Assembly (NCBI GenBank): GCA_012270585.1
Contig: JAAXIB010000084.1
Span: 1 to 64,000 of the forward strand
Source of the DNA: Nitrospirales bacterium
GTDB taxonomy: Bacteria > Nitrospirota > Nitrospiria > Nitrospirales > UBA8639
Direction of reading: 5' to 3'
DNA: 64,000 bases
The notes beneath the pieces were generated by a model. That model was not told the origin of the DNA and made no database searches. It was given only the letters and a program-made list of their open reading frames with translations. Numbering within the stretch: the first letter of the stretch is position 1; each line of letters begins with the position of its first letter. Position numbers and translations under genes: made by a program. Shown one piece after another: positions 1-64,000 of this stretch.

Positions 1-64
1 CTCGGTGCAACCCCGGGGTGCCCCGGAGTTCACCTTATGACAAACGACGTGCCCCCCATGCCCA

Positions 65-90
65 CCTTACAAATTGGCCAATTTGCAAGG
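65..90. repeat. Near-perfect 26-bp palindrome
   Basis: The two 13-base arms starting CCTTACAAATTGG match their reverse complement at 24 of 26 positions; only the fifth base from each end breaks the symmetry. No gene is recognisable in the first 214 bases, so this could be an operator, a transposon-end remnant or a repeat. The sequence shows the symmetry; the function is unknown. Confidence 0.5.
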
Positions 91-214
91 TAAAAGCAAC
101 ATACAGGAGACAGAGCTTGCCGACGGGGCTACCATCCGACGCTTTCACGCTGTTGCATATTATAAAGCTTCACGCGGTTTGGTAGGCTCTTCAAATATAA
201 TACTGAGTCTCATT

Positions 215-1040
215 TTAATTACTATAATATATAAATTTATGGTAGTTAGGGCGAAACGTAACTAAAATAGATCTTAAGGAACTGCTTGAAGACATTCTCC
301 TGCGATGATTAAAGCAATACTCGATTTCCTTCAGATACAGCGGGAAATGATATTTGGATACGTTGCGATACTGATACAAGATAGGTTTGGCATAACTCCC
401 AACCCCTTCAATGCCATTACGATGATTCTTCGTCAGCCGGATCCTCAACGGTTTGGCATGATTCACCGTATGAGGATGACTATAGCGTTTTAACGACTGC
501 TATCCACGAAAGGCATCCGTGAAATAGACCGATCCTTTGCGCGGTGGGCTTGGGGTGGGCTTGAGTAGACTCCAACATGCTTCCGCACTGCTCGACTCGA
601 CGCCCTTGGTGTCGACCCGCCCTTCCCGCTCCAAGAGCCGGAACGCGACGCTTTGACCGACGGTGGCGCGGTCCCGTTGGCCTTTCCAGCGGCCCCCGAA
701 ATAGGCCTCATCCCGTTTAATCTCCCCCTGCAGTTTCCCTGCATCCAGTTCGGTCCCATGATACCACGCTTCTCGCACACGGTCTAGACGCGGGGCACCA
801 CTTTACCATCGAGCCCCAGATCCGACTCAACCGATAGGCAGGTTGCAATTGATCGATGCCTTGCAGGCTACGGATCTCGTGGCATCGCCCCCGAAGGCTT
901 TTGGGGGGTTCCCCCAGCGCCCACATTTCCCCGAGCAGCGGCGGGTGTGCAAGGACCTGAAAGGAGCCACAGAAAATACATTTACGGCCCCCCCAAAGTT
1001 GGCCGCACAACTAAACACCGAGGTGCGTCTGGTAACCATG
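215..1040 (-). pseudogene. Decayed IS1595-family (ISXO2-like) transposase
   Basis: Fragments in different minus-strand frames together resemble an IS1595-type DDE transposase. Around 500-778 the frame reads GEIKRDEAYFGG...KGQRDRA, the region of the first catalytic Asp, and then VYFTDAFRG, the region of the second. Around 215-466 it reads HRNGIEGVGSYAKP and HFPLYLKEIEYCFNHR, the conserved C-terminal block of this family. Stops and frameshifts separate the pieces, and the N-terminal zinc-ribbon part (about 827-1040) is barely recognisable. No terminal inverted repeats could be assigned. It is an inactive insertion-sequence relic. Confidence 0.72.
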
Positions 1041-1426
1041 CGCTGTTTCTACCACATATTGGTTACAAAACGCCTCAATTACCAAATTATTAAATCAGGT
1101 GGAAGTTGTCAACCCACTATATGAGGCCACTAATCCCCGATAGAGCCCCTCCCAAGTCAAGGCCCGGGACATGGTTAAAGCCTGCGGGCCAAACCCTGTT
1201 CTCGACATTCTCTATCGGGAAGCAGCGACAGGCTTTGGCACTCGGGTTGACGTTGAAGCAGGACTGGTCCCGGAGCGTGTCGGCCAAGGCTATGGTGGGG
1301 TAAGAACGATGCTGGAAGTGGTCGAAGAATTCGGTGACGTTGTCTGAGAGCATAAAAGATGGCGGTCTGATCAAAGGATGCAGACATCGATGGAAGTCGA
1401 AATGGTGGCTTGGGACAGCGGTGAGT
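1041..1426. other. Gene-free stretch with unassigned coding remnants
   Basis: About 390 bases between the transposase relic and secF. Short open frames exist on both strands (for example 1117-1374 minus and 1106-1303 plus), but none resembles a family I can name. They may be more mobile-element debris. No promoter, terminator or RNA gene was recognised. Confidence 0.4.
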
Positions 1427-2347
1427 CTAGGCGCCTCGACTTAAGAGGCGGCCTTTTCCACCAGGCCAAACCAGCAGGAGGGGACTCGCCACGAACACGG
1501 AGGAATACGTCCCAACAATCACTCCCAATAACAGCGCGAGAGAAAAATCATGGAGTACTTCACCTCCAAACAGCGTCAAGGGAACCAACACCAACACCAC
1601 CGTCAGAGTCGTGATCAAGGTTCTGGTGAGCACTTGATTTATCCCGGCATTAATGATCTTCAAGATGGTATCCCGTCGCCGGGCACGAAGATTCTCTCGA
1701 ATGCGGTCGAAGACCACGACGGAATCGGTCAGCGAGTATCCGGCCAAAGTCAGCAACGCGGTCACGACCAATAAGGTGATTTCCTTGTCGAGGAGATAAT
1801 AGATGCCCAGGACGGCCAACACGTCATGAAAGGTCGCAATCGCCGCGGCTACGCCGAATCGCAGTTCAAAACGCGTGGCAACGTAGAGGATGATCCCGAT
1901 CAGGGAAATGGTGATCGCCAGCAAGGCGTCCTGTTGCAGCCGGTGCCCGATCGTCGGGCCGATTTCCGTACTGGAATCGACCACGAATTTGTTATGACTG
2001 AATTCCTGTTCAAACACCTCCACGATTCTTTCCGCAATCTTTTGTTCAAGCGTGTCTTCCGTCTTCACTCGAATCAAGAGTTTGTGATCCTGGGTAAATT
2101 CCTGGAGTTCCGCTTCATGTAATCCATGTTTGCCAAGTGCCTGGCGGGCCTGTTCCAGCCTGATCTCATTCTCAAATTTCAATTGGACGGCCGTCCCCCC
2201 GGCAAAGTCAATGCCGAGATTGGCGGCGCCAGTCCCGATCTGAACGAGAGCGATCAGTCCAAGTAATACCAGCAGGCCGGAGACACCGAAGGCCACGTGG
2301 CGCTTTCCCATGAAATCGATATTCGTTTTTCCGACAATTTCCAACAT
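1427..2347 (-). CDS. secF: Protein translocase subunit SecF
   Basis: SecF pairs with SecD in the inner membrane and uses the proton motive force to help the Sec pathway release exported proteins. The 306-residue protein has an N-terminal membrane span, the periplasmic signature GIDFAGGTAVQLKF and the C-terminal transmembrane signature SLTDSVVVFDRIRENLR, all typical of the family. I chose the ATG at 2347 (MLEIVGKTNIDF) because GAGG precedes it with good spacing; a TTG four codons upstream is less likely. It follows secD by 18 bases, in the usual secD-secF order. Confidence 0.95.
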   Translation of the reverse strand: MLEIVGKTNIDFMGKRHVAFGVSGLLVLLGLIALVQIGTGAANLGIDFAGGTAVQLKFENEIRLEQARQALGKHGLHEAELQEFTQDHKLLIRVKTEDTLEQKIAERIVEVFEQEFSHNKFVVDSSTEIGPTIGHRLQQDALLAITISLIGIILYVATRFELRFGVAAAIATFHDVLAVLGIYYLLDKEITLLVVTALLTLAGYSLTDSVVVFDRIRENLRARRRDTILKIINAGINQVLTRTLITTLTVVLVLVPLTLFGGEVLHDFSLALLLGVIVGTYSSVFVASPLLLVWPGGKGRLLSRGA

Positions 2348-2365
2348 CCTCAACCTCAAGACACG

Positions 2366-4006
2366 TTAAATGCTCAACCGTTCGAGCTTGCGTCGATTGA
2401 TCAGATCAAAGACGACTTTGGTCCCGATCAACGCGGTAAACAGATTGATCGCAATGCCCAGACACAGGGTCACGGCAAAACCTTTGATGGGGCCTGTTCC
2501 GAATAAAAACAACGCCAACCCGGTAATCAAGGTTGTGACGTGGGAGTCCACAATCGTCAGGAAAGCCTTATCATACCCTGCATCGACCGCCAACCGGACG
2601 GGGCGCCCCTGCCTCAGTTCTTCCCTGATGCGTTCAAAGATTAAGATATTGGAGTCCACCCCCATCCCGATCGTTAAAATAATCCCCGCGATACCCGGCA
2701 ACGTCAGCGTGGCATTGAGTCCGGATAGCGCACCCAACAAACAGAGAAGATTCAAAACCAAAGCCGCATCCGCAATCATCCCGGACATCCGATAATAGAT
2801 CACCATGAAGATCAACACGATGATGCCGGCAATCAGCGTGGTCTTCAGCCCTTTCGCGATGGAATCCTGTCCCAACGAAGGCCCCACCGTCAGATCCTGC
2901 ACCGTTTTCATCGGCGCGGGAAGCGCGCCCGCTCTGAGGACAATGGCCAGGTCATTCGCCTCGTCCGTGGTAAAGTTCCCAGTGATCTGAGCACGTCCAC
3001 CCAGGATTGGTTCGTTAATACGCGGCGCCGAATAGACCGTACCGTCCAGGACGATTGCCATGAACTTCCCAACGTTGGCGCTGGTAATCCGTCCGAATTC
3101 TTTCGCGCCTTTGCTGTCGAACGTCACTCCCACGTAGACTTCGCTGAATTCCGTATAATTGACGCGTGCGTCCTGCAACACGTCACCGGTCAACACGGCC
3201 CCCTTTCGCACAAGATACGGCCGGCTGAACACCGGAACCCCGTCCTTGGAATCGGAGACGGGTTCAAACAGGATTTCCGAACCCTCGGGAACCTTGTCGG
3301 CAAATTTCTCTCGAATGCTTGACTCTTCACGTCGTTCGACCTGTACGGGCAACCCGAGTTCCGGTTGATTTTCCTCGTCGAGCATTTTGAACTCCAGCAA
3401 GGCGGTATCCTGGATCAGACTTTTCGCCCGTTCGGGATCCTTGACTCCGGGAAGCTGGATCACCAACTCCTTGCGCCCCTGACGTTGCAGCAGCGGTTCC
3501 GTGACGCCGAACTGATCGATCCGATTTCGAATCGTCTCCAAGGCTTGATTAATAGCGGCGTTCTTGATTCGATCGACTTCACTGTCAAGCAGTTCGACGA
3601 CCAAGATGCGGCCCTCCAGGGAAACCTGGAAATACGAGGGGAATTCATCACGGATAAGCTCCGCGGTTTCTTCAACCGTTTCGTCTTTCGACAGATCAAG
3701 CTGGACTTGGAGGCTACCGACTCTCTCAATCTTGTCGAAGGCAATGTCTTTGTCCGTCAACAGGTCTTGCATGGCTTTGGCGGTACGGTCAACGGCAATC
3801 TCGACGGCTCGATCCTCTTCCACCTCCAACACCAGATGAATACCGCCTTGCAGATCGAGACCAAGCGATACACCACGAGGAGGAATCAGCCACCTCACGC
3901 TTTCCGGAACCCGGTCGTAAAGCCCATGCCAAGAGGGGAGAAACAAATAGAACGAAACCACGGACAGGAACAAGACAAGAAACAAGCGGCCACGAATTTT
4001 TTTCAT
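2366..4006 (-). CDS. secD: Protein translocase subunit SecD
   Basis: SecD is the large partner of SecF in the auxiliary Sec translocon. The 546 residues show an N-terminal span (about residues 5-25), the conserved GLDLQGGIHLVLEV at the start of the periplasmic domain, a long periplasmic region, and a five-span C-terminal domain with GMGVDSNILIFERIREEL. Length and motif order fit the family. It lies 18 bases after yajC and 18 before secF, so the three are almost certainly one transcript. It should support export of the many secreted cytochromes and copper proteins encoded nearby. Confidence 0.96.
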   Translation of the reverse strand: MKKIRGRLFLVLFLSVVSFYLFLPSWHGLYDRVPESVRWLIPPRGVSLGLDLQGGIHLVLEVEEDRAVEIAVDRTAKAMQDLLTDKDIAFDKIERVGSLQVQLDLSKDETVEETAELIRDEFPSYFQVSLEGRILVVELLDSEVDRIKNAAINQALETIRNRIDQFGVTEPLLQRQGRKELVIQLPGVKDPERAKSLIQDTALLEFKMLDEENQPELGLPVQVERREESSIREKFADKVPEGSEILFEPVSDSKDGVPVFSRPYLVRKGAVLTGDVLQDARVNYTEFSEVYVGVTFDSKGAKEFGRITSANVGKFMAIVLDGTVYSAPRINEPILGGRAQITGNFTTDEANDLAIVLRAGALPAPMKTVQDLTVGPSLGQDSIAKGLKTTLIAGIIVLIFMVIYYRMSGMIADAALVLNLLCLLGALSGLNATLTLPGIAGIILTIGMGVDSNILIFERIREELRQGRPVRLAVDAGYDKAFLTIVDSHVTTLITGLALFLFGTGPIKGFAVTLCLGIAINLFTALIGTKVVFDLINRRKLERLSI

Positions 4007-4024
4007 GCTGTTGCCCTTTGTCCT

Positions 4025-4351
4025 CTACCCTTCTTCATCCGTCCGTAACCGGGTAATGTTCTCACGTTGCATCTTCACTTTCGTATTATCGTCAATCTGC
4101 ACGGTGACGGTGTCTTTATCCAACCGGGTGATGGACCCCCAAATGCCGGCGGACGAAATGATTTTATCGCCCTTCTTCAACTTAGTGATCATCTCCTTAT
4201 GCTGTTTTTGCTTCCTTTGCTGCGGCAGGATCAACAAGAAATAAAACACGACGAAAATCAAGATGAAAGGAACCAGAGAGAACAATCCCGCCGCTCCCTC
4301 CGGTGCCCCTCCTGCCTGTGCCCAGGCTATCGAGGCCATCTCCACTCCCAT
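4025..4351 (-). CDS. yajC: Preprotein translocase subunit YajC
   Basis: A 108-residue single-span membrane protein of the SecDF-YajC complex. The N-terminus is followed by a hydrophobic segment (FSLVPFILIFVVFYFLLILP) and then the family signature PQQRKQKQHKEMITKLKKGDKII with a small beta domain. Its ATG directly abuts the tgt stop codon (TAA-ATG), which implies translational coupling. The tgt-yajC-secD-secF order is common across bacteria. Confidence 0.95.
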   Translation of the reverse strand: MGVEMASIAWAQAGGAPEGAAGLFSLVPFILIFVVFYFLLILPQQRKQKQHKEMITKLKKGDKIISSAGIWGSITRLDKDTVTVQIDDNTKVKMQRENITRLRTDEEG

Positions 4352-5539
4352 TTACCCATCCTTTCCTTTTTTCGACCCCTCATCCACGACCGGGGCACTG
4401 ACGCCGACCAGTTCGGCATAGGCAGCACTTTTCGCATAATGACGGCGTTGTTCATAAAAGTTACGGCGAAATGCAAGAAAGGCGTCGGCTTGAATCGCTG
4501 AACGCATCGTATTCATCAGCTCTCGATAATACCAAAGATTATGAATGGTGTTGAGTCGCACCCCCAACATTTCATTGGACAGATACAGATGCCGCAAATA
4601 GGCTCGGGAATACTTCTGACAGACCGGACATGCGCACTGCGCATCTATCGGCGCATCATCCCTCGCATATTGGGCATGTTTAATCAAGACCCGTCCCTGA
4701 GTCGTGAATAACCATCCCGTCCGCCCATGACGCGATGGAATCACACAGTCAAACAAATCCACACCGCGCATAACGCCTTCGACAAGGTCTTCAGGAAGGC
4801 CTACACCCATCAGGTAACGAGGATGGGAGTGGGGAAGCTCGGCGACCGAAACATCGATCATGGCCAGCAAGGCAGGCTTTTCTTCTCCTAACGATAGACC
4901 ACCGATGGCGTATCCATCAAACCCAATCTCAACCAACTCACGGGCGGACTGCCGGCGAAAATCGGCATCCAGCGCGCCCTGTACTATACCAAACAGGGCT
5001 TGCTGACGACCACGTGCAGCCAAGGCACAACGTTTCGCCCACGTCGTCGTCCGCACGACCGCGGCCCGGGCCTGGTCTCTTGAACATGGATGGGGCGGGC
5101 ATTCATCGAGTGTCATCATAATATCTGATCCCAGGGCCGTTTGAATTTCCATACACAACTCGGGCGTGAGATGATGAATGGACCCGTCCAAATGGGATCG
5201 AAAGGAAATCCCATCATCCGTGATCCGCCGCAAATCGGCAAGACTGACTAATTGAAAGCCCCCGCTGTCCGTCAAAATCGAACCCTGCCATCCGGCAAAT
5301 CGGTGAAGCCCCCCTTGCTCTTGAATGAGTCGATGACCGGGTCGCAAGTACAAATGGTAAGCATTACTTAGCATCAACCCGAATCCCAAACTACGAAGCT
5401 CATCGGGTGCAATCCCTTTCACCGTCCCCAGCGTACCGACGGGCATGAAAGCCGGGGTATCAATGGTGCCATGAGAGGTAGCCAGAACAGCGGAACGGGC
5501 AGCGCACTGCGGGTCATGCTGGACAACGGAGAAGGTCAT
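4352..5539 (-). CDS. tgt: Queuine/preQ1 tRNA-guanine transglycosylase
   Basis: Tgt exchanges guanine-34 of GUN-anticodon tRNAs for preQ1, the base exchange step of queuosine synthesis. Visible features are the N-terminal HGTIDTPAFMPVGT, the substrate loop DSGGFQLVSL, the nucleophile region LFDCVIPSRHGRTG (the family usually has VMPTRNGR), and the zinc site CACPVCQKYSRAYLRHL near the C-terminus. Length (395 aa) is normal. The start is the ATG at 5539; a GTG immediately upstream is possible. queF, an earlier pathway step, lies 52 kb away at 57.3 kb. No preQ1 riboswitch was recognised upstream. Confidence 0.95.
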   Translation of the reverse strand: MTFSVVQHDPQCAARSAVLATSHGTIDTPAFMPVGTLGTVKGIAPDELRSLGFGLMLSNAYHLYLRPGHRLIQEQGGLHRFAGWQGSILTDSGGFQLVSLADLRRITDDGISFRSHLDGSIHHLTPELCMEIQTALGSDIMMTLDECPPHPCSRDQARAAVVRTTTWAKRCALAARGRQQALFGIVQGALDADFRRQSARELVEIGFDGYAIGGLSLGEEKPALLAMIDVSVAELPHSHPRYLMGVGLPEDLVEGVMRGVDLFDCVIPSRHGRTGWLFTTQGRVLIKHAQYARDDAPIDAQCACPVCQKYSRAYLRHLYLSNEMLGVRLNTIHNLWYYRELMNTMRSAIQADAFLAFRRNFYEQRRHYAKSAAYAELVGVSAPVVDEGSKKGKDG

Positions 5540-5642
5540 CACGATAAGGGTTCAACCAATCGACGTTTCGTCAACAACCGGGAAATGATAAAAACTGCTC
5601 GAAAACCGATCTCGCCTCATCCACGCAGCCTCCGAACAAGCC

Positions 5643-7403
5643 TTACATTCTTTCCGGAGCACTGACTCCCAATAACCGAAGTCCATTTTTAATAACCGTT
5701 TGAACCTGTTTTAACAGCACCAACCTGGCCATGGTCAATTCCCGGGAGAAGACTTCTCCGACCAATTCACTCGCTTCCCCGTCATGATCGAGATCACCGG
5801 ACTTTTCCTCGTTGACCTCATCGACTCTCGGCGGAAGGACGCGATGCTTGTAATAAAAAACATGAAGCAAACCTGCAAGTTCGAGAAGATAAAACGTGAT
5901 GCGATGCGGCTCCAAGGTCTTGGCACTCGCTTCGAGCAATCCGGGGAACCCCGATAACTGTTTCATCAGCCGGATTTCTTCCGGCTGTACCAACGCGGAC
6001 AAGGGAGCCTCGCCAACCGGAGACACACGAACCCCTCGTTCTCGGGCCGTCCTGAATAAACTGGCAAGTCGCGCGTGAGCATACTGAACGTAATAGACGG
6101 GATTTTCATTGGACTGCCTCTTCGCCAACTCCAGGTCAAATTCAAGATGGGTATCCGAACGACGCATCAGGAAAAAAAATTTGGCTGCATCGGCACCCAC
6201 TTCATCAACCACGTCCTGAAGCGTGATAAATTCGCCGGCCCGTTTGGACATCTCAACCTTATGCCCACCCCGCAACAGACGCACCATTTGGACCAAAACC
6301 ACCCGCAAGCAATCGTCGCCATAGCCGAAGGCTTTGATCACGGCTTGCATGCGCGAGACGTAGCCATGATGATCCGCACCCCAAATATTAATCAACCATT
6401 CGTAGCCCCGACGCAACTTGTCAAAATGATAAGCGATATCCGAGGCCAAGTAGGTATAGTCACCATCCTGCTTGCAGACCACGCGGTCTTTTTCATCGTG
6501 AAATCGAGAAGACCGGAACCACGTCGCGCCATCCTGTGTAAACACCATATCCCGTTGTTCAAGATCGTTCAGAGCGGCCTGTATTCTTCCCGAAGCAAAC
6601 AACGACGCCTCGCTATACCACGTCTCGAACTCCACTCCGAATTGTGTAAGATCCTCTCTAATGGCTCGCACGAGTTCGTGAGAGGCCCATTGACCACATT
6701 CTCGTCGTGCGTCTTCTGGGTCCAGCGTCAAAAAATGTGCCCCCTTCTCCCGATCCATCGCTTGGGCAAGGACTTTGATATAGTCTCCATGGTAGCCATC
6801 CTCGGGGAAAGAAAATTCCCGGCCATGCATTTCAAGATACCGTGCATAGACCGAATCGGCTAACAGTTTCATCTGGCGACCCGCATCGTTGATATAGTAT
6901 TCTTTATCGACTTCATACCCTGCCGATCGCAGCAATCGGGCCAAGGCTTCACCCAGGGCAGCCCCACGTCCATGTCCCATATGGAGCGGACCGGTGGGAT
7001 TGGCACTGACAAATTCCAAAAGAACCCGTTGCCCTTGTCCTCTGTTGCTGTGCCCGTACAGGTCGCCCGTTCGCTCAATCTCTTCGAGTACCGAAAACCA
7101 ACAATTCGGGCGAAGCGTGAAATTCAAGAATCCGGGTGGTGCCACCGAGACCTTTTCAAGAAAAGCACAAGAGGTCTGGAGTTGATCGGCGATCACGTGT
7201 GCCACTTCCAACGGCGGCCGTTTTTCCTGTTTTGCAATGACCATGGCCACACTTGAGGACAAATCTCCCCATTCCTCCCGTTTGGGAAAATCAACAACAG
7301 GCTGAGGAAAATCCGTTGATTGCAAGCCCCCCCGTTGCTTCGCTTGCAGCAGAGCGTTGGTAATGGCAGAGGCAACCTGTTCTTGGACAATTCCGGCAGA
7401 CAT
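5643..7403 (-). CDS. argS: Arginyl-tRNA synthetase
   Basis: Class I synthetase that charges tRNA-Arg in the cytoplasm. The HIGH-type motif is in NPTGPLHMGHGRGAALGEA, and KVEMSKRAGEFITL occupies the KMSKS position. The C-terminal DALR anticodon-binding domain follows (for example ENPVYYVQYAHARLASLF). I place the start at 7403 (MSAGIVQEQVASAI), giving 586 residues close to the family norm; the open frame runs 25 codons further but those residues are not family-like. It is separated from tgt by about 100 bases. Confidence 0.94.
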   Translation of the reverse strand: MSAGIVQEQVASAITNALLQAKQRGGLQSTDFPQPVVDFPKREEWGDLSSSVAMVIAKQEKRPPLEVAHVIADQLQTSCAFLEKVSVAPPGFLNFTLRPNCWFSVLEEIERTGDLYGHSNRGQGQRVLLEFVSANPTGPLHMGHGRGAALGEALARLLRSAGYEVDKEYYINDAGRQMKLLADSVYARYLEMHGREFSFPEDGYHGDYIKVLAQAMDREKGAHFLTLDPEDARRECGQWASHELVRAIREDLTQFGVEFETWYSEASLFASGRIQAALNDLEQRDMVFTQDGATWFRSSRFHDEKDRVVCKQDGDYTYLASDIAYHFDKLRRGYEWLINIWGADHHGYVSRMQAVIKAFGYGDDCLRVVLVQMVRLLRGGHKVEMSKRAGEFITLQDVVDEVGADAAKFFFLMRRSDTHLEFDLELAKRQSNENPVYYVQYAHARLASLFRTARERGVRVSPVGEAPLSALVQPEEIRLMKQLSGFPGLLEASAKTLEPHRITFYLLELAGLLHVFYYKHRVLPPRVDEVNEEKSGDLDHDGEASELVGEVFSRELTMARLVLLKQVQTVIKNGLRLLGVSAPERM

Positions 7404-7586
7404 GACGCTATAGAGAAAATAAGCAGGCGGAGAAGCGGGCTGGGAATCTAACACAGCCTCTCCGGGCCTCGCAAGCAAAGGGACTCTCTTCTGTCATCGG
7501 TGTTTGTTGGCTTGTATCAGGCTGAACATCTCCGGGATGGATGAGCAAAACAGGTTGCCGTGTGATAAATTGCCTATGAATGAGAA

Positions 7587-8201
7587 CTAGCAAGGGTTGA
7601 CTTTATTCGCGAGTTCAACGTCAGATGGCGAATTCAAATTCAAAAAGGAAAGGAGTTGCGGATCCAGGCTTTTAATTTCCGATTCAGGAATACGATGCAC
7701 GGTAAGTCCCCGTTTATCGGCAATATGTTGGAGACGAAGGTCTCGGGCATCAATCATTTCCTTTAAAAACGGAAGACATTTTTTTGAATACAGCCCATGC
7801 AGGGGCTCAAGCCCATTTACCAATTGAGCCAGGACAATATCCGTTGCATCGATCTTTTGAGAAAAAAACTCAATGACAGCCGGGTTTATAAATGGCATGT
7901 CACAAGCCGCAACGAATACCCGGGGGGACCGGGAATAGTATAGTCCCGTATATAGCCCACCCACGGCTGCACAGCCCGGTACAAGATCAGTGACGATCCT
8001 TATTCTATCGTCTTGTTTTGGCAGATCCTCTTCAGCCAAGACCAACAACACTTCAGGAAAGACATTAAGCAAAACAGAGAGTACCCTGTCTAAAAGCGTT
8101 TGTCCATGAACAGATAGATGGCGTTTATCCACCCCCATTCTTCTGCTCTTCCCACCGGCTAAAACCACACCTGAAATTTCTCGAATCACCTTGGCACTCA
8201 C
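7587..8201 (-). CDS. mobA: Molybdenum cofactor guanylyltransferase
   Basis: MobA attaches GMP to molybdopterin to make the bis-MGD cofactor used by DMSO-reductase-family enzymes such as nitrite oxidoreductase. The nucleotide-binding signature GVVLAGGKSRRMGVDK opens the protein, and ACDMPFINPAVIEFF carries the metal-binding Asp. The 204-residue length is typical. The start is a GTG at 8201. A strong terminator separates it from the upstream NXR-gamma-like gene, so the two are not simply co-transcribed, but their proximity suggests molybdoenzyme metabolism in this organism. Confidence 0.9.
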   Translation of the reverse strand: MSAKVIREISGVVLAGGKSRRMGVDKRHLSVHGQTLLDRVLSVLLNVFPEVLLVLAEEDLPKQDDRIRIVTDLVPGCAAVGGLYTGLYYSRSPRVFVAACDMPFINPAVIEFFSQKIDATDIVLAQLVNGLEPLHGLYSKKCLPFLKEMIDARDLRLQHIADKRGLTVHRIPESEIKSLDPQLLSFLNLNSPSDVELANKVNPC

Positions 8202-8209
8202 TTGAACTT

Positions 8210-8251
8210 GACAAACAAAAAAAGGGGGGTGGACTGCGTTCCACCCCCCTT
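8210..8251 (-). terminator. Rho-independent terminator of the cytochrome operon
   Basis: A 12-bp G/C-rich stem (arm AAGGGGGGTGGA, 8222-8233, paired with 8240-8251) with a short loop, followed on the minus strand by a run of Ts broken by one G. It lies 26 bases after the stop of the di-haem NXR-gamma-like gene and ends the oxidase/cytochrome operon. Confidence 0.92.
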
Positions 8252-8276
8252 CGTTGGCATCTCTGGCGCGTGCGCG

Positions 8277-10103
8277 TCAGGCCTGGTCCTTGGCCTTGCG
8301 CCGGTTGGCGCGCCGTCCCAAGACCCAGCCTTCCACAATCACAATCCCCACCGTAATCAATCCCGGATAGACATACGTGCTCAATGGAATCGGCGGCTCC
8401 ATCACCAAGTAATAGAACGCTGAGACCGCCATCTTGCGTCCCACGTCCCCGTTGTGCCCGTCCCAGGCAAAAAAGACCATCGGAATATATTTGCCCTGCT
8501 CCAAGTACGCCACTTCTTCGTAGTCCCCCTTCAAGGGCCGTTTCACGATTACAGTCCACCGCCCATCCGCCCACTCCGCTTTCACGACCTCCACTTCTTC
8601 TTGAAAGTCCAGTTCGGTGAGGTCCTGATCCCAGCCCGTGCCTTCATACACTCCCAAGGTGCCGTCCGCGGTCCATTTGGTCAGATCCACGGCAAACGTC
8701 TCGTCACCCCAGAAGTACCGCGGCTTCCGCGGGGCCGGCAGTTCCTGCCATTTGATCGGGAATTGGAACGCCACCCCGTCGTTGTACACGGCGTAGCCGT
8801 CTTTTTGCTTGGCCGCAATCGATTCCTGATGGAACGGGTCTTCAGCAAACGTGCTGCCTTGCGGGGCTTGTTCTTCCACCCCATAATCGCCCAAGTTGAC
8901 TTCCGTGGGATCCCAGTCCACCTCGTCTTCCTGGATGCTCTTGGTCCGGTCATCCCACCTGAACATGAATGAGATGTGCGTGTCGTTGTATAACGCCTGC
9001 ACCCACATATCGTCGATCCGGTTCACGAAATTCCGAGGCTTGTGCGTGATCTGCCCGCCCATGGCAATCCACCGACGGGGAATCAGGTTCCACCGCTCGT
9101 CGTGTTCGTCCGTGGGTAATTCGCCCTCCACGTATTTAGACGGAATCACGAAGTTGCTCTTGGGTTTGTCCGTCAGGGGGTCGATCTGTAATGGCTGGGA
9201 GGTCGAGAAGGTTTGCGCGATCTCGTCGGTCACCTCGCCTTGCGGCGCTTCGATCACTTGCTCCCGCTCACAGAGTGAATTCACGTAATTGGCGATGTCC
9301 CACCGCTCATCCACGCTGGTGTTGTCCGCGAACGACGGCATCGGCGTCCCGTTCAGGCCCGTGGAGAACGTCCGGAAGATGTTCTCCACGTTGTACGGAT
9401 CCTGCCGGCTGCCCCGGAAATTCCAGCATTTGTGCCAGTCCGCCGGTTGAATGCTGAACCCCCAGTCGTCCTTCAGGTTAAAGGCGTTTCCGTCCCCCCG
9501 GCCTTCCAGCCCGTGACATTCGATGCATTTCTTCTCCACCACCAATTCCGAGCCCCGCTTGATGGACTCCGGGGTGTTCGGCTTCGGGGTCAACTGGTCC
9601 AACTGCAGCACGAACAGTTCTTCGAATTCTTCATCCTGCCACGACCGATCCTGCACGAGTTGCGTCGTCACGAACGCCAGCACGTTTTTGCGTTGCTGTT
9701 CCGTGAGAATACCTTCCCACGACGGCATGGCCGAGCCCGGCAGGCCGTGTTCCACCGTCTCAAATAAATCCACGTCGATCAAGGGTAATTGCCCGCTGGC
9801 CGTATGCCGGATCTTGAAGGTGCCCGCGTTGAAATTCCGCGGTCGCGGCCACAGCCGCACCGCCCCTGGGCCGTCCCCGGCCCCTTCCACACCGTGACAC
9901 CATACGCATTTGGTAAAGTACACCCGTTTGCCCGCTTCAATCTGTTCCGCCGGCGGGGGCGCCGGCAGCCCTTGCTGCTTGAAGCCTTCAGGGAGGTCTT
10001 CCTGGGCCACACTACCCACCGGCAGCCCCAGACCCAGCATGACACTCACGCCCACGCACACGCCCAACCGGGCCACCTTGGTTCCATATCTGCTATTGCT
10101 CAT
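8277..10103 (-). CDS. Di-haem cytochrome c with NXR-gamma/ethylbenzene-dehydrogenase-type haem domain
   Basis: The 608-residue exported protein has a signal peptide (residues 1-33), two class I cytochrome c domains with CVWCH (66-70) and CIECH (193-197), then a region (about 320-570) resembling the haem-b subunit domain of ethylbenzene dehydrogenase and NXR gamma (NFVNRIDDMWVQALYNDTHISFMFRWDD). A C-terminal membrane anchor (YVYPGLITVGIVIVEGWVLG) and basic tail follow. It is last in the operon behind the CydA-like oxidase and two other cytochromes, so it probably passes electrons between a periplasmic donor and the oxidase. No catalytic molybdenum subunit is encoded here, so calling it NxrC would be an over-reach. 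Its fold is inferred from motifs. Confidence 0.8.
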   Translation of the reverse strand: MSNSRYGTKVARLGVCVGVSVMLGLGLPVGSVAQEDLPEGFKQQGLPAPPPAEQIEAGKRVYFTKCVWCHGVEGAGDGPGAVRLWPRPRNFNAGTFKIRHTASGQLPLIDVDLFETVEHGLPGSAMPSWEGILTEQQRKNVLAFVTTQLVQDRSWQDEEFEELFVLQLDQLTPKPNTPESIKRGSELVVEKKCIECHGLEGRGDGNAFNLKDDWGFSIQPADWHKCWNFRGSRQDPYNVENIFRTFSTGLNGTPMPSFADNTSVDERWDIANYVNSLCEREQVIEAPQGEVTDEIAQTFSTSQPLQIDPLTDKPKSNFVIPSKYVEGELPTDEHDERWNLIPRRWIAMGGQITHKPRNFVNRIDDMWVQALYNDTHISFMFRWDDRTKSIQEDEVDWDPTEVNLGDYGVEEQAPQGSTFAEDPFHQESIAAKQKDGYAVYNDGVAFQFPIKWQELPAPRKPRYFWGDETFAVDLTKWTADGTLGVYEGTGWDQDLTELDFQEEVEVVKAEWADGRWTVIVKRPLKGDYEEVAYLEQGKYIPMVFFAWDGHNGDVGRKMAVSAFYYLVMEPPIPLSTYVYPGLITVGIVIVEGWVLGRRANRRKAKDQA

Positions 10104-10126
10104 GGCTCGTCTCCGCTCCTCTCCGC

Positions 10127-11092
10127 TTAATCCCAGGTCCGGGGATAGTAGCCCGTGTGCCAGTATTCGAACATCACCACTTTCCAGATTTCATCCACCG
10201 TCAGGTGCTGCTCCCACGGCGGCATCACCGAGGCCCACGGGAAGCCTTCCCCCGGAAGCCCGATCCCGCCTTTCGACACCCGCCAGAACACAAACGTCTC
10301 TTGGAGCTGCGCGATCGTCCCCGCGTCCGTGAAGTTCGCCGGAATCGGGTTGAACGCATACGCCCATAACCCCCGGCCGTTCAGATTATCCCCGTGACAG
10401 AAGTGGCAGTTCTGAAAGAAAATCTCTCCCCCTTCCCGCACGTATTTGATGTACCCCTCCGCGTTGGGGTCCCACGGATTGTAGTCAGGGTTGTTCACGT
10501 CTTTCATCAACCGCCCCATGGCCTGCTCCACGATCCGCGCGTCCGTGTACGCCTGGTCGTACTTGCCTTCGTTGTTCACCCGATAGGGGTTCTCCACCAC
10601 TTGCAGCACAAAGGTCTTGCCGTGCACCTTCGTGGTCGCCGGCGGCGCCGGATGCACCGTTCGCAACTCGATCGGTTCTTCAAAACTGGGTAAGAACGAG
10701 TTATAGGCAAAGCCGCCCAGCGCCAACGGGATCACGATCAAGGCCACCGTGCGCATGCCCCTGTGAAACCCGCTGATCCCATCCATCACGTTCAGCACCG
10801 GCCGCTTGAACTCCTGCCATTCGCCTTCCGAGCCCGATACCCACATGAAAATCCCACAGGCCGAGACCGTGCCGTAAATGGCCCGTACACTGAACGGAAT
10901 CGGGGGATAAATACGGTACTTCAAATACAGTTGGATGTAGATCCACACCCCCACCCCCGCCCAGAACTTGGGAATCCCCATGCCCGATCGATTCAGCGCC
11001 CAGTTCACCAACGCAAACACTAAAATCGAACCGGCTAACTCCGAAATCATCTGCATCGGCATGTAGCCTTCGACTAACTTTAACCAGGTCAT
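10127..11092 (-). CDS. Membrane-anchored mono-haem cytochrome c
   Basis: A 321-residue protein with about four hydrophobic segments in the first 135 residues (SILVFALVNWAL, FWAGVGVWIYIQLYL, IYGTVSACGIFMWV, ALIVIPLALGGFAY) and a C-terminal periplasmic cytochrome c domain with CHFCH at 229-233. PEGFPWASVMPPW-like sequence near the end may hold the axial Met. AGGAG precedes the ATG. It sits 24 bases upstream of the di-haem protein and 34 bases downstream of the next cytochrome. It is a likely membrane electron conduit for the CydA-like oxidase. The family is unnamed to me. Confidence 0.82.
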   Translation of the reverse strand: MTWLKLVEGYMPMQMISELAGSILVFALVNWALNRSGMGIPKFWAGVGVWIYIQLYLKYRIYPPIPFSVRAIYGTVSACGIFMWVSGSEGEWQEFKRPVLNVMDGISGFHRGMRTVALIVIPLALGGFAYNSFLPSFEEPIELRTVHPAPPATTKVHGKTFVLQVVENPYRVNNEGKYDQAYTDARIVEQAMGRLMKDVNNPDYNPWDPNAEGYIKYVREGGEIFFQNCHFCHGDNLNGRGLWAYAFNPIPANFTDAGTIAQLQETFVFWRVSKGGIGLPGEGFPWASVMPPWEQHLTVDEIWKVVMFEYWHTGYYPRTWD

Positions 11093-11126
11093 CGCATTAA
11101 ACTCCTGTTTTCTGAATCACAGAGGA

Positions 11127-12443
11127 TTAATTAAAGTCTTCTAATGACGGCAGATCCTGTCCTTCTTTTAAGCTGGACAGATAATTCACGATTTTGTTGA
11201 CGGCGCCTGCACTGAGTTTTTGCCCGAAATCTTTCGGCATCTGGTTGTCCGGAAAATCTTTTACGACGTACATGCTGGGATTTAAAATCGACTCGGTGAT
11301 GTATTCACGGGTCGACGTCGCATGGCCCTTATACCCCGGATCCTTCAGCCGTTGGGGAGCATTACTGCCTTCCATCAACAAGGGACCCACTTTTCCGGTT
11401 GCTCCTTCAATGCCGGGAATCGTATGACACGCAGGGCACCCCGCTTTCATGAAGAGATCCGTAATCGGCTCCTCCCCGGTTGCCAAGACTCCTCCCGCGG
11501 CTTCATCCCCTTCGGCACTCGCCTGCGGCCGCTCGCCTTCAGGAATAAACTTTTCATATGACGCTGAAATTTCCTCGTATGTGGGTGCTTCCTTCCCTTC
11601 ACGAACGTACAGCCAGGTATCCACCGCTGCCAATTCTCCGAGGGTCAGCGAAATTGGTGGCTTGTGAATTCTGGGCATAGGGCTTTCCGTGTCGTTTGTT
11701 CCTTTCACGCCAAATCCCGGCACGACAAAGCAACTCGGACAGGCATGCGACTCGGCGATATATTCCTGACCGGTCGTGGCCGTCCCCGATCCCTCAAACG
11801 CCTCTTTTTGCACGGTATCGCGCGCAGCAGGATCGTTCATATGATATTTTTCGTGCTTCAACCGTTCTTCTGCTCGGGCAGGAACATCCCAAAGATTCGG
11901 GGCCCGTTCACTCAGGAAGCCCTGATTGAACCCATGACAAAGAGGGCATTGGCCCTTGCCGATGGCACCCTGCACCTTACTTTGCCCAAGACCGCCAAAA
12001 ATAATCTTTTCACCCTCATCGGCCAGTTGCTGAGGAGTCATGCTCTGGAAGTCCAGCTTCACCTCCGGCGGCGGGAATCCGCCTTCGACCTGGGGCAACC
12101 AATTACCATACCCGGACAGCGCCGCAGCCACGAAGAACATGAACCCCCCAATTTTCATGAGGGCCCCGATATTGGTGAAGTAAATGCCCATAATGTAGGC
12201 CAAAGAGGTAATCATCACCAATGAGACGGGCAGCAGTCGACTTTCCCCATAGAAATTATTCTTGTAATTCGCAATGGCAATAAAGGCCATAAACGTGCAC
12301 AGGATACCGATAAACGTCTTGAACGTGACATTCTTCTTTTGGACGGGATCGGTCAATTTCACCTGAAAATACACCAACAGCCCTATCAAAAAGGCAAACG
12401 CCGGCCATCCGATCGAGATCGCTTCCGTAATTAATTCAACCAC
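11127..12443 (-). CDS. Membrane-anchored di-haem cytochrome c
   Basis: A 438-residue protein beginning with about four membrane spans (residues 5-115) and followed by two cytochrome c modules with CPLCH (166-170) and CPACH (336-340). A third cysteine pair, CPSCF (235-239), lacks the haem His. It aligns with NPSMYVV of the second module, just before the presumed axial Met, so it is not a haem site. I chose the GTG at 12443 because GGAGGGG lies six bases upstream; a TTG five codons earlier overlaps that site. A 13-bp hairpin lies just upstream of the ribosome-binding site. It is third in the oxidase operon. Confidence 0.84.
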   Translation of the reverse strand: MVELITEAISIGWPAFAFLIGLLVYFQVKLTDPVQKKNVTFKTFIGILCTFMAFIAIANYKNNFYGESRLLPVSLVMITSLAYIMGIYFTNIGALMKIGGFMFFVAAALSGYGNWLPQVEGGFPPPEVKLDFQSMTPQQLADEGEKIIFGGLGQSKVQGAIGKGQCPLCHGFNQGFLSERAPNLWDVPARAEERLKHEKYHMNDPAARDTVQKEAFEGSGTATTGQEYIAESHACPSCFVVPGFGVKGTNDTESPMPRIHKPPISLTLGELAAVDTWLYVREGKEAPTYEEISASYEKFIPEGERPQASAEGDEAAGGVLATGEEPITDLFMKAGCPACHTIPGIEGATGKVGPLLMEGSNAPQRLKDPGYKGHATSTREYITESILNPSMYVVKDFPDNQMPKDFGQKLSAGAVNKIVNYLSSLKEGQDLPSLEDFN

Positions 12444-12460
12444 CTTGCCCCTCCACAAAT

Positions 12461-12495
12461 GAGGCTATCCTGACCGTTACGTTCAGGATAGCCTC
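12461..12495 (-). promoter_or_regulatory. Intergenic hairpin just upstream of a ribosome-binding site
   Basis: Arms GAGGCTATCCTGA and TCAGGATAGCCTC form a 13-bp perfect stem plus one more pair across a mismatch. On the minus strand it falls between the CydA-like gene and the di-haem cytochrome, ending a few bases before GGAGGGG. There is no T-run, so it is not a classical terminator. It may mark an mRNA processing or stability point that sets oxidase-to-cytochrome stoichiometry (inference). Confidence 0.7.
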
Positions 12496-12528
12496 AGCAT
12501 TGCGTATTTCATGCAAAGTTAATGATTA

Positions 12529-14493
12529 TTAATGACCAGTTGCAGGTTGTGGCGCGGCACCCGGAACGGGTTGCGTCGCAGGCACGGGCGCTTTCTTGGC
12601 ACCTAGCGCTCCAAGCCAAAAGACAAACAGAATTGTAATCCAGAAGAACAATACGTTAAAGGAAATCACATTCGCGCCAAACCCAATAGTATGCGTATAC
12701 GCCCAAGGCGAATTATCACGCATAATCTCATTGACGTGCCAGAACAACCTTACCGACGACCGGATATATCCCATTAAGCCCATCATCCAGGTAAAGGCCG
12801 TTGCCAGCATAATCAGGGCATACTGTGATCGTGGTGCGATCTGACCCCACCGAATCGGCCCGAGTTCCCTGGACTGCTTCAACATCGCCAGATTCAACGC
12901 CGACCCGAAAAACAAGCACGAGAGCGTTCCGGCGACCTGTGGAACCGAGAGGCCTATTCGAACGTTGGCCGGGATGAAATACCCGTAACAAGCCACCCAG
13001 ATATTATTAAGATGGGCCACCACAAAGAATGTGATCAGGAAGATATTTCCGAACTTTGCCCACTTGACCGCCGGCACCCTGTTGCCACGCTGATACCATA
13101 TAAAACTGGCGATCGTGGTCATAATAATCGCGTTAATTCCGCCATTCTTAGCCGACATCACGCCATAGTTCCCCAAGACCGGATGCTGCTGACCTCCCAT
13201 GGCCTTTAACTCAGCCGGCGTCATCACAATGGTGTGGGGAGTGATAAAGACCAACAGTCCCACGACCAAAATAAACACAAAATACTTAATATAACGCTGG
13301 AACCTCTCCCCCCCGGTCATTCTTCCGAGGGCCTGCCAGAGATAATAGTTCGTCGTCAAAAACAGGATGCCGATCATGGTGGCCTGAATGATAAACAACC
13401 AGGCCAACAGCCCGCCCATCAAGGTAATGCCCATTTGTTGACGGTAGGCATACACTTCGCGCATGAGCCAATAGCCGGCAAACGGCAGAGGAATCAGGAA
13501 GGCTACCCCGAGCGCCATCGCGATGTATCCCATCCAGTCGTAATGGGCTCGCTCCTCATCATTCTTCGCCGACAGAAACCGGTAAGCGGCATACGCCGCC
13601 ACCACGCCGCCACCAAAGGCCATATTCCCGAGAATCCGATGCACGTTCAGGGGATTCCAGAGCGCCGTATGGATGACATGCCAAATATTTCCCAGATATC
13701 GTCCCTGCTCATCCACCCCAGCGGGCGACATCATAAAACCAATCCAGGAATTGGCCAGGAACATCAACACCGTTCCAATCACGTTCAACACCACCGACAT
13801 ACTGGCATGGAGCCATTTCAATAACCCATCTTTCATCTTGTCCCAGCCATAGTAGTAGATGTAGAGGGTTCCGCTCTCTGCCACGAACATCAGAGCATAG
13901 ATATGCATCACCGGGCGGAAAATACTGGAAAGATAACCAAAGAAAGCAGGATACAACGTCAGGAACGTGAAGATGAGAATGCCACCGAGGATAGCAGTCA
14001 GCGAGTAGGCCGTCAGGCTGATTTTAATAAAGTCATATGCCAATTGGTCATACTTCTTCGCCATCGCCTTGTCTTTGCTCACCAACCCGGCAAACTCGAT
14101 ACACATACAGAAGATCGGTACGGCCAACACAAAGCTGCCATAGTACAGATGCTGTTGATTGGCCACCCAAAGAAGGACCCGGCTTTCGAAGTTATATCGC
14201 GGATAAAATTCTTCCGTATCGGCAGTCTTCGGGGCCGGCGCACCGATGACAGGACCCTCTGTTTTGTAGTAGACGTCCCTGCCGATTTCAACCTTTACTT
14301 CTTCGCCCTCCACCCCTTCGGCTTCCTGGGCGGCGACGACATCGGGAGGCGGCCCGCCTGCTGCAGGAGCACCTCCGCCGGCCAAGGCCGGTAGTGCCAC
14401 AAAAATCGGAAGCAACAACATGGCTCCCATTGCAAAAAGACCAGTGACTGCCAGGAACTTTTTCCCGGCCTGTCCACTTTTGAGGCGACCCAT
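12529..14493 (-). CDS. CydA-like terminal oxidase with signal peptide
   Basis: A 654-residue polytopic protein related to subunit I of cytochrome bd. After a signal peptide (cleavage near ALPALA, 38) and a periplasmic stretch with DVYYKTEGP, it has more than ten spans. CydA-like anchor points are H115 in QQHLYYGSFVLAVP (haem ligand position), E206 and GWD in FVAESGTLYIYYYGWD, LANSWIGFMMSPAGV, and H285 in NPLNVHR. The quinol-binding loop with GRQPW is absent and no CydB gene is present, so cytochrome c rather than quinol may be the donor (inference). The ATG at 14493 has AGGAGG upstream; an alternative start 25 codons earlier lacks one. CydA-like oxidases without CydB are known in Nitrospira. 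Confidence 0.85.
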   Translation of the reverse strand: MGRLKSGQAGKKFLAVTGLFAMGAMLLLPIFVALPALAGGGAPAAGGPPPDVVAAQEAEGVEGEEVKVEIGRDVYYKTEGPVIGAPAPKTADTEEFYPRYNFESRVLLWVANQQHLYYGSFVLAVPIFCMCIEFAGLVSKDKAMAKKYDQLAYDFIKISLTAYSLTAILGGILIFTFLTLYPAFFGYLSSIFRPVMHIYALMFVAESGTLYIYYYGWDKMKDGLLKWLHASMSVVLNVIGTVLMFLANSWIGFMMSPAGVDEQGRYLGNIWHVIHTALWNPLNVHRILGNMAFGGGVVAAYAAYRFLSAKNDEERAHYDWMGYIAMALGVAFLIPLPFAGYWLMREVYAYRQQMGITLMGGLLAWLFIIQATMIGILFLTTNYYLWQALGRMTGGERFQRYIKYFVFILVVGLLVFITPHTIVMTPAELKAMGGQQHPVLGNYGVMSAKNGGINAIIMTTIASFIWYQRGNRVPAVKWAKFGNIFLITFFVVAHLNNIWVACYGYFIPANVRIGLSVPQVAGTLSCLFFGSALNLAMLKQSRELGPIRWGQIAPRSQYALIMLATAFTWMMGLMGYIRSSVRLFWHVNEIMRDNSPWAYTHTIGFGANVISFNVLFFWITILFVFWLGALGAKKAPVPATQPVPGAAPQPATGH

Positions 14494-14584
14494 GACCAAC
14501 CTCCTTCTTTCTTTGAAATTATTCAAAGAACAATAAATCTCATCTATACTGTTCAGTTTTTCAAACAAATGATGACTACGCTTT

Positions 14585-14701
14585 TTACCTGAGAATATAG
14601 AAATAATCCAAGCCCTGCATATCCATCAGCACCCAGTCGAGGAACTGAAAATATGCCACGGAAATCACGATTGAAATGATAAGGTACAAAGCCGTCTGCA
14701 T
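14585..14701 (-). CDS. Unannotated 38-aa single-span membrane peptide
   Basis: A short open frame starting MQTALYLIISIVISVAYF and ending GLDYFYILR, with one predicted membrane span at residues 4-26 and a short acidic tail. GAGGAGGGG lies just upstream of the ATG, a strong ribosome-binding site. It sits 28 bases after another small membrane peptide and 91 bases before the CydA-like oxidase, on the same transcript. Small subunits such as CydX stabilise canonical bd oxidases, but this one shows no sequence likeness to CydX that I can see. I infer an oxidase accessory subunit; no function is proven. Confidence 0.68.
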   Translation of the reverse strand: MQTALYLIISIVISVAYFQFLDWVLMDMQGLDYFYILR

Positions 14702-14729
14702 ATGAACCCCTCCTCTTTCGGTTCCTTTT

Positions 14730-14843
14730 TCAACACGGACATTGAATGCCGGCAAGCCAATAAAAAAACCACAAGCTTACGGCACAGGTCACATAGAATA
14801 TCCCCTTGCCCAGCTTGATTGGAAACGGATCACTTTTCGCCAT
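14730..14843 (-). CDS. Unannotated 37-aa single-span membrane peptide
   Basis: Open frame beginning MAKSDPFPIKLGKGIFYV and ending LAGIQCPC, with one span (about residues 14-32) rich in aromatic residues and a terminal CxC. AAAGGAAAAG precedes the ATG. It is the first gene after the TATAAT box at 14878-14883 and lies 28 bases before the 38-aa peptide. The C-terminal CPC could bind a metal or anchor a thiol (speculation). The combination of promoter, ribosome-binding site and clean membrane segment argues that it is translated. Confidence 0.65.
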   Translation of the reverse strand: MAKSDPFPIKLGKGIFYVTCAVSLWFFYWLAGIQCPC

Positions 14844-14877
14844 CTTGCTTTTCCTTTTAGATGTTTGACCTTAATAA

Positions 14878-14906
14878 ATTATACGCTTGACACATTTCTT
14901 CAAGAT
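14878..14906 (-). promoter_or_regulatory. Promoter of the CydA-like oxidase operon
   Basis: On the minus strand a perfect TATAAT (14878-14883) lies 35 bases upstream of the 37-aa peptide start. The -35 region (about 14899-14906) is poor, which would fit an activated promoter. It overlaps the divergent plus-strand promoter. Confidence 0.6.
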
Positions 14907-14914
14907 GTGATACT
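14887..14914 (+). promoter_or_regulatory. Divergent plus-strand promoter
   Basis: Perfect TTGACA (14887-14892), a 16-base spacer, and an extended -10 TG-T-GATACT ending at 14914. It faces away from the oxidase operon and would start transcription about 28 bases before the ATG of a 34-aa membrane peptide. Confidence 0.65.
14891..14909. promoter_or_regulatory. Dyad between divergent promoters, possible operator
   Basis: CACAT and ATGTG arms (14891-14895 and 14905-14909) flank a CTTCAAG core. The dyad lies inside the spacer of the plus-strand promoter and over the -35 region of the minus-strand one, so a single bound regulator could act on both. The symmetry is seen; a regulator is inferred. 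Confidence 0.45.
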
Positions 14915-14948
14915 GAACAAACACTTTTCGTGCAGATGGTAAAACTGA

Positions 14949-15053
14949 ATGCGCAAGAACGCAAAATTGTTCGATATTATAGTGTTGGCCGGAATGGTTG
15001 TCAACATTCTTTTGGCCGTCTTTTTGATCCTGTATTACTTCGACTTTCTCTAG
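14949..15053 (+). CDS. Unannotated 34-aa membrane peptide, divergent from the oxidase operon
   Basis: Open frame starting MRKNAKLFDIIVLAGM and ending ILYYFDFL: a basic start followed by one strong membrane span (residues 9-30). An in-frame TGA directly before the ATG fixes the start. A good promoter lies upstream at 14887-14914, but the ribosome-binding site is weak. It ends seven bases before the convergent formylglycine-enzyme-like gene. Its aromatic C-terminal end resembles the style of the two tiny peptides on the other strand. The region could instead encode a small RNA. Confidence 0.5.
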   Translation: MRKNAKLFDIIVLAGMVVNILLAVFLILYYFDFL

Positions 15054-15059
15054 CCTTCG

Positions 15060-15971
15060 CTAATCCCGGGGATGGGCAGCCAGCGTGCGGTGAGGAGTAT
15101 TTTGTCGCTCTGACGCAGCACAACGAAAGCCTATGGTTTCATCCCGAAAATCGGGAACCATAAAATTTCTGGCCGTAATCCTCAAGTCGCTTCCATAGCT
15201 GGTATACCCGGCACCACGAAGAGTCTTGTACCCACCACGATCGGCAAAATTCGCTTCTCCGGGTTCACTGGGATGGCGAGTTTGCTCTTCATACCAATTG
15301 TCGACCCATTCCATCAGGTTTCCAAAGCCGTCATGGACACCAAAAGGGCTTCGATCCAATGGGAACGAGCCAACGGACGCCGTGGCTTCATATCCATCCT
15401 CGCCGCCTCCCAAATTCGCCTTGTGGATCCTCGGAGAGTTTCCCCATGGCCATAAACGGCCGTCTATCCCGCGCATCGCTTTTTCCCATTCGGCTTCGCC
15501 GGGCAGACGTTTTCCTTTCCACTTGCAATACGCATCGGCATCATGCCAGGAGACGTAGGCAACGGGCTGATTGGGCCCACGCAATTGGGCCAACCGTTTG
15601 GCATACCTGGACGGAGGGCCTGGTTTTCGATGACCCGTCTGGTCCACAAATGCGCGATAGTGGTGGTTCGTTACCTCATACCGATCAATCCAAAATCCCT
15701 CAAGGATCACGAGACGCTCGGGGCGTTCATTAAACCCGCCCTGGCTGGTCCCCTGAACAAACTGCCCGGGAGGAATAAACACCATTTCTTCTTGGATGAT
15801 AGGTTCGGGTGGGGCGGAAGGAGAAGACCCATGCACCTGAACAGGTTGGACGACCTCCGCAAGATCGGGATCAGGGGGGGGAGCCTTGGTTCCGCGTAAA
15901 ATTCCCGATACCGGCATGCCCACCATGAACAAAATCACGGCAAGCAGGATCAGTTTCAATCTCCCGTCCAT
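15060..15971 (-). CDS. Formylglycine-generating-enzyme-like (SUMF1) protein, exported
   Basis: A 303-residue protein with an N-terminal signal or anchor (MDGRLKLILLAVILFMVGMP) and an FGE-sulfatase fold: MVFIPPGQFVQGTS, FWIDRYEVTNHHYRAFVD, PVAYVSWHDADAYCKWKGKRLPGEAEWEKA, WPWGNSP, GNLMEWVDNWYE and GFRCA at the end. The two catalytic cysteines of true FGE before the final GFRCA are absent, so sulfatase activation is unlikely. The start at 15971 follows the upstream homologue by 41 bases. Adjacent homologues suggest a binding or structural role in the oxidase cluster (inference). Confidence 0.85.
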   Translation of the reverse strand: MDGRLKLILLAVILFMVGMPVSGILRGTKAPPPDPDLAEVVQPVQVHGSSPSAPPEPIIQEEMVFIPPGQFVQGTSQGGFNERPERLVILEGFWIDRYEVTNHHYRAFVDQTGHRKPGPPSRYAKRLAQLRGPNQPVAYVSWHDADAYCKWKGKRLPGEAEWEKAMRGIDGRLWPWGNSPRIHKANLGGGEDGYEATASVGSFPLDRSPFGVHDGFGNLMEWVDNWYEEQTRHPSEPGEANFADRGGYKTLRGAGYTSYGSDLRITARNFMVPDFRDETIGFRCAASERQNTPHRTLAAHPRD

Positions 15972-16012
15972 GGTCGCGCAGCCTCGATAGATCCCTGCTC
16001 TGACACCCGCAG

Positions 16013-16927
16013 TCAGGATGCTGGTTGTACGGCCTCGACGTCTTTGGCGCAACGGAACCCGATCGTCGCGTCGGTTCTCCACATTTTAGCTGAAAACCGT
16101 TTCGTTAATCTCGCGTTGAGTTTGGAATCACGCCAGGTTCCGCCACGAATGACTTTAAATTCCGTACTGTCCGGACCGGAAGGATCGCGAAATGGTGAGT
16201 CGTGATAATATTGGGGATCATAGGTATCCGCAACCCATTCAGCCACGTTTCCCGTCATGTCGTAGATCCCATACGGACTCCGTCCGCCTTCAAAAGAGCC
16301 CACGGGCGCCAAATACTTGAACCCGTCGTCTTCCCCGTCGCTATTGGAAACCATGTAGTTGAACTCATTTCCCCAAGGATACAGTCGTCGACCCTCGCCA
16401 CGAGCGGCTTTTTCCCATTCGGCTTCGGTCGGCAACCGTTTCCCCGCCCACCGGCAATAGGCAAAAGCATCATTCCAGCCAATACCCACCACGGGAAAAT
16501 CCGGGTCAACGAGTTTTGCAATATCTTCTTCGAAGACCGGCACCTGGGGTTTCTCTCGCTTGGTCATCTTGACAAAACGAGCGTATTCCGACTGGGTGAC
16601 TTCCTTGAGATCGATAAAGTACGTTCGCACGTACACCGGATGAGCAGGGGCTTCATCGGGATCCCCCTGCTCATACCCCATGGTAAAAGGCCCTTCGGGG
16701 ACTTCGACCATCTCACGACCTTCATCTCCGACCAGGGTGCGATACATCGAAAAATCTTGGACTTTCACCGGGGTGATGACCCGAGGTTTGGTTGTTTGAG
16801 ACTTCGAGGTCAACCGATCCAATTCTTCTTTCCCCTTATACGTTTCGTAGATCAGCATGACCATCATCAGGATAAACGAGGCAAAAACAAAGATGATGGA
16901 GCCGATGAGCACCCCGCGATTTTCCAT
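16013..16927 (-). CDS. Formylglycine-generating-enzyme-like (SUMF1) protein, membrane-anchored
   Basis: A 304-residue paralogue of the next gene. An N-terminal span (GVLIGSIIFVFASFILMMVMLI) is followed by MVEVPEGPFTMGYEQGDPDEAP, YFIDLKEVTQSEYARFVK, PVVGIGWNDAFAYCRWAGKRLPTEAEWEKAARG, YPWGNEFN, MTGNVAEWVADTY, VIRGGTWRDS and GFRCAKD. As in its partner, the cysteine pair needed for formylglycine formation is missing. The ATG at 16927 gives a sensible anchor; longer forms include repeat-derived sequence. It lies in the second CydA-like cluster. Confidence 0.86.
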   Translation of the reverse strand: MENRGVLIGSIIFVFASFILMMVMLIYETYKGKEELDRLTSKSQTTKPRVITPVKVQDFSMYRTLVGDEGREMVEVPEGPFTMGYEQGDPDEAPAHPVYVRTYFIDLKEVTQSEYARFVKMTKREKPQVPVFEEDIAKLVDPDFPVVGIGWNDAFAYCRWAGKRLPTEAEWEKAARGEGRRLYPWGNEFNYMVSNSDGEDDGFKYLAPVGSFEGGRSPYGIYDMTGNVAEWVADTYDPQYYHDSPFRDPSGPDSTEFKVIRGGTWRDSKLNARLTKRFSAKMWRTDATIGFRCAKDVEAVQPAS

Positions 16928-16939
16928 GACTCTCCAACA

Positions 16940-16967
16940 GGCGGGACCAACGATCGTTGGTCCCGCC
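16940..16967. repeat. Family A 28-bp palindrome (copy 1)
   Basis: A perfect 28-bp palindrome: GGCGGGACCAACGA and its exact complement, with central CGATCG. It lies between two minus-strand genes. The same design recurs at 29039-29066, 55727-55754 and 61418-61445. Confidence 0.9.
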
Positions 16968-17004
16968 AAGGGTTTCAACAAAGAAGAGCCTTCCGCTTCC
17001 GGCC

Positions 17005-17340
17005 TTACGCGTCGTGGCCGGAAGAGGGCTCCACCGGTTTTCGCCAAAACACGTCGATCAACATTGAGATCCAAATCCCCAGGAATCCGCCCATCGCCGC
17101 GCCGGATCCCGCGCCGACCGTAATATTTTCAGGGCCGGAAACGGCCCAGGCCAGCGTCCCCCCTAAAAACGTTCCGACAAAAATCCCGAGAAAAAACCGC
17201 CGCCCCCCAATGAGACCGATCCCGATACCTAAAATAATCCCCAGCCCCCCGGCAAAATAGAGAAAGGAGTCGCCCAGAAGGATTCCAATGAGCACCCCGA
17301 CCGTACCCATGACCACCACGCCGAGGAGCACGTCGATCAT
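17005..17340 (-). CDS. Small glycine-rich polytopic membrane protein
   Basis: A 111-residue protein with four closely spaced hydrophobic, glycine-rich segments ([76 protein letters not shown]) and a charged tail. AAGGGA precedes the ATG at 17340. I do not recognise the family. It lies between DUF3047 and the FGE-like pair in the second oxidase cluster. Confidence 0.72.
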
Positions 17341-17390
17341 GGTTCCCTTAGAAATTGAAGGTCTCCTCCCCGCCACGCGGCCGTAAAACG

Positions 17391-18032
17391 TTATTCCGCA
17401 CGAACCTCAATTGAACCGAAATCTATTTCCACCCCGTGGCCACTTTGCAGGGAAATTCCCCACGCCCGCGGAGCAGGTTCATGATCATGAATCTCCTTAA
17501 AGTCCCTGTAGGCATTGACCTCTTCTTCCACCCATTCACCCACAGGATGAAGGCCTGAACGAACCACGACCTCCGCCGCGCCGAAGAATCCACCATCCGT
17601 GATGGAACCCGGGGGTTTCGTGCCACTCCAGACGTACTTTGTCGACACCGGAATAAACATCAAATCCGTATCCAAATTTGCAAAGAGTGCCGCAATAAAC
17701 TCAGCCTTCTCCGGGACAACGTGCAGGCGCCACCGCCATTTTAAAATAGGGTGAGTTCGGGGATTCCAATCGATGTTCTTGGTATACACCCGCTGATTCG
17801 CCCCCTTGCCTTTCAGGAACAGGGTGTCCCCTTGACGGTGAACAGCATATGCCTCTCTTGCGGTGATCGTACTTCGTGAGCCTTCCCATCCTTTCGGGAA
17901 CTGTTCCTCATCAGGATGTTGAAAATTTTCGAGCGTCACCACCTGCGAGAAAGCCGGTTCATTCGCCATGGCAAAAGACATGAAGAACACCAGCAGGGCA
18001 GAGCATTTCCTGAGTATTCTTCCCATCCTCAT
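17391..18032 (-). CDS. Exported DUF3047 protein
   Basis: A 213-residue protein with a signal peptide (residues 1-30) and a beta-rich domain with DUF3047 features: [54 protein letters not shown] and [20 protein letters not shown]. The function of the family is unknown; the fold looks carbohydrate- or lipid-binding. Its ATG overlaps the TGA of the CydA-like gene (ATGA), which implies tight coupling to the oxidase. Confidence 0.8.
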
Positions 18033-19894
18033 GCCGACTCCTCTCTCGAGAATGTCTGCACGAAGGAGACGCTTTCAGCCTGGTCGTCCTTTTCCACGAC
18101 GGCCAACCGTTTGTCCCTCGTGGCCAGCCAAAACATGAAAAACACCGAAACCCAGAACAACAGCATGTTGATGGTCACCATTTTGGCGGCAAAGATAATG
18201 GGAGGGGTAAAGGCCCACGGGGACAGATCCGCCATCAATTCATTCACGTGCCACCCCAACCGACCGGCCGACCGGATATACCCCATCAAGCCCATCACCC
18301 AGGAAAAAGTCGCGGCGACCCCGAACAACGCCACCATCCCGCGTACGGAGATCCTGCCCCATTGGATGGGACCCCGAAGCCGGCTCCCCTTCAACAGAAA
18401 ATGATTGATCGACAACCCTCCGAGCAGGACCGTCGCCGTCGTCGCCCCCTGCGGAATGGACAACCCCACCCGAACGTGGGCGGGGATAAAAAATCCGTAG
18501 ACCGCCACCCAGACGATATTGGCCATACCCGCGATGAACAACACCGCGATCAAGATGTTTCCTGCCGCAGCCCAAGGGACGGTAATGACCCGATTGGCGC
18601 GACGATACAGCAGGTAGCTCAAGGCCGTCAGGCAGATCATGATGTTGACGGCGCCGTTTTTGGCGGACATCACCCCGAATTGCCCGATGACGGGATGCTG
18701 CGCTGCGCCCATGGCTTTCATTTCACTCGGAGTCATGGCAATCGTATGCGGAGTGAACCAGACCAGAAACGACACCATCAGGCCACCAAGGATGATTTTG
18801 AAATAGGGATGATACCGTTCCCCATCCCGCAACCGTCCCAAGGACTGCCAGATGTAATAATTGATGCCCAGAAACAGAGCGCCGATGGTGGTGGCCTGAA
18901 CGACAAACAGCCAGGACAACAACCCGCCCATCATGGTCATGCCCATCTCCTGACGGAATTCGAAGACGGAGCGCATCAGCCAATACCCGGCAAAGGGCAT
19001 GGGGAGCAAGGCGCACACCACCACGACAATGAACACGTAGCCCACCCAATCGTAATACGCGCGCTCTTCCGGGACCCGGGTCTTCAAAAACCGGTACGCC
19101 GCGTAGGCCACGACCACGGCTCCCCCGGACATCAGGTCAGCCAGAAACCGGTGAGCATTGAGCGGATTCCACAACGGCGAATGCAACAAATGCCAGACGT
19201 TCCCCAGAAACTGCCCCTCGGCATTCACCCCCGCGGGCGCCATCATGAAAGACGCCCAGGAGTTGGCCAGCAGGAGTAACAGCACACCCATGGCATTCGC
19301 GACGACCCCGATCGACAGATGCACCCATTTCCCGATTCCCTGGGCCAGGCGGTCCCAACTGTAGTAGTACAGCACGAGGAGAAAGGATTCGCCCAAAAAC
19401 ACCGCGGCATACAGCGGCATCATCTGTTTGAACGTCGAGCCCATGTACGACATGAAAACGGGATAGAACGTCAAGAACGCGCCGAGCATGACGCCGCCGA
19501 GCAGCGCCGTCACCGAAAGCGAGAGCACCCCCACGCGAAGAATATCGCGACCGAGTCCGTCGTAGCGCTGGGCTGCCTGCGGATCGCGGCGGGACAGGCC
19601 CAGGAATTCCAGGAGAAACGCAAACAACGGCAGCGCCAGGACGAACCCACCGAAATACGTATGCTGTTGCGTAACGAGCCAGATGACGATCCGGTTATTG
19701 AGCGGTTGCCAAAGCGGGTAGGTGGATCCAGTTTCCTCGGCCGGAGGGCCTTGAGGGGTTCCTGCGGTCTTATAATAGACGTCCTCCGTGAGGGAAGAGA
19801 CAGCCGGACCGGCCCACCCCGTCAAGGGAGTGACGAGTGAACAGCCCAGGACAAACAACAGGAGCACTGCGGTCTTCACGAAAGCATCTCTCAC
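18029..19894 (-). CDS. Second CydA-like terminal oxidase
   Basis: A 621-residue paralogue of the oxidase at 12.5-14.5 kb. After a signal peptide (to about residue 29) it has DVYYKTAGTP, then CydA-like features: H78 in TQQHTYFGGFVLALP, E169 with YYSWD, LANSWASFMMAPAGV, and H248 in NPLNAHR. The quinol loop is again missing and no CydB is nearby. The start is taken as the GTG at 19894, which overlaps the previous stop (GTGA) and has AGGGAGA upstream. It is coupled to a 355-aa membrane protein before it and DUF3047 after it, so its operon partners differ from those of the first copy. Confidence 0.84.
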   Translation of the reverse strand: MRDAFVKTAVLLLFVLGCSLVTPLTGWAGPAVSSLTEDVYYKTAGTPQGPPAEETGSTYPLWQPLNNRIVIWLVTQQHTYFGGFVLALPLFAFLLEFLGLSRRDPQAAQRYDGLGRDILRVGVLSLSVTALLGGVMLGAFLTFYPVFMSYMGSTFKQMMPLYAAVFLGESFLLVLYYYSWDRLAQGIGKWVHLSIGVVANAMGVLLLLLANSWASFMMAPAGVNAEGQFLGNVWHLLHSPLWNPLNAHRFLADLMSGGAVVVAYAAYRFLKTRVPEERAYYDWVGYVFIVVVVCALLPMPFAGYWLMRSVFEFRQEMGMTMMGGLLSWLFVVQATTIGALFLGINYYIWQSLGRLRDGERYHPYFKIILGGLMVSFLVWFTPHTIAMTPSEMKAMGAAQHPVIGQFGVMSAKNGAVNIMICLTALSYLLYRRANRVITVPWAAAGNILIAVLFIAGMANIVWVAVYGFFIPAHVRVGLSIPQGATTATVLLGGLSINHFLLKGSRLRGPIQWGRISVRGMVALFGVAATFSWVMGLMGYIRSAGRLGWHVNELMADLSPWAFTPPIIFAAKMVTINMLLFWVSVFFMFWLATRDKRLAVVEKDDQAESVSFVQTFSREESA

Positions 19895-20958
19895 CGGGGG
19901 TCTCCCTGCCCGATCTCGACGGGCTTTCGTCCCGACGTCGCCCATCCGGTTTTGGCTAAAATTTCCATCACGAACGGACAACGTGCCAAACCCTCGGAGA
20001 ATTCGCCTTGTGTCTGAGTCTCAACAAAAATCCGGGCTCCCAGGAAGTAGCCGTACCCCGCCATCAGCCCCGCGGTCACCCCGCCGACGACCAAGTGAAC
20101 GAGAAGGGCCGCATCCTCAACCCGCAACACGAACGCGATGAACCCGAACTGCACTAAATAGTAAGTAACCGCAAAAGTCAAACACGGCCACAGCCAGAAC
20201 CGGCAGGCTTCCCACCACGATCCTATCCTGAAGCGTTCCGGGAAGTCTTCCAGTGGACGTTTTCCGGACAAAAAGGCTCCATGGGCGAAACACGCGGCCA
20301 CGACACAAACCAGAATCGCCTGGCCCACCTCCCTCCCTTCGCCGGTCCAGCCCGCCCGGACCGCGACCGCGGTCATTCCACCGGCAACGACGCCCGCTCC
20401 CACCCATCGGACCAAATGGAAAAAGTCGCGCCGGAGCAACTCGCGAAACGACCCGCCGTCGGGAAAGGTCACCATCCGCACACCCTGGGATTCCATGCGG
20501 ACCACGTGTCCGATCTCAAAGGCATCCCGGGTGACGGCCGTGCAGGGGATAATCAGGGCCATCATGGCCGGCCCATCAGGATGGAGAAGAAAATTGTAAT
20601 CGGCAAAGAGGGCCAGGATCGCCAAGACCAGCAACGAAAGCTGCACGCCGTAGACAAACCCGATCCATCCGCCCACCCAGAAAAGACGACCGGGAGCCTC
20701 GGTGCGACAAACCTGGGCGAGAGTCCGGGTCCGTCCCATCGCGTACGCCCAATACGCGGTGAGCATCGCCAGGACCCCGCTCATCGCCAACAACACCAGC
20801 GGGTCGGACAGCGGAAGAACGTCTTTTGAGAGACGGTAGAGGATAAAGGCCACGAACCCCGGAATGAGCATCACCCAACGCTTCCGCTTGCGAACGTCGG
20901 GTTCCGTCACGACCGCATTCAGTTGGGGAATCACCCGGAGCGCGAGTCGATGCAACAT
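19891..20958 (-). CDS. Polytopic membrane protein of unknown family
   Basis: A 355-residue protein with about eight to nine hydrophobic segments, for example WVMLIPGFVAFILY, LVLLAMSGVLAMLTAYWAYAMG, WIGFVYGVQLSLLVLAIL, AILVCVVAACFAHGAFL and LVHLVVGGVTAGLMAGYGYFLG. No haem or metal motif is obvious. Its stop overlaps the GTG of the second CydA-like oxidase, so it may be a partner subunit in place of CydB (inference). I do not recognise the family. Confidence 0.72.
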   Translation of the reverse strand: MLHRLALRVIPQLNAVVTEPDVRKRKRWVMLIPGFVAFILYRLSKDVLPLSDPLVLLAMSGVLAMLTAYWAYAMGRTRTLAQVCRTEAPGRLFWVGGWIGFVYGVQLSLLVLAILALFADYNFLLHPDGPAMMALIIPCTAVTRDAFEIGHVVRMESQGVRMVTFPDGGSFRELLRRDFFHLVRWVGAGVVAGGMTAVAVRAGWTGEGREVGQAILVCVVAACFAHGAFLSGKRPLEDFPERFRIGSWWEACRFWLWPCLTFAVTYYLVQFGFIAFVLRVEDAALLVHLVVGGVTAGLMAGYGYFLGARIFVETQTQGEFSEGLARCPFVMEILAKTGWATSGRKPVEIGQGDPR

Positions 20959-20985
20959 TGGAATCTCTCAAAGAACAGAAAGCGT

Positions 20986-21066
20986 CATTGGTACGAAAAT
21001 AGTTCTCCCTTCCGTCATTCCCGACGCCTGTCCCCGACGTTCTCAATCGGGGATCGAGGATGACAG
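20986..21066. repeat. Family C repeat (GTCATTCCC hairpin), copy 1
   Basis: A hairpin-rich dispersed repeat: CATTGGTACGAAAATAG, then GTCATTCCCGACG, and an end reading ATCGAGGATGACAG. The same modules recur at 26574, 28174, 40016, 43633 and 56924. It fills most of the gap between the 355-aa membrane gene and the PCP_red gene. Confidence 0.8.
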
Positions 21067-21175
21067 ATTAGAGAGAGGCATCCCCATTTTCATCTCTTGT
21101 GGTGCAGGCTGCACGCCTGCATGAGGAATTCCTGTATGTGTGCACTCATTCGTCGACAGAATGACGACTGACGCG

Positions 21176-21655
21176 TCACGACCCCGAAGCCGCCATGCCG
21201 AAATAGCGGGCCTTGATTTCTTCTATCAACTCCACCGTGACTTCAGACAGGCCCCTGTCCTGAGCCGTCCGCTCCAACTCCACGCGCGCCATCGCACGAA
21301 CCGGTCCCGGGATTCGTGACAAACGACGTTTCGCATCAGGATGCCAGGACACCATCCCATGATTCCCGGCTTCCGTCATCAGGTCGGTCGAGACCACTTT
21401 GATGCTCTTTCGATCTGCATAGTCTTCCACCTCCTGCCGGACAAGAGGTTCCACGTACGATGGCAGCCGGTCCAAACGATGTTGGGCCTCATCAGTCCAG
21501 GCCGGACGGTCGAAAAACACGCTTGCCTTTCGAGGGTCCGTCTCGATTCCCAGACGAAAACCACACTGTTCACAGTGATAACGCAGAAAGACCCGGACAT
21601 CTTCCCCTTCTTCAAGGGCCTCACATCGGAAATCCGAGCCGCAGGCACATCGCAT
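21176..21655 (-). CDS. Zinc-ribbon protein with tandem PCP_red-like domains
   Basis: A 159-residue protein. The N-terminus has two cysteine pairs (CACGS and CEQCG), a likely zinc ribbon. Two repeats follow: WTDEAQHRLDRLPSYVEPLVRQEVEDYA and WHPDAKRRLSRIPGPVRAMARVELERTA, each resembling the small helical PCP_red domain found at the C-terminus of light-independent protochlorophyllide reductase. It is five bases after the DUF420 gene, in one operon with a methyltransferase. A role in tetrapyrrole or metal handling is inference. Confidence 0.7.
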   Translation of the reverse strand: MRCACGSDFRCEALEEGEDVRVFLRYHCEQCGFRLGIETDPRKASVFFDRPAWTDEAQHRLDRLPSYVEPLVRQEVEDYADRKSIKVVSTDLMTEAGNHGMVSWHPDAKRRLSRIPGPVRAMARVELERTAQDRGLSEVTVELIEEIKARYFGMAASGS

Positions 21656-21662
21656 CACGGGG

Positions 21663-22379
21663 CTACCCGATTTTTCCGGGATACAAAATATACAACATGG
21701 TATACGTGATACTGCCGGTCACGAACAAAATGCAATACACCACCATGGTAAACCGGCCCAGGACTCGATGACGTCGCGCACCATTCGGCCACATGCGTTG
21801 GATGGCGACCTCGATGCCAAACACAAGGGCAATGAGTATGAGGAGTCCGAGATAGACGCTGAATTTGCCCATGGAAAACCCGCTGGCGACCACGCGACTG
21901 AGAAACAAGTGCAGCACCAGGGCCGTCACTCCACCAAAAATGATTGCCATTTTTTTTCCGGTGGTTTTCAGGATGGCCTCTCGTAACGTTCGTTGCCCAT
22001 TGATAAACGTTTGAGAGCGAAACCCCAGGACAATCATGTAGATGGCCATGATCAATCCGATCACGACCAGAAGAATGTGAAAGGTCAAGAGAGGAACAAA
22101 CACGTTATCATACAACGCCTGTGACCCGCCGAACCCTTCCTTGCCTTCAAAGGCCAAGACGCCGAGCTGACGAAACAGATAATAACTCGTAAAAAATGCC
22201 AACATGGCGACCATGCCGCCAAGCATCAGCCAATGATGCCCGCTCCCATGACTCTTTCTGGCCTGGACCCACCCGACGATAAACAGCCCGGTGAACAATG
22301 TAGCCATCAACTGACTGATATCGGCCCCCAGCGTGGCATGCGTCCCGACAAACCCCGGCTCTCGTAACCATTCAGCCAT
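21663..22379 (-). CDS. DUF420 membrane protein
   Basis: A 238-residue protein with about six spans and histidines placed as in DUF420: THATLGADISQLMATLFTGL, FFTSYYLFR, LTFHILLVVIGL and HRVLGRFTMVVYCILFVTGS. DUF420 proteins are often encoded next to terminal oxidases and are thought to help haem or copper insertion. Its ATG touches the stop of the methyltransferase, and the PCP_red gene follows directly. Here it probably serves the CydA-like enzymes. Confidence 0.82.
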   Translation of the reverse strand: MAEWLREPGFVGTHATLGADISQLMATLFTGLFIVGWVQARKSHGSGHHWLMLGGMVAMLAFFTSYYLFRQLGVLAFEGKEGFGGSQALYDNVFVPLLTFHILLVVIGLIMAIYMIVLGFRSQTFINGQRTLREAILKTTGKKMAIIFGGVTALVLHLFLSRVVASGFSMGKFSVYLGLLILIALVFGIEVAIQRMWPNGARRHRVLGRFTMVVYCILFVTGSITYTMLYILYPGKIG

Positions 22380-23369
22380 TTATCCTTCTCCCCGTTTAAT
22401 GCCCTGAACAATCGCCCGCGGTTCCAGTTCCGTGACGGAGGCAAAGCCCGCACGGGTTATCCAATCCATAGCCTCCTGAGTTGTAAAACAATCCCCCTGT
22501 TCCGTATTGACCAGAATATGCACGGCAAAGGCCGTGGTCCACGCCGGACTCGTCCGGTCCGGGTCCAAAAACCGGTCCTTGATTACCAACCGCCCCCCGT
22601 CCGTCAGATGCCTAAACGTTTTGTGTACCAACCTGGCGTTGGTTTGCGCGTCCTGGTAATGAAGCACGTCGGACAGGAGCACCAGATCATAGCGCTCCCC
22701 CAAGGAATCCGTATTGAAGTCGCCGGGTTTGACGGCTATGCGATCTTCCAGCCCGGCTTCCTTGATGGACCGTTCGGTCACCGGAAGAGTGGAAGGCAGA
22801 TCAAACACTGTTGCGCTGAGACGAGGGTATTCCCGGCAAAAGGCAATCGCATTGGTCCCGGCTCCCCCGCCGACGTCCAGCATGCGTTCAACGCCGTCCA
22901 ATTGCAGGACCTTGGCGAGGTTGACCCCGCTCCCCCGGCCGATCCGGTCCAACACCGCCAACACGTTGGCACCCATCTCCGGATCGGTTTCAAAGACGTG
23001 CTGCCGGACCGGAGACACGCCGGTTCGGACAGTCTCTTCCAATTTTCCCCAGTTCATCCATTCCGAATCGTGCAGAACCAGCAGATGCCCCACGTAATCC
23101 GGGCTGACTTTCACCAGATGTTTCCGGGCCACGCTGGTATTCGCAAAACGACCCTCGTGTTTCGTCACGATCCGCATTGCGGCCAACGCGTGTAAGAGCA
23201 GGCTCAACCCCCGTTCATCCAGAGATACACGCTTGGCCAAGCCAGACGGAGAATCGGGCCGGCTATCCAAAACTGAAAAAAGATCCAGCTTGATCGCCGT
23301 GAGAAGAATTTTCGTCTCCCAGTAGTACCCGATCTGAAATATTTCTGCGAGAGAGAGCTCCCGAGGCAC
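22380..23369 (-). CDS. SAM-dependent methyltransferase (O-methyltransferase type)
   Basis: A 329-residue enzyme with an N-terminal winged-helix dimerisation domain (LSLAEIFQIGYYWETKILLTAIKLDLF) and a C-terminal Rossmann domain with the SAM loop MLDVGGGAGTNAIAF, DLPSTLPV, and the acidic DLVLLSDVLHYQD. It resembles plant-type O-methyltransferases and the BchU/CrtF group. The substrate is unknown; co-location with PCP_red and DUF420 suggests a tetrapyrrole. It is the first gene of its operon. Confidence 0.82.
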   Translation of the reverse strand: MPRELSLAEIFQIGYYWETKILLTAIKLDLFSVLDSRPDSPSGLAKRVSLDERGLSLLLHALAAMRIVTKHEGRFANTSVARKHLVKVSPDYVGHLLVLHDSEWMNWGKLEETVRTGVSPVRQHVFETDPEMGANVLAVLDRIGRGSGVNLAKVLQLDGVERMLDVGGGAGTNAIAFCREYPRLSATVFDLPSTLPVTERSIKEAGLEDRIAVKPGDFNTDSLGERYDLVLLSDVLHYQDAQTNARLVHKTFRHLTDGGRLVIKDRFLDPDRTSPAWTTAFAVHILVNTEQGDCFTTQEAMDWITRAGFASVTELEPRAIVQGIKRGEG

Positions 23370-23493
23370 AACAAGTCCTTTCCCTCACCCTGGCTCCCGG
23401 ATCGCTCCCCGATTAAGCCTGTCCCGGGGGGAGAGGAAGTCTACTGAGATAGTAGCGAGCCGGAACCGGCGAACGCAAGGGAAGGCACACGAC

Positions 23494-23527
23494 AAAAAAG
23501 GGCAGCAACGACGACCCGTTGCTGCCC
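23494..23527 (-). terminator. Rho-independent terminator
   Basis: A 10-bp stem GGGCAGCAAC/GTTGCTGCCC with an 8-base loop, followed on the minus strand by six Ts. It ends the CxxHxxM cupredoxin gene at 23558. Confidence 0.93.
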
Positions 23528-23557
23528 CTGATTGTTCTCAAAAACGAAAGGAGTCTC

Positions 23558-24352
23558 TTACGGTTTAAACTTCTTTTTCTTCTTGATGTCGAAGTTGGCT
23601 TCAACGGTCGCGCCATCCTTGACTTCGACTTCCATCGTCACGTTTCCAGCCACCGGATGCCAAGCCAGGACCTTGTGCTTGCCTGCGGGGACGTCCGTCA
23701 CCTCGAAAGACCCGTCGCCACCGGACACGCCAAAGTGGCCATTGGTCACGGGCAGGAACCAGGCTTGCATGAACTCGTGCTGGTCACATTGCAACCGGAG
23801 AACGGAACCTTTTCTGGCCATCCGCATCTTGATTTTCTTGTCCAGCTTGTCGCCTTTCTTGGCCAACCCGATATTGAACAGGGTCGAAGATTTCGCACCG
23901 AGCACGTCAAAGCTGTGGGGATTATGCAATACCCCTTCCTTGGACTTGGGATCATTGGGGTCCGCATCGGTATTTTCCACGATAAAGTTACCTTTGTTCA
24001 CCAACACACCGGTAAACGGCAGGAACTCACACAGCTTGGCAATCACGTTCGGGGTCGTCTTGAAGCCTTTGTCCTTAATGCCGCGAACCGACACGATCGC
24101 ATTCTTGAGCCCTTTGTTTGCATCCACTTCGACTTCTTTCAATAAACGCGTATCATCTCCCGTTTGACTGGGATTTTGTTTGCAAAAAGCCGGATTGGGA
24201 AATTTGGAAAAGGCAAACTCCTTTGCCGCAATGGGTTTGCCGGAATACATGACTTTGCCCTTGATGGTTCCGCCGGCTTGAGCAATCAGTGGCATTGCAA
24301 CCAGCAACCCACCAAGGAAGACAGACAAAATAAACGAGCGACGATTCCTCAT
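23558..24352 (-). CDS. Exported cupredoxin-like protein with carboxypeptidase-regulatory domain (paralogue 1)
   Basis: A 264-residue protein with a signal peptide (to about 26), conserved KLCEFLPF (C108) and a type-1-copper-like set of ligands: H143 or H146, then C189, H192 and M195 in LQCDQHEFM (CxxHxxM). A C-terminal beta domain follows (GSFEVTDVPAGKHKVLAWHP), typical of carboxypeptidase-regulatory-like folds, and a Lys-rich tail ends the protein. Two paralogues lie at 29.1 and 30.0 kb. It is probably a periplasmic copper electron carrier. It has its own promoter (24494-24522) and terminator. Confidence 0.8.
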   Translation of the reverse strand: MRNRRSFILSVFLGGLLVAMPLIAQAGGTIKGKVMYSGKPIAAKEFAFSKFPNPAFCKQNPSQTGDDTRLLKEVEVDANKGLKNAIVSVRGIKDKGFKTTPNVIAKLCEFLPFTGVLVNKGNFIVENTDADPNDPKSKEGVLHNPHSFDVLGAKSSTLFNIGLAKKGDKLDKKIKMRMARKGSVLRLQCDQHEFMQAWFLPVTNGHFGVSGGDGSFEVTDVPAGKHKVLAWHPVAGNVTMEVEVKDGATVEANFDIKKKKKFKP

Positions 24353-24493
24353 AGATATGCCTCCTGGTTGAGAATAATTTTTGTCCGACTCGGGGGAGGG
24401 GGAAAACCCTGACGGATTTCAACTCCCGGTCCGCCTCACACTCACACGACAGGCGAGAAATTCCTCGAATCTTCTTCTACACAACAAATGGCG

Positions 24494-24522
24494 TTTATAG
24501 CAACCTGAAATGAGGGTGTCAA
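24494..24522 (-). promoter_or_regulatory. Sigma-70-type promoter of the cupredoxin gene
   Basis: On the minus strand a perfect TTGACA (24517-24522), a 17-base spacer, and TATAAA (24494-24499). It lies about 140 bases upstream of the start codon at 24352. Confidence 0.82.
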
Positions 24523-24531
24523 GTCACGGAT

Positions 24532-24575
24532 GTAGGGACAACCCCCCTGTGGTTGTCCGCCGGGCCGTCCCCTAC
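24532..24575. repeat. Family B repeat (GTAGGGACAACC), copy 1
   Basis: Starts GTAGGGACAACCCCCCTG and contains the matching GGTTGTCC, followed by GGGCCGTCCCCTAC. Related copies lie at 26412, 28986, 50109 and 51238. It sits between the DUF255 gene end and the cupredoxin promoter. Confidence 0.85.
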
Positions 24576-24586
24576 AAGGACAATCA

Positions 24587-26587
24587 TTAACGGGTATTCA
24601 AGGCGGGAGGCCCATTTCTCATCGAGAAAGGTTTCCGCGCCTCCGTGAGTGCCGTGAATATTTCCCGGAAACGGTCCGGCAACTCCTCGGCCCGCGCAAT
24701 GGGGCTGGAGCACAATCGCTCGGTGCACACGTAGGCAAACGGACCTGTGACCTTGGGGAAGGTGACCTCGCCGATGGACAGGGAATCGACGCGGGGATCC
24801 AAAAACCGAACCAATTTTCCGGGAGCATAGACAGCCAGGCTGCGGCCAAAAAGGCGTCGGGCCGCAGCCTGAGATTTTTCACCCACCACCACAATGTGTA
24901 CGGGATAGTACAGGAACCGGTGAATGGCACGACCCGTTTGCGCAACCGGCAGAGAGCCGGCCTCCAGAATCATTTGCAGAATATGCTCCGACTTTTCCCG
25001 GTATCGCGGGTCCCGGGTCAGATAGAACAAGTCGGAAAAGACCAGGGACAGCGCGGCATTCACATGGAGATCCTTATGGGGGAATTTCAACAATCCCAAT
25101 GAGGAAGCAGACGGAATTCGGTCGAAATATCCCCCCCCCTGGCTGTCTTCGAGCAGCCGGATGGCATCCTCGATGACCGTCTCAGCCTGTTTCAGGTAAG
25201 AGGCCGAACCGGTGCTCAAAAAGGCTTCCAGCAAGGCGTCCGCAACAAAGACCTGGTCGGCGAGCAACCCGAACTCTCTGGGATGACCCTCATGCAGGAG
25301 ATGAGCCAGACCGCGGCCGGGTTGATAGCGTTCCTTGTAAAACCGCCGGAGGGTTTGGAGGGCGAACTCCCGCGCCTCCCTGTTGCCCAGGACCTGCGCA
25401 ACTCTGAGAGAAGCCTTGATCATCAGTGCGTTCCAGTCGGTCAGCATCGTGCGATCGACGGAAGGAATGCCGATGGCCAGGCGTCGTGATTCGTCCAAGG
25501 CAAAAAATTCGTCTCCGGGCACGCCGGCGCCCGAACGGTCCGGGGCGTCGGCATCCTGGCTGGCATAAAACCCGCCCCGTTCCCGGTCGGCAAGAAACCG
25601 CGTCACGTAACGCATGGTCCCTTCAACCACCTCGCGGTACCGCAACAGGCCGGTGACCTGATACGCCTCAAGATAATTGAGAAGATTGGACGCCTGGATG
25701 GAAAGCAATTTCTCATAATGCGGGTGTGACCAATCCGCTTCCTCGGCATAGCGAAAAAACCCGCCCCAGATCGGATCATAGAGGGTCAACTGTTGATCCA
25801 GGGTAAACAACGCCATCCGCCGCCACTCCGAGTCCCGATGCCAGAAAGAACGGGAGAAGGCCAAGGCGATGGCCTCGGGTTCAAAAAATTTCGGGGCGTC
25901 CCGGAACCCGCCGGACACGGGGTCATACTCTCGCTTCATCATTTCAAGGATCTGAGCGAGCATCGCCGGGTGAATGCGCCCATGAGGCTGCCGGCTTGCC
26001 CGTTGCGCCGATTCCACCTGTTCCCATATCTGAGCGACACGTTCAGCCATGTCCCGTTTGTTGTCCCGGTAAAAGGCGTCCGACGTGTGCAACACTTCGA
26101 GCATGGCGTCGGGGGGCAAAACATTCGCCTGGAAGAGAATTTCCCCGGAGGGAAGCAGGACACTGGTGGTGGGCCACCCGCCGTGTTTATACCGGACCGC
26201 AATGTCCGGACGCTGATCGGTTTCGACCCGGACCGGAATAAATTCGGCGTTTAAGAGTTCGACCACCGCAGGGTCGGCGTACGTGGTCTCATCCATGACG
26301 TGGCAGGCATGACACCAGACGGCCGTCAGATCGAGCAGGATCAACTTGTCTTCGGCTTGTGCGCGCTCAAAGGCCTTCGCCCCCCATCCCGACCAGTGGA
26401 TGGCCGGTGACGTAGGGACAACCCCCCGTGGTTGTCCGAATTGATCGCTCGCCGATACAGGCGTTGTAAGTAAGAGGAATCCCGTTATCCATACACGTAA
26501 GAATCCCCTATATCGTCTTGCAGCCTGCGCACCGTACCAATGCCCCCTTCTGTCATTCCCACCTTCTCCTTCTGTCATCCTCGACAT
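24587..26587 (-). CDS. Exported DUF255 thioredoxin-fold / YyaL-like protein
   Basis: About 666 residues. The N-terminal thioredoxin-like domain carries LLDLTAVWCHACHVMDETTY (redox pair in CHAC) and GGWPTTSVLLPSG. The remainder is an alpha-barrel like N-acylglucosamine epimerases (GFRDAPKFFEPEAIALAF, LLNYLEAYQVTG, GGFYASQDADAPD, LTDWNALMIKASLRVA). A signal-like stretch (VWITGFLLLTTPVSAS) precedes the domain. The start is uncertain: upstream codons, and even ATGs at 26587 and 26578, lie in a family C repeat, and a family B repeat encodes QPRGVVPTS just after the signal. Its function may be thiol or glycan handling in the periplasm. Confidence 0.8.
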   Translation of the reverse strand: MSRMTEGEGGNDRRGHWYGAQAARRYRGFLRVWITGFLLLTTPVSASDQFGQPRGVVPTSPAIHWSGWGAKAFERAQAEDKLILLDLTAVWCHACHVMDETTYADPAVVELLNAEFIPVRVETDQRPDIAVRYKHGGWPTTSVLLPSGEILFQANVLPPDAMLEVLHTSDAFYRDNKRDMAERVAQIWEQVESAQRASRQPHGRIHPAMLAQILEMMKREYDPVSGGFRDAPKFFEPEAIALAFSRSFWHRDSEWRRMALFTLDQQLTLYDPIWGGFFRYAEEADWSHPHYEKLLSIQASNLLNYLEAYQVTGLLRYREVVEGTMRYVTRFLADRERGGFYASQDADAPDRSGAGVPGDEFFALDESRRLAIGIPSVDRTMLTDWNALMIKASLRVAQVLGNREAREFALQTLRRFYKERYQPGRGLAHLLHEGHPREFGLLADQVFVADALLEAFLSTGSASYLKQAETVIEDAIRLLEDSQGGGYFDRIPSASSLGLLKFPHKDLHVNAALSLVFSDLFYLTRDPRYREKSEHILQMILEAGSLPVAQTGRAIHRFLYYPVHIVVVGEKSQAAARRLFGRSLAVYAPGKLVRFLDPRVDSLSIGEVTFPKVTGPFAYVCTERLCSSPIARAEELPDRFREIFTALTEARKPFSMRNGPPALNTR
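26412..26437. repeat. Family B repeat inside a coding region, copy 2
   Basis: GTAGGGACAACCCCCCGTGG then TTGTCC. It lies in frame within the DUF255 gene and encodes a linker after the signal peptide. Confidence 0.85.
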
Positions 26588-26669
26588 TTTTAATCGAGAA
26601 TCCAGGGATTTCTCCCCTTCTCTTGACGAAGAGAACGACCCTGGATTCCCGCTTTCGCGGGAATGACAG
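26574..26669. repeat. Family C repeat, copy 2
   Basis: Two hairpins in inverted arrangement: GTCATCCTCGACA...TCGAGAATCCAGGG and CCCTGGATTCCCGC...GCGGGAATGACAG. It overlaps the possible starts of the DUF255 gene; translated, it gives the CHSRESGNPG sequence familiar from such repeats. Confidence 0.9.
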
Positions 26670-26821
26670 TTCGGGGTAATGGTGGCCTTTTTCATGACTG
26701 AGCGACGGATAAGCCGCGACCCTCGAAAACAGCGAAGGCCGGAATGCGTCCTGGCCGTTATTCTAGAGAAAGGTCATCACCCGCTCAAATGGGACGATGT
26801 CCGGGCCAACCACTGCGGGCG

Positions 26822-28156
26822 TCAGGTCTCGGGCGGAGAAGAGAGGATACGCGCGATGGCGCCCGCGGCCGTGGCGCGCACGGCCTCGTTCGCCTCTTTC
26901 ATGAGCCTCTTGAGGTGGGGGATCATTTCCCGCCCGCCTACCCGGCCCAGCGACCGGGCCGCTGAAATTTGAGGTTTGGGCACGGGGTCGTTGAGCAGGA
27001 GCAGCAAGGGCCCCACGACGTCGCGGGCGCGACCATGGCCCAACGCTTTGGCCACGGAGGAACGCAGGCCCGGATTCTGTTGCCCCATCAATTCCCGGAC
27101 GGTTCCGGCCACGACGCTGAACGGGCTGCTCAACTCAAGCAAGCCCGCGACGGCCGCGGCCCGCACGCCCATATTACGGTCCTGCAAAGCTCGTGTCAGC
27201 GGAGAGACCGCCTGTTCGGCCCTGAGTTTCCCCAACGTCACGGCAGCCACGCTTCGGACCGCCGGGACCGGATCGGCGAGCGCGTTGATCAGGAAAGGGG
27301 CACCCTCAACCGAACCGAGCTTCCCCAGCGAGGCCGCGGCCGCCGCGCGGATCGACGGCTGTTTGTCACGGAGCCCTTGCGCAAGAAGCGGCAACCCTTG
27401 GGGAGCCCCGATTTCGCCGAGCATCCGCAACGCCGCCCCTCGTTCATAACCCTCCGGCACGCTGGTGGCCCGCTCCACGGTTTGCCAGTGTTCCTTCCGG
27501 CCCAGACGATACAACGCCGCGGCCGCCGCAACCTGAACGATCCGTTGCTCATCCTTGAGCAACGGCGTGATGAGGGGAATGGTCCCGGGGTCTCCCATCC
27601 CACCAAGAGCCTTCAAGATCGTGACCCTGACCAGACCCGCCTGATCCTGAAGCGCGTTGCGAAAGCCTTCCGATTGTCGCCCTTTCGGAAACTTCCCCAT
27701 GCCCTCGGCCACCAACACCCGGATCATGCCTGAGCCGTCGCTGAGCCCGTCCTGAAAGTACGGCACCACCTCGTCCGAAGGAATCTCCTTGAGCGCCGAA
27801 TACGCCGCCCCTCTCACCTGCTCGCGCATATCCGCCCGGAAAGGCAGGATGCTTTGGACGGCGAGTTCCCGCAGAAGCCCTTCGTCGCTTCCGTCTGTTT
27901 CGACGAATTGCTCGTAGGCCTGGATGCCTTCTGCGGTCTTTCCCAGCCGCGCCAGACTCAGCATCTTGAACCGGGAGGACGCCCGCCGCCATTGCGCGTC
28001 CTTGAGAAGAGGTTCAACGAGTTCCACGCTCCTCGGAAAATCACCCTGCGCGAACGCCCGTCCGGCAAGATTGAGCCGCTCTTCGGGAGACGTTTGGGCT
28101 TTCACCGAGCCACCGCCTAGAGGATCCAGGCTACAGACCACACTCAGCAAGACCAT
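26822..28156 (-). CDS. Exported HEAT-repeat protein
   Basis: About 444 residues: a likely signal peptide (MVLLSVVCSLDPLGGGSVKAQ), a short TPR-like part (GRAFAQGDFPRSVELVEPLLKD), then about ten HEAT repeats with the pattern of IRAAAAASLGKLGS, VRSVAAVTLGKLRA, VRAAAVAGLLELSS and ISAARSLGRVGG. HEAT arrays bind proteins and occur in cytochrome-rich clusters. The open frame extends 75 codons upstream but that part is family C repeat, so I place the start at 28156. Its partner is unknown. Confidence 0.8.
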   Translation of the reverse strand: MVLLSVVCSLDPLGGGSVKAQTSPEERLNLAGRAFAQGDFPRSVELVEPLLKDAQWRRASSRFKMLSLARLGKTAEGIQAYEQFVETDGSDEGLLRELAVQSILPFRADMREQVRGAAYSALKEIPSDEVVPYFQDGLSDGSGMIRVLVAEGMGKFPKGRQSEGFRNALQDQAGLVRVTILKALGGMGDPGTIPLITPLLKDEQRIVQVAAAAALYRLGRKEHWQTVERATSVPEGYERGAALRMLGEIGAPQGLPLLAQGLRDKQPSIRAAAAASLGKLGSVEGAPFLINALADPVPAVRSVAAVTLGKLRAEQAVSPLTRALQDRNMGVRAAAVAGLLELSSPFSVVAGTVRELMGQQNPGLRSSVAKALGHGRARDVVGPLLLLLNDPVPKPQISAARSLGRVGGREMIPHLKRLMKEANEAVRATAAGAIARILSSPPET

Positions 28157-28173
28157 GCCCCATTGCCATGCCC

Positions 28174-28311
28174 TGTCATTCCCGCGAAACCTGCCCCGGA
28201 CTTTGATCCGGGGGCGGGAATCCAGTGTCTTGCTCTTCTGCCCTGCCATTCGTGCGACCCCGACCGGAACAAAAACCCCCTGGATTCCCGCTAAAAGCTG
28301 CGGAAATGCCC
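28174..28311. repeat. Family C repeat, copy 3
   Basis: Begins GTCATTCCCGCG, contains GCGGGAATCCAG, and ends with CTGGATTCCCGC. It lies between the HEAT gene and the gene at 28.3 kb and is open in the HEAT reading frame. Confidence 0.8.
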
Positions 28312-28319
28312 GTTGACAC

Positions 28320-28967
28320 TTAGCCCTCATCCGCCTGCTTTTCGGTAGCTTGGAACATTCGATACCCCAACGGGGTTTCAAAAAAATAATTCGGTTGCTG
28401 TGAGAGAATGACTCGCTCGTATTCCACCGACCAATCCCGATCCTGGCTCACGAGCTTCAACAACAGGTTTCGGGCCTCGTCGACCCATTGATAATACGTC
28501 TCCCGGCGGTCGTAGCGATCCACCACCACTTCATACAACGTGGCCTCCTGGTCGCCGACCCTGGCCTCGCCGATCCGGGACCGTGATACTTCACCATCCA
28601 GCCTCACCCCAAGGGGAAGCACGTAGTCCGGCGTCAATGGCATCGCCATCACCAAACGACGTTGGGAAAGGATGTACCACACCTGCTGCTTGTCCAACCG
28701 GACGATCGTGATCGTGGCATAGCCCAAATCCGTTTTGACCCCGCCGCGATGTTCGATCCGGTAGCGATTCCCTTTCACGAACAATTGGGCGTGTGAGGTT
28801 TTGCCATTGGTACGCCACGTCAGACGGCATGAAAATTCCAACTCTCCCGAAACCTGCGTGGCCCGAACGCCTGTACCGGAAGCGTGAACCTGGGGCACAA
28901 GGAAAAAAACCGACAGGAAAACGGGCAGAAACCGGTACCACGCCGGTCGAGTTGAACGGAAGACCAT
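28320..28967 (-). CDS. Exported LolA-like / DUF4412-type protein
   Basis: A 215-residue protein with a signal peptide (WYRFLPVFLSVFFLVPQVHAS) and a beta-rich domain with the pattern of outer-membrane lipoprotein sorting folds: CRLTWRTNGKTSHAQLFVKGNRYRIE, TIVRLDKQQVWYILSQRRLVMAMPL and YYQWVDEARNLLLKL. No enzyme motif is visible. Upstream in-frame codons derive from a family B repeat, so the ATG at 28967 is preferred although its ribosome-binding site is weak. Confidence 0.65.
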   Translation of the reverse strand: MVFRSTRPAWYRFLPVFLSVFFLVPQVHASGTGVRATQVSGELEFSCRLTWRTNGKTSHAQLFVKGNRYRIEHRGGVKTDLGYATITIVRLDKQQVWYILSQRRLVMAMPLTPDYVLPLGVRLDGEVSRSRIGEARVGDQEATLYEVVVDRYDRRETYYQWVDEARNLLLKLVSQDRDWSVEYERVILSQQPNYFFETPLGYRMFQATEKQADEG

Positions 28968-28985
28968 GACGGCTATGAGACCGAC

Positions 28986-29011
28986 GGACAACCACAGGGG
29001 GGTGTCCCTAC
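28986..29011. repeat. Family B repeat, copy 3 (reverse orientation)
   Basis: GGACAACCACAGGGGGG followed by TGTCCCTAC, the reverse complement of the copy at 24532. It lies 28 bases from a family A palindrome. Confidence 0.85.
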
Positions 29012-29038
29012 ATTGGATGAACATCATCCGGCCAAATG

Positions 29039-29066
29039 GTAGGGAACGACGATCGTTGTTTCCTAC
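29039..29066. repeat. Family A palindrome, copy 2, supplying a stop codon
   Basis: A 28-bp imperfect palindrome with ends GTAGG/CCTAC and central CGATCG. Its right end supplies the TAG stop of the minus-strand cupredoxin gene at 29063. Confidence 0.9.
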
Positions 29067-29971
29067 TGGCGCTCGAGAAGGGGTTCGATCGTGAATTCCC
29101 GGCCCAATGCCGCCGGGGTGAACCGGGGAGGCGTCCGAACCGTGAGCGCCGTTTTTCGTCGTCCCGGCGAGGGCAACTGAAAATCGATTGTCAGGTTCAC
29201 GCCCGGCTCAATGGTCACGTGTTGCTTCACGACCTGCTTGATCCCGGGATGCCATGCCCGGAGGTCATACGTCCCGGGCGGAACGTCCTCGATGACGAAC
29301 CGCCCGTTCTCGTCGGTCAGGACATAGTACGGATTGTCCACGGCGATGGCCCAACTCTGCATGTACGCGTGAAACCCGCATTGCATCACGAACGTCCGGC
29401 GTTTTTTGCTCAACTGGAATTGCCGGACCAACGATGATCCGGGTCGATGGTCATGAGTCGCATGCAGGTCGTCTCGTCGATGACGGTGGTTGAAGGGCAG
29501 CGGCGAATTGAACAGCACCCGGGTCCCCGTGGCGGTCGAGGTCTCATAGGCCTGGATATCATGCATCACGGGATCCATATTCACCACTTCGACGCCATGC
29601 CCGCTTCGCACCACGGTCGTAAAGGGCAGGAATCGACAATCCCGTGCCTCAACCCGCGGCACGGAAAGAGAAAACGGTTTGCCTTCCGTGATCCCCTCCA
29701 ACAACACGACGACGTTCAGGACCTGGCCTCGCTCGTTCACCAGAAAATCCCGCAGGAGTCTCCACCCGTTCCCGTTGGAGATCCGCCCGCAATATTCGGG
29801 GTCCGGGAAAATGACCAGGTTATACGCCTTCGGGTCCGGCACCGGTCCCGACAGGGTGACCGTCCCTTGAACCGTTCCCCCGCGGGCAACCTCTTTGACT
29901 GCATACCCCCACACGGAGGCAGCCGGGATCGAGAGGATCAGGCACAAGCCGGTTGTCAGTACAGACTTCAT
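29063..29971 (-). CDS. Exported cupredoxin-like protein (paralogue 2)
   Basis: A 302-residue protein with a signal peptide (to about 22), VEARDCRFLPF, the motif VMHDIQAYE (H137) and FVMQCGFHAYM (C198, H201, M204), consistent with a type 1 copper site. A carboxypeptidase-regulatory-like beta domain follows (GRFVIEDVPPGTYDLRAWHPG), then a 30-residue tail. A His-rich loop (NHRHRRDDLHATHDH) may bind extra metal. The stop codon comes from a family A palindrome. It is 15 bases after paralogue 3, so the two are co-transcribed. Confidence 0.8.
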   Translation of the reverse strand: MKSVLTTGLCLILSIPAASVWGYAVKEVARGGTVQGTVTLSGPVPDPKAYNLVIFPDPEYCGRISNGNGWRLLRDFLVNERGQVLNVVVLLEGITEGKPFSLSVPRVEARDCRFLPFTTVVRSGHGVEVVNMDPVMHDIQAYETSTATGTRVLFNSPLPFNHRHRRDDLHATHDHRPGSSLVRQFQLSKKRRTFVMQCGFHAYMQSWAIAVDNPYYVLTDENGRFVIEDVPPGTYDLRAWHPGIKQVVKQHVTIEPGVNLTIDFQLPSPGRRKTALTVRTPPRFTPAALGREFTIEPLLERQ

Positions 29972-29986
29972 CGACGCTCCGGACCG

Positions 29987-30898
29987 TCAGGGTTGCTGCA
30001 ACCTGACCGACGGAATGATTTCCACGCCCTCCCCGAGCAACTCCAGGCCGAAGTGGGGATTCTCCTGCATTTCATGCACGCTCCGTCGCCCTTTGACGGC
30101 CTTGTACCGGAAGTCGTGCGTGACCGTGCCACCGGCGGGAACAATGACCTGTTGGTCAAGGTATTTTTTCATGCCGGCGTGCCAGACCGTCAACGTATAT
30201 TCTCCCGGAGGCACGTCCTTCAGTTCAAACCGTCCGTCTTCCTTGGTAATCGCATAATAGGGATTTTTCACCACCACGCCCCAGGAGAACATATAGGGAT
30301 GAAACCCGCATTGCATGACGAAAATGTTGCGTCCCTTCCTCAGATGAACCTTTTGAATCATGGGCTTGCCCGGCAAATGCTTGTGACTGTGCAACATGCC
30401 CAGGACCTTGTGAAACGGGTTCATGGGCAACGGCCGGTTAAACAGCACCCGCGCGCCCCTGACCCGGGCGGTTTCGTAGCCCTGGATATCGTGCTCGACG
30501 GGGTCCATGTTGATCACCGTTATTTCATCCTGGTCCCGCAACACGTTCACGAAGGGCAGGAAATCGCAGTCCATGGCCTCGATCAGCACTTTCGGCAACC
30601 CGAAGGGCTTTCCCTTTTCAATCCCGGTGAGCATGACGACCGCGTCTTTGAGGCTGCCGTCAGGCCCGATGATGAAATCCTCCACGATCCGCCATCCCGT
30701 CCCGGTGGAAATGCGTCCGCAATACACCGCGTCCGGGATCGTCACCAAATTGAAGGCCATGGGCCGCGGGTTCTCACCGGTAATCGCGACGTGCCCCCTG
30801 ATGGTTCCCCCGTTCGCGACCGATATCTCCTCATATGCCCATCCCGGAGATACAAACAACCCCAGGACCAAACATACTATCCACGTCCGCACTGCCAT
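29987..30898 (-). CDS. Exported cupredoxin-like protein (paralogue 3)
   Basis: A 303-residue protein with a signal peptide, AMDCDFLPFVNV, VEHDIQGYE (H136) and FVMQCGFHPYM (C197, H200, M203), then GRFELKDVPPGEYTLTVWHAG. Gene order and sequence show a recent tandem duplication with paralogue 2. The ATG at 30898 has GGGAGGG upstream. It lies between two oxidase-related regions and just downstream of the multicopper oxidase terminator, so a copper relay role is plausible. Confidence 0.8.
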   Translation of the reverse strand: MAVRTWIVCLVLGLFVSPGWAYEEISVANGGTIRGHVAITGENPRPMAFNLVTIPDAVYCGRISTGTGWRIVEDFIIGPDGSLKDAVVMLTGIEKGKPFGLPKVLIEAMDCDFLPFVNVLRDQDEITVINMDPVEHDIQGYETARVRGARVLFNRPLPMNPFHKVLGMLHSHKHLPGKPMIQKVHLRKGRNIFVMQCGFHPYMFSWGVVVKNPYYAITKEDGRFELKDVPPGEYTLTVWHAGMKKYLDQQVIVPAGGTVTHDFRYKAVKGRRSVHEMQENPHFGLELLGEGVEIIPSVRLQQP

Positions 30899-30976
30899 GA
30901 ATCCCTCCCTTTGCCCCTCGATCAATGCCTCTTATATGGTACACCAAAAACCAACGGCTGCCGAGCACTGCTCACG

Positions 30977-31010
30977 AAAAAAAACGGGGAAGCCGTAACC
31001 GGCTTCCCCG
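30977..31010 (-). terminator. Rho-independent terminator of the multicopper oxidase gene
   Basis: An 11-bp stem CGGGGAAGCCG/CGGCTTCCCCG with a TAAC loop, followed on the minus strand by eight Ts. It ends transcription 36 bases after the oxidase stop. Confidence 0.95.
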
Positions 31011-31046
31011 CCCTTTCCATCCGCTTTCGTACCCAACCCCGCGTTA

Positions 31047-34000
31047 TTACTTGAACGAGATGGGTCGAACGCTACCTCTCTCAGGTTGAACCTCCTTGGC
31101 TTCCTTGACTCCCGGGGAAGCTCCACTCAACGGGAGGATTCGCTGATCGTTCTTGGACAGCACGCGGAAATACCCCCATTGACCGGACTGGGAATACGGC
31201 AAGCGCGCGTTGCTGTACACGTAGTCCCCCGGCATGGAATAGGGGCCGCCGGCCGAGGGAATAAACGCGTCTATCCCCTCGGAACCGGAAAATTCCACGA
31301 CGCTGATGTGGTCGGCTCCTTGCATGAACGGCTCGATGGGCCACTCATGTTTTTCCAGCGTGAACATGCCGTTTTGCTCGTTGCTGGCGCCAAACACGTG
31401 GATCCGAACCGGATCGCCGGCATGGGCCTCGATAATCGGCGTGGCCGGTTCATTCGGCTCGTCGACGTTACAGGGTTGGAACATCCTGCCCAACGAACAC
31501 CCCTGTTCTTCACGGTACAGATAGGGTTCGCTGCGGTAATTGACCCCGACCAACCCGGCCACGTTTTGAACGTACGGCATGAAGCTGGTGCCGATGATAT
31601 TGTCTTCATCCTGGAAGAACAGGGCCACGTCACGATAATTGACCCGATGCTCATTCCCGGGGACAGACCGATCGACAATCACGTCGGCGATCCAACTGTT
31701 CTTCTCGGAAATGTCGGCCCCGGTCTTCGGATCACGATATTGGGCACCCTTGGGGCCGATCACGATCCCGCCGAACAACCCGTTTCGCGGGTTCATGGCC
31801 ACGTTGCCCCAATCCCACACCAGGGACTGCGTTTCCCCGACGGCCGGATCCGCGTAATAGGTATAGGTCCGGCTTTCACCGGGAGCCACGGTTTGATCAC
31901 CGGGATTGTTGCCGAGGTTGACCCCTTGAGAATCCTTCGGATCGAACGCCAGGGAGAAGGCCGAGAACGAAGCCCGGCCCTCTTTCATCTTGTTGGTGAG
32001 TTTCACCTTCAGACAATCGCCCACGTTGGCCCGCAACGTCAGCGGCATGGGCTGGAATTCTCCGGAGACCTTCGCCACTTCTTCTTCCAGGACGTAGATC
32101 TTGGCATCCGGGTTCCGGACTTCGATGGTTCGTTCAAAGTCCACTTCAATGGCTTCTTCCACGTTGGGATTGAACGCCATTTGCGGATAATCAATGGCGA
32201 CCACGTTGAAATTCTTCACCGGGGCATCGGCCGGACACACCGGCAACGGTTCCTTGATACCCGGCCCGCCGAATGCCGCATTCGGCAACGGTTTCAAATC
32301 CGGCACTTCCTGATCCAAGACCCGGATCAATCCCCACGAGCCTTCGGACAGTTTCGAGCTCCGCCCGTTGAAATACATGTAATCCCCGGGCTGGAGTCTC
32401 GTCCCACCGGCCTGCGGCACCACCAGGTCGTACCGTTCCGCAATGCCGATGTGAATGGAATTCTTCCGGTTGGCGTCACCGGCATAGCGTTCGGTCAGGA
32501 AGTTGTGACCGGACACGGTGAACACGTTACTCTCGTTCATCGTCACGTCGATAAGCCGGAAGACGATGGAATCGCCCAGGTACGCCCGTAACGGGACCGT
32601 ACTCGGATCCCCGTGCGTGCCGCTGCTGAACAACTGCGAGGTTTCCGGGTTATTGGCCAACCGTTGCGCAAAGGGTTCCGCCCGGAAATTCAGGGCGCCA
32701 CCCGTGGTATGCGTCCCGCCGTTGAGGAACGGCATCGGCGTCATCTTGATCATGTCGTTCGGCGGCATTTGGAAGGACACGGTTCGCCCGGCTTCCAACG
32801 CCACTTCCACGGGTTGACCGGGCGGATTCCCGGCCGTCACCACGTTGACCGTATGAGGAACCGTATCCATGATTTGAACCATCAACTCACGGAAACTGCC
32901 GCTCACCCCATACCCCACGGGTTCCACCGTGTGAATATCCATCACGGGACCGGTGCGTTTGGCCTCGCCCGTGGACGGATCGTGCCAGGTGGATCCGAAC
33001 GGCTCGATCAGGAAAGAACACACCGCGCCATGGGGCCACGTGGTTCCGCCGAACGCGTGGTCATGACAGAACACGGAACCCACGTCGGCATCCGCCCAAA
33101 AGCGTTGCCGCACGAATTCCACGGTCACGATGTCCCCGACCGGGTGATCATGCTCCAACGGGGTCTTGAAGGTGAGAGTCTGCGCCCCGCCACTCGGCGC
33201 TGCCGCTTCTCCCCCACCTTCACCGGGCACTTGTAATTGCTGCCCTACGGAAATCAGGTTGGCATCCGCCAAGCCGTTCATGCTGACCAACGTCGCCACG
33301 TCGGTGCCGTGCTGCATGGCGATCGCCCCGAGGGTGTCCCCGGGGTTCACCGCATACATGCCGCCACCGCCGCCCGCGGACGCGGATTCGCCGGAACTCC
33401 CGATGGCGACGATGCGTTTCACTTCCTTACCGGGGACGTTGTCCGCCCCCACGAGAAGCACCGTGCCGACGTGATACTGCTGGGCGTTCGTCACGTGAAT
33501 GGTCCGGTCACCCTTGCCGGCCGCCTTGGTGACTTTCGCGTTCATGGGCACCGGCAACCCCTTGTCCTTTTTCTTTTCGAACAGGGTAAAGGGCCGTACG
33601 GACTGTTCATACGAAAACCCTGAAATCACCCCGTCGGACGCCTGGTTATCGAACTGCACGAAATGGAAGTGCGTGTTGATCTTGGAAGATTGGAAATTCG
33701 TGAAATCGTCGTCCGGCCATTCGCTGGTCAACATCCAATCCATGCAATCGTAAATATTGGAACGGAAGACCAACGGCACCTTCAGATCATTATTGTTCCG
33801 GATCGCTTCCTCTTCCTCATGCACCACGTACAACAACCCGTTCGGATCGACCACGGCCGGCTGATCGCCCTGGGCCGCGGACAACTCAATCGGAAGCTTG
33901 ATGAAGTGGATGTTGTACTCCTGGGAACCCGCCCGGTCCGGGCACAGGCTCCACCGCCCGTTTTCACCCGGCTTGGCCGGCTTCACGGAGGGCTGGCCGT

Positions 34001-36191
34001 CTTCATCCAGGTGGATCATTTCCAACCACGGAGCGGGATTCCGGTCCGGAGCAAACGGCACGCGTTTGCCGAAGTGAGGCGTCAGCCACGGCCACGCGAC
34101 TTTTCCCGTCGTCGGTTCGAACCAGATGGGCCGCCGTTTCCCGGCTTCATAGCCCTGCCACTCCGGATGATATTTGGGATTCTCGGTCGTGCTTTCTCTC
34201 TCACTCATCGCACGATCGCCGTCCCAGACCCAATCCACCACGGTCGCGTCATACGACTTGAGTTGGCCGATCTCGTCTTCCGTATGGCCGGGAAGACCGC
34301 GGGTCGGCAACTGCATTTCAACCCAATCGTAAATCCGAACCACGGCCGGATCGGCATTCCAATCGGTTTTTTGCGAGTTATCGACCAGCTTGAACTTCTT
34401 TCCGAACCAATCCACCGTGGTGCCCACCAATTGATCGGAGGTTACCGGCCTGGCGATACGCCCGAGTCGGTCGGGCAACTCGCGGAGCGGGGTCATCACG
34501 TCGTTTTGGATGCCGGGTACCTGCAGGGTATTGTAGACCCGCCAGTACCCCCACATACCGGCCACGTAATGGTGCGCCACGTGACAATGAAACAGGAAGT
34601 CACCGGCCAGGTATTGACAGAGCCCTGACCCGCATTCGGTTTCCAGGTCCAGCGCTTCGGATGGGCCGATCACTTCCACGTCCACCCGGTCTGATTTGGC
34701 GCGAATGAGCGGATACTTCACGGGTCCGTTCTGGCCCTTGTGCCACATCGGCATCTGATCGACCGCCCGCGGGCTTCGGGCCCATCGAATGGCTCCGCCG
34801 TGCGGATGATGCGAATGGAACACTTCAGACCCGCCGTGGACCAGCCGGTACTTGGCGGGATCACCCAAATAACTCCGGGGGATCGTGGGACCGGCATCAC
34901 CGAAGGTGTAGGAACTGTAGGCCATGGATTCATCTTCAAAGCCGAAGTACTCGTGTTGCACGTGCATGTTGTTAATACCGAACGGTTCGCTCCGGTAGTT
35001 CAGCGCCCGTGCTCCCGGACGGTAGGCATCGGTCAACGGATCACGTTGCGGAAGGAAGTCTCCGTGCTTGTTCACCGGCCGGAAGGCTTCGTCACCCACT
35101 TCATGATAAATCAACACGAATTCCCGGAAATCCGGGCCCATGCCGTTCTGAATGATGGCTTGCCAGCCGCTCGGCATTTCGGGCGCCGGCCCCATGCCCA
35201 ACGGATCCAGATAATTCGAGCCGGCCGGTTCGACCACAAACACCCCGAACAGCCCCATCACGGTCAACTCACGGTCATTACTGTAACTGTGGAACTGCCG
35301 CCCACCTTCCTGGGTATCGGGATGGATGTACCATTCCATCTCCACGGGCGTGGTTTCACAATTCTCTTCGCACTCTTCATCGGGCCCATAGGCAATGGCA
35401 TCGGGGTTCGTCGTGGCCGCGGGTTGACCGGTCGCGCTGACCACCATGCTGGACCCGTTGATGTGGAGACTCACGTCCTCACCGAATTCCAACTGGTTCC
35501 GTAGCGTGACTTTCACGCAATCACCCTGGTTGCCGCGAATCACCAGGGGTTGAATATACTGCCCCTGGATCCCGTTCTTCACGCCGCCGGGATTATGGTG
35601 TCCCTCTTCTTCGCGCGCTTCCGCGTTCATGGCTTCCTCTTCCCGGACGTTCTCGATGTTTTCCGACAGCACGTACATGTAGCCGGGATAGTAATCCAAC
35701 CATTGATTCAACGTGATTTCCACGTTGATCGCGGAAATATCATAATGCTTCACCGGAGCCGTGGCCGGACATTTCCCGCCGCCCGTCATCGCGACCGGTT
35801 CGATGTCGTTATCGGAAGCCAACAAGTAGTTACCCTTGCCGGCGCCGTATTGATGCATCATGGACATCGTGTCGAAGCCACCGGAGTTGGATTCGGACAT
35901 TTCCTCCTGCATTTGCTGCATCAACCGCTCATGCTGCTTTTCGACAAGCGCGGCGCGCTCGGCTCTCCCCTCCTGGGCATTTTCAACAATGGTCTGCCCT
36001 TTGAGGCGTTCGGCCCAGGCAGGCGACTGGTGATCCATCCCTGAGGTTTGAATCACTGATGCTGAATCGGGAACCTCGGATTCAGCGTTGGCAGGAGGAA
36101 GCAAAAAGCACACCAGGGCTAACAGGCTTCCCCCTCCCAGAAACGCAAATCGCTTCACGGATAAATGGGGAAAAGGATTGAAATGAAACAT
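31047..36191 (-). CDS. Giant multicopper oxidase with embedded LysM domain
   Basis: A 1714-residue exported protein (signal peptide ending near PPANA, 36). The first cupredoxin region (about 140-560) has HSHHPHGG (459-466) and the classical FHCHVAHHYVAGM (534-546), giving type 1 and type 2/3 copper ligands. A second region carries THFHFVQFDNQASDG (near 840) and FCHDHAFGGTTWPHG (near 1041). Between these two lies a LysM domain (about 946-990). A third region (1320-1700) repeats the beta-barrel layout without a full copper motif. Large oxidases of this type include bacterial Mn(II) oxidases (MofA/McoA/MnxG groups). The substrate is inferred, not shown. The ATG at 36191 has AAGGAGG. Confidence 0.85.
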   Translation of the reverse strand: MFHFNPFPHLSVKRFAFLGGGSLLALVCFLLPPANAESEVPDSASVIQTSGMDHQSPAWAERLKGQTIVENAQEGRAERAALVEKQHERLMQQMQEEMSESNSGGFDTMSMMHQYGAGKGNYLLASDNDIEPVAMTGGGKCPATAPVKHYDISAINVEITLNQWLDYYPGYMYVLSENIENVREEEAMNAEAREEEGHHNPGGVKNGIQGQYIQPLVIRGNQGDCVKVTLRNQLEFGEDVSLHINGSSMVVSATGQPAATTNPDAIAYGPDEECEENCETTPVEMEWYIHPDTQEGGRQFHSYSNDRELTVMGLFGVFVVEPAGSNYLDPLGMGPAPEMPSGWQAIIQNGMGPDFREFVLIYHEVGDEAFRPVNKHGDFLPQRDPLTDAYRPGARALNYRSEPFGINNMHVQHEYFGFEDESMAYSSYTFGDAGPTIPRSYLGDPAKYRLVHGGSEVFHSHHPHGGAIRWARSPRAVDQMPMWHKGQNGPVKYPLIRAKSDRVDVEVIGPSEALDLETECGSGLCQYLAGDFLFHCHVAHHYVAGMWGYWRVYNTLQVPGIQNDVMTPLRELPDRLGRIARPVTSDQLVGTTVDWFGKKFKLVDNSQKTDWNADPAVVRIYDWVEMQLPTRGLPGHTEDEIGQLKSYDATVVDWVWDGDRAMSERESTTENPKYHPEWQGYEAGKRRPIWFEPTTGKVAWPWLTPHFGKRVPFAPDRNPAPWLEMIHLDEDGQPSVKPAKPGENGRWSLCPDRAGSQEYNIHFIKLPIELSAAQGDQPAVVDPNGLLYVVHEEEEAIRNNNDLKVPLVFRSNIYDCMDWMLTSEWPDDDFTNFQSSKINTHFHFVQFDNQASDGVISGFSYEQSVRPFTLFEKKKDKGLPVPMNAKVTKAAGKGDRTIHVTNAQQYHVGTVLLVGADNVPGKEVKRIVAIGSSGESASAGGGGGMYAVNPGDTLGAIAMQHGTDVATLVSMNGLADANLISVGQQLQVPGEGGGEAAAPSGGAQTLTFKTPLEHDHPVGDIVTVEFVRQRFWADADVGSVFCHDHAFGGTTWPHGAVCSFLIEPFGSTWHDPSTGEAKRTGPVMDIHTVEPVGYGVSGSFRELMVQIMDTVPHTVNVVTAGNPPGQPVEVALEAGRTVSFQMPPNDMIKMTPMPFLNGGTHTTGGALNFRAEPFAQRLANNPETSQLFSSGTHGDPSTVPLRAYLGDSIVFRLIDVTMNESNVFTVSGHNFLTERYAGDANRKNSIHIGIAERYDLVVPQAGGTRLQPGDYMYFNGRSSKLSEGSWGLIRVLDQEVPDLKPLPNAAFGGPGIKEPLPVCPADAPVKNFNVVAIDYPQMAFNPNVEEAIEVDFERTIEVRNPDAKIYVLEEEVAKVSGEFQPMPLTLRANVGDCLKVKLTNKMKEGRASFSAFSLAFDPKDSQGVNLGNNPGDQTVAPGESRTYTYYADPAVGETQSLVWDWGNVAMNPRNGLFGGIVIGPKGAQYRDPKTGADISEKNSWIADVIVDRSVPGNEHRVNYRDVALFFQDEDNIIGTSFMPYVQNVAGLVGVNYRSEPYLYREEQGCSLGRMFQPCNVDEPNEPATPIIEAHAGDPVRIHVFGASNEQNGMFTLEKHEWPIEPFMQGADHISVVEFSGSEGIDAFIPSAGGPYSMPGDYVYSNARLPYSQSGQWGYFRVLSKNDQRILPLSGASPGVKEAKEVQPERGSVRPISFK

Positions 36192-36286
36192 GGAACAGCC
36201 TCCTTCGGAAAGTAAACTCACTCTCTAGGCAGGAAAAATTTGCTTGATGTTATTTATCGTAGACTACCCACGAGGGGCAAAAACTA

Positions 36287-36316
36287 AAATTACTGAAAAC
36301 AACCTGGAAGTGTCAA
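36287..36316 (-). promoter_or_regulatory. Possible promoter of the multicopper oxidase gene
   Basis: A perfect TTGACA on the minus strand (36311-36316) with an 18-base spacer to TAATTT (36287-36292). The -10 matches poorly, so the real -10 may lie elsewhere in this A/T-rich stretch. Confidence 0.35.
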
Positions 36317-36380
36317 GGGTGCCTGGCTGGAGAAATCAGGGGGGAGAAATCGGCGGGATCAAGGAACCGGAAACGGGTCC

Positions 36381-37238
36381 CTACCTCTGTCCCGTTTCGG
36401 ACAGAATACAGCGGTGGAAGGCATCGCTCACCGCTTGAGTTACCGTTCCCGGCACGCGATCCCCCACCGGAACGCCGTTCAACGCGGAAACCGGCAACAC
36501 TTCGACCGTCGTGCCGATCAGAAACAGTTCATCGGCCCGGGTCAATTCCTCCTCGGGAACATCCCGTTCATCAACCACAATGCCGTTCTTTCTCGCCAAC
36601 TCCAACACCACGGCCCGGGTGACGCCGGCCAACAACTGGTCACTCAATGGGGGCGTGATGATGTTCCCGTCCCTGACCAGGCACACGTTGCTCGAACAGC
36701 CCTCCGTCACCAACCCATCCTTCACCAGAATCGCTTCCATGGCGCCGGCATCGGCCGCCGCCTGTTTGGCCAAGACATTCGCAAGCAAATTCAAACTCTT
36801 AATCGAACACCGGCCCCACCGGAGGTCGGACAGGGTGACGGCGGGAACGCCCTGCCGTTGAAGTGCGCCGTCCGGTCCGGGGATTTCCCGGAACGTCATC
36901 ACCACGGTGGGCTTCGCCGGGCTCGGAAAAAGATGGGCTCGCGGAGCCACCCCGCGGGTCAACTGTATGTAGACCATGCACGCGGCATAATCACTCCGTT
37001 GAACGCCTTCCCGGATCAACGCCTCCCATTCGGTTCGGGAGAGCGGGACCGGAATGGAAACCGCCCGTGCGCTCGACTCCAATCGCAACAAATGGTCGTA
37101 AAGCCGGAAAGGAATACCCCCATACGTGCGAACGACTTCATAGACGCCGTCGCCGAATTGAAAACCCCGATCCTCGATCGAGATGGTCGCTTCCTCAAGC
37201 GAAGAAAAGCGCCCGTTGACGTATGCGATATTGGGCAT
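36381..37238 (-). CDS. dat: Class IV PLP aminotransferase, D-amino-acid transaminase type
   Basis: A 285-residue cytoplasmic enzyme that transfers amino groups, most likely on D-alanine. Features are YVNGRFSSLEEATISIEDRGFQFGDGVYEVVR, the PLP lysine K147 in RCSIKSLNLLANVLAKQAA, VTEGCSSNVCLV, and TPPLSDQLLAGVTRAVV. The opening matches D-alanine transaminases better than branched-chain enzymes, but IlvE or aminodeoxychorismate lyase activity cannot be excluded. It is the last gene of a four-gene run with an inhibitor, a Rieske protein and DUF192. Confidence 0.85.
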   Translation of the reverse strand: MPNIAYVNGRFSSLEEATISIEDRGFQFGDGVYEVVRTYGGIPFRLYDHLLRLESSARAVSIPVPLSRTEWEALIREGVQRSDYAACMVYIQLTRGVAPRAHLFPSPAKPTVVMTFREIPGPDGALQRQGVPAVTLSDLRWGRCSIKSLNLLANVLAKQAAADAGAMEAILVKDGLVTEGCSSNVCLVRDGNIITPPLSDQLLAGVTRAVVLELARKNGIVVDERDVPEEELTRADELFLIGTTVEVLPVSALNGVPVGDRVPGTVTQAVSDAFHRCILSETGQR

Positions 37239-37252
37239 GAGGGTAACGAACG

Positions 37253-37573
37253 TCAGGAACCCGGTTCCTGCACGTGGACCAGGAACACGCGCCGGGCTTC
37301 GGCCGTGAATTTCCAGGCCATCCGTTTCTGAAATTCCAGGCGGTGCGTCCCGGGTTCGAGTGGCTCGAATTCGAATTGACGCTTGCCCGAATCAACCGCA
37401 TTATTGCTGGTGGTCCGGAAAAATTCGTCCCCCGTCAGTACCAGTTGACTCGGATCATAAGAAGGCACCCACTGCTCGCCCCGCGTACGGTCCTCCCACA
37501 GATTGACGGTCACGGGCACGCCGACCGTGGCATAAAGCGGCTTGCGATCGGATCGTTCTTCATCCATGTCCAT
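37253..37573 (-). CDS. Chagasin-like (I42) protease inhibitor protein
   Basis: A 106-residue protein matching the small beta-sandwich of chagasin inhibitors of cysteine proteases: VTVNLWEDRTRGEQWVPSYD, LVLTGDEFFRT, FEFEPLEPGTHRLEFQKRMAW and RVFLVHV. It has no signal peptide, which is unusual for the family, and the NPTTGY loop is altered to EDRTRGEQW, so inhibition is uncertain. It lies 14 bases before the aminotransferase. Confidence 0.65.
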   Translation of the reverse strand: MDMDEERSDRKPLYATVGVPVTVNLWEDRTRGEQWVPSYDPSQLVLTGDEFFRTTSNNAVDSGKRQFEFEPLEPGTHRLEFQKRMAWKFTAEARRVFLVHVQEPGS

Positions 37574-37576
37574 AAT

Positions 37577-37912
37577 CTAGAATTCCCTGCACGTGGAACT
37601 GACGAAAACCTCACCATCTCGAACCCGGACGTCATAGCTCGCGACACACTGCCCGCCTCCATCCGTACCGAAACCGTTACGCACGTCGAATTGGAGATCG
37701 TGCCAAGGACATCCTACCACATACCCCTTCAACTTGCCCTTATGGAGCGGCCCGCCTTTATGCGGGCAGACGTTATTGATCGCAAAAAACGTCCCAGACA
37801 CGTTGAAAAGCGCAATGGTCTTGCCTTTCACCTTGACGGCCTTCGATTGTCCCGGAGGAACATCTTCCGCCTTGCCGATGGGCACGAAATGATCCGATGG
37901 TTGCGATTCCAT
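37577..37912 (-). CDS. Rieske [2Fe-2S] ferredoxin-like protein
   Basis: A 111-residue soluble protein with the Rieske cluster motifs CPHKGGP and CPWHDLQFDV, as in NirD-like and dioxygenase ferredoxins. Such proteins carry one electron or act as small subunits of reductases and oxygenases; no oxygenase is encoded nearby. The ATG at 37912 is preferred over a TTG eleven codons upstream. Its stop is only three bases before the inhibitor gene. Confidence 0.87.
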   Translation of the reverse strand: MESQPSDHFVPIGKAEDVPPGQSKAVKVKGKTIALFNVSGTFFAINNVCPHKGGPLHKGKLKGYVVGCPWHDLQFDVRNGFGTDGGGQCVASYDVRVRDGEVFVSSTCREF

Positions 37913-37978
37913 GGTATTCACAGACCGTCCCGGTGACGAACGCAAAACCTCATTCCATCAAGCATCCTCTTTGACACG

Positions 37979-38485
37979 TTACAACCGCAAGGCAAAAACG
38001 AGTTCCTGACCCAAGGAAACCTGGGCCCGATCGACAAATCCGCTGTTCGCCTTAAGCAGATACCGCGCCCGTTCAGGGGGCGGCCCATACCACTCACAAG
38101 GGTCGCTCGCACACGGGACCGCGGTTTCGACGATATGAACCACGTGCTTGCTTTCATTCACCCAGATCAAATCCACGTTGAACTGGTATTGTTTCGTCCA
38201 GACCTTATGAAGACCGGACTCCTCAAAAAGAAAAATCATGCCCCGATCGTCGGGCAGCGACTCCCGGAACGCCAACCCGAACAACAACTTTTCCGGAGTC
38301 TCGGCCACCTCTGCCTGAAGCTTGCTCCCGCTGGGAAACCGGACCTCGATGATTTCCGTGTCCTTGGGAGAATTAAACAGCAACGCCCCCGAGATCAACA
38401 ACAGCGACATCAGCACAAGAAACAGGATACGCTTTCTGTTCGGGGTCAACGGAGCTTCTGCCGCACGAGTCTTTTTTGAACCCAT
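37979..38485 (-). CDS. Exported DUF192 protein
   Basis: A 168-residue protein with a membrane or signal segment (RILFLVLMSLLLISGALLF) and the DUF192 fold: EVAETPEKLLFGLAFRESLPDDRGMIFLFEE, NVDLIWVNESKHVVHI and YLLKANSGFVDRAQVSLGQEL. The family's role is unknown. Longer open-frame forms begin in a family D repeat (SPQPSPSWG), so the ATG at 38485 is chosen. It is the first gene of a minus-strand run of four. Confidence 0.83.
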   Translation of the reverse strand: MGSKKTRAAEAPLTPNRKRILFLVLMSLLLISGALLFNSPKDTEIIEVRFPSGSKLQAEVAETPEKLLFGLAFRESLPDDRGMIFLFEESGLHKVWTKQYQFNVDLIWVNESKHVVHIVETAVPCASDPCEWYGPPPERARYLLKANSGFVDRAQVSLGQELVFALRL

Positions 38486-38503
38486 ATTCGGCGCCTGCCG
38501 TTT

Positions 38504-38543
38504 TCTCCCGCTCCCCCATGAGGGAGAGGGCTGGGGCGAGGGG
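38504..38543. repeat. Family D repeat (CCCTCTCCC type), copy 1
   Basis: A short hairpin around CTCCCCCATGAGGGAGAGGG followed by CTGGGGCGAGGGG. A second copy at 53819-53857 has the same layout. Confidence 0.8.
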
Positions 38544-38691
38544 ACATCCAATAAGCCGCCGGACTTCTCCCTGATATATCAGGCTCTCCAAACGGATGTC
38601 CAACGCAAAAAGTATTTGCGCGGCAGAGTCTGTCCGGCATCCCTCCTATAAAACGGAACCTTTCCCATAACACCATTTACCATTTGTCCCA

Positions 38692-38697
38692 TATAAT
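38692..38697 (+). promoter_or_regulatory. Probable -10 box
   Basis: A perfect TATAAT 65 bases upstream of the secreted-protein gene at 38762. The -35 region is poor (TAACAC-like), so the call rests on the -10 only. Confidence 0.4.
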
Positions 38698-38761
38698 TTA
38701 TAGTGTGAACGAGAGACTTCTCAAACTGCCTCCCTTCACCTTCGAGCAGGAGGATCTTGCC

Positions 38762-39109
38762 ATGAAGAAAAAAGCGCTCAGGATCTTCTTCATTGCAGGC
38801 ATGGCCCTGTCCCTATCGTTTTCCATTTCGACAGGCACCTCATCCGCGGTCATGCCTATCACCATCGACCATTTTGTCGCCAACCTCTTCCCCGAGGCCA
38901 GTCACTACTTTTGGGTGGTAAACGACAGCAAGAAGGAAACGCAAAGGGAAATCATCGTCGACATCAACACCTTCGTCACGCAAAAGGAAGGAGCCACACT
39001 CACGGAAAACCGGTTTTTACTGCTGATCCTTGACGGACAGATTTTTGCTGCTCAAAACATCCCCCTCAACGCGACTGTCGACTGTGGGCCGGACGAAGAA
39101 GAAGTGTAA
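38762..39109 (+). CDS. Small exported protein of unknown function
   Basis: A 115-residue protein with a signal peptide (KKKALRIFFIAGMALSLSFSIS...SA) and a mature part that begins MPITIDHFVANLFPEASHYF and ends in an acidic, Cys-containing tail (CGPDEEEV). AGGAGG lies upstream of the ATG. It is one of the few plus-strand genes here, flanked by its own -10 box and a terminator. I do not recognise the family. Confidence 0.75.
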   Translation: MKKKALRIFFIAGMALSLSFSISTGTSSAVMPITIDHFVANLFPEASHYFWVVNDSKKETQREIIVDINTFVTQKEGATLTENRFLLLILDGQIFAAQNIPLNATVDCGPDEEEV

Positions 39110-39123
39110 GAAGACCGGACAAC

Positions 39124-39161
39124 AAAAAGCCCCGTTCCCTGCTCAGGAAACGGGGCTTTTT
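39124..39161. terminator. Bidirectional terminator
   Basis: AAAAAGCCCCGTT pairs with AACGGGGCTTTTT around a CCTGCTCAGG apex, giving T-runs on both strands. It serves the convergent genes ending at 39109 (plus) and 39182 (minus). Confidence 0.95.
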
Positions 39162-39181
39162 GTTGCACAAACAAGTCGCTT

Positions 39182-39676
39182 TTACTTCAAGATCAGAAGG
39201 TTGGAACCAAGATGCGCAGCATGAAGCTGGCATTTGACCTTCATGTTCCCGGAAGCGGTGACGTACGTCAGGTCGACCATGGGGATACCAATATACTTGG
39301 TTTCCCCGGCCTCCACCGTAATTGCAACCTGCAACGAGGTGGGGCCGGCAAAGGCCGAATCAGCCGAAAGGCTGAACCCATGTACACCATCCAGTGCGTT
39401 GGTGACTTTGATCAGGACGGGCTGGCCTCTCCGACCTCCGGTTCCTTGGTTTCTCAGGTCCAGAATCGAGGTTCCCGGATACCAGGCTTTTTTCCCACCG
39501 ATCATCAAGGCGGTGTATTCAAGGTCGACGTCGAGAGTTGTAAAAGGTTGACCAATGACAGATCCGGTTTCAAGATCTCCCACCACCGCTCCCCCGGCCT
39601 GAAACGCGAGAGCAACTGAAGAACCGGCTGCTACCAGAATGAGACTGAAAAGGACGGATAGAAGCACCTTGTGCAT
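39182..39676 (-). CDS. Exported cupredoxin-fold protein
   Basis: A 164-residue protein with a signal peptide (to about residue 24) and a cupredoxin-like end: GVHGFSLSADSAF (H99), a beta strand pair, then KVKCQLHAAHLGSNL (C149, H152, H155). Compared with classical CxxHxxM sites the last ligand is His, as in some nitrous oxide reductase-like cupredoxins. GAGGAGG precedes the ATG. It is probably a periplasmic copper protein or copper chaperone. Confidence 0.75.
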   Translation of the reverse strand: MHKVLLSVLFSLILVAAGSSVALAFQAGGAVVGDLETGSVIGQPFTTLDVDLEYTALMIGGKKAWYPGTSILDLRNQGTGGRRGQPVLIKVTNALDGVHGFSLSADSAFAGPTSLQVAITVEAGETKYIGIPMVDLTYVTASGNMKVKCQLHAAHLGSNLLILK

Positions 39677-40263
39677 TGCCTACCTCCTCACTAGAAAAAT
39701 GACGTTAATAAAAAGTGCCGCTAAAAAACCTCAAGGCCACTCACGTTTTCCATAGAACCTACTTGCTTGCACCATTTTCTTACGCGGTGAATGCGACTTA
39801 TAGCACATGCCGCCAGAGGACGCAAGGCTGTTTTTGAGGGGAATATATCAGAATAGTGAAGGGCAAGAAAGTGGGAATTATGTACTTAACTTGACGACCC
39901 GGAGGGATGGAACGATGTTTGTAGAAAATTGGCCGAACGAACGACAAGAAAAAGGCCGACAGGAATCCCTCTTGCAGGCTGACCGCCTACCCACCAAGAG
40001 ATGAAAAGAAAGAAAACGACCCTGGATTCCTGCCTTCGCAGGAATGACCGATGACAGCGATTTTCCTATCAAGGCAACCAGGAAGTCAGCCAACCGTTCC
40101 GGCCCCTTGCTCAACCCCGACAAAGCACGAAACGATTTGCTGTCTTCCGGACAGCAGGAAGTGGACCTGAGGCCACTCACCCGTTGACTTTTTCCTTGCA
40201 TCGTACTCTTCCACGCAGGTAGAGTGGAAACGTGCCGAATGTTGAGTTCGTGGTACAGCCGCC
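39677..40263. other. Long intergenic region with a partial family C repeat
   Basis: About 590 bases between the cupredoxin-fold gene and the Ig-like protein. It contains a family C hairpin at 40016-40050 (CCTGGATTCCTGCC...GCAGGAATGAC). A short plus-strand frame at 39807-40004 shows no family likeness or ribosome-binding site. Nothing else was recognised. Confidence 0.6.
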
Positions 40264-41277
40264 ATGAAATCCTTCCTTCCCGTTGCGCTGATTCTGTCTT
40301 TTTCCATCATCCTGCCGTATTCGGCCATTCTGCCTGAGGCCGCAGCCTTTTCTATCGCACAACCGGAAAACGGCAGCCCACACCCGTCGAACAAACCCGT
40401 TTCCGTCGTCCTCGACATGGGACTGGCAACGGGGATCACCAAAGTCCGGTTCTATTGGTACGAGGAACAGGAAGACATGCTCAAAGCATTCGTCGAGGAA
40501 AAGTTGGCCGGGATTGCCACTGCCCCGCCGTTCGGAGCGAAACTGCGTCCGCCTCAAGCAGCCACGGGTCTCTACCGCCTGCTGGCCGTGGCCGAACAGG
40601 AAAACCGGGAATCCGGTGATGAAGAATGGGCGGTCTTCGACGAAGTGCTCCTCAACATCCAACCACACGGTTCGTTGGAAGAAATCGATTTTCAGACGGA
40701 CAAACCCTTGAAATTCGGGCGGGCGGGCGCCGTGCGGGTCTACGATCAACTGGACTTCCTGGGGAAAATCATCGACCTTCCCGTCGTGGGACGATATTCT
40801 GACGGTGCGACGCGGTCGATTCGCACCGCAGCCACCGGGACGACCTATCACGTGAACGATGAATCCGTGATCACCATCAACGAAAACGGGCAACTCCGGC
40901 TGGTGGGCAACGGCGCCGCAACCGTCACCGTCAAAAACAGCGGGGTCGAACGCGCGCTGGACGTTCTCGTGGAAGTCAATTCCGAACCGAATCAGCTACC
41001 CGTGGGGGACCCGGGTCCCACCCAAACCGTGTATTCGGGCGAGACGGTCGTCCTCAACGGCCTCAAAAGCTATGACCCGGAAGGAGGCTCCCTGCAATAC
41101 TCCTGGGAGCAAATTCGAGGCAGCAAAATCGCCCTGCTCGATCCCGATTCGGCAAAGGCCCGCTTTTTTGCGCCGTTCGTAGTCGAACCCCGTCTCTTTC
41201 GCTTTTCCCTCAGGGTGACGGACGTCCAAGGGGCCGACAGCGTACCTGTCGTTGTCGATATCATGGTGGAACCATAG
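40264..41277 (+). CDS. Exported protein with Big-2-like and PKD-like domains
   Basis: A 337-residue protein with a signal peptide (to about 28), an unassigned beta-rich region (PSNKPVSVVLDMG...VRFYWYEEQ), a bacterial Ig-like segment (GRYSDGATRSIRTAATGTTY...VTVKN) and a C-terminal PKD-type domain (VYSGETVVLNGLKSYDPEGGSLQYSWEQ). These folds are used in surface adhesion or as spacers. It runs convergent to a minus-strand gene two bases beyond its stop. Confidence 0.75.
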   Translation: MKSFLPVALILSFSIILPYSAILPEAAAFSIAQPENGSPHPSNKPVSVVLDMGLATGITKVRFYWYEEQEDMLKAFVEEKLAGIATAPPFGAKLRPPQAATGLYRLLAVAEQENRESGDEEWAVFDEVLLNIQPHGSLEEIDFQTDKPLKFGRAGAVRVYDQLDFLGKIIDLPVVGRYSDGATRSIRTAATGTTYHVNDESVITINENGQLRLVGNGAATVTVKNSGVERALDVLVEVNSEPNQLPVGDPGPTQTVYSGETVVLNGLKSYDPEGGSLQYSWEQIRGSKIALLDPDSAKARFFAPFVVEPRLFRFSLRVTDVQGADSVPVVVDIMVEP

Positions 41278-41279
41278 CA

Positions 41280-41774
41280 TCACAGCACGATTTGCGCGTC
41301 TTTCGACTGTTCCCCCTTTCGGGCTTTCTCCAACAGCGCTTCTTCGACAAAAATGGGAGTGCCGAAATGAATCGCCAAGGCAATTCCATCTGAAGAACGA
41401 CAATCAAACACTTTGGTTTGGCCGCCGACGGCCATCATCAACTCACCGAAATAGACCTGTTTCTTCAGGCTGATCCGAACCTCCACGACCGTCATGCCGT
41501 AGGACTGCAAAATGGTGTGCATGAGATCATGAGACAACGGGCGTGGAGATTTTTTCCCGGTCAGCGCCCCATGAATGGACCCCGCCACCGTCGGGTCCAC
41601 GAAAATGGGGATCACCGAATCCCGTGCCGTCAATAACACCACGGGCCCTACTTCCGACCAGACGACTTTCACGTGTTCCACTTTGACTTGCCGGGGAGGA
41701 GAAAGGGATTGCGCCTGAACCTGAGCGGCGCCGACCATCAAATATCCGACAAGAAGAAACAGGAGATGTCGCAT
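41280..41774 (-). CDS. Exported bifunctional-nuclease-family (DUF151) protein
   Basis: A 164-residue protein with a signal peptide (MRHLLFLLVGYLMVGAAQVQA) and the DUF151 core: VVLLTARDSVIPIFVDPTVAGSI, RPLSHDLMHTILQSYGMTVVEV, VYFGELMMAVGG and FDCRSSDGIALAIHFGTPIFV. The founding plant member is a nuclease, but bacterial members are uncharacterised. The exported location is unusual. Confidence 0.82.
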   Translation of the reverse strand: MRHLLFLLVGYLMVGAAQVQAQSLSPPRQVKVEHVKVVWSEVGPVVLLTARDSVIPIFVDPTVAGSIHGALTGKKSPRPLSHDLMHTILQSYGMTVVEVRISLKKQVYFGELMMAVGGQTKVFDCRSSDGIALAIHFGTPIFVEEALLEKARKGEQSKDAQIVL

Positions 41775-41792
41775 AACCGACTCCTTTAGGTT

Positions 41793-42431
41793 TTATCCCG
41801 CCACAAAAGGGTTATACTCCCGTTCCAGTCCGATCTGCGTAGCCGGGCCGTGTCCGGGAATGACACGAGTGGCGGGATCCAGGGAAAAGAGTCGTTCCCG
41901 GATGGAAGACTGGATGGCACGCGCGTCACCGCCCCACAAGTCCGTCCGTCCGATCCCGCCGCGAAACAGGGTATCGCCCGACAGGAGCAACTGCTGGCCG
42001 GCAACATAAAAACTGAGAGACCCGGGTGTGTGTCCCGGCGTATGCAACGCCTGTGCGGAGACGCTTCCGAATGCCACCGTCTCCCCATCCTGAATCCAAC
42101 AATCCGGAGCCGGTGCGGGGATATACGGCACCCCAAAAGCCTGGCATTGAACGTCAAGCATCTTCCACAACGCCTCGTCATGAGGATGCAAACACAGCGG
42201 CGCCCGGGTGGCTTTTTGAATGTCACCGGAAGCCAGGAAATGATCGAAATGAGCGTGGGTGTGCAGGATCCGAACGACCGTCAGTCCGAGGCGCCGCACT
42301 TCGGCAAGCAGTTGCTCGGGATTCCCTCCCGGATCGACAATGACCGCCTCGCTGGATTCCGGATCCCCTAAAATGGAGCAATTACACCCGAGAGGGGGAA
42401 CCGCAAACGTTTTGAGAATAACGTGCTGCAC
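41793..42431 (-). CDS. Glyoxalase-II-like metallo-beta-lactamase-fold hydrolase
   Basis: A 212-residue hydrolase with the metal motif THAHFDHFLAS (HxHxDH), further ligands in TPGHTPGSL and LLSGDTLFRGGIGRTDLWGG, and GHGPAT near the end. It resembles hydroxyacylglutathione hydrolase-like proteins such as YcbL. The start is the GTG at 42431 with GGGAAGA upstream; the open frame begins 24 codons earlier. It lies 19 bases before the DUF151 gene. Confidence 0.87.
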   Translation of the reverse strand: MQHVILKTFAVPPLGCNCSILGDPESSEAVIVDPGGNPEQLLAEVRRLGLTVVRILHTHAHFDHFLASGDIQKATRAPLCLHPHDEALWKMLDVQCQAFGVPYIPAPAPDCWIQDGETVAFGSVSAQALHTPGHTPGSLSFYVAGQQLLLSGDTLFRGGIGRTDLWGGDARAIQSSIRERLFSLDPATRVIPGHGPATQIGLEREYNPFVAG

Positions 42432-42644
42432 GAATCGTCTTCCCTTTGCCGATGCGTACCCGCCACCGGGGGATGATCGTGAGACTGCCCGGTCACAGGC
42501 CACCGGCGGATTTGCATTCTCCTTCGAAGACTCCTACAATCAAAATCAACGGAGGCGGGCTTTGCTGTGAATTGTAACATTTTCTCTCTGGAGAAAGCGC
42601 CCACGAGAAACTGGCACCCCGTTGTGAGGCTTGAGCGACCAGGC

Positions 42645-43613
42645 ATGCCGACTCTTGGCTGGCATCTGATCCGGGTTTCCCTCATAAGCCTGGCATGGAT
42701 CGTGTTGACCGGATGCCCTCCCGACAACACACCCCTGATCGAGGAAAACGAACGGCTAAAAAAACAAATCGTCAAACAAGAAAGTATGATGACGACCCTT
42801 CAAGAAGGGAACCGGGTCATGCAGGAACAGATCGATCGGCTCAATCAGGAACTTCGGGAGAACGAGGACGAATTTGCGAAACAACTCGAACGCGCGCAAC
42901 AAACCGGCCAAGGCCTCTCCACTGAAAAACAAAACCTCCTTCAACAAGTCGCGGCCGTAACCGCCAAAAATCGGAAACTCCAGGCGGACGCGAAAAAACT
43001 GCGCAAGCGATTCGAACGCGCGCAACAGACCGGGCAGGGACTCTCCACCGAAAAGCAGGACCTGCTTCAACAAATCACGGCCTTAACGCAAGAAAACCGG
43101 CAACTCCAGGCGGACGGTCAAAAATTCAAAAACGATGCCCAATGGTTGCGCAAGCAACGAGAAATTGTGCGGCAAGCCCTGCAAGTCAACAACTATGAGG
43201 TGAAGGCACAAAAGCTGTCCCACAAATTGCCGGACGTGGCCAAAGCCGCTCTGCAGGCCTTGGCGAACAATGGATACACGTTGATGGCGAAGATGGAAAC
43301 CGACCAAAAATCGGTGTTTGTCACGGAAAGAAAAACCTCACCTTCGCCCTCGCTTGAGGTGCCCGGTTACCGGAACCAGTACCTGATGGAAGTGCAAGCT
43401 CAACCCGACAACCAGACCATGCTCAGGGTCAAGGCCGAGTATGAAGAGATGACACCGGGGGGAACAATCATCGAAGTTGGCAAAGAAGAAGTCATGGAAA
43501 TCGAACATCGGTTGATTCAGGCCATTCGGCAAATCCTCGATCATCCAAACGAAAAAGCCGCGCCCAAGGCCATCAACCCACAACCGGAAGACTCCGACGT
43601 GGAAGACTCTTGA
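42645..43613 (+). CDS. Coiled-coil lipoprotein with an internal 42-residue duplication
   Basis: A 322-residue protein with a lipoprotein signal (LISLAWIVLTGC). A long coiled coil runs over about residues 30-185, in which ERAQQTGQGLSTEKQ occurs twice with a 42-residue period (DNA 42887-42990 and 43013-43116). The C-terminal globular domain (about 190-305) is unassigned. The ATG at 42645 fits the lipobox spacing. It may span the periplasm or link the outer membrane to the wall. Confidence 0.78.
   Translation: MPTLGWHLIRVSLISLAWIVLTGCPPDNTPLIEENERLKKQIVKQESMMTTLQEGNRVMQEQIDRLNQELRENEDEFAKQLERAQQTGQGLSTEKQNLLQQVAAVTAKNRKLQADAKKLRKRFERAQQTGQGLSTEKQDLLQQITALTQENRQLQADGQKFKNDAQWLRKQREIVRQALQVNNYEVKAQKLSHKLPDVAKAALQALANNGYTLMAKMETDQKSVFVTERKTSPSPSLEVPGYRNQYLMEVQAQPDNQTMLRVKAEYEEMTPGGTIIEVGKEEVMEIEHRLIQAIRQILDHPNEKAAPKAINPQPEDSDVEDS
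42887..43116 (+). repeat. Tandem duplication inside the lipoprotein gene
   Basis: Two 104-base units (42887-42990 and 43013-43116) at a 126-base period share most bases and both encode ERAQQTGQGLSTEKQ. The period equals six heptads, so the coiled-coil register is kept. Confidence 0.88.
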
Positions 43614-43632
43614 ACCCCTCGATTGCCTTGGC

Positions 43633-43730
43633 TGTCATTCCTGCGCAAGCAGGAATCCAGGATTGTTCTTTTCACGAACGCAGGAAAAAACAAAAACTCT
43701 GGATCCTCGATTACTAATGTCGAGGATGAC
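43633..43730. repeat. Family C repeat, copy 5
   Basis: GTCATTCCTGCGCAAGCAGG then AATCCAGG, an A-rich centre, and CTGGATCCTCGA with TCGAGGATGAC. The two hairpins are in inverted arrangement. It occupies much of the gap between the lipoprotein gene and gltD. Confidence 0.9.
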
Positions 43731-43889
43731 CGATAGAAGCAAAGATCCTGGGTCCCCGCAGCGACAACAGGAAGAGCCCGTCAATTATTCCGGATCATTC
43801 CCATTGTCGGGAACTGTCGCAAATGGTCGATTATCATTCTGCGCGTCGCCGTCTATCCTTGGACATGACGCCCCTGGCGGAAGATGACA

Positions 43890-45335
43890 TCAGGGCCGAG
43901 AGCGAAACGCAGCAGCCAGACTGTTCCCCGTCTTGAGGTAAGTATCGATCCCGGTAGCGGCCTTGCGGCCTTCTGAAATGGCCCAGACGATAAGCGAGGC
44001 GCCGCGCTTGGTATCACCGGCCGCAAAGATGCCCTCTTTGCTGGTCATGAAATTCCGGTCCACCGCCACGTTTCCCCGTGCGTCGTACTCCACGCCCAAG
44101 CTGTCCAGCAGTCCGTTCCTGACGGGTCCGGTGAAGCCCATGGCCAGGAGAACCAAATCGACCCCCATCTCGAATTCCGTTCCGGGGACCGGAATAAATT
44201 TTCCCCCGTCAAACGAAACGCGATGAGCGTGCAGTTTGCCGACGTGGCCATTGTCACCCGAGAACTTCGTGGTCGAGACGCTCCACTGCCGGTCGCAGCC
44301 TTCTTCATGGGCATGGGAGGAACGAAGCTGCATGGGCCACAGGGGCCACGGCGTGGATTCCGCACGATCAGGGGGCGGCTCCGGCAACAACTCGAACTGA
44401 TGAACGTTTTTACACCCCTGGCGATGTGCCGTTCCCAAACAGTCGGACCCGGTGTCACCGCCACCGATAATCACCACCCGTTTATCCTTTGCGGTGATCT
44501 GTTCGACCGGCAGGTTATCCCCGGCATTCACTTTATTCTGTTGCGTGAGATACTCCATGGCAAAGTGGATCCCGTTCAGTTCACGACCGGGCACCGGCAA
44601 ATCACGCGGGTATTCAGCTCCCAGGGCCAGACACACCGCGTCGAACTGCCAGGCCAGCACGTCTCCCGTGACGTCCACACCGACGTTCACGTTGGTTTCG
44701 AATTTCACGCCTTCCGCGATCATCTGGTCCAGCCGTCGGTCGATGACCCACTTTTCCATTTTGAAATCCGGAATGCCGTAGCGCAACAACCCGCCGATGC
44801 GGTCCGCTTTTTCGTACACGGTGACACTGTGCCCCGCCCTGGTTAATTGTTGAGCCGCGGCCAGGCCCGCGGGACCTGACCCGATAATCGCCACGGTCTT
44901 GCCCGTTTTGACCACCGGCAGGACCGGTTCAATCCAGCGTTCCTCAAACCCGCGATCGATGATGTTCCATTCAATGACCCGGATGGAGACGGGATCCGCA
45001 TTGATCCCCAGCACGCAAGCCGATTCGCACGGCGCCGGGCACAGGCGGCCGGTAAATTCGGGGAAATTATTCGTCGAATGCAGCGCCTTGAGGGCATCCT
45101 TCCACCGTCCCCGATGCACCATGTCGTTCCATTCAGGAATCAGGTTGATCACCGGGCATCCGGTGTTGCCCTGACAAAACGGCACTCCGCAATCCATGCA
45201 CCGCCCGCCCTGGTTGCGCAGTTTCTCTTCGACGAACGGTTCATACATCTCCTTCCAATCCAACACCCGCAACTCGACCGAACGCCGGGCCGGCGTTTCC
45301 CTCGCAAAATGCAGAAACCCGCGGGGATCAGCCAT
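43890..45335 (-). CDS. gltD: Glutamate synthase, small (beta) subunit
   Basis: A 481-residue flavoprotein that feeds electrons from NADPH to GltB. Features are the N-terminal Fe-S cysteines CMDCGVPFCQGNTGCPV and CPAPCESACVLG, the FAD loop IIGSGPAGLAAAQQL, the NAD(P) loop IIGGGDTGSDCLGTA, and the C-terminal GIFAAGDTKRGASLIVWAI. It starts within the last eight bases of gltB, so the two are coupled. Confidence 0.96.
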   Translation of the reverse strand: MADPRGFLHFARETPARRSVELRVLDWKEMYEPFVEEKLRNQGGRCMDCGVPFCQGNTGCPVINLIPEWNDMVHRGRWKDALKALHSTNNFPEFTGRLCPAPCESACVLGINADPVSIRVIEWNIIDRGFEERWIEPVLPVVKTGKTVAIIGSGPAGLAAAQQLTRAGHSVTVYEKADRIGGLLRYGIPDFKMEKWVIDRRLDQMIAEGVKFETNVNVGVDVTGDVLAWQFDAVCLALGAEYPRDLPVPGRELNGIHFAMEYLTQQNKVNAGDNLPVEQITAKDKRVVIIGGGDTGSDCLGTAHRQGCKNVHQFELLPEPPPDRAESTPWPLWPMQLRSSHAHEEGCDRQWSVSTTKFSGDNGHVGKLHAHRVSFDGGKFIPVPGTEFEMGVDLVLLAMGFTGPVRNGLLDSLGVEYDARGNVAVDRNFMTSKEGIFAAGDTKRGASLIVWAISEGRKAATGIDTYLKTGNSLAAAFRSRP

Positions 45336-48300
45336 GGGTGACCGCCTCTTGTTCCAGAGCGTCTTTTTTCGCCGCTGCTTTGCGTTCCGCCAGGACCCGC
45401 TTGTAATCCAACGGCATCACCTTGACGAAGTTGGGAAGCATCATCGGCCAGGAGTCCACTATCATCCGGGCCTTGCGACTGCCCGTATGGCGCGCATGAT
45501 TTTCGATCATGGTCTTCAGGGTTTGCACGTCCTCGGGCTCCACGACTTTCTCCAATTCCACCATCCCGAGATTGCACCGGGATTCAAATTTTCCGTCTTC
45601 ATTCCAGACGTAGGCTTCACCACCCGACATCCCGGCGGCAAAGTTTCGACCGGTTTTGCCCAATACCACTACCACGCCCCCGGTCATGTACTCACACCCG
45701 TGATCCCCGGTGCCCTCGATCACCGTGCGGACGCCGCTGTTTCTCACTGCGAACCGTTCACCGGCCGTCCCATAAAAATAACACTCACCGCGAGTGGCCC
45801 CATACAGTGACGTGTTGCCGATCAGAATCGTGTTTTCGGGCTGAAACGTTACGCCTTGGGGCGGGGTCACGACGATCTTGCCACCCGAGAGCCCTTTCCC
45901 CAGGTAGTCGTTCGACTCGCCTTCGAGATAAAGCGTGATGCCCTTGCCCAAAAAGGCACCGAACGATTGGCCGGCGGACCCCTTGAAATTGACGGTAATG
46001 GTATCCACGGGCAATCCTTCTTCCCCGTATTTCCGCGCGATACGACTGGACAGGATCGTCCCGGTGGTCCGGTCGGTGTTATGGATCGGCAACTCCAGCG
46101 TCACCTTTTCCTGCCGTTCAATCGCCGGCTCACACAGTCGCACCAACTTCATATCCAGCACCTTATCCAACCCGTGATTCTGCGATTGAACGTTGTATGT
46201 CGCCACCTCGGATCCGACGTCCGGGCTCCACAGCAAAGCCGAGAGATCCAATCCGCTCGCCTTCCAATGGTCGATGGCTTTTTGCACTCTCAATTTGTCA
46301 CTGCGGCCGATCATCTCCGGAAACGTTCGGAACCCGAGTTGCGCCATCAACCGTCGAACCTCTTCCGCCACGAAGAAGAAGAAATTCACCACGTGCTCCG
46401 GGTGGCCGGCGAATCGCCGGCGAAGTTCGGGGTCCTGGGTCGCGATCCCGACCGGACAGGTGTTGAGATGACATTTCCGCATCATGATGCAGCCTTCGAC
46501 AATCAACGGCGCGGTGGAAAATCCGAATTCCTCGGCCCCGAGCAACGCCGCCACCACGACGTCGCGACCGGTTTTTATCTGTCCGTCGGTTTCCACTTTG
46601 ATGCGTCCCCGCAGGTCGTTGAGGACAAGGGTTTGATGAGTCTCCGCCAAACCCAACTCCCAGGGAATACCGGCAGATTTGATCGACGACAAGGGAGACG
46701 CCCCCGTACCGCCTGAATCGCCACTGATCAACACCTTATCGGCATGCGCTTTGGAAACCCCCGCAGCCACCGTACCCACGCCGACTTCGGAGACCAGTTT
46801 CACGGACACATCCGCGTCGGGATTCGAATTTTTCAAATCAAAAATGAGTTGAGCCAGATCTTCGATCGAATAAATATCATGATGCGGCGGCGGGGAAATG
46901 AGTCCCACGCCGGGCGTAGAAAACCGCATCCTGGCAATGACTTCATCGACCTTATGACCGGGCAGTTGGCCCCCTTCCCCGGGTTTGGCTCCTTGCGCCA
47001 TTTTGATTTGCAGTTCTTTCGCGTTGACCAGATAATTCGCCGTAACCCCAAACCGCCCGGAGGCCACCTGTTTGATATACGAATTCTTCGAATCGCCGTT
47101 CGGCAAAGGAATAAAGCGTTCCGCATCTTCCCCTCCCTCACCCGTGTTACTTTTGGCGCCGATCCGGTTCATCGCGATCGCGAGCGTTTCATGGGCTTCC
47201 TTACTGATGGCCCCATACGACATCGCGCCGGTGGTAAACCGCTTCACGATTTCCCGGGCGGGTTCCACTTCTTCCAACGGCAAGGGAGCCGGCAAACATT
47301 TGAAATCGAACAGACCGCGCAAATTCGACCGGCGTTGGGTTTCATCATTCACCAGTTGGGCATAGGCTTCGTAGGTCCCGGCATCGTTGGTACGGGTCGC
47401 ATGCTGCAGCGTGTAGATGGTCTCCGGATTCCAATTATGATGTTCGCCCTGAATGCGGTAATGGATCTCGCTGCCGAAGTCCAACTGTCGAACGGGAGCC
47501 GGTTCATATGCCACCCGATGACGCCGCAGGGTTTCTTCGGCAATTTCCCGCATGCCCATCCCTTGAATGCGTGAAGGCGTCCCCGTGAAGTACCGATTCA
47601 CGAGTTCATCATTCAGCCCGACGGCTTCGAAGATCTGCGCGCCGCAATAGGACTGCACCGTGGAAATGCCCATTTTCGAAAAGATCTTGAGCAGGCCCTT
47701 ATTGATGGCCTTGATAAATTTTCCCGACGCGGTTTCCGCGTCAATGCCTTCCGGCAAATAGCCTTCGCGTTCCAGGTCCTTGTAGGTTTCAAACACGAGA
47801 TACGGATTCACCACGCCGGCGCCGTATCCGATCAAACACGCAAAATGATGCGTGTCTCGCGGCTCGCCGGTCTCAAGAATCAAGCCGACTTCCGTTCGCG
47901 TGGCCTCACGCACCAGATGATGATGAACAGCGGAAATCCCCAATAGACTGGGAATCGCCGCCCATTCCTCATTTACCCCGCGATCACTCAAGATCAAAAA
48001 TTTAAATCCCCGCTTAATGGCCCTGGACGCCTCCTGGCACAATTGATCGACGGCCGCTCCCAATCCCTCCGGACCGTCGGCCACTCGGAACAACAAGGGC
48101 AACGTCTTGCTGACGAAATGGGGATCTTCAATCTCCCGGATCTTTTGCAACTGCGCGTTCGTCAGAATCGGCTGCTGAACCTTAATCCTGCGACAGGCCT
48201 CCGGTATCTCGGCCGTCAGATTGGGCTTCGGTCCGATATTCGTGACCAGCGACATGACCAACTGTTCCCGAATGGGATCAATGGGGGGATTCGTCACCTG

Positions 48301-49884
48301 GGCAAAGAGCTGTTTGAAATACTTGGGCAACAGTTGCGGCCGGTTGGACAACACTGCCAAGGGAGTATCCGTTCCCATGGACGAAACGGGCTCTTCGCCG
48401 TTAATTCCCATCGGCGACAACACCATCTTGATTTCCTCGATGGTATAGCCGAAGACCTGTTGTCGTTGGCGGAGAGCCGAGTGATCCGGTTGCGGCACGC
48501 TCAACGGCTCCGGCAGCTCATCCAACGACACCCGATACTGGGTCACCCAGGAGCGGTAGGGCTTACGCCCGACCATTTCCGCCTTGATTTCTTCGTCGTC
48601 GATAATGCGGCCTTGCACCGTATCCACCAAGAACATGCGACCCGGTTGGAGGCGCCCTTTTTCACGAATGTTTTTCGCGTCGGCCGGCAAGACCCCGGCC
48701 TCGGACGCCAGGACCACCAGATCATCCGTCGTCACTTGATACCGGCAGGGCCGTAACCCGTTCCGGTCCAACGTCGCTCCGATCAGTTTGCCGTCCGTAA
48801 ACGCCACGGCCGCCGGGCCGTCCCAGGGTTCCATCATCGCGGCGTGATATTCATAGAAGCCCCGCCGGTTTAAATCCATGTGAGGGTTCCCGACCCACGG
48901 TTCGGGAATCAGCATCATCATGGCATGAGGCAGGGACCTGCCGGCCATCACAAGGAATTCCACCGCATTGTCCAGGCACGCCGAATCGCTCTGTTCCTCA
49001 TAGACAATGGGATAGAGTTTTTCGAGATCATCGCCGAACAGGTCGGACGCCAGGCGCCCTTGACGCGCCCGCATCCAATTGACGTTGCCGCGCAACGTGT
49101 TAATTTCGCCGTTGTGCACGACGTACCGGTAGGGGTGTGCCAACGACCACGTGGGGAAGGTATTCGTGCTGAAGCGGGAATGAACGAGCGCCAGAGCCGA
49201 GACCATGCTGGCATCAGCCAGATCCGGAAAAAAACAGCCGAGTTGCTCCGGCAACAGCATGCCTTTATAGACGATGGTGTTGGAAGACAGACTGCAGATA
49301 TAGACCCGGCCGCGTTCCACCAACGCGGACTCGCGAATCGCCCGGGCAATCCGTTTCCGAACGACGTACAACTTCCGTTCGAACTGACCCTCGTTCAGAA
49401 TATCGCGCGCAATGAAAAACTGCCGGATGTAGGGAAGGGTCCGTTGAGCCAGCGCACCGACGTATTCGAGCTTCACCGGGACGTCGCGCCATCCCAAAAA
49501 CCGCAGTTCTTCTTCACGAATGATCGATTCAAAGAGGCCTTCACATTGCCGGCGAAGCGGTTCGTCCTGCGGCAGGAACACCATGCCTACCCCGTAGCCA
49601 CCCGACTCGGGCAGGGGCAGGCCGACGTCCTGACAGGCGCGCCGGAAAAATTCATGAGAGATTTGCAGAAGGATTCCCGCGCCGTCACCGGTACACGGAT
49701 CGCAACCCTGTGCCCCGCGATGGTACAAATTCCGCAATACGTTTAAAGACTTTTCGATGATATCGTGTGACTGATGCCCTTTGATGTTGACGACAAAACC
49801 AATGCCGCACCCGTCCTTCTCGAATCGCGGGTCATAGAGCCCCTGTTTGGGGGGCAGTCCGTATGGTGGGCCTTGACGACTCAT
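45328..49884 (-). CDS. gltB: Glutamate synthase, large (alpha) subunit
   Basis: A 1518-residue enzyme that makes two glutamates from glutamine and 2-oxoglutarate, with GltD. The N-terminal amidotransferase has the nucleophile in KDGCGIGFVVN (leader residues are normally cleaved before the Cys). The central FMN domain includes GEGGEDAERF and PPPHHDIYSIEDLAQLI; the 3Fe-4S cysteines appear in CIMMRKCHLNTCPVGIATQ, and the C-terminal GXGXG-rich helix domain ends the protein. The ATG at 49884 is preferred to a TTG two codons earlier. Its promoter is visible at 50023-50052. Confidence 0.97.
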   Translation of the reverse strand: MSRQGPPYGLPPKQGLYDPRFEKDGCGIGFVVNIKGHQSHDIIEKSLNVLRNLYHRGAQGCDPCTGDGAGILLQISHEFFRRACQDVGLPLPESGGYGVGMVFLPQDEPLRRQCEGLFESIIREEELRFLGWRDVPVKLEYVGALAQRTLPYIRQFFIARDILNEGQFERKLYVVRKRIARAIRESALVERGRVYICSLSSNTIVYKGMLLPEQLGCFFPDLADASMVSALALVHSRFSTNTFPTWSLAHPYRYVVHNGEINTLRGNVNWMRARQGRLASDLFGDDLEKLYPIVYEEQSDSACLDNAVEFLVMAGRSLPHAMMMLIPEPWVGNPHMDLNRRGFYEYHAAMMEPWDGPAAVAFTDGKLIGATLDRNGLRPCRYQVTTDDLVVLASEAGVLPADAKNIREKGRLQPGRMFLVDTVQGRIIDDEEIKAEMVGRKPYRSWVTQYRVSLDELPEPLSVPQPDHSALRQRQQVFGYTIEEIKMVLSPMGINGEEPVSSMGTDTPLAVLSNRPQLLPKYFKQLFAQVTNPPIDPIREQLVMSLVTNIGPKPNLTAEIPEACRRIKVQQPILTNAQLQKIREIEDPHFVSKTLPLLFRVADGPEGLGAAVDQLCQEASRAIKRGFKFLILSDRGVNEEWAAIPSLLGISAVHHHLVREATRTEVGLILETGEPRDTHHFACLIGYGAGVVNPYLVFETYKDLEREGYLPEGIDAETASGKFIKAINKGLLKIFSKMGISTVQSYCGAQIFEAVGLNDELVNRYFTGTPSRIQGMGMREIAEETLRRHRVAYEPAPVRQLDFGSEIHYRIQGEHHNWNPETIYTLQHATRTNDAGTYEAYAQLVNDETQRRSNLRGLFDFKCLPAPLPLEEVEPAREIVKRFTTGAMSYGAISKEAHETLAIAMNRIGAKSNTGEGGEDAERFIPLPNGDSKNSYIKQVASGRFGVTANYLVNAKELQIKMAQGAKPGEGGQLPGHKVDEVIARMRFSTPGVGLISPPPHHDIYSIEDLAQLIFDLKNSNPDADVSVKLVSEVGVGTVAAGVSKAHADKVLISGDSGGTGASPLSSIKSAGIPWELGLAETHQTLVLNDLRGRIKVETDGQIKTGRDVVVAALLGAEEFGFSTAPLIVEGCIMMRKCHLNTCPVGIATQDPELRRRFAGHPEHVVNFFFFVAEEVRRLMAQLGFRTFPEMIGRSDKLRVQKAIDHWKASGLDLSALLWSPDVGSEVATYNVQSQNHGLDKVLDMKLVRLCEPAIERQEKVTLELPIHNTDRTTGTILSSRIARKYGEEGLPVDTITVNFKGSAGQSFGAFLGKGITLYLEGESNDYLGKGLSGGKIVVTPPQGVTFQPENTILIGNTSLYGATRGECYFYGTAGERFAVRNSGVRTVIEGTGDHGCEYMTGGVVVVLGKTGRNFAAGMSGGEAYVWNEDGKFESRCNLGMVELEKVVEPEDVQTLKTMIENHARHTGSRKARMIVDSWPMMLPNFVKVMPLDYKRVLAERKAAAKKDALEQEAVTHG

Positions 49885-50022
49885 AAACAATCAGGGGCAC
49901 GTCTCACAACCGTCTCTCCACGAGTCGGGCATCTCATGCTTCCTCAACCTCGTCCCGCCGGTCATTTCGCCTGACTCATGAAAAGAAGAAGGAAATCCGA
50001 GGAGAGACAGAGACAACCCGGA

Positions 50023-50052
50023 AATCTACTGGATAGGGGAAAAAAGTGTCAA
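50023..50052 (-). promoter_or_regulatory. Promoter of gltBD
   Basis: On the minus strand a perfect TTGACA (50047-50052), an 18-base spacer and TAGATT (50023-50028), 139 bases before the gltB start. The leader is long enough for further control. Confidence 0.65.
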
Positions 50053-50108
50053 GGCAGACCCCGCAAAACCACGCATCCATTCTTGCAATCTCTCGTTCAA
50101 CCATCAAT

Positions 50109-50160
50109 GTAGGCGAACGCACAGGAGCACCTCAGGGCGAACACACAGGTTCGCCCCTAC
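50109..50160. repeat. Family B-type repeat, copy 4
   Basis: Starts GTAGGCGAACGCACAGG and ends ACACAGGTTCGCCCCTAC; a GTAGGGGCGAAC-type variant of the family, in two inverted halves. It ends five bases before the -35 box of the polyprenyl synthetase promoter. Confidence 0.8.
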
Positions 50161-50164
50161 CGCC

Positions 50165-50194
50165 TTGACAAACACCGGACCCTGTTCATAGGAT
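50165..50194 (+). promoter_or_regulatory. Promoter for a likely leaderless polyprenyl synthetase mRNA
   Basis: Perfect TTGACA (50165-50170), an 18-base spacer and TAGGAT (50189-50194). The expected start point falls at or next to the ATG at 50202, so the transcript would have no leader. Confidence 0.6.
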
Positions 50195-50201
50195 CACTGA
50201 A

Positions 50202-51209
50202 ATGGGCAGTGGGCAACCAGTCATTCAAAGTTCCCTGACGATGGATGAGGTATGGGATCTTTATCGCCGGGACCTCGAAGAAATTGAATCGCACATTCGT
50301 CACAACCTCAATGCCGAAGCTCCGCTCATTAACGAAATTGCTGCCCACATTCTCGAGGGTGGCGGCAAACGCATTCGGCCTCTTCTGTTGAGTCTCTGTT
50401 ACCGACTCACGGGCTCTATCCCCAAAAACGACCTGGTCCTCGGCAGTCTCATCGAGTTCATCCATACGGCGACCCTGCTCCATGACGACGTGCTGGATGA
50501 AGCGGCTCTTCGCCGGGGGCGACCGACGGCTCGACGCATTTGGGGCAATCGGGCCAGTATCCTGGCCGGAGACTATCTGTACTCACGGGCAATGCATCAT
50601 ATTGCCGCGTTCAAGAATCACGAAGTGAATGATGCCATGGCCTTGGCCTGCAAGAGATTGGCGGAAGGAGAAATTCTTCAACTGTGCGCCAATCGGCAAC
50701 CGCTGTTATCCGAATCGGAGTATCTGCGGATCGTCGAGTACAAAACCGGCGCCTTGTTGGCGGCCGCGTGCAAGGTGGGCGGCCTGATGGGGGGAGTCTC
50801 TCCACTTCAAGCGGAAGAGTTGTATCAATTCGGATTAAACCTGGGTATTGCCTTTCAATTAGCCGACGACTGGCTCGATTACACGGCCAATGAAAAGAAC
50901 CTTGGGAAAACCCTTGGACAAGACTTGATGCAGGGGATGGTCACCCTGCCACTGATCCACGTCCTGCCGTGTCTGCCGGCCGACGACCAGCGGACCCTTG
51001 TCGCCAAAATTGAACGCAACGCCGTTGAAGAAGGTGATCTGCTTCAACTCACGGCACACATGCACCAGCACGGGTCTCTGGGATACACCAGGACTCGTTC
51101 ACGGGAATACATCGAGACCGCTCTCTTGAATCTCGCCACCTTTGAAGATTCCACTGCCAAGCGTGCCCTCATCGTCGTGGCCGATTATATGGTCAACCGC
51201 GACTGCTGA
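50202..51209 (+). CDS. Long-chain polyprenyl diphosphate synthase
   Basis: A 335-residue prenyltransferase of the IspB/HepT type that builds the quinone side chain. Both Asp-rich metal sites are present: LLHDDVLDEA and LADDWLDYT, with GGKRIRPLLL before the first. The product chain length cannot be read from sequence. The start is taken at 50202; an alternative ATG is at 50241. The quinone made would feed the respiratory chain. Confidence 0.9.
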   Translation: MGSGQPVIQSSLTMDEVWDLYRRDLEEIESHIRHNLNAEAPLINEIAAHILEGGGKRIRPLLLSLCYRLTGSIPKNDLVLGSLIEFIHTATLLHDDVLDEAALRRGRPTARRIWGNRASILAGDYLYSRAMHHIAAFKNHEVNDAMALACKRLAEGEILQLCANRQPLLSESEYLRIVEYKTGALLAAACKVGGLMGGVSPLQAEELYQFGLNLGIAFQLADDWLDYTANEKNLGKTLGQDLMQGMVTLPLIHVLPCLPADDQRTLVAKIERNAVEEGDLLQLTAHMHQHGSLGYTRTRSREYIETALLNLATFEDSTAKRALIVVADYMVNRDC

Positions 51210-51237
51210 GCCCTTTCCATTCGCCTGCGGTTCATTC

Positions 51238-51263
51238 GGGACGGCACAGGGGCCGTCCCCTAC
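51238..51263. repeat. Family B repeat, copy 5, supplying a stop codon
   Basis: GGGACGGCACAGGGGCC followed by GTCCCCTAC. On the minus strand its TAG is the stop codon of the flippase-like gene at 51260. Confidence 0.85.
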
Positions 51264-52255
51264 AAGGACGTCGTGGCAAGCACAGCTTTGCCCCGGAGCA
51301 CGGCCAGAAAGACGAGCCCGATGAGAATCCAGAGGATTTCACGGATCCGGCGGATCAAGGCAAAGGTGATCCCCGTCACCTCGCCGTACCCCAAGGCCAT
51401 CAATAAAAAAAGATAGCCGCCTTCCTGGGCTCCCAGTCCCCCGGGAACAAACGACACACTTCCCTTGATCAGCACCGCGAGCGCGGCGATAGACAAAGAC
51501 GACAGCCAGCCGACCTCCGCCCCCAGAAAATAGAGAATCGCATACACTTCAAACAGTTCCGTCAACCACGCAACAAAGTGGATACCCAGTGACAACAGGA
51601 ACGTCCGGCGGCGCTGCCGGTAAAAGGTTCGAATCGTTTGATCCAATTCCAACAACTGCGGTCGATAGGCTTCCAGTCGTTGGGATCGAATCCTGCACGT
51701 TTCGGCCACCGTCAGCAACCCCATTCCAATTCCATAGCGCTGGAGAACGAGAAACAGGAAGACGCCAAAGCCAAGCAGGCCCAGGCTGACGAAAGCAAGC
51801 AGGACGTTGTACTCGCCCCCCCCTACGAGCCACAACGTCACGCCCAATCCCAACAACATGAAGAGGATCTGGGCAATGACCATGATGGTCTTGGCCGTGA
51901 CCACGGATGCCAACCCTTCGACCATGGGGACGTCATAGCGTGTCAGCAGATACGCCTTCATGGGCTCACCGCCGAGCATAGCCGTCGGGGTCGTGACGTT
52001 AATGGCTTCCCCGGCCATCCTCACCATGAACAACCGGACAAACCCCACTCGTCTCGCCCACTTCCCCAGGGTCAGGGACCATCCGCAGGTATCGAGAAGA
52101 TACACCGCCAGGAGCGGGGTGAGAATCACGCAGAAAGCGACAAAGCCGACGTGCTCCACCGTCTCCCATATCTGAGACGGGCCGATATGCCAGGTCAACC
52201 CGCCCAAGACCACAAGACCCGCGGCAAGAAACAATAGCCGAATCATGGGAAGCAC
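51260..52255 (-). CDS. Flippase-like (LPG synthase transmembrane region, UPF0104) protein
   Basis: A 331-residue polytopic protein of the family that includes the flippase part of MprF and the hopanoid-cluster HpnL. Features are GEAINVTTPTAMLGGEPMKAYLL (the conserved P-rich loop), LASVVTAKTIMVIAQILFMLLG and SFVPGGLGAQEGGYLFLLMALGYG. It is transcribed after the CDP-alcohol phosphatidyltransferase fusion, so it may move the resulting lipid across the membrane (inference). Confidence 0.82.
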   Translation of the reverse strand: MLPMIRLLFLAAGLVVLGGLTWHIGPSQIWETVEHVGFVAFCVILTPLLAVYLLDTCGWSLTLGKWARRVGFVRLFMVRMAGEAINVTTPTAMLGGEPMKAYLLTRYDVPMVEGLASVVTAKTIMVIAQILFMLLGLGVTLWLVGGGEYNVLLAFVSLGLLGFGVFLFLVLQRYGIGMGLLTVAETCRIRSQRLEAYRPQLLELDQTIRTFYRQRRRTFLLSLGIHFVAWLTELFEVYAILYFLGAEVGWLSSLSIAALAVLIKGSVSFVPGGLGAQEGGYLFLLMALGYGEVTGITFALIRRIREILWILIGLVFLAVLRGKAVLATTSL

Positions 52256-52333
52256 TCGGCACGAAAAGGTGGGAGAAGGTGCAACGATTTTTTCAACGTG
52301 TCGATCCGATCGGGACGACCCGTCAGGAACCGG

Positions 52334-53815
52334 TCAGGATCGATGAAAGGAAAACACGCGATACAGGCTCCACGCCATCATGACCGCAAAAAAACTTGTC
52401 CCTGCCGCCACGAGCCATAAGAACCACGGCAGCACGCCAAAACAGGCAAATACCAGCACCATGACGGAAAAATCACGATTGGCCACGCGCTCAAGGATAA
52501 ATTCGAAACGGGTTCTGTAGACTTGACGCAAGCGTCGCCAATTCAAGGCGTTGGCTTTCAGGGACTTGACCCGGTTCACAGCCCACAAAGAAAACCCGGT
52601 AGAGACAACCGCAATCGCCCCCAAGAGCAATGGAAGGTAGCCGGAGTACACGGGACCTTGCCGGTATGTCCCCCAGGCAATCCCCACAAACACAGCCATA
52701 TGCACGATATTGTCCGATACGAGGTCCAACTCCTGTCCCAACCGGGATTCCGCAAAGGTAAGCCGCGCCACTTCTCCATCACAACAATCGATAATCACCG
52801 CGAGTTGAAACAGGAGAGCCCCCATGATACCCCACCGATACGAGCCCAAGGTAAAACACGCCGCACCCATGAGACCGGTCAACATCGATAAAAGGGTAAT
52901 GGTATTGGGAGAGAATCCCAGTTTCATGAACAGCCGGCTCAACGGCTTGGATACCCGCCGATTCACGTAGCGATCAATGAACCCGTCCAAAGTGCCTTTC
53001 ACGCTTTGCAAGGAACGAAACAGCGTCTGTTCGGCTTTATGGAGTCCACCGGGCCCTCGGACGTCCTGAAAGCCATGAGCCGAGGCAGACAGGGTCTGCA
53101 CGACTCCTTCAGCAGACGCCTGTTCCAACGCCAACCGGATCGGACTCGTTTCCGGATTTCTCCATGCACCGGATATTCCTAACAATCGAGCCGGCAGGAC
53201 GACCAGATCCGCGGCACGTGCGAGACCCATGCCTTCCGCAAACCACTCCAACCTGTCGCTCTGCTGGTCCCAAAAGACGACTCGAGGGACGTGCCCGCCC
53301 GTGTGAGGATCAGCCCGCATCACCACGCCGGGATTCGCGCGCCACCCTGATTCACCCGGCCGGCCGACCGCCACCACGGCCCGTCCCTCTTTCCCTTCTT
53401 CCCTGAGCGATTCGATCAACGATGACGAGAAGACCATGTGACAACCGAGAATGAGACACGACCCTTTCATCTCGGTCCCCAAGGTGGCCCACGTCTGAGG
53501 ATCCGATGGAGGAAATTCCCGAATAGGCAGCCAGCGAATCGTCGCGTGAATACGATGATCGCCGTCAAGCAGCGAGCGAAGCGGTTGTTCTTCCCGGCCC
53601 ACCAACGTCAGAATCTGTGAAATCCCGGCATGCTGAAGGGTGAAAACGGTTCGTTGAAAGAGCGTCATTCCACCGACTCGGGTCAACGCCCCGACGAAGG
53701 AATTATCGCCCCCGCCCACCAGGTCGAAGACGCCGGACGAGGCCAGGACGATCGCCGTATCGATGGTGCCGGTTTCGGATTGATTGAGTGTTCCGTCCAT
53801 CGGTGTAGGATTCAC
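52334..53815 (-). CDS. Bifunctional nucleotidyltransferase-like / CDP-alcohol phosphatidyltransferase
   Basis: A 493-residue fusion. The N-terminal 230 residues resemble a sugar-nucleotide or cytidylyltransferase fold but lack the GxGxR signature (AIVLASSGVFDLVGGGDNSF), so it may be inactive. The C-terminal part has several membrane spans and the CDP-alcohol motif DCCDGEVARLTFAESRLGQELDLVSD (D-x2-DG-x2-AR-x8-G-x3-D-x3-D). The layout recalls di-myo-inositol-phosphate synthases. The GTG start at 53815 has GGAGG just upstream, contributed by a family D repeat. It probably transfers a headgroup onto a lipid. Confidence 0.82.
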   Translation of the reverse strand: MNPTPMDGTLNQSETGTIDTAIVLASSGVFDLVGGGDNSFVGALTRVGGMTLFQRTVFTLQHAGISQILTLVGREEQPLRSLLDGDHRIHATIRWLPIREFPPSDPQTWATLGTEMKGSCLILGCHMVFSSSLIESLREEGKEGRAVVAVGRPGESGWRANPGVVMRADPHTGGHVPRVVFWDQQSDRLEWFAEGMGLARAADLVVLPARLLGISGAWRNPETSPIRLALEQASAEGVVQTLSASAHGFQDVRGPGGLHKAEQTLFRSLQSVKGTLDGFIDRYVNRRVSKPLSRLFMKLGFSPNTITLLSMLTGLMGAACFTLGSYRWGIMGALLFQLAVIIDCCDGEVARLTFAESRLGQELDLVSDNIVHMAVFVGIAWGTYRQGPVYSGYLPLLLGAIAVVSTGFSLWAVNRVKSLKANALNWRRLRQVYRTRFEFILERVANRDFSVMVLVFACFGVLPWFLWLVAAGTSFFAVMMAWSLYRVFSFHRS

Positions 53816-53818
53816 TCA

Positions 53819-53857
53819 GCCTCCTCACCCCAGCCCTCTCCCGCCAAGGGAGAGGGA
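53819..53857. repeat. Family D repeat, copy 2, spanning a gene junction
   Basis: CCTCACCCCAGCCCTCTCCC and GCCAAGGGAGAGGGAG. On the minus strand it encodes the last residues (LSLGGRGLG) and stop of the cytidylyltransferase and overlaps the GGAGG used by the next gene. Confidence 0.85.
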
Positions 53858-54580
53858 GCCGCCCAACCGGGGCAGGATGTCCCGTTCCGCTCGTTCCAGA
53901 TCCTCGGGAAAGTCGATCTCGATCCACGGCAGGCCCCCGATCTTCTCGACCCCGACCGGGACATCACGGAAAAAATCTTCCAACGCGTCTTCGTATTCCA
54001 TATCCAGCAGTCCCTGATTCACGCGCATCTCCACCGATCGCAACAATTGCGGCACGGCTCCACACTCCACGCGTAAAAACCCGACGCCTTCGCCCACCAG
54101 GTCATACTCGTCCGGTACGTGTTTGGATAATGCCACCACCCGTCCCTGTCGCATCACGACCATACACTCTTCCGTTTGTTGCGTTACCGTTTCATCCATC
54201 AACAGGACATTGGAATGCGAAGAGGTAACTAATCGAACAAGGATGGCTGGATCAAACAGGACATCGGCATCCATGATCACCACGTCATCATCCAACGCCC
54301 CGCGGGCCGCCCACAAAGAGCCGATGCTCCCCCGTTCGAATTCATGATTGACCAGGAACGTTACGTCCACGGTGGAGGGGTATGAAGCCACCGCCTCCCG
54401 AATGCATTCCTGTTTGTACCCGACCACCAAACAGATTCGGGGTACGCCCAGAGGCAACAGGGAATCGAAATAGTGATAGAGAAGCGGCTTTCCCCCGATT
54501 TCAATCAAACACTTGGGGCGATGCCGGGTCAGAACGTGCAGCCGCCTCCCGAGCCCCGCAGCCAGGATGACCGCTTTCAT
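53825..54580 (-). CDS. LicC/PntC-like nucleotidyltransferase
   Basis: A 251-residue enzyme with the signature MKAVILAAGLGRRLHVLTRHRPKCL, the metal-binding VVIMDADVLF and IDFPEDLERAERDIL. It resembles phosphocholine cytidylyltransferases and 2-aminoethylphosphonate cytidylyltransferases. With the AEP transaminase directly upstream (4-base ATGA overlap), CMP-AEP formation is the best guess. The last nine or so residues are repeat-encoded (family D). Confidence 0.82.
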   Translation of the reverse strand: MKAVILAAGLGRRLHVLTRHRPKCLIEIGGKPLLYHYFDSLLPLGVPRICLVVGYKQECIREAVASYPSTVDVTFLVNHEFERGSIGSLWAARGALDDDVVIMDADVLFDPAILVRLVTSSHSNVLLMDETVTQQTEECMVVMRQGRVVALSKHVPDEYDLVGEGVGFLRVECGAVPQLLRSVEMRVNQGLLDMEYEDALEDFFRDVPVGVEKIGGLPWIEIDFPEDLERAERDILPRLGGSLSLGGRGLG

Positions 54581-55671
54581 GTCACCCGGTACTCGTGCTT
54601 CAACACCTCTTCAAACGCACCCAGAAACCCTTCAACGTGCGTTTCCTGCAAGGCCCCCATGTTTGCCACGCGGAAGATCTCCGACTCCAAATGTCCCTGC
54701 CCGGCATAGATGACGTAACCACGCTCTTTCAGGCGGTCATGCAGCACGGCATACGTCAGTCCTTCGGGCAGATAAAAAGCCGTTAACGAATTCGACTGGT
54801 GCTCGGGGGGAAGCACGGTTCGCACTCCGAGGGTTGCCATGCGTTCCCGGATCAGAGCGGCCATCCGCCCGTACCGCTGGATTCGATTGGTCACCCCCTC
54901 TTCCAGAAGTTCCGACAAGGCTTCATCAAACGCGGCATAGACCTGAACGGCCGGCGTAAAGGGAATCGTGCCGTTTTCTTGAGCCATGTAATAATTGCCC
55001 AGGTTCAAATACCACGAGCGTTTGGGGTACTTCACCACGTTTTCCATAAAGCCTTTGCGAACCAGGACGAACGAGACTCCCGGAAATCCCTGAATGCACT
55101 TCCCGGCGGTCCCGGCCACCATGTACATGTGACGACCGGCAATATCCAAAGGTTCCCCGCCCAATCCACTGACGGAATCCACGATGAAGACGCCCCCACG
55201 GCTATCGACGAGTTCGGCAACCTCGGGCACGGGATTGACAAGCCCCAGCGTCGTTTCATGATGCACCATGATCACCCCATGCGCCGAGGGCTGTTGTTTC
55301 AGGGATCTCAGAATCGTTTCAGGGTCGGGCGGTGTGTCCCACTTGTACTTGATTTCGGCGATCCCAAGGCGTTGCGTCGCAATGATGGAAGAAATCCGTT
55401 CTCCGTACACCCCGTTATTGACGTGAATAAGCCGTTTCCCCGGAGGCAGACACGACATGATGGAAGCCTCGACGGCGGCGGTACCCGAGCCGGTCAGAAG
55501 GATCGCGGTGTAGTCCGATTCCGCACCCGGCACAAAAGCTCCCAGCAGCTTTCGACGAATGTTGCCGAGCAATTCCGAGCATTCGGATTCCCGATGACAG
55601 ATATCCGGTCCCATCAAGGCGTTTCGCACGCGATCCGAGACGTTTACCGGACCTGGATTGAGCAGTATCAT
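54577..55671 (-). CDS. phnW: 2-Aminoethylphosphonate:pyruvate aminotransferase type enzyme
   Basis: A 364-residue PLP enzyme of the PhnW/alanine-glyoxylate transaminase group: LNPGPVNVSDRVRNALMGPDICHRE, LLTGSGTAAVEASIMSCL, FIVDSVSGLGGEPLDI and the PLP lysine in TAGKCIQGFPGVSFVLV. The GPDICHRE and AGKCIQGFPG segments fit PhnW best. Its neighbours are phosphonopyruvate decarboxylase subunits, so it should aminate phosphonoacetaldehyde to AEP. The start is the ATG at 55671; upstream codons are in a family A palindrome. Confidence 0.85.
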   Translation of the reverse strand: MILLNPGPVNVSDRVRNALMGPDICHRESECSELLGNIRRKLLGAFVPGAESDYTAILLTGSGTAAVEASIMSCLPPGKRLIHVNNGVYGERISSIIATQRLGIAEIKYKWDTPPDPETILRSLKQQPSAHGVIMVHHETTLGLVNPVPEVAELVDSRGGVFIVDSVSGLGGEPLDIAGRHMYMVAGTAGKCIQGFPGVSFVLVRKGFMENVVKYPKRSWYLNLGNYYMAQENGTIPFTPAVQVYAAFDEALSELLEEGVTNRIQRYGRMAALIRERMATLGVRTVLPPEHQSNSLTAFYLPEGLTYAVLHDRLKERGYVIYAGQGHLESEIFRVANMGALQETHVEGFLGAFEEVLKHEYRVT

Positions 55672-55726
55672 GAGCTTGCCGTCGTCCTTTGTTCTCTTGG
55701 TTATGACGGCCGTTTGGATGCGAATC

Positions 55727-55754
55727 GCAGGGACCAACGATCGTTGGTCCCTAC
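55727..55754. repeat. Family A palindrome, copy 3, supplying a stop codon
   Basis: A 28-bp palindrome with core CGATCG and ends GCAGGGACC/GGTCCCTAC. The right end gives the TAG stop of the decarboxylase beta gene (55751). Confidence 0.92.
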
Positions 55755-56359
55755 CCGACCACGGCCGCACGAAACCGTTTCGTAATCTCAGGCGGATCCA
55801 GCGCGACTCGATCCGCGTCTTCTATCTGTTCGTTGACCTTGATGAGCAGGAAATGAGGGCCGTCGTTTGCAAGCATGTGTTTGAATTCATACAGAATATC
55901 TTCCCGTTCCCATACCCGTTCGACGGTGGCGTACCCGGCCGCCTTGGCGACGTGATCCAACCGAACGACTCGCGAATAGGACGGCTGATTGCCGGTCGTC
56001 CCATACACCTCATTATCGAACACGACGTGCGTCAGGTTTTTGGGGCGCAAGGCTCCGATCGTGGCTAACGTGCCCATCCCCATGAGTACGTTCCCGTCGC
56101 CGTCGAACACCACGACCTGCTGATCGGGTTTCGCCAAGGCCAGCCCCAACCCGATGGACGCGGCCACGCCCATCGACCCGATCATGTAAAACGTGCCCGG
56201 CCGGTCCCGGATCTTTTGGGCTTCCCGCGAAGGAAACCCATTACACACGATCACCGGTTCATCGGCAAGGAGGTCAAACAGCGCCTGCATCGCCTGAGCC
56301 CTACTCTGCATCACCCCTTCTTCAGGTCTCATATTCTCAAGCCTTCTCCCGTCACCCAT
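55751..56359 (-). CDS. Phosphonopyruvate decarboxylase-like, beta (TPP-binding) subunit
   Basis: A 202-residue half-protein with the C-terminal TPP-binding domain: FYMIGSMGVAASIGLGLALAKP, VVVFDGDGNVLMGMGTLATIG (GDG...N metal motif) and HVVFDNEVYGTTGNQPSYS. It begins at an ATG overlapping the alpha stop (TGATG), showing coupling. The split arrangement is like sulfopyruvate decarboxylase ComDE; the neighbouring AEP genes favour phosphonopyruvate. It lies 80 bases before phnW. Confidence 0.83.
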   Translation of the reverse strand: MGDGRRLENMRPEEGVMQSRAQAMQALFDLLADEPVIVCNGFPSREAQKIRDRPGTFYMIGSMGVAASIGLGLALAKPDQQVVVFDGDGNVLMGMGTLATIGALRPKNLTHVVFDNEVYGTTGNQPSYSRVVRLDHVAKAAGYATVERVWEREDILYEFKHMLANDGPHFLLIKVNEQIEDADRVALDPPEITKRFRAAVVG

Positions 56360-56862
56360 CAAGGTTGAATCGTTTTCACCACGCCCTTTTTCAAGAACAA
56401 CGCCACGGGGATCCGTTGCTCCATAAACGTCTGCGCGGTCCATCGCAGATCATCGACCAGGGTTTCCGAAGACAACGTTCTATATGGGATTCGGATCGTC
56501 TCCATCAACTGCGGCATGGTTTGCCCCATCACCAAATGTTCGGGCGCATCTTTCCCTTCGAATCCTCTCCAGGAAATAATCAGCAGGCACGGGATCCTGT
56601 AGATCAGGTGGAGCGACATGAGCACGTTCAGGGCGTTCCCCAACCCCGAATTCTGCATCAGGACCACAGGAATTTTTCCCCCCAAAAACGCCCCCGCGGC
56701 CATGGCCACCGCCTCGTCTTCACGAACCGACGGCGTATACAGGCGACGGTCGCTCAACACTTCGATGATCCCGCCCAGAATGGTATCCGGCACGCCGGTA
56801 AAGAAATCAAATCCGGTATCCTGGAGCGCCTTCACAAAATCATCACTGTCAATCACGGCCAT
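56359..56862 (-). CDS. Phosphonopyruvate decarboxylase-like, alpha subunit
   Basis: A 167-residue half-protein with the N-terminal pyrimidine-binding domain: FDFFTGVPDTILGGIIEVL, VREDEAVAMAAGAFLGGK with the catalytic Glu (E48 or E50), MQNSGLGNALNVLMSL, and SWRGFEGKDAPEHLVMG. With the beta subunit it forms one TPP enzyme that decarboxylates phosphonopyruvate to phosphonoacetaldehyde. PEP mutase, which would make the substrate, is absent from the window. It is the first gene of the phosphonate operon. Confidence 0.83.
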   Translation of the reverse strand: MAVIDSDDFVKALQDTGFDFFTGVPDTILGGIIEVLSDRRLYTPSVREDEAVAMAAGAFLGGKIPVVLMQNSGLGNALNVLMSLHLIYRIPCLLIISWRGFEGKDAPEHLVMGQTMPQLMETIRIPYRTLSSETLVDDLRWTAQTFMEQRIPVALFLKKGVVKTIQP

Positions 56863-57283
56863 GACGTCGTTTCTTGCCCCCTGCTGTCATTGGTATGAAA
56901 ATAGCCCTCAATACCCCAAATCGGTCATTCCCGACATCTTTAATCGGGAATCCAGTGTCGTTTGTCTGCACGCACGAAGAAAAAGCAAAAACCCTGGATC
57001 CTCGTGTTCGCAAGGATGACAGAAAAAGCAATCGGGAGGCTTTATCTGTCAACGAATTGCTGAACACATACAGGGATGACAGAACAAAGACACAACACGG
57101 TTTAACGGGCACCCGGCACCCAATGTGACAATCCTGGGAAAATACCAGACGCCTCCCACGCTTCTCAACACGTTGATTGCTTTTCAAAACAGCGCTCACG
57201 ATTGCAGAGATTCCGTATAGGAGGGTACACTTCCGCGCACGACTCCGTTCTATGGACAACCCATCACGAGGAGCGTGAAGTCT
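56863..57283. other. Gene-free region dominated by a family C repeat
   Basis: About 420 bases between the decarboxylase and queF. A long family C element (56885-57022) fills the first part. The rest shows no promoter I can name and no RNA gene; no preQ1 riboswitch fold was recognised before queF. Confidence 0.65.
56885..57022. repeat. Family C repeat, copy 6 (long form)
   Basis: Starts GTCATTGGTATGAAAATAG, shared with the copy at 20986, then GTCATTCCCGACATC, GGGAATCCAG, an A-rich centre, and CTGGATCCTCG with GGATGACAG. Confidence 0.9.
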
Positions 57284-57694
57284 ATGAAACGCGGACAAGA
57301 GGGGCGATATACGAAACGACACGCCGAAAGCGGGCTTGCCGCGCCGCTTCCCCTCTTGGAAACCTGGCCCAACCAATTTCCGGGATATGAGATCACGATC
57401 GAGATCCCGGAATACACCGCCATCTGTCCGAAAACCCAACTCCCGGACTTCGGCACGATCACGATTCGGTACATGCCGCAAAAAGCCTGCGTCGAACTCA
57501 AGTCGTTGAAACTCTACATCCACGCCTATCGCAACGTCGGCATCTTTTACGAAAACGCCGTCAACAGGATCCTTCAGGATTTCGTGAAAGCCTGCCGGCC
57601 CGAATGGGCCATCGTGACCGGTACCTTTACTGCGCGCGGAGGGCTCAGCAGCACCATTCGAGCGCAATACCCGCAAGAAAGACGCGGATCATGA
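57284..57694 (+). CDS. queF: NADPH-dependent 7-cyano-7-deazaguanine reductase
   Basis: A 136-residue enzyme that reduces preQ0 to preQ1, the substrate of Tgt. It is the short YkvM-type form with YTAICPKTQLPDFGTI (catalytic C48 and D55) and VELKSLKLYIHAYRNVGIFYE. The ATG at 57284 is ten bases from GAGGAG; a GTG three codons earlier is too close to it. A long antisense open frame on the other strand (56849-57676) is a shadow. Confidence 0.94.
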   Translation: MKRGQEGRYTKRHAESGLAAPLPLLETWPNQFPGYEITIEIPEYTAICPKTQLPDFGTITIRYMPQKACVELKSLKLYIHAYRNVGIFYENAVNRILQDFVKACRPEWAIVTGTFTARGGLSSTIRAQYPQERRGS

Positions 57695-57753
57695 TAAGTT
57701 GACCATTTCCGACACACTGAGCACTTTGAACACAATAGCCCAGCGGGCAGGCA

Positions 57754-58102
57754 ATGGGTATCACCTTCATCACAGCCAGTATTATCAATCCCGCGAATCC
57801 ACGAAGAAAGACCCGTCTGGAGTTTTTGGTGGATTCGGGAACGATTTACTCCGTCGTCCCCAAAAAACGTCTGAAACGAATCGGCATCCAGCCGCACGGG
57901 ACACGGATCTTCACGCTCGCCGACGGCACCCGGATGACCAGGGAAATCGGGGACGCGATCTTTTCCATCAACGGAGAGCGAGCGGCCTCCCCCGTCATTT
58001 TCGGCGAGGATCCTGTTCGGCATGGTCTCCCTCGAGGCCCTGGGGTTGATCCTCGACCCGATCCGGCGCGAACTCCGGCCCCTCCCCATGGTCCTCGGGT
58101 AA
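57754..58102 (+). pseudogene. Retropepsin-like aspartic protease, frameshifted
   Basis: The first part reads TRLEFLVDSGTIYSVVPKKRLKRIGI with the catalytic DSG, then ADGTRMTREIGDAIFSINGERAASPVIFGE, as in small clan AA proteases of about 120 residues. At about 58010 the family sequence continues in another frame (LFGMVSLEALGLILDPIRRE, then LRPLPMVLG and TAA at 58100-58102), whereas the original frame runs on to 58176 with unrelated residues. One extra base (or two missing) would explain this. It is either a real decay or a sequencing error. Confidence 0.75.
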
Positions 58103-58446
58103 AGAGGACCAAATTGCCGCTTTGTTTCGATGGCACCTGCAATGACTCCGGCAACGCTTCATACGTACCATGGTGAATGGGCTGCTTGGCAAACAATTGA
58201 GGTATAATGAAACTGGTGAGAGTGTAGATGCGAGAAATTGCAACACTATTTACAATTGTGATACAAAGACCTTACGTATGGAGCGGTAAAAAGAAAAACT
58301 CGTCAGCACGAAACCTAGACGACCATCCACTTGTCCCACACCGTAACCTATTCCCGATCCTATGTGGCTCGTGCGATGCTCACGACCTCACCACAATAGC
58401 CTTAGAACTGGCAGGACACGAGACACACTCATAGGATGAACGGTTC

Positions 58447-58725
58447 ATGAAGGCGGTAGAGACGGATACAAGAAACAAGCGGATAACACTTCAACGCAAC
58501 TCTCAGCATCAGAGAGAGTTTGATACACCAGATGACTTAGGTGATAAAACGTTGTGGGACGCCTTCAATGACGTACACATACATCCAGAGGATTTAACAC
58601 TGCTACGACCTGATTACGGCTTCATGGCACGTGTTCGAGACGGACATCGCATCCGCGACTACTTTCGCAAGGCTGTAGCACGCCTCGGCCTTGAAGGAAA
58701 CAATTCGGTGTCTCGATCACGATGA
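58447..58725 (+). CDS. Small hypothetical protein
   Basis: A 92-residue, charged protein (MKAVETDTRNKRITLQRN...VARLGLEGN). AGGAT lies ten bases before the ATG and the stop overlaps the DUF2335 start (ATGA), both of which support translation. Composition is more A/T-rich than neighbours. No family recognised. Confidence 0.5.
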   Translation: MKAVETDTRNKRITLQRNSQHQREFDTPDDLGDKTLWDAFNDVHIHPEDLTLLRPDYGFMARVRDGHRIRDYFRKAVARLGLEGNNSVSRSR

Positions 58726-59186
58726 CAGGAAGCGACAAATCTCCTTCCTCCAGGAAAGCCCAGCCTGAAGCACAAGCAGACGCCAGTGCCGATCAGGATT
58801 TGATTCAGTTCGTTGATAGTCTGACAGACGAAAAGAGGCTTGAACTCATCAAAGTCCTGGAAGTGAGTCGGATTCACACGACTTTCTTAGGCCCTCTGCC
58901 ACATCCGGATAATTTCGCGCAGTACGCAAGTATTTTACCAAACGCGGCAGATCGCATTTTGTCCATGGCGGAGAACGAACAAAAAATTCGCGCAGATGGG
59001 CAAGCCGGCATGCTCGCCAACGACCGCAAACGGATCAATGGATCAATCGCGATTGGCTTGTCTCTCATTGCTGTTGCCGGTCTTGCAACGTGGCTAGGTT
59101 ATACAAGTATCGCTGTGCCTTTGGGACTCGTGGGAATGATCTCTGCATTGATCCGTTTCTTGACGTCTTGGCTTAATCGAGCATGA
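58722..59186 (+). CDS. DUF2335 membrane protein
   Basis: A 154-residue protein with a charged N-terminal part, FLGPLPHPDNFAQYASILPNAADRILSMAENEQ (the DUF2335 core), and two C-terminal spans (SIAIGLSLIAVAGLATWLGY, IAVPLGLVGMISALIRFL). DUF2335 proteins are typical of phage and mobile regions and resemble holin-like membrane proteins; function unknown. It is coupled to the small gene upstream. Confidence 0.75.
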   Translation: MTGSDKSPSSRKAQPEAQADASADQDLIQFVDSLTDEKRLELIKVLEVSRIHTTFLGPLPHPDNFAQYASILPNAADRILSMAENEQKIRADGQAGMLANDRKRINGSIAIGLSLIAVAGLATWLGYTSIAVPLGLVGMISALIRFLTSWLNRA

Positions 59187-59234
59187 GCCCTCTGGCCATC
59201 ATCCGGACGGAGCAGCCAGGCAGCCTCTTTTCTT

Positions 59235-59594
59235 TTATTCTGGTGGTGATACGTCCCCACACAAAAAATTGTATTGCCCCCTAATCGCTATTCTAATACC
59301 CTGTCTTGTAACATCCCCTAAATATACAAATTTAAGAAACTCTGGTTCAGGTGGATTGGGATTAATTCTGGTGCAGGCTTCCTTGGCTTTCCGAAGCACT
59401 TCTTCGTCCGGAAGGACTTTCACTGTCTCCGACGGCGCAATCAAGCCTGTCACAACTTTGACAATAGATACAGTGTTTCTCGTGCGATCAACGCCCGCTA
59501 CCCGGACTCTTGTACCTATTGTCCAGCTCCACGTTATGACCCCGTCGGTTAGTATTGCAATACTGCACCTTAGTACGCAAAAAATGTTCCTCAT
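59235..59594 (-). CDS. Hypothetical protein
   Basis: A 119-residue protein with a short hydrophobic start (MRNIFCVLRCSIAILT) and a small beta-rich domain (TRVRVAGVDRTRNTVSIVKVV, KVLPDEEVLRKAKEACTRI). AGGAAG precedes the ATG. No family recognised; its A/T-rich composition fits the accessory patch around 58.2-59.6 kb. Confidence 0.5.
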   Translation of the reverse strand: MRNIFCVLRCSIAILTDGVITWSWTIGTRVRVAGVDRTRNTVSIVKVVTGLIAPSETVKVLPDEEVLRKAKEACTRINPNPPEPEFLKFVYLGDVTRQGIRIAIRGQYNFLCGDVSPPE

Positions 59595-59635
59595 TTCTCT
59601 TCTTCCTTCTGTAAAAAGCTAAGGTCGGTGTCGTC

Positions 59636-60763
59636 TTAACGGCCGTTGTAAAATTCACCGACGCGCATGACCACCGTTTCCATCTGCGCGTCGGTGAGTT
59701 CAGGATACACCGGCAGGGACAACACTTCCCGGGCCAGTTGCTCTGAAACCGGAAGGTCTCCCTTGGAGTAGCCGAGCGGTTGGTAACATTCCTGAAGATG
59801 TAACGGGACGGGGTAATACACTTTATGGCCGATCTCGTGTTCTTTCAAATAGGCCATCAGTTCGTCGCGCTTTTGCGCACGCAGGGTATACTGGTTAAAG
59901 ACGTGGACGTTGTTCGGGTCCGCGGCCGGCAGCGCGACGTGCTCCAGTAACCCGGCTTGGGTAAAAAGCCGATCGTAGTTGGCCGCGTTCCGGGCTCGTT
60001 TTGCGTTCCAATCGTCCAGGTGTTGCAGCTTGACGCGCAAGACCGCCGCCTCAAGGGCATCCAGCCGGCTGTTGAGCCCGATATGGTCGTGATGGTAATC
60101 CGACCGGCTTCCATGGACTCGCAACGCGAGGAGCAGCTCCCGAAGATCTCCGTCATTCGTCACAATCAACCCTCCGTCACCCACGCCACCGAGATTTTTA
60201 GACGGGAAAAAGCTGAAGCATCCCGAATACCCGAAGGTCCCGGCGTTTTGACCGCGGCGACTGGCGCCTATGGATTGGCAGGCGTCTTCAATGACCTTGA
60301 TGCCACGTCGGCAGGCCATTTCCATGATGCGTTCCATATCGGCACATTGCCCGAAAAGATGCACGGGGATGATGGCTTTCGTGCGGGGCGTGATCTTCTG
60401 CTCAATCTGCTCGGGATCAATCGTAAAGGTATCGGCCCGGACGTCCACGAAAACCGGCACCGCGTACAAACGCGATATACCGCCCGCCGTGGAAAAGAAG
60501 GTAAACGGCACGGTGATCACTTCATCGCCGGGTTTGACCCCCGCCGCCATCAAGGAGAGCAGTAAGGCATCGCTCCCCGATGCCACCCCCACGGCGTACC
60601 GGCACCCGAGATACCCGGCAATGGCCTTCTCGAAGGCCTCGACCCGTCGACCGAGCACGAAGCTCTGTTCATGGCAGACCTCCTCGATCGCCGACAGGAC
60701 GTCCGAACGGATCTGCTGAAACTGTGCTTGTAAGTCCAATAAAGGAACCTTCACGAACCGCAT
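59636..60763 (-). CDS. DegT/DnrJ/EryC1/StrS-family aminotransferase
   Basis: A 375-residue PLP enzyme that aminates nucleotide sugars. Features are VPLLDLQAQFQQIRSDVL, VGVASGSDALLLSLMA, VIEDACQSIGASRRGQ, the PLP lysine in FSFFPSKNLGGVGDGG, and VYYPVPLHLQECY. It resembles WecE/PerB-type enzymes. CAGGAGCG precedes the ATG at 60763. No sugar cluster surrounds it, so the substrate is unknown. Confidence 0.9.
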   Translation of the reverse strand: MRFVKVPLLDLQAQFQQIRSDVLSAIEEVCHEQSFVLGRRVEAFEKAIAGYLGCRYAVGVASGSDALLLSLMAAGVKPGDEVITVPFTFFSTAGGISRLYAVPVFVDVRADTFTIDPEQIEQKITPRTKAIIPVHLFGQCADMERIMEMACRRGIKVIEDACQSIGASRRGQNAGTFGYSGCFSFFPSKNLGGVGDGGLIVTNDGDLRELLLALRVHGSRSDYHHDHIGLNSRLDALEAAVLRVKLQHLDDWNAKRARNAANYDRLFTQAGLLEHVALPAADPNNVHVFNQYTLRAQKRDELMAYLKEHEIGHKVYYPVPLHLQECYQPLGYSKGDLPVSEQLAREVLSLPVYPELTDAQMETVVMRVGEFYNGR

Positions 60764-60875
60764 CGCTCCTGTTATCATGGGTCAATCGCGGATCGCGTAT
60801 TCAAACATACCTGACGGGAACGAGCAAGTCGGAAACGTCAACCGTTCTTGATACCCCGTTGTCTCCACGCTATCG

Positions 60876-61421
60876 GTGAACGCCGTGAACTATTGCAGCG
60901 CCTGCGGCGCACTCCTCATCATGAAAATCCCCGATGGGGATACGTTGCTTCGATCCGTCTGTGAACGCTGTCACACCGTTCACTATGAAAATCCGAAAAT
61001 CGTGGTGGGCTGTCTTCCCGAATGGGAGGATCGAATCCTCCTGTGCAAGCGGGCCATCGAGCCGCGTTATGGCCTCTGGACGTTTCCCGCAGGATTCATG
61101 GAACAGGACGAAACCCTGGAAGAAGCCGCGGCTCGTGAGACCCTCGAAGAAGCCGAAGCCGAGGTGGAGATCGCTCAACTGTATGCGGTCTTCAGCATCC
61201 CTCACGTCAACCAGGTGTACGTCGTGTTTCGCGGAACCATGAAAAAGGCCGCGTTCGGCGCGGGGACGGAAAGCCTGGAAGTCGCTCTGTTTAAACGAGA
61301 CGAGGTGCCGTGGTCGAAGCTGGCGTTTCGGGTGATTCACGAAATACTGGAGCGCTATTGCAAAGACGGCACACACGCTCCGGTTCACGTGGGAACCATC
61401 ATCGACCCTCGACAACGGTAG
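60876..61421 (+). CDS. NUDIX hydrolase with zinc ribbon
   Basis: A 181-residue hydrolase. The N-terminal zinc ribbon CSACGALL...CERCHTVHYENP is like that of NudC-type NADH pyrophosphatases, and the NUDIX box is GFMEQDETLEEAAARETLEEAEAEV. Substrate unknown. The start is a GTG, with another three codons later. Its TAG stop comes from a family A palindrome. Confidence 0.87.
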   Translation: MNAVNYCSACGALLIMKIPDGDTLLRSVCERCHTVHYENPKIVVGCLPEWEDRILLCKRAIEPRYGLWTFPAGFMEQDETLEEAAARETLEEAEAEVEIAQLYAVFSIPHVNQVYVVFRGTMKKAAFGAGTESLEVALFKRDEVPWSKLAFRVIHEILERYCKDGTHAPVHVGTIIDPRQR

Positions 61422-61445
61422 GGATCAACGATCGTTGATCCCTAC
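61418..61445. repeat. Family A palindrome, copy 4, giving both stops of a convergent gene pair
   Basis: A perfect 28-bp palindrome: GTAGGGATCAACGA and its complement, core CGATCG. Its left end is the TAG of the NUDIX gene (plus strand) and its right end, read on the minus strand, is the TAG of the YqaA-like gene. Confidence 0.95.
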
Positions 61446-61867
61446 GAGGCCGCGTATACGATGACGCCGTACCGTAGGGCTTTCCCGATGGCGATCCACA
61501 CCAACGCCGCCAGCCAATGCACGCGGAGCCACCCACCGACCAGACACAACGAGTCTCCCACTACGGGCACCCACGACAAGAGCAGAACCGGGCTCCCCCA
61601 TTGTTGCAACCACCGGATAGATCGCTGATGCCGGGGTTGGGTGAACCGTGAGGCCGGATACCACCACCCGAAAAAACGTCCGACGGCCCACATGCTCATC
61701 CCGCCCAACGTATTCCCTGCAGAGGCCACTGCCAAGAGGACCCATGGATCATACTCACCCCTGACCGCCAATATCGCCAACACGACCTCGGACCCACCCG
61801 GCAGCAAGGTGGCGGCAAGAAAGGCGCTCAGAAACAAGGTCAGGAGGCCGGACCCTTCAAAGGTCAT
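61442..61867 (-). CDS. YqaA/DedA-like membrane protein
   Basis: A 141-residue protein with about four spans: FLSAFLAATLLPGGSEVVLAIL, VLLAVASAGNTLGGMSMWAVGRFFG, LLSWVPVVGDSLCLVGGWLR and LAALVWIAIGKALRYGVI. The GN-x2-GG and PVVGD-x-L motifs are those of the YqaA branch. Its stop is inside a family A palindrome. It overlaps the MOSC gene stop by four bases. Confidence 0.86.
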   Translation of the reverse strand: MTFEGSGLLTLFLSAFLAATLLPGGSEVVLAILAVRGEYDPWVLLAVASAGNTLGGMSMWAVGRFFGWWYPASRFTQPRHQRSIRWLQQWGSPVLLLSWVPVVGDSLCLVGGWLRVHWLAALVWIAIGKALRYGVIVYAAS

Positions 61868-62340
61868 GACGCTGCGTCACTATCCTCCACCCAAAACACC
61901 GGATCCCCGACCACGATCTCGCCATCGTCCAACACCTCGCCAAACGCCCCACCGGCCCAGGCCCGGGACATGGCGGCTTGCAGTCCCGGCCAGGCTTCCT
62001 CCATGCGTTCACACGGCTTCGTTTCACCTAGGATGCGAATGCGACACGATCCGATACCGAGCACGCGCTTCCCGGAACGGGATAAGCTGAGGCCGCGGAT
62101 CAACAAATTCGCCCGGCGCGCGGAAGGCGACAACCGGCCGTGGACTTCCGTCATCAACTCCGCCCAGATTTCCCGTTCAAGGATGGTGACCTGTCGCCTG
62201 CCGCCTTGATTCGCATTGCCGGTCAGTCCCTTTCCCGATTGCAAGGTGGCCTGCTCCACGAAATCCATGGGACCACGCTTCATGCGCTTGATCCAAATGG
62301 CTTCAAGCCGGCCTTCTGCTGCCCGCGTCTTCTTCGACAC
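61864..62340 (-). CDS. MOSC-domain protein
   Basis: A 158-residue protein with the MOSC (Moco sulfurase C-terminal) pattern: GPMDFVEQATLQSGKGLTGNANQGGRRQVTILE and SPSARRANLLIRGLSL, LGIGSCRIRILGETKPCERM with the conserved Cys (PCERM). MOSC proteins handle molybdenum-cofactor-linked chemistry such as N-hydroxylated base reduction, and a MobA gene is in the same window. The start is a GTG with GGAGGCGGG upstream. Confidence 0.87.
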   Translation of the reverse strand: MSKKTRAAEGRLEAIWIKRMKRGPMDFVEQATLQSGKGLTGNANQGGRRQVTILEREIWAELMTEVHGRLSPSARRANLLIRGLSLSRSGKRVLGIGSCRIRILGETKPCERMEEAWPGLQAAMSRAWAGGAFGEVLDDGEIVVGDPVFWVEDSDAAS

Positions 62341-62371
62341 GATCCCGCCTCCGATTCCACCGAAATTCGTT

Positions 62372-62400
62372 TTGACTCTCCGATGCCGACGTTTTATAGT
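62372..62400 (+). promoter_or_regulatory. Promoter for a likely leaderless mRNA
   Basis: TTGACT (62372-62377), a 17-base spacer and TATAGT (62395-62400), only five bases before the ATG at 62406. Transcription should start at the ATG, so no 5' leader is expected. Confidence 0.7.
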
Positions 62401-62405
62401 AAATT

Positions 62406-62981
62406 ATGGTGCGACAGAATAGCCGACGCCAACCCAAAATCCAAACGGCCACAACAAGAGGCGTGCGGCCGCACGTCCTCCTGCTCGTGCTGGGAGGAAG
62501 CCTGTGCGGGCTCTGGTCCGGACAGGCCATGGCCGAACATCCCTCCCCGCTTCCCATGCCGTTTGAACTGGTCAAAGAATTAGTGGGGACTTGGCAGGGC
62601 AGCAAACAGGCGCTCGACGGGCAGGAAATCATCACCGTCGAATATTCATTAACAGCAAACGGCACCGCGGTTTTCGAACGCTTCTTCCCCGGCACGCCTA
62701 AGGAAATGATCTCGATCTATTCACAAGACGGGCACGAAATGGTCATGACGCATTACTGCCTGTTGGGTAACCAGCCACGCATGCGAACCAGCAGCCCGGT
62801 GACCGGCAATTCCATTACCCTATCCTATATCGACGGCACGGGCATGCGTTCCTTTCACGACAAGCACATGCACGAGCTCACCCTCACCTTTATCGACGAC
62901 CGTCATATCAACCATGAATGGACGGTATTCGAAAACGGCCGAAAACAAGCCACCCATTCGTTTGCCTTTGCCCGACAATAA
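62406..62981 (+). CDS. Exported DUF1579-like protein
   Basis: A 191-residue protein with an extended signal peptide (VLLLVLGGSLCGLWSGQAMAEH) and a small beta-barrel-like domain: VKELVGTWQGSKQALDGQEI, TVEYSLTANGTAVFERFFPGTPKEMISIY and MTHYCLLGNQPRM. This resembles DUF1579-type barrels; function unknown. No ribosome-binding site is present, which fits the leaderless promoter at 62372. Confidence 0.72.
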   Translation: MVRQNSRRQPKIQTATTRGVRPHVLLLVLGGSLCGLWSGQAMAEHPSPLPMPFELVKELVGTWQGSKQALDGQEIITVEYSLTANGTAVFERFFPGTPKEMISIYSQDGHEMVMTHYCLLGNQPRMRTSSPVTGNSITLSYIDGTGMRSFHDKHMHELTLTFIDDRHINHEWTVFENGRKQATHSFAFARQ

Positions 62982-63009
62982 GTGCTCTTAAAGCCAAGGA
63001 GGGTTCGGC

Positions 63010-63192
63010 ATGACGTTGAAGCGGTTCTTCACCGAAGCGCTCGAAGAACAACTCCGCCGCTGCTCCAGTGACACCGAGGCACCTTGGATGGTCGGGTTCG
63101 GCGCGCTCTCCGACCTTTCGGATGAAAACCGCCGCGTCCTTACCGTCATCGAGCAGGAATTCGAGACGCTCTCCCCCGAAGACCTGACATGA
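63010..63192 (+). CDS. VapB-like antitoxin
   Basis: A 60-residue acidic protein (MTLKRFFTEALEEQLRRC...FETLSPEDLT) of the type found directly before VapC toxins, containing PWMVGFGALSDLSDENRRVL. GGAGG lies upstream. Its stop overlaps the start of a truncated VapC frame by four bases, the usual VapBC arrangement. Confidence 0.72.
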   Translation: MTLKRFFTEALEEQLRRCSSDTEAPWMVGFGALSDLSDENRRVLTVIEQEFETLSPEDLT

Positions 63193-63292
63193 TCCTCAAC
63201 ACCAATGCCTTCTCCGCGTGGGTGGAAGGGCTCGCGACGGATGTGCCGGCCATGCCCCGGGATGCCGTAGCCACGAATGCAAAGAGGCCGCT
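63189..63292 (+). pseudogene. VapC-type PIN toxin remnant
   Basis: The frame opens MILNTNAFSAWVEGLA, the N-terminus of a PIN-domain toxin, but the usual first catalytic Asp (DTNA) is Asn, and family likeness ends after about 20 residues. The remaining open frame runs into a palindromic repeat (63293-63322). The toxin is therefore lost while the antitoxin remains. Confidence 0.72.
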
Positions 63293-63322
63293 GTCGGGTT
63301 ACGCTTCGCTAACCCGACCTAC
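63293..63322. repeat. GTCGGGTTACG-type palindromic repeat (family E)
   Basis: GTCGGGTTACG, CTTCG loop, CTAACCCGAC then CTAC, a dispersed repeat type known from many bacteria. It sits at the point where the VapC remnant loses likeness to its family. Confidence 0.85.
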
Positions 63323-63347
63323 CCGCTCCAAGCTGGATGAGGCACGT

Positions 63348-63854
63348 TCACAGATCCAAGCTCTCCACCACCTGCCAATCTCGGGGGTTCGTGGAATCGG
63401 CTCGAATGAGTTGGAGTCGGGAGACGAGAAAGGTGTCCGGCAGGTCCGGGGGCAAGGTTGTGATGATCTCCCGTTTCATGCTTTCGGGAAACACCCCGTA
63501 CAAGAGACTGACGTGCGGGTCAAAAGCACTCGTCGGTTGTTTGTCGAAGATTTCCGTAGCCCGGCGATGCGCTTCCAGGACCGGCGGAGACGGCTCGACC
63601 GGAAGAAAGAGACATCGAAAGTATAGCGATTCATAGGCCGGCTCCTTGAGCCGAATCTCGAAAGGATGCAGCGCACGCGCCAATTGTTTCGTGCGGTCGA
63701 GAAAAGGCTCCTCCTCGCCTTCGAGTCTGCCAAGCAGGGTGAGATGGGGGTCGAACGCCGGGCCGCGATAACGAGCGCTCAAGTCAGAGAGCACGCCGGC
63801 GAGCCGGTCATACGCCGTACCCGTCGGGACAAGCCAAAGATGGAACGTTCTCAC
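63348..63854 (-). CDS. 2H-phosphoesterase (2'-5' RNA ligase / ThpR-like) protein
   Basis: A 168-residue protein with the two HxT/S motifs FDPHLTLLGRL and FDPHVSLLYGV at about 36-47 and 111-122, characteristic of the 2H superfamily that opens 2',3'-cyclic phosphates. Length is right for the family. Substrate unknown. Confidence 0.85.
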   Translation of the reverse strand: MRTFHLWLVPTGTAYDRLAGVLSDLSARYRGPAFDPHLTLLGRLEGEEEPFLDRTKQLARALHPFEIRLKEPAYESLYFRCLFLPVEPSPPVLEAHRRATEIFDKQPTSAFDPHVSLLYGVFPESMKREIITTLPPDLPDTFLVSRLQLIRADSTNPRDWQVVESLDL

Positions 63855-63887
63855 GATACGACTGCTCGGACCGAGCTCGACGCGCGG

Positions 63888-64000
63888 TTACTCCACGGTC
63901 ACGCTTTTCGCCAGGTTTCGGGGGCGATCCACGTCGATGTTGCGGAGCGTCGCGATATGATACGCCAAGAGTTGCAGCGCGGCCGTAAAGGGAATCGGCG
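63888..64000 (-). CDS. glmS: Glutamine--fructose-6-phosphate aminotransferase, 3' end
   Basis: Only the last 36 codons lie in the window; the gene continues past 64000. The end [19 protein letters not shown] then [16 protein letters not shown] is the nearly invariant C-terminus of GlmS, which makes glucosamine-6-phosphate for peptidoglycan and LPS. Confidence 0.93.

Follow-up and report, generated by a model that had tools for sequence, protein, structure and literature searches.

The gene cluster formed by bd-like_3 and the alternative NxrC_2 ranks, according to the account in PMC6606698, among the 40 genes with the strongest transcription in N. moscoviensis, and a homologous cluster is described in PMC3578206 from Nitrospina and from strictly anaerobic anammox bacteria. 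In PMC3578206, the bd-like protein beside NXR is termed enigmatic, and the quinol-site residues are reported to be missing in the bd-like protein of the cluster. The terminal oxidase proposed for Nitrospira in PMC6606698 is another paralogue, bd-like_2 (NIDE0901, OR-N2). The OR-N proteins themselves are proposed, as summarised in PMC10839748 and PMC12342949, to be cytochrome c-oxidising O2 reductases.

The window, that is, the whole 64 kb stretch of DNA analysed here, comes from a genome of 2.5 Mb whose relatives, judged by kinship and gene content, make up class Nitrospiria. It contains a cluster with the make-up of bd-like_3/alternative NxrC_2: a CydA-like gene, two cytochromes c, an NxrC-like gene and a second CydA-like copy nearby, the components and their order being the same as in the cluster described from Nitrospira, Nitrospina and anammox bacteria (PMC6606698, PMC3578206). 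The cluster descriptions in these two papers make no mention of small peptides, and A, B and C are what the present analysis adds to them. The features are as follows.

8277..10103, minus strand: alternative NxrC-like gene, whose product combines two cytochrome c domains with a heme b domain of the EB_dh / DMSO-reductase type II gamma-like kind
10127..11092, minus strand: membrane protein with a C-terminal cytochrome c domain, member of the conserved cluster
11127..12458, minus strand: membrane-anchored cytochrome c, member of the conserved cluster
12529..14493, minus strand: CydA-like gene of the bd-like_3 type, 654 aa, start ATG at 14493; PF01654 match and AlphaFold2 (AF2) fold
14585..14701, minus strand: gene of peptide B, 38 aa, MQTALYLIISIVISVAYFQFLDWVLMDMQGLDYFYILR; one TM helix followed by the motif D...M..QGL
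14730..14843, minus strand: gene of peptide A, 37 aa, MAKSDPFPIKLGKGIFYVTCAVSLWFFYWLAGIQCPC; one TM helix, predicted N-in/C-out
14887..14914, plus strand: candidate promoter of gene C, TTGACA-16-GATACT with a TG extension, whose core blocks are conserved when the C-A intergenic regions are aligned
14949..15053, plus strand: gene of peptide C, 34 aa, MRKNAKLFDIIVLAGMVVNILLAVFLILYYFDFL; one TM helix, invariant Gly and Asn
14976..15004, minus strand: predicted sigma70-type promoter, perfect TTGACA-17-TATAAT, within gene C and pointing to A-B-cydA
18029..19981, minus strand: second CydA-like paralogue, in the bd-like_4 position
21663..22379, minus strand: DUF420 gene; a 47% identical homologue adjoins the unlinked C-A-B trio in Nitrospinota

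The order of transcription on the minus strand is A, B, the CydA-like gene, the cytochrome c, the cytochrome b/c protein and NxrC-like. The gap between A and B is 28 nt and that between B and cydA is 91 nt, while C is divergent, its start on the plus strand being 106 nt apart from the start of A on the minus strand. The first-pass annotation had described two membrane peptides of 37 and 38 aa, each with a ribosome-binding site, between a perfect TATAAT and a CydA-like oxidase gene in a stretch without CydB. Both frames are present and intact, with one hydrophobic stretch each. The ribosome-binding site is strong for B (GAGGAGG) and weak for A (AGGA), and the CydA-like gene has a perfect AAGGAGG before ATG 14493. 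The lack of CydB extends to the whole genome, which has no PF02322 match and four CydA-like genes. The count of two peptides was too low, as C had been overlooked; it was found by viewing both strands.

Two genes with FGE-sulfatase domains adjoin C (15060-16082 and 16013-16924, minus strand), and FGE-like genes are also situated next to C in the alphaproteobacterial loci L228 and L229; this family may be part of the module. The cluster also encodes, at 21176-21658 on the minus strand, a small protein containing a PCP_red domain (protochlorophyllide reductase subunit), the host being presumed a non-phototroph. In the relative L225, a similar-looking ORF is seen at the matching position.

A, B and C are real protein-coding genes under strong purifying selection. 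The pooled dN/dS within the genus is 0.079 for A and 0.067 for B, both far from one, and 0.015 for C, the lowest of the three; moreover, the +1 frame of A and B has stops in every genus allele. The first-pass annotation had staked its proposal on these ratios and on conservation in the Nitrospirota, and throughout the class both peptides recur in the same order beside the same gene. Since this recurrence is class-wide and coincides with low dN/dS and with the +1-frame stops, A and B are not random. The residues conserved across all A sequences are a Gly ahead of the helix and FFxW at its end; in all B sequences these are Asp, Met and QGL, and in all C sequences, Asp, Gly and Asn. The N-terminal flanks of A and C are positive, which gives both peptides a positive-inside bias.

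The periplasmic tail of A ends with CPC in the Nitrospirales, contains His (HGVxxHH-like) in several other groups, and is missing in the Gallionellales. A metal or haem contact of the CPC or His type is possible for this tail, and would not be universal. Extra stand-alone copies of A (L080-L083, L096) have a longer N-terminus, the conserved end WFFYWxNGIQCPC and no CydA nearby. Comparison of the neighbourhoods of such copies in G249, G143, G237, G208 and G333 revealed none that was shared, and no annotated copy was matched in plasmid records.

The TATAAT of the first-pass annotation is part of the TTGACA-17-TATAAT promoter at 15004..14976, which is the sole such site in 64 kb. Among 61 distinct C alleles adjoining A, 51 have 12 matches out of 12 to this promoter, whereas none of ten C alleles situated about 2 kb from A reaches even 10 out of 12; the loci that keep the promoter are of the Nitrospirales type. 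The codons that spell the promoter, ATT-ATA and GTT-GTC-AA, are invariant across the family, whereas neighbouring third positions vary; ATA is seldom used for Ile (11 of 216 in the genes nearby). As synonymous differences elsewhere in C are large (pS 0.34–0.49), DNA-level constraint is the simplest reading of the promoter conservation, with a contribution of shared descent. In this simplest reading, the promoter is a candidate regulatory site constrained at synonymous positions, and, as a predicted promoter inside a gene, it would make an unusually clear example of such constraint.

The phylum was represented by 396 genomes, most of the relatives being metagenome bins. At E<=5e-5, all B matches fall within the same class, Nitrospiria, and the A matches show the same class-restricted pattern. 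C (E<=0.01) is matched in 161 of the 396 genomes. Each of these 161 has, in addition, a CydA-like hit at E<=2.1e-62, a loose criterion owing to the paralogues. Of the order members without C, G269, G181, G345, G375, G381 and G385 show CydA matches only at the level of paralogues or as fragments, and in G091 and G333 the CydA gene is cut at or near the contig end. Ahead of the CydA orthologue, distant families of the class, and three families that do not belong to it, have a B-like peptide and in most cases an A-like one as well. C is located nearby within the class, and has the same direction as the other genes (C-A-B-CydA) outside the class.

A scan with divergent CydA yielded loci labelled Nitrospinota, Deltaproteobacteria, Gallionellales, Nitrosomonadales, Acidiferrobacteraceae, Rhodospirillales, Mariprofundus, gammaproteobacteria and others. 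With iterated profiles, A, B and C are found in most of these loci, in the order (C), A, B, CydA, cytochrome c, cytochrome b/c, alternative NxrC. The E-values of the iterated profiles refer to the fetched loci only, the genome-wide profile searches being the independent check. In L150, L153, L154, L157, L159, L194 and L226, a second tandem CydA–cytochrome c–cytochrome b/c–alternative NxrC cluster is situated just upstream of the peptide-bearing one.

The genome-wide searches in Nitrospinota G396-G399 and G402 found one A and one C per genome, away from CydA, with A and B forming a stand-alone pair amid unrelated genes. In three genomes with near-complete contigs of 2.5–3.9 Mb (G434, G472, G482), C, A and B are together, with C divergent as in the window, and adjoin a DUF420 gene that in G472 is 47% identical to the window protein 21663-22379. 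CydA is situated approximately 0.8 to 2.8 Mb from the trio, with cytochrome genes beside it where read (G434, G472). In the loci L240 and L241, the DUF420 (CtaM-type) homologue directly beside the unlinked Nitrospinota trio is at 6838-7548 and 6778-7503, respectively. Of 77 Nitrospinota genomes, 62 have B, always as a single copy; 58 genomes have both B and CydA, four only B, eight only CydA and seven neither (Fisher p=6e-4, uncorrected for phylogeny).

A was undetected in part of the MAGs named Deltaproteobacteria and in some Nitrospinota that retain B, hence it either can be dispensed with in places or has diverged too far to be detected. The CydA of G423 and G425, two outgroup genomes with the labels Myxococcota and Acidobacteria, falls outside the clade; their cytochrome and NxrC-like genes are the same, and the genome-wide search yielded neither A nor C. 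Thus the peptides follow one CydA clade and not the cytochromes. At the other two CydA-like genes of the window genome (contig C66, with bc1) no homologous peptides were found. In general, there is one peptide set per genome, even in the presence of several CydA paralogues, and the set is tied to one CydA clade. The suggestion of a new small-subunit type for CydB-less oxidases is therefore retained in its first part, as the best reading of the peptides, and narrowed in the second, from CydB-less oxidases generally to one clade of CydA.

In five loci of the Acidiferrobacteraceae/Arenicellales type (L153, L159, L160, L167, L226) the helix of A runs on into a monohaem cytochrome c, as identified by Pfam. 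The C-terminus of A accordingly comes to lie in the periplasm, which fits the positive charge found on the N-terminal side of the helix in A and C. In the Acidiferrobacteraceae-type genomes a cytochrome c is anchored in the membrane by A, and the fusion suggests that A lies on the route of the electrons.

The CydA-like protein matches PF01654 with E 1.6e-19. The nearest PDB folds to its AlphaFold2 model (pLDDT 83.8, 55 sequences) are CydA chains of bd oxidases, with TM(query) 0.38–0.43. Nevertheless, the name of oxidase, used in the first-pass annotation, is doubtful for this complex. The protein is a paralogue of the bd-like_3 type, its cluster is reported from anammox bacteria, and contig C66, the window-genome counterpart of the bc1/bd-like (bd-like_2) locus and hence of the proposed oxidase, lacks the peptides. 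Further, in the alphaproteobacterial loci L228 (5026-8322) and L229 (7007-12589) the CydA module adjoins a gene pair of the AioA/AioB molybdoenzyme family. The L229 pair scores above the arsenite-oxidase family cut-offs (TIGR02693/02694), and two MauG-like dihaem proteins adjoin. We take the L229 arrangement to resemble iodate-reductase clusters. Given the NxrC-like and AioA/Idr-like partners, the reported occurrence in anammox bacteria and the position of bd-like_2 as the proposed oxidase, the CydA-like partner is read as a modular electron-transfer complex.

On balance, we consider it fairly probable that the trio of A, B and C represents single-helix subunits of the bd-like_3-type CydA complex. 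This is suggested by selection, fixed order, co-occurrence with one CydA clade, persistence of the peptides when unlinked, the fusion of A with cytochrome c, and the conserved promoter; the four Nitrospinota MAGs with B and no detected CydA, and the eight with the reverse, count against it. The peptides would be single-pass structural small subunits in the inner membrane, together with the CydA-like protein, the two membrane cytochromes c and the alternative NxrC. A and C would span the membrane N-in/C-out with B packing alongside, and the three would take the lateral, helix-contacting places that CydB and CydX/CydH occupy in canonical bd oxidases. There they may hold the CydA-like haem core and position the periplasmic cytochrome c, so that the complex could pass electrons between molybdoenzymes of high potential in the periplasm and the electron pool of the membrane. 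The molybdoenzyme would be nitrite oxidoreductase in nitrifiers and an AioA/Idr-like enzyme in some alphaproteobacteria. The consensus promoter within C would drive A-B-cydA, and the divergent one would drive C. A more specific description, in which the peptides are obligatory subunits of a non-oxidase, modular, CydA-based membrane electron bridge that serves nitrite oxidoreductase or Aio/Idr-like enzymes in many phyla, with the operon promoter inside the gene of an opposite-strand subunit, is offered tentatively.

An alternative is that the complex is a true O2 reductase, a terminal oxidase of the CydAA' type, in which the peptides replace CydX/CydH; as regards membership in a complex, this overlaps with the subunit reading given above. 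The CydA fold, the PF01654 match and the function proposed for the OR-N proteins (PMC10839748, PMC12342949) agree with it. However, the oxidase proposed for Nitrospira in PMC6606698 is a different paralogue, located with bc1 elsewhere in the genome, and the cluster as described in PMC3578206 occurs in anaerobic anammox bacteria and lacks the quinol-site residues. Moreover, the partners encoded in the cluster are NxrC-like and, in L228/L229, also AioA/Idr-like, and we consider the terminal oxidase rather unlikely. The main rival of the subunit reading is that the trio serves the CydA-like protein as dedicated factors for assembly or haem insertion, non-stoichiometric and acting as a small-protein counterpart of CtaM/DUF420; in our estimate this is also unlikely. 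The DUF420 family includes CtaM, an oxidase assembly factor required for the assembly of the aa3 oxidase (PMC4958251), and such a gene, 47% identical to that of the window, is the neighbour of the Nitrospinota C-A-B trio unlinked from CydA, so that an assembly role is equally suggested there. Against it stand the tight linkage ahead of CydA in most phyla, the cytochrome c fusion, which suggests residence of A in the electron path, and the single set per genome, tied to one CydA clade despite several paralogues.

As A and B are short, precede cydA and have the same direction, they might be leader or regulatory ORFs controlling cydA expression. This reading was rejected because of the amino-acid-level selection, the A-B pairs unlinked from CydA and the A-cytochrome c fusion; the conserved TM motifs, the stand-alone A-B pair in the Nitrospinota and the location of C on the other strand disagree with it as well, and it seems highly improbable. 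Finally, short hydrophobic ORFs are common in any genome, and A, B and C might be chance ORFs or annotation noise. Given the conservation across the class, the genome-wide searches and the low dN/dS, this is refuted, its remaining probability being negligible.

A, B and C are probably small subunits, or else dedicated assembly helpers, of a respiratory complex in nitrite oxidisers and other bacteria. The three-peptide set marks one CydA clade across phyla and thus provides a sequence handle on the complex. It tells which CydA paralogues belong to the complex and which extra helices are to be sought in maps and mass spectra, and it permits co-expression of the complete complement.

Among known small subunits, the closest in appearance is CydX (PF08173), also a single-pass membrane peptide of about 37 aa encoded with CydA, which belongs to the cytochrome bd complex. 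However, CydX is a single peptide, whereas here there are three, and it is encoded 3' of cydB in cydABX, whereas A and B are 5' of cydA in a genome without cydB, the partner of CydA in the canonical CydAB oxidase. The CydX motif YxxWxxGx15[E/D] (taken from PMC4325964) is present in none of 116 A, 126 B and 105 C sequences, and the PF08173 profile does not match A, B or C. CydY and CydZ (PF10617, DUF2474) are similar in that they, too, are small proteins with a single helix, encoded in cydAB operons without cydX (PMC4325964), but are located downstream of cydB and have a Trp at the helix start; the PF10617 profile matches none of the three peptides. The first-pass impression that A and B are unlike CydX and CydH is thus borne out and extends to CydY and CydZ. 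Searches of the bd small-subunit PDB chains (CydH/CydX/CydS) gave no match at E<=1 with profiles and none at E<=10 with single sequences, and no usable family match was obtained in Pfam, NCBIfam and PDB with either single peptides or profiles. The matches to Adeno_E3B, Syndecan and the like were rejected as hydrophobic chance matches.

CcoQ, the N-terminus of FixP and subunit IV-type proteins of aa3 oxidases are likewise single oxidase helices, and A is fused to cytochrome c in some genomes. One A member matches FixP_N (E 0.013) and one C member matches COX4_pro_2 (E 0.0014), both matches being weak and isolated. However, the partner of those helices is a haem-copper protein, whereas that of A, B and C is CydA-like. 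The CydAA' OR-N superfamily (Murali et al. 2021, via PMC10839748 and PMC12342949) likewise comprises CydA-like proteins without CydB, which likely have cytochrome c partners. Small subunits are not mentioned in the accounts of the superfamily given by these two papers, and the literature search on small subunits in OR-N and bd-like clusters, which did not include Murali et al. 2021 itself, retrieved no paper on the peptides. The best reading of these comparisons is that A, B and C act like CydX-type small subunits without being members of that family. The small subunits of the bd superfamily would then extend well beyond CydX, CydY and CydZ.
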